The translations under genes were made by a program, and so were the position numbers. A DNA stretch of 7,297 nt, from the NCBI GenBank assembly GCA_041486365.1, contig JBGPLH010000168.1:1-7297 (forward strand). The letters run 5' to 3'. This document shows, in pieces, positions 1-7,297 of this stretch; the stretch's first letter is position 1, and every line of letters begins with the position of its first letter. The DNA is from JBGPLH01 sp041486365 [NCBI: Thermodesulfobacteriota bacterium] (GTDB lineage Bacteria; JAUYMQ01). Below the pieces are notes generated by a model. It worked only from the letters and a program-made list of their open reading frames with translations. It did no database searches and had not been told where the DNA came from.

Positions 1-175
1 CCCCGCGCTGCGCGGAGGACAGGATATCCGCGTAGGAGGTCCGCTTGCGGGCGAGGATCGTCCCGGCCTGGTACAGCAATGTCGTGATGTGCGGATTCCG
101 CTCGCCACTGTCCTCCGTCTGGACGTGGTAGATCCTGCCCTTGTAACGCACGTTGTGGTTGAAGCCCGGGATCAT
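1..175 (-). CDS. Small conserved protein beginning G-F-N-H-N, function unknown (3' end outside window)
   Basis: The first 58 codons of a gene running off the left edge. The protein starts MIPGFNHNVRYKG, continues with YHVQTEDSG and NPHITTLLYQAG, then TILARKRTSYADIL. It has no signal peptide or membrane segment and looks like a compact cytoplasmic beta-rich domain. I recognise this pattern (G-F-N-H-N, H-V-Q-T-E-D-S-G, A-x-K-x-T-S-Y-A-D) from unnamed short proteins in Deltaproteobacteria and Acidobacteria, but know of no established function. The start is well constrained: the murI stop codon lies in the same frame 42 nt upstream, and no ATG, GTG or TTG occurs between them. A G-rich run sits three bases before the ATG and a CAGGA further up, so ribosome binding is not textbook. 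The 42-nt gap suggests co-transcription with murI. Confident as a gene; function unknown. Confidence 0.75.
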   Translation of the reverse strand, partial: MIPGFNHNVRYKGRIYHVQTEDSGERNPHITTLLYQAGTILARKRTSYADILSSAQRG

Positions 176-217
176 CGTCCCCCCGTGGTCCTGCCGGCGT
201 GACCTGAACGCGCGGCC

Positions 218-1039
218 TCACAGCTCCACCGTAATCACACCGGCGAGGTCCCGACCGAGGAACCGGCTCCCCACCTTCACGAAGCGCTCGTGCGCGTCCG
301 TGACGTAGAAGAGGTGCTCCACGTCGCGCCTCGCCCCCCCGCCCGCGGCGGCCAGCCGCAGGCGTCCCTCCTGCTTCAGGAGATCGCGCACTTCCCGGGC
401 GGTCGCCGCGCCCGCGTCCACAAGGCGGATCTCCTGCCCGAGCGTTCTCGCGATCGTGTCGCGGAGCATCGGGTAGTGCGTACACCCGAGGATCAGCGTG
501 TCGATCCCCAGCTCCCGGAACCCCCGCAGGTAACGGTCGGCCACGAGGGCCGCCACGTCCGAGTCCTCCCATCCCTCCTCGGCGATGGGCACGAGGAGCG
601 GGCAGGCCTTCGTGAAGACCTGCACGCCCGGATCGAGCTGCTTCAGGGCATGCGTGTAGGCCTCGCTCCGGATGGTGGCGTCCGTTCCGATGATCCCGAC
701 GCGCCGGGTCCGGGTGATTCGGAGCGCCTCTTTCACGCTCGGCTCGATCACCCCCATCACGCGCAGCCGATCCTCGGGATAGGCCGTCCGCAGCGCGGTC
801 AGGCCCACGGCCGAGGAGGTGTGGCACGCCACGACGAGGAGCTTTACCTGTTTTTCGGCTAAAAAGCGCGCTGCCTGAAGGGAGTACCGGACGACGGTCT
901 CCGGGGAGCGGGTGCCGTAGGGGACCCGCGCCGTGTCTCCCAGGTAGATCGTATGCTCGTCGGGAAGCTCATCCAGGATCTCACGGAGCACGGTGAGTCC
1001 GCCGATGCCGGAGTCGAAGATCCCTATCGCGTCGCGCAT
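218..1039 (-). CDS. murI: Glutamate racemase MurI
   Basis: Interconverts L- and D-glutamate in the cytoplasm, supplying D-glutamate for the peptidoglycan stem peptide, without a cofactor, using two cysteines. At 273 aa it has the usual family length. Visible motifs are IFDSGIGGLTV (Asp9, Ser10), GDTARVPYG (residues 34-42), ACHTSSAV with the first catalytic cysteine Cys72, CPLLVPIAEEG with the conserved acidic site (146-156), and LGCTHYP with the second catalytic pair Cys186 and His188. The ATG at 1039 is chosen because the DSGIGG motif must lie near the N-terminus; the frame stays open upstream to 1234, but that stretch is low-complexity Pro/Arg/Ser. A CAGGAG lies 11 nt before the ATG, a rather wide spacing. 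The gene has its own promoter about 165 nt upstream. Oddity: the first cysteine motif reads A-C-H-T-S-S-A, with His73 where most family members have Asn. Confidence 0.96.
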   Translation of the reverse strand: MRDAIGIFDSGIGGLTVLREILDELPDEHTIYLGDTARVPYGTRSPETVVRYSLQAARFLAEKQVKLLVVACHTSSAVGLTALRTAYPEDRLRVMGVIEPSVKEALRITRTRRVGIIGTDATIRSEAYTHALKQLDPGVQVFTKACPLLVPIAEEGWEDSDVAALVADRYLRGFRELGIDTLILGCTHYPMLRDTIARTLGQEIRLVDAGAATAREVRDLLKQEGRLRLAAAGGGARRDVEHLFYVTDAHERFVKVGSRFLGRDLAGVITVEL

Positions 1040-1205
1040 GAGGGGCTTCTCTCCTGAAGGCGCCTGCCGCGGTGGTACGCCCCCGGGGGGCCGGCGAGGC
1101 GGCGACCCATCAGGGGAAGCCGGGAGATGGGAGCGGGGGGAACTTCTTGAGCCGCAGCGGGAGGGCGGTCTCCAAACCACGCGCGCGGGCCGTGTTTTCG
1201 GGCGA
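1040..1205 (-). other. Long murI leader, no gene seen
   Basis: About 160 nt between the predicted murI start of transcription and its ATG. The reading frame stays open but encodes only Pro/Arg/Ser/Gly-rich low complexity, as expected of non-coding GC-rich DNA. I see no recognisable riboswitch or tRNA-like element. The only signal is the CAGGAG Shine-Dalgarno next to the gene. Confidence 0.4.
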
Positions 1206-1234
1206 ATGGTAGGCCCCCGGGGCGGGCCTGTCAA
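1206..1234 (-). promoter_or_regulatory. Sigma70-type promoter for murI
   Basis: On the minus strand a perfect -35 TTGACA (1229-1234) is followed after exactly 17 nt by TACCAT (1206-1211), which matches four of six consensus -10 positions including the key first, second and last bases. Transcription would start near 1199, giving a leader of about 160 nt before the murI ATG. It lies just after the end of the PEP-CTERM gene, so murI and the small gene after it can be expressed independently. The prediction rests on sequence match only. Confidence 0.7.
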
Positions 1235-1252
1235 TCGTCCAGCCCCGGGGGC
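1213..1252. repeat. 11-bp inverted repeat straddling the murI -35 element
   Basis: GCCCCCGGGGC at 1213-1223 and its exact reverse complement GCCCCGGGGGC at 1242-1252 are separated by 18 bp that include the TTGACA. One arm occupies the promoter spacer and the other lies just upstream of the -35. Centre-to-centre distance is 29 bp, close to three helical turns. It could be a pair of operator half-sites. Alternatively it could be an RNA stem ending the PEP-CTERM transcript whose stop is at 1274; no U-tract follows the stem on the minus strand, which disfavours a classical terminator. GC-rich palindromes are common at this base composition, so function is inferred. Confidence 0.4.
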
Positions 1253-1273
1253 ACGACCAGCTCACGTCGAGGT

Positions 1274-1993
1274 TCACGCCGCGGGTGCCCGCGCGGCCTC
1301 GAGGACTCTCCTGGAACGCGTCGGCGCGAATCCCCCGAGGCGCGGGAGACCCAGCGCCGCGAGTCCCATGCCCAGAAGCAGGAGGCTTCCCGGCTCCGGC
1401 AGGGGGGAGGGGCCCGCGAAGGACGCGGTCCCGGGCGTCGGGGCCGCTAGCGCGAAGTCCGTCGCGTTGTTGTTCGAGTCCACGTCGGCGAACGAACGGG
1501 TGAGGCTCTGGCCGGAAGGCGGCAGGGGTGCGGCAATCCCCTCCCCGGCGAAGATGGCGGACGCGAAATCGCCGTAGCCGATCGCGTCGATCACCGCGCT
1601 CCCGAGCCGTAGCTGGAGACTGTCCGGACCGTTCTGCGGGTCGAGGCTCTCGAAGAGCGCGTCGGCGTTGGCGACAGCGGTCACGCCGCTCGCCGCGTCG
1701 GCGGCAACGAAGATCCCGTCGGAGGGGATCGAGAAGGCCGACAGATCGGCGGTCAGGTAGATCGTCCCCGTCCCGCCATCGATCGCGACGATCGAGTAGC
1801 CGGCCAGCGACGCGCCGGGGGTCCCGGCGATCTCGACGAAGGTCTTCCCGTTGTCGGTCCCGTCCGGGTTCACGAGGACCTCCGAGATCAGGATCGCCGC
1901 CGCGCGGCAGGGCGAGGCGATGGCGGTGGAGAGGAAAACGAGGGAGAGGAGCGCCAGGGAGAGCGCGCGGGGGTTGCTCGCGTTGCGTCTCAT
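1274..1993 (-). CDS. Secreted lamin-tail-domain protein with PEP-CTERM sorting signal
   Basis: A 239-aa exported protein. Residues 1-33 form a signal peptide: basic MRRN start, hydrophobic LSLALLSLVFLSTAIA, cleavage near CRAAA. Residues 34 to about 190 resemble the bacterial lamin-tail (LTD) fold: ILISEVLVNPDGTDNGKTFVEI at the start and, near the end, a D-S-N-N-N-A-T-D-F-x-L-A-x-P-T-P-G block typical of secreted LTD proteins. The C-terminus is a PEP-CTERM signal: P-E-P at 199-201, hydrophobic segment 203-217, then arginines. In PEP-CTERM systems an exosortase in the inner membrane cleaves at this signal and the protein goes to the cell surface or matrix, usually in strains making exopolysaccharide. 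No exosortase is in the window. Oddity: about 20 residues, including an R-S-R-R cluster, follow the hydrophobic segment, longer than usual. The start is supported by AAGGAGG four bases before the ATG. Ligand and role are unknown. Confidence 0.85.
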   Translation of the reverse strand: MRRNASNPRALSLALLSLVFLSTAIASPCRAAAILISEVLVNPDGTDNGKTFVEIAGTPGASLAGYSIVAIDGGTGTIYLTADLSAFSIPSDGIFVAADAASGVTAVANADALFESLDPQNGPDSLQLRLGSAVIDAIGYGDFASAIFAGEGIAAPLPPSGQSLTRSFADVDSNNNATDFALAAPTPGTASFAGPSPLPEPGSLLLLGMGLAALGLPRLGGFAPTRSRRVLEAARAPAA

Positions 1994-2004
1994 GACTCCT
2001 CCTT
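1994..2004 (-). promoter_or_regulatory. Strong Shine-Dalgarno of the PEP-CTERM gene, abutting the repeat array
   Basis: On the minus strand AAGGAGG occupies 2004-1998, with AGTC between it and the ATG. Its first bases are the CAAG that closes the nearest 29-bp repeat, so the ribosome-binding site is fused directly to the array. The other copies continue CAAGCC and lack the GGAGG core. Confidence 0.75.
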
Positions 2005-2174
2005 GAGAATACGCCGCTCTCGCGGCGAGGCTTGAGAATACGCCGCTCTCGCGGCGAGGCTTGAGAATACGCCGCTCTCGCGGCGAGGCTTGAGAATACG
2101 CCGCTCTTGCGGCGAGGCTTGAGAATACGCCGCTCTTGCGGCGAGGCTTGAGATGCGCCGCCTGCGCGGCGCGG
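2002..2174 (-). repeat. 29-bp tandem repeat array, each unit a perfect hairpin, in the PEP-CTERM gene leader
   Basis: Five 29-bp units start at 2002, 2031, 2060, 2089 and 2118, with a diverged sixth at 2147-2174. On the plus strand each unit is CTTGAGAATA, then CGCCGC, a four-base loop, GCGGCG, then AGG. Copies 1-3 are identical (loop TCTC); copies 4-5 are identical to each other and differ from them only in the loop (TCTT). In the sixth copy both arms change together to give a 7-bp stem, GCGCCGC/GCGGCGC, around CTGC. Read as minus-strand RNA, copies 1-3 have a GAGA loop, a GNRA tetraloop, on a 6-bp all-GC stem. The array fills most of the gap between the propeller and PEP-CTERM genes, so it would be a string of hairpins in the mRNA leader. 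There are no spacers, so it is not CRISPR. Copy number could vary by slippage. Confidence 0.9.
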
Positions 2175-2190
2175 TTGGACGGAGAGGCGG

Positions 2191-2230
2191 CCCCTCCGGA
2201 TCCGGTGGGGCGCTCCCCGGTGAAACCGGG
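2191..2230. other. Palindrome and hairpin after the propeller gene
   Basis: Two dyads lie just beyond the stop of the propeller gene. CCGGATCCGG (2196-2205) is a perfect 10-bp palindrome flanked by CCCC and GGGG, making a 20-bp imperfect palindrome (2191-2210). CCCGGT and ACCGGG (2216-2221 and 2225-2230) form a 6-bp stem with a 3-nt loop. On the minus strand neither is followed by a run of T, so they may slow polymerase or protect the 3' end but are poor intrinsic terminators. Operator function is equally possible. Confidence 0.3.
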
Positions 2231-2237
2231 TTCCGGC

Positions 2238-3800
2238 TCAGCGCGCCGAGACGCGCCGCGCGATCTCCCGGGAGAAGTAGCCGTCGGTCCAGGCGTCGAG
2301 CTTCGCCGTCATCTCGTCGATCCGGATCCGGAGATCGATCGACTCCTCGCTGCCCCTCGTGTCCGGTCCGCCCATGCGGATCAGCGAAAGGATCGCCCGA
2401 CGCCGCTCGAAATAGATCTGGTTCACCTCATCCAGCACGTCATCGCGCAGCGTGACGAGCCGCCGCGACTCCTCGCTCACGTCCAGCTCGTCCGGATTGA
2501 ACAGGAGCTCCCCGAGGTCCCACTCGGCGGCCGCCACGACTTCCCTCCGGCGCTCGGAGCCGAGCGACTCGTCGAAGAGCCGGTGGACCGCGTTGCTGGA
2601 GAAAGTCTGGTTGGCGTCCCGATCGAGCCCACGGATGAGCTGGCGGTGAGTCGAGAGGGAGATCGTGGGAAGGAGCGCCCGCCATCGCACGCCGTGGAAG
2701 TTGCGGACCATGCGGCCGGGGTCGAGCTGATTCGCGCGCAGCACGGCGCGGCGCACGTCGTCGATCCCGGGCTCCCCGCGCCAGAGGAGATCGATTTCCC
2801 CCGGGTAAGCGCCGGCCCCCCGGGCGGGGTCCTCCGTCGCCGCCGCCCGCTCTGCCGAGGCGAGCGCCGTCTCGAAGAGCCCGCGATCCGTCCCCACGAG
2901 AACGCGCCCTCCCGGGAGCGGCAGCAGCGAGAAGATCGTCTCGCCGGGCGGGCCGTTGCCAAGCGGCTCGATTCCCGTCTCCGGCCGCACGCGGAAAAAG
3001 CGGCCCGGCGCGGCCGCGAGGAAACCCGGGGACGCGCCCGGCTCCGGGGCGAAGCGGGCCGCGAGGTAGGCGATCTCGCGCGTCCCGGGAAGATCGCGGA
3101 AGGCCCCTTCGTCCCGCGCGACGACGTAGCCCCCGTCCGTGACGGCGAGCGTGGCCGCGCCCGACGCGGCCACCCAGGCCGTGGGCCGCGACAGGTCACG
3201 ACGCGCGCCTCCCGCCGCGCCGTCGACCCGGTAGAGCCCGTCCCCGGAGGCAGCGTGGATCGCTCCGGCCTCGTCCCACGCGAGACGATCGACGGATCGC
3301 CCGGAAAGCGCCGCGATGGCGGGCCGCCGGTTCGCGCCCTCCGGATCGACCACGAGGACGCCCGCCTCGGTGCCCAGCGCGAGCGCGCCCGAGCCCCGCG
3401 GGTCCTCCGCGAGGGCTCGCACGCCTCCCCGTGTCCCGGCCCCAGCGAGATCGATCGCCTGCCACCCGTGGCCGTCGCGGCTCACGCGCGCGCCCGAGGG
3501 GCCCGCCACGGCAAGGGCCCCTGCGAGCGGTCCATGGCGAAGGAACAGGAGATCGGCGATTTCCCCTTCCGTGCGCTCGCCGGCACGCCAAAGGGCGCCG
3601 CCATCCTCGGAAACGAAGATCGTTTCGCCCGCCGCCGCCGCCAGTCGTCTGCCGGTGGCGTCCGCCGCCAGCGCCGTCACGGCGCCAGAGGCGATTCCGC
3701 CCACACGGCGCCATTCGGCGGCCCGGGCGGGAAGCCCCCACCCCAGCGCGGCCACCGCCGCGATCCCGATGATTCCCGCTCCCCTCCTTCGTCCTTCCAC
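2238..3800 (-). CDS. Secreted Asp-box beta-propeller protein with conserved helical C-terminal domain, function unknown
   Basis: A 520-aa exported protein when started at the GTG at 3800, which has a GGGAGGGGAG purine run just upstream and gives a well-formed signal peptide: EGRRRG, hydrophobic AGIIGIAAVAALGWGL, cleavage near ARAA at residues 26-28. The frame is open to a further GTG at 3875, but that extension would bury the signal peptide. Residues from about 29 to 315 are propeller-like beta repeats with two Asp-box motifs, SEDGGALW (64-71) and SRDGHGW (107-113), and recurring T-D/E-x-G-L/V-F/L blades. Residues from about 335 to 515 form a charged helical domain with D-V-R-R-A-V-L-R-A, WDLGELLF (427-434), a block L-R-D-D-V-L-D-E-V-N-x-I-Y-F-E-R-R-R (451-468), and E-M-T-A-K-L-D-A-W-T-D-G-Y-F-S-R near the end. 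I recall similar W-D-L and L-R-D-D-x-L-D-E-V-x-x-x-Y-F-E-R-R-R blocks in exported hypotheticals of Deltaproteobacteria, Nitrospirota and Omnitrophota. Probably periplasmic or outer-membrane associated; no enzyme motif seen. Confidence 0.8.
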   Translation of the reverse strand: MEGRRRGAGIIGIAAVAALGWGLPARAAEWRRVGGIASGAVTALAADATGRRLAAAAGETIFVSEDGGALWRAGERTEGEIADLLFLRHGPLAGALAVAGPSGARVSRDGHGWQAIDLAGAGTRGGVRALAEDPRGSGALALGTEAGVLVVDPEGANRRPAIAALSGRSVDRLAWDEAGAIHAASGDGLYRVDGAAGGARRDLSRPTAWVAASGAATLAVTDGGYVVARDEGAFRDLPGTREIAYLAARFAPEPGASPGFLAAAPGRFFRVRPETGIEPLGNGPPGETIFSLLPLPGGRVLVGTDRGLFETALASAERAAATEDPARGAGAYPGEIDLLWRGEPGIDDVRRAVLRANQLDPGRMVRNFHGVRWRALLPTISLSTHRQLIRGLDRDANQTFSSNAVHRLFDESLGSERRREVVAAAEWDLGELLFNPDELDVSEESRRLVTLRDDVLDEVNQIYFERRRAILSLIRMGGPDTRGSEESIDLRIRIDEMTAKLDAWTDGYFSREIARRVSAR

Positions 3801-3972
3801 GGCTCTCCCCTCCCTCGCCGGAATCAAAAGGCCGGCTGCCTTCGCGCATCCGTGCGCGGGGCATCCGACCTTCACAGAGAGGAGAACCGGACGCCTCCCT
3901 CGGGGAGGGAGGATCTTCTGGACGTTTAGTGGCGCGACCCGTAAAGGCGTGGCACGGGTGGTGGGAAAAAAG
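3801..3972 (-). other. 172-nt gap between the membrane-protein and propeller genes: two hairpins, no clear promoter
   Basis: Just after the membrane-protein stop the minus strand has a six-T run (3966-3971) without a strong stem before it. ACCCGT/ACGGGT (3937-3942 with 3954-3959) can form a 6-bp stem with an 11-nt loop. No convincing -35/-10 pair was found on the minus strand. The gap is long enough for the propeller gene to be a separate transcription unit, but the sequence does not prove it. Confidence 0.35.
3894..3912 (-). terminator. Strong hairpin, possible terminator of the three-gene operon
   Basis: CCTCCCTC (3894-3901) and GAGGGAGG (3905-3912) form a perfect 8-bp stem with a 3-nt loop, about 60 nt past the stop at 3973. 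The minus strand after it reads CGTCCGGTTCTCC, with no true U-tract, so termination would be inefficient or factor-assisted. Confidence 0.3.
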
Positions 3973-4731
3973 TCACTGGCGGAGGAGCGCCTTCACATAC
4001 TGCCGGTTGGGGATGCACTTCCCCTTGATCAGGACGAGGAACCGATCGTCGAAGAGGGCGCCCGCGCTTGCGCTCTTCGTGCTGGGAATCAGGATGACGA
4101 AGGCGGGCGCATCGCCGACCTTGAAGAGTTCGCCCAGGCCACGCTTGATCAGCAAGCTGCTCGACGGTACGTCGAAGGCGGCTCGCAGCAGGGGGGTCTT
4201 CTGGAGATCCACCACGGTCTTCTGGACGGTGGGTGCTCCACACTTGCTCGGATCCTGGGGACCGGCATCCCCGGTATCGTCCTCGCCCGTCCCTGCGCCC
4301 CCGTTGACGACCGTTCCGTTGTCGCCCGACGCGCCGCTCTTCCCGGCGCGGAAGGATTGCTGAACGATCCCCTCCCGGGGCGCCTGGGCCGGCGACGTTG
4401 CCACGAGCCCGCCGCCTCCCGCCTGCATCCGCCTGAGCAGCTCGGGATCGGGCGGTCCGCCGGGCCGGTTGCGGTTCTTCTTCAGCCGCTTCGCCACGGC
4501 GGCCGCCGCCGCACGGCGTCGAGCCAGCTCGGAGCCCGTGAGGCCCGGTCCCCCGGGCGCCGCGCTCCGCGCCGTCACCTCACCGGCGGTACGCTCCCCG
4601 CCGCCGCGGAACAGCCTGAGAAACCCCGATCCGACGCCGGACGGGGAACTGTCCTCGCCCACTCCGAACAGGAGGAACGCCCCGAATGCGACCGCGGCGA
4701 CGCCGACCAGGATCCAGGTGTTGCGGCTCAT
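3973..4731 (-). CDS. Single-pass membrane-anchored protein, function unknown, coupled to the NADH dehydrogenase gene
   Basis: A 252-aa protein not recognised as any named family. Residues 5-25 (NTWILVGVAAVAFGAFLLFG) form one N-terminal transmembrane anchor after a short S-R start, most likely with the rest in the periplasm. Residues 26-160 are low complexity: Gly/Ala/Ser/Pro, a basic A-K-R-L-K-K-N-R-N-R patch (80-89) and an acidic Gly/Asp/Asn stretch (133-160). Residues about 164-252 look like a small folded domain with two cysteines, Cys164 and Cys239, which could form a disulfide, and alternating hydrophobic strands (FVILIP, FLVLIKGKC). It begins 12 nt after the NADH dehydrogenase stop codon and has no Shine-Dalgarno in that gap (GCCTTCCTCC precedes the ATG), so its translation probably depends on ribosomes finishing the upstream gene. 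That ties its expression to the dehydrogenase; a functional link is inference. Confidence 0.75.
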   Translation of the reverse strand: MSRNTWILVGVAAVAFGAFLLFGVGEDSSPSGVGSGFLRLFRGGGERTAGEVTARSAAPGGPGLTGSELARRRAAAAAVAKRLKKNRNRPGGPPDPELLRRMQAGGGGLVATSPAQAPREGIVQQSFRAGKSGASGDNGTVVNGGAGTGEDDTGDAGPQDPSKCGAPTVQKTVVDLQKTPLLRAAFDVPSSSLLIKRGLGELFKVGDAPAFVILIPSTKSASAGALFDDRFLVLIKGKCIPNRQYVKALLRQ

Positions 4732-4743
4732 GGAGGAAGGCTA

Positions 4744-6156
4744 TCACGGATGCCGCCGGGCACGCGAGGGTTCTGGTTGCATCTCCGCGCTTCCTGGGGG
4801 AGGGGGCGGCGCGGGCCTGCCGGGCCGATCCCTCTTCCCGCTTCCCTCTTCCGGATGAGGCGCCGACCCCGCGGGCGGGATGGGGGTGTAGCGATTCCAC
4901 GTGATCAGGCGGGCGCTCCGGTTGAAGGTGAAGTAATTCCACGCCCATTGGATCATCACGAGGAGCCGGTCCTCGAACTCGATCAGGTAGAAGAGGTGGA
5001 CGAAGCACCAGAGGAGCCAGGCGGGATAGCCCGAGAAGTGGAAGTTCCCGACCTCGGCCACGGCCGAGTTCCTCCCGATGGTGGCCAGGCTCCCCTTGTC
5101 GTGATAGCGGAACGGACGGGCGCGTTCGCCACGCAGCGCCCGGGCGATCTCCTCCGCCGCGTAGCGCCCCTGCTGCATGGCCACGGGCGCCACACCGGGG
5201 AGCGGCTCGCCGGTCTGGTGGGTGAAGCAGGCCAGATCGCCGATCACCCGGATCTCCGGGCAACCCGGCAGGCTCAGATCGGTCTCCACGAGAATTCGCC
5301 CCGCCTGATCAAGCTGCGCGCCACATCGCCGCGCCAGATTCACCCCGAGCGAGGAGGCCTGAACTCCCGCGGCCCACAGCACGGTCCGCGCGGGGATCCG
5401 CTCGCTTCCGTCACCCCTCCCCACGGTGACCGATCCGTCGTCCAGACCCGTCACGATCGACGAGGTCCGGACCTCGACCCCCAGCTTTGCGAGCGATCGC
5501 CGGGCCTTCATCGAAAGGTCGGGGGGATAGCCGGGCAGGACGCGATCCGTCCCCTCGAGGAGGAGGATCCGAGCGTCCGCGGGCCGGATCGCGCGGAATT
5601 CGTGCTTGAGGGTGTCCTTCGAGATTTCTGCCAGCGCGCCCGCCATCTCCACGCCTGTCGGACCCGCCCCCACGATCACGAAGCTCAGGAGCGCGCGGCG
5701 GCGCTCCGGTTCCGTCTCGCGCTCGGCCAGCTCGAAGGCGAGCAGGATGCGCGAGCGGATCTCCGTGGCGTCCTCGATGGACTTGAGGCCGGGCGCGAGC
5801 GCCTCCCACCCGTCGTGACCGAAGTAGTGATGGCGCGCTCCCGTGGCGACGATCAGCGTGTCGTAGGGAACCTCTTCGTCGCGCAGGATCACCCGCTTGC
5901 GCCGGGGGTCGATGTCGGTGGCCTCTGCCAGGAGCACCCGGGTGTTCTTCTGTTGGCGGAGGATCCATCGCAGAGGCGAGGCGATGTCGGCCGGAGAGAG
6001 GCCGCCTGTGGCCACCTGGTACAGAAGCGGCTGAAAGAGATGGTGGTTGCGGCGATCGATCAGGGTGACATCGATGGGCACGCGGCCGAGGTGGAGCGCG
6101 GCGTAGAGGCCGCCGAAACCTCCGCCGAGGATCACGACCCGCGGGCGGACGTTCAT
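4744..6156 (-). CDS. ndh: Type II NADH dehydrogenase (NDH-2), FAD-dependent
   Basis: A 470-aa flavoprotein that passes electrons from NADH to membrane quinone without pumping protons, bound to the cytoplasmic face of the inner membrane. Motifs in order: FAD-binding VVILGGGFGG (residues 7-16) with the acidic end at Asp34; the NDH-2 signature FQPLLYQVATGGLSP (41-55); LIVATGA (101-107); NADH-binding VIVGAGPTGVEMAG (160-173); WAAGV (261-265); the second FAD site VIGDLA (304-309) followed by LPGVAPVAMQQGRYAA (319-334), with the Gln-Gln quinone-site pair at 328-329. Residues about 377-420 are aromatic and amphipathic (WLLWCFVHLFYLIEF, WNYFTFNRSARLITW), the usual membrane-binding region. Oddity: residues 425-470 are a Pro/Gly/Arg-rich tail with a run of seven prolines, beyond the usual end. 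The ATG at 6156 has AGAAGGG eight bases upstream; the frame is open further up but codes nothing sensible. Quinone reductase activity is inferred from family, not proven. Confidence 0.92.
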   Translation of the reverse strand: MNVRPRVVILGGGFGGLYAALHLGRVPIDVTLIDRRNHHLFQPLLYQVATGGLSPADIASPLRWILRQQKNTRVLLAEATDIDPRRKRVILRDEEVPYDTLIVATGARHHYFGHDGWEALAPGLKSIEDATEIRSRILLAFELAERETEPERRRALLSFVIVGAGPTGVEMAGALAEISKDTLKHEFRAIRPADARILLLEGTDRVLPGYPPDLSMKARRSLAKLGVEVRTSSIVTGLDDGSVTVGRGDGSERIPARTVLWAAGVQASSLGVNLARRCGAQLDQAGRILVETDLSLPGCPEIRVIGDLACFTHQTGEPLPGVAPVAMQQGRYAAEEIARALRGERARPFRYHDKGSLATIGRNSAVAEVGNFHFSGYPAWLLWCFVHLFYLIEFEDRLLVMIQWAWNYFTFNRSARLITWNRYTPIPPAGSAPHPEEGSGKRDRPGRPAPPPPPGSAEMQPEPSRARRHP

Positions 6157-6218
6157 GGGCGACCCTTCTGGCGACGCGCGGCGGACCCGTGCGGGGGCGG
6201 GTCTGGCGTGTGCGCCCG
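6157..6218 (-). other. Short intergenic hairpin between the epimerase-like gene and ndh
   Basis: In the 62-nt gap GACCCG (6184-6189) and CGGGTC (6198-6203) form a 6-bp stem with an 8-nt loop. No T run follows on the minus strand, and the AGAAGGG ribosome-binding site of ndh lies about 15-20 nt downstream. It is more likely an mRNA-processing or translation-modulating stem than a terminator. Confidence 0.3.
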
Positions 6219-7118
6219 CTAGCGACCGAGTACGTGGCGCAGGCATCCCTCCAGCGCCGGGTACCGGAAGCGGAATCCCCGATCGAGAAGTCGCGCGGGG
6301 ACCACGCGCGTGCTGGCGAGCAGCATCTCGTCGGCCATCTCGCCGAGCGCGATCCGGAGCGCGAAGGCAGGAAGGGGCAGGACCGCGGGCCACGAGCGGA
6401 CCCGCGCGAGGGTCTTCGTGAACTCCCCGTTCGTCACAGGCTCCGGGGCGGTCACGTTCACGGGCCCCGACAGGTCGTCGCTCCCGAGCACGTGCTGGAT
6501 CGCGCCGATCACGTCGTCGATGGCGATCCAGGACATGTACTGCTTGCCGTCCCCGAGCCGACCGGCGACACCCATCCGGAAGGCCGGGAGCATCTTGGCC
6601 AGTGCTCCGCCGCCCGGGCCGAGCACGATCCCGAACCGCAGGGGCACCACGCGGATGCCCGCCTTCTCCGCGGCACCGGTCGCCGCCTCCCAGGCCCGGC
6701 TCACCTCCGCCAGGAACCCCTTCCCCGGCGGGCTGTCTTCCCGGAGCGTCTCGTCGCCCCTGCTCCCGTAGAAGCCGATGGCGGAGGCGCAAAGCAGGGC
6801 CTTCGGCTTCATCGCGAGGCCCGCGAGTGTCTCGGCGAGGAGCCGGGTGCTCCGCGTGCGACTCTCGAGGATCCGCGCCTTGCGCTTCTGCGTCCAGTGG
6901 CCTGCCGCGATGCTCTCTCCGGCCAGATGCACGACAGCGTCGTGACCCCCGAGCCCCTTCGCATCCATCGCGCCCGTCTCCGGATCCCAGCGCAGCTCAC
7001 CGCGCCCCGCCTCGGCCTCGCGGCGCACCAGCCGGCTCACGGTGTGGCCGCCCGTCGTGAGGAAGGGGACGAGCGAGGCACCGATGAACCCGCTCGCGCC
7101 GGTGACGAGAATTTTCAT
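6219..7118 (-). CDS. TIGR01777-family epimerase-like SDR protein (YfcH type)
   Basis: A 299-aa extended short-chain dehydrogenase/reductase-like protein, cytoplasmic; substrate unknown. The N-terminal NAD(P)-binding motif is TGASGFIG (6-13). HLAGESI (64-70) and the helix W-T-Q-K-R-K-A-R-I-L-E-S-R-T-R-S-T (75-91) are hallmarks of the TIGR01777 family. The catalytic-site region is SAIGFYGSRGDE (112-123) with the active tyrosine Tyr117. RFGIVLG (161-167) and YMSWIAIDDV (194-203) follow. The C-terminal residues, about 245-297, match the short DUF1731 tail (P-A-F-A-L-R, E-x-L-L-A-S-T-R-V, LLDRGFRFRYPALE). Length is normal for the family. The ATG at 7118 is supported by CAGGGA about six bases upstream and by the Rossmann motif starting at residue 3. 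It appears to be the first gene of an operon with ndh and the membrane protein. The reaction is not established for most family members. Confidence 0.93.
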   Translation of the reverse strand: MKILVTGASGFIGASLVPFLTTGGHTVSRLVRREAEAGRGELRWDPETGAMDAKGLGGHDAVVHLAGESIAAGHWTQKRKARILESRTRSTRLLAETLAGLAMKPKALLCASAIGFYGSRGDETLREDSPPGKGFLAEVSRAWEAATGAAEKAGIRVVPLRFGIVLGPGGGALAKMLPAFRMGVAGRLGDGKQYMSWIAIDDVIGAIQHVLGSDDLSGPVNVTAPEPVTNGEFTKTLARVRSWPAVLPLPAFALRIALGEMADEMLLASTRVVPARLLDRGFRFRYPALEGCLRHVLGR

Positions 7119-7142
7119 GGGGGTTCCCTGAGTGCGTGACGT

Positions 7143-7171
7143 GCGGCGCGATGCGCGGCGCGATGCGCGGC
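7143..7171. repeat. 12-bp tandem repeat, about 2.4 copies
   Basis: GCGGCGCGATGC is repeated twice without gap (7143-7154, 7155-7166) and begins a third time (7167-7171), upstream of the epimerase-like gene. It may be simple slippage in GC-rich DNA or spaced binding sites in its promoter region. No clear -35/-10 pair was found on the minus strand in 7119-7226. Confidence 0.5.
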
Positions 7172-7224
7172 AAGGTCCGCGGGGGCTCGTGCGGGGAGGG
7201 TCGCTCCCCCGGCCCGGGGTGGCG

Positions 7225-7297
7225 TGCTAGACTCGCGCCGCCCGCGGCCCGTGCTGCTTCACCAGCCCGCGCTCGCGGAGGGAGCGTCCCATGGTGA
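7225..7297 (+). promoter_or_regulatory. Possible plus-strand promoter and start of a divergent gene
   Basis: TGCTAGACT (7225-7233) is an extended -10-like sequence (TG, one base, then TAGACT, four of six matches) on the plus strand. It is followed about 55 nt later by GGAGGG (7278-7283) and an ATG at 7291, correctly spaced for translation. Together they suggest a gene starting here and running off the right edge, divergent from the epimerase-like operon. No good -35 is visible. It competes with the minus-strand C-terminal reading of the same bases. Confidence 0.35.
7227..7297 (-). CDS. Possible C-terminal end of a minus-strand gene, 22 codons
   Basis: Read on the minus strand, the last bases encode T-M-G-R-S-L-R-E-R-G-L-V-K-Q-H-G-P-R-A-A-R-V and end in TAG at 7227-7229. 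Third codon positions are almost all G or C, as in the real genes here, and the peptide looks like a plausible protein tail. I cannot identify it. If real it would lie 108 nt upstream of the epimerase-like gene on the same strand. The alternative is a plus-strand gene start at 7291; only sequence beyond 7297 can decide. Confidence 0.35.
   Translation of the reverse strand, partial: TMGRSLRERGLVKQHGPRAARV

Follow-up and report, generated by a model that had tools for sequence, protein, structure and literature searches.

The window, by which we mean the whole stretch of DNA analysed, comprises 7,297 bases at 71% GC and carries six main genes, all on the minus strand:

7118-6219, minus strand: gene of the TIGR01777 family, with a family match above cut-off
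6153-4744, minus strand: NDH-2-like gene, with Pyr_redox_2 and NDH2_C matches above cut-off
4731-3973, minus strand: gene for a 252-aa protein, without family match
3875-2238, minus strand: gene for a 545-aa protein, co-oriented with and upstream of the PEP-CTERM-like gene, with weak matches below cut-off
1993-1274, minus strand: gene for a 239-aa PEP-CTERM-like protein, with PEP-CTERM and LTD matches below curated cut-offs
1036-218, minus strand: murI, glutamate racemase, downstream of the PEP-CTERM-like gene, with family matches

Judged by eye, the 239-aa protein has a hydrophobic N-terminus. It matches a lamin-tail domain weakly (E 0.0084) and, at its C-terminus, PEP-CTERM (Pfam E 0.008), and its C-terminal end also matches seven NCBIfam PEP-CTERM or exosortase-dependent families; every one of these matches lies below its cut-off. 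The best family matches of the 545-aa protein, which by eye resembles an exported beta-propeller protein, are F510_1955 glycosylhydrolase (E 8.3e-07, far below cut-off) and PUB_1. Among viral contigs there were no confirmed relatives of the PEP-CTERM-like, 545-aa or MurI proteins, and among plasmids no relative of the PEP-CTERM-like protein, while 78 plasmid records were found for MurI and 53 for the TIGR01777 protein, all below 60% identity. These searches of viral-contig and plasmid proteins yielded no orthologous leaders. A strong sigma-70-like promoter, TTGACA-17-TACCAT, precedes murI at 1206-1234 on the minus strand, agreeing at 10 of 12 positions (shuffles of the region average 0.0 such sites), and no terminator was found in 1000-2400. 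TRF also reports a second, shorter tandem repeat at 7143-7171, some 25 bp ahead of the TIGR01777-family gene, which starts at 7118: 2.4 copies of the 12-bp unit GCGGCGCGATGC, with 100% match.

The intergenic gap from the 545-aa gene to the PEP-CTERM-like gene is 244 bp long and contains the tandem array that is our subject. TRF reports it as a single array at 2002-2171, with a period of 29, 5.9 copies, 95% match and a score of 296. By our own division, five full 29-bp units (2002-2146) are followed by a diverged sixth, and the whole abuts the ribosome-binding site:

2002-2088: copies 1-3, identical, with minus-strand loop GAGA
2089-2146: copies 4-5, mutually identical, differing from copies 1-3 at one loop base (C to T), with minus-strand loop AAGA
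2147-2174: copy 6, diverged, 28 nt long and at the edge of the array, with a 7-bp stem and a different loop
2004-1996, minus strand: Shine-Dalgarno AAGGAGGAG, read from the sequence, preceding the ATG at 1993

The unit pattern CTTGAGAATACGCCGCNNNNGCGGCG is matched exactly by five copies, at 2002, 2031, 2060, 2089 and 2118, and when up to three mismatches are allowed it finds matches in none of 200 dinucleotide shuffles. The array is thus real and far beyond chance, and in its description of the array the original prediction proved accurate but for one point on copy 6, taken up below: it had proposed a tandem array of 29-bp units with a common 6-bp GC stem, and the stem CGCCGC/GCGGCG is unchanged in all six. 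It had further stated that copies 1-5 vary in the loop only, that the three gene-proximal hairpins carry GNRA loops and that the array ends inside the ribosome-binding site; the single C to T change in copies 4-5, the GAGA loops of copies 1-3 and a three-base overlap between the array end and AAGGAGGAG agree with each of these statements. Since copies 1-5 differ at one base, they would be recent duplicates, counting as about one event. Copy 6 has one base changed beside each stem arm.

Several other readings of the gap were considered. On the minus strand the array contains no start or stop codon in any frame and its unit length is not a multiple of three, which rules out an in-frame coding repeat; with no minus-strand start codon there, a leader peptide within the array was also rejected. 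An upstream start or leader peptide for the PEP-CTERM-like gene fared no better, for although the frame is open to 2311, it offers no start codon before the ATG at 1993. On the plus strand, a 597-aa ORF (2136-3929) begins at a TTG inside the array; we take it as spurious because it runs antisense to the 545-aa gene and has no Pfam or NCBIfam match at E 0.01. Two strong GC hairpins without a T-run lie at 2176-2237, after the stop of the 545-aa gene and before the array; the predicted folding energy of 2176-2240 is -35.0 kcal/mol, and the hairpins may be the 3' end of the upstream transcript.

No further copy of the unit occurs in the window outside the array. In genome_contigs (given as 84,980 species) a scan with the exact pattern, which needs 22 exact bases and would miss diverged arrays, matched only in Microbacterium, where a lone copy stands outside any array and is a chance match; the same exact pattern found nothing among viral contigs. 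This absence of copies elsewhere in the window, of arrays in genome_contigs and of matches in viral contigs is as expected for a locally born repeat. Searched with the leader DNA, plasmids returned eight records and phages two, all short and weak matches (best E 0.07 and 0.02, respectively).

As a background for arrays in GC-rich DNA we used 1.05 Mb at 68.5% GC, made up of 54 loci from five genomes of the phylum of Microbacterium; the phylum was chosen through the chance match and may not be the window's own lineage. (In this phylum the PEP-CTERM-like protein has a weak match in 3 of 100 genomes, E 1.2e-9 to 8.3e-4.) Filtering TRF output for a period of 15-60, at least 3.5 copies and at least 85% match left 14 rows, representing 13 distinct arrays, as one array gave two rows, and one of these rows outscores the array of the window (317 vs 296). 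The background is very uneven, with 13 rows from one genome (G024, 480 kb), one from G043 and none from G039 (480 kb), G051 (80 kb) or G029 (6 kb), and therefore an array such as this can be called ordinary for some genomes only. By a crude ORF finder, 11 of the 14 rows lie inside ORFs and one abuts gene starts, so that the position of the window's array is not typical. The one that abuts gene starts, at locus L036, is a 16-bp, 6.1-copy array (2602-2698) between two divergent ORFs, 5 bp from the start of one and overlapping the other by about 7 bp.

The hairpins, whose copy pattern the original prediction read as that expected of a selected fold, are as follows, with probabilities computed in the full leader:

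2155-2172, minus strand: copy 6, 7-bp stem, 4-nt loop, probability 0.74
2128-2143, minus strand: copy 5, 6-bp stem, loop AAGA, probability 0.74
2099-2114, minus strand: copy 4, 6-bp stem, loop AAGA, probability 0.56
2070-2085, minus strand: copy 3, 6-bp stem, loop GAGA, probability 0.19
2041-2056, minus strand: copy 2, 6-bp stem, loop GAGA, probability 0.35
2012-2027, minus strand: copy 1, 6-bp stem, loop GAGA, probability 0.33

Because the stem arms are identical, the units pair with each other, not one by one; without the upstream part of the leader the single-hairpin probabilities are 0.24-0.72. Under a 30-nt limit on pairing all six hairpins form (0.97-1.0), so they could still arise as the RNA folds during transcription; at limits of 60 and 100 nt the probabilities scatter between 0.10 and 0.94. 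For a 206-nt stretch that includes the array the predicted folding energy is -90.4 kcal/mol; shuffles average -81.1 (z -2.16), and 5 of 200 do as well. A GC hairpin is common at the GC content of the window: a perfect stem of at least 6 bp is held by 396 of its 7,096 29-mers, and outside the array there are 31 such hairpins, compared with 24.1 (15-38) in 20 shuffles.

The original prediction had also held that copy 6 changes both arms so that a longer stem is kept. At the position of the extra G-C pair of copy 6, copies 1-5 carry an unpaired A-A; the pair replaces a mismatch, and no pair has been exchanged for another. Among the six copies of this array there is no compensatory change, and the core stem is invariant. 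Copy 6 carries six changes in a gapped alignment, or seven with the loop left ungapped, all of them outside the 12 stem columns; under uniform placement the chance of avoiding the stem in this way is 0.026 or 0.012, respectively, a figure computed post hoc, and this speaks in favour of the original prediction. Correction of one stem arm against the other during replication would also keep the arms matched. No Rfam family reaches its gathering cut-off in the window (0 matches). Our conclusion is that selection on the fold is not supported, because the copies are non-independent, covariation is absent, the hairpin is common, the z-score of -2.16 is modest and the arms cross-pair. What survives of the proposed leader element is a tandem array that lies in the leader, touches the Shine-Dalgarno and can form GC hairpins. 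It is plausible that the array is a length-variable element, and both the exact fit of its end to the Shine-Dalgarno and the untouched stem of copy 6 could reflect constraint.

We also modelled how far the Shine-Dalgarno would be open at different copy numbers. For the bare array without upstream sequence the modelled opening is flat, at 0.22-0.29 for 1-10 units. With the upstream sequence and copy 6 included it is 0.27 for one unit, 0.60 for five and 0.54 for ten, while opening of the AUG drops from 0.49 to 0.39; the natural array gives a modelled Shine-Dalgarno opening of 0.43. Such a model would leave room for a weak effect of copy number, which is a point in favour of the original prediction.

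The second sequence element to recur with the unit is a -10-like box:

2127-2006, minus strand: five TATTCT boxes (-10-like, TANNNT), starting at 2127, 2098, 2069, 2040 and 2011, 29 bp apart

The box is present in five of the six units, and the array's five boxes are the only TANNNT on the minus strand of 1994-2240. Outside the array TATNNT starts at three places, counting both strands, and TANNNT at six on the minus strand, including the -10 of the murI promoter. In terms of minus-strand 29-mers, TANNNT is found in 141 of 7,096 and TATNNT in 21 of 7,096, compared with 396 of 7,096 for the hairpin. TATTCT is thus rarer by composition than the hairpin, though it represents one founder event. 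At spacings of 15 to 20 the best -35 partner of any box agrees at 2/6, and a promoter scan found no promoter in the array. The earlier suggestion that these boxes could act as weak -10 sites, which had been ranked below the hairpins, concerns the rarer of the two features, but no -35 goes beyond 2/6.

How, then, should the array be explained? If every TATTCT-bearing unit contributed promoter activity, the array would be a promoter tandem repeat whose copy number sets transcription of the PEP-CTERM gene, a dial driven by slippage. The scarcity of TATNNT and TANNNT outside the array speaks for this, as does the precedent of the M. tuberculosis lpdA repeat with its cited 12.5-fold effect (PMC12817950), and in both M. 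marinum and M. bovis the dominant -10 motif is described as TANNNT (PMC4128351). However, promoters with a -10 alone cannot be assumed for this host; the murI promoter of the window does have a perfect -35, transcription from the gene-proximal box would be expected to begin inside the Shine-Dalgarno, and all five boxes stem from one founder unit. We regard this explanation as unlikely. The explanation closest to the original prediction, a selected RNA leader in which successive GC hairpins, three of them closed by GNRA loops, would stabilise the mRNA or bind a protein and present the Shine-Dalgarno, can draw on the stem in 6/6 units, the end of the array in the Shine-Dalgarno, the formation of every hairpin at the 30-nt limit and the modelled rise in Shine-Dalgarno opening from one to five units. 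Against it stand the recent duplication of the copies without covariation, the abundance of hairpins at this GC content, the cross-pairing arms and the modest z-score, as well as the low opening without upstream sequence, the fall back at ten units, the falling AUG opening, the intermediate value of the natural array and the lack of an Rfam family; overall we consider it quite unlikely.

The hairpin sequence, a perfect palindrome, could instead be read in DNA, with CGCCGC-N4-GCGGCG (16 bp) as the site of a dimeric regulator, repeated five or six times 29 bp apart. The preserved arms and variable spacer, copy 6 included, are what an operator array would show, but no regulator family is among the listed matches of the window's six main minus-strand proteins, no further unit occurs in the window, and the gap shows nothing of the sigma-54/PrsR arrangement known from proteobacterial PEP-CTERM genes, so that we hold an operator array to be improbable. 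Finally, short-read assembly might have distorted the copy number, or produced the array itself. The identity of copies 1-3 extends over 87 bp and the array spans 170 bp, lengths that we would expect to be prone to miscounting, and collapse errors and the limits of short reads are described in PMC12817950; yet copies 4-5 and copy 6 carry distinguishing changes, giving three unit types, and the flanks read as open genes. An artefact of this kind seems very improbable indeed.

The explanation that we favour, and think somewhat more probable than all else, is that the array is a slippage-grown minisatellite (VNTR-type) in the 5' leader of the PEP-CTERM-like gene. In a minisatellite or VNTR a unit of about 10-100 bp is repeated head to tail in highly similar copies, and the period of 29, the 5.9 copies and the 95% match of the array agree with that description. 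The near identity of copies 1-5, with the diverged copy at the edge, also speaks for this reading. The founder would have been a 29-nt stretch ending at the Shine-Dalgarno that by chance held a GC hairpin and a TATTCT box; it would then have been duplicated in tandem through slippage or unequal recombination, and the hairpin may have helped by stalling replication. On this scheme the outer copy (6) would be the oldest and most diverged, and the inner five recent. Were copy number to vary, it would alter both the length of the leader and the number of -10-like boxes, and a modest cis effect on expression is plausible; such an effect is possible through promoter count, which we think unlikely, or through RNA structure, which we think less likely again. 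In a more ambitious version, slippage would make the array an expression dial for a PEP-CTERM surface protein: with a -10 element and a hairpin in nearly every unit, as far as the ribosome-binding site, copy number would set promoter count and leader together. We are doubtful of that proposal.

If copy number does vary and matter, PEP-CTERM surface proteins would join the genes tuned by tandem repeats in leaders or promoters. A literature search pairing the two subjects found no PEP-CTERM gene tuned by a tandem repeat, a weak negative that covers titles and the openings of abstracts. If instead this is an ordinary minisatellite, it carries a caution, namely that duplicated copies of one hairpin are no evidence for selection on the fold.

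Three published systems invite comparison. With the sigma-54/PrsR upstream element of PEP-CTERM genes, in which motif 1 is described as sometimes repeated, the locus shares a gap of more than 200 nt before a PEP-CTERM gene (Haft et al. 2006, PMC1569441). Unlike that element, the gap (1994-2237) contains neither TTTACA within one mismatch nor a -24/-12-like site, of which the window as a whole has 20 against 15.06 by chance; this comparison used the TTTACA end of the 17-nt motifs and a -24/-12 site. In M. bovis, 17 VNTR typing loci are described as overlapping or lying within 5' UTRs, and one 77-nt 5' UTR as consisting wholly of a MIRU (PMC4128351). As in those cases, the repeat here makes up most of the leader, whereas MIRU are a dispersed family and the array unit has no further copy in the window, the likeness being one of description. 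The M. tuberculosis promoter tandem repeats described in PMC12817950 include those of lpdA (58 bp), cysG (54-56 bp) and dop (57 bp); the lpdA repeat lies 12 bp upstream of its gene, and expression is cited there as 12.5-fold higher with four copies than with one. Since these repeats and the M. bovis loci are in print, a leader minisatellite is, by analogy, a known kind of element. Our array differs from the M. tuberculosis repeats in its 29-bp unit and its overlap with the Shine-Dalgarno, and it is likened to them by description. It resembles them in being a short tandem repeat of the slippage-prone kind a few bases before a gene, with TANNNT in five of six units, and is possibly a leader VNTR that tunes expression as they do.
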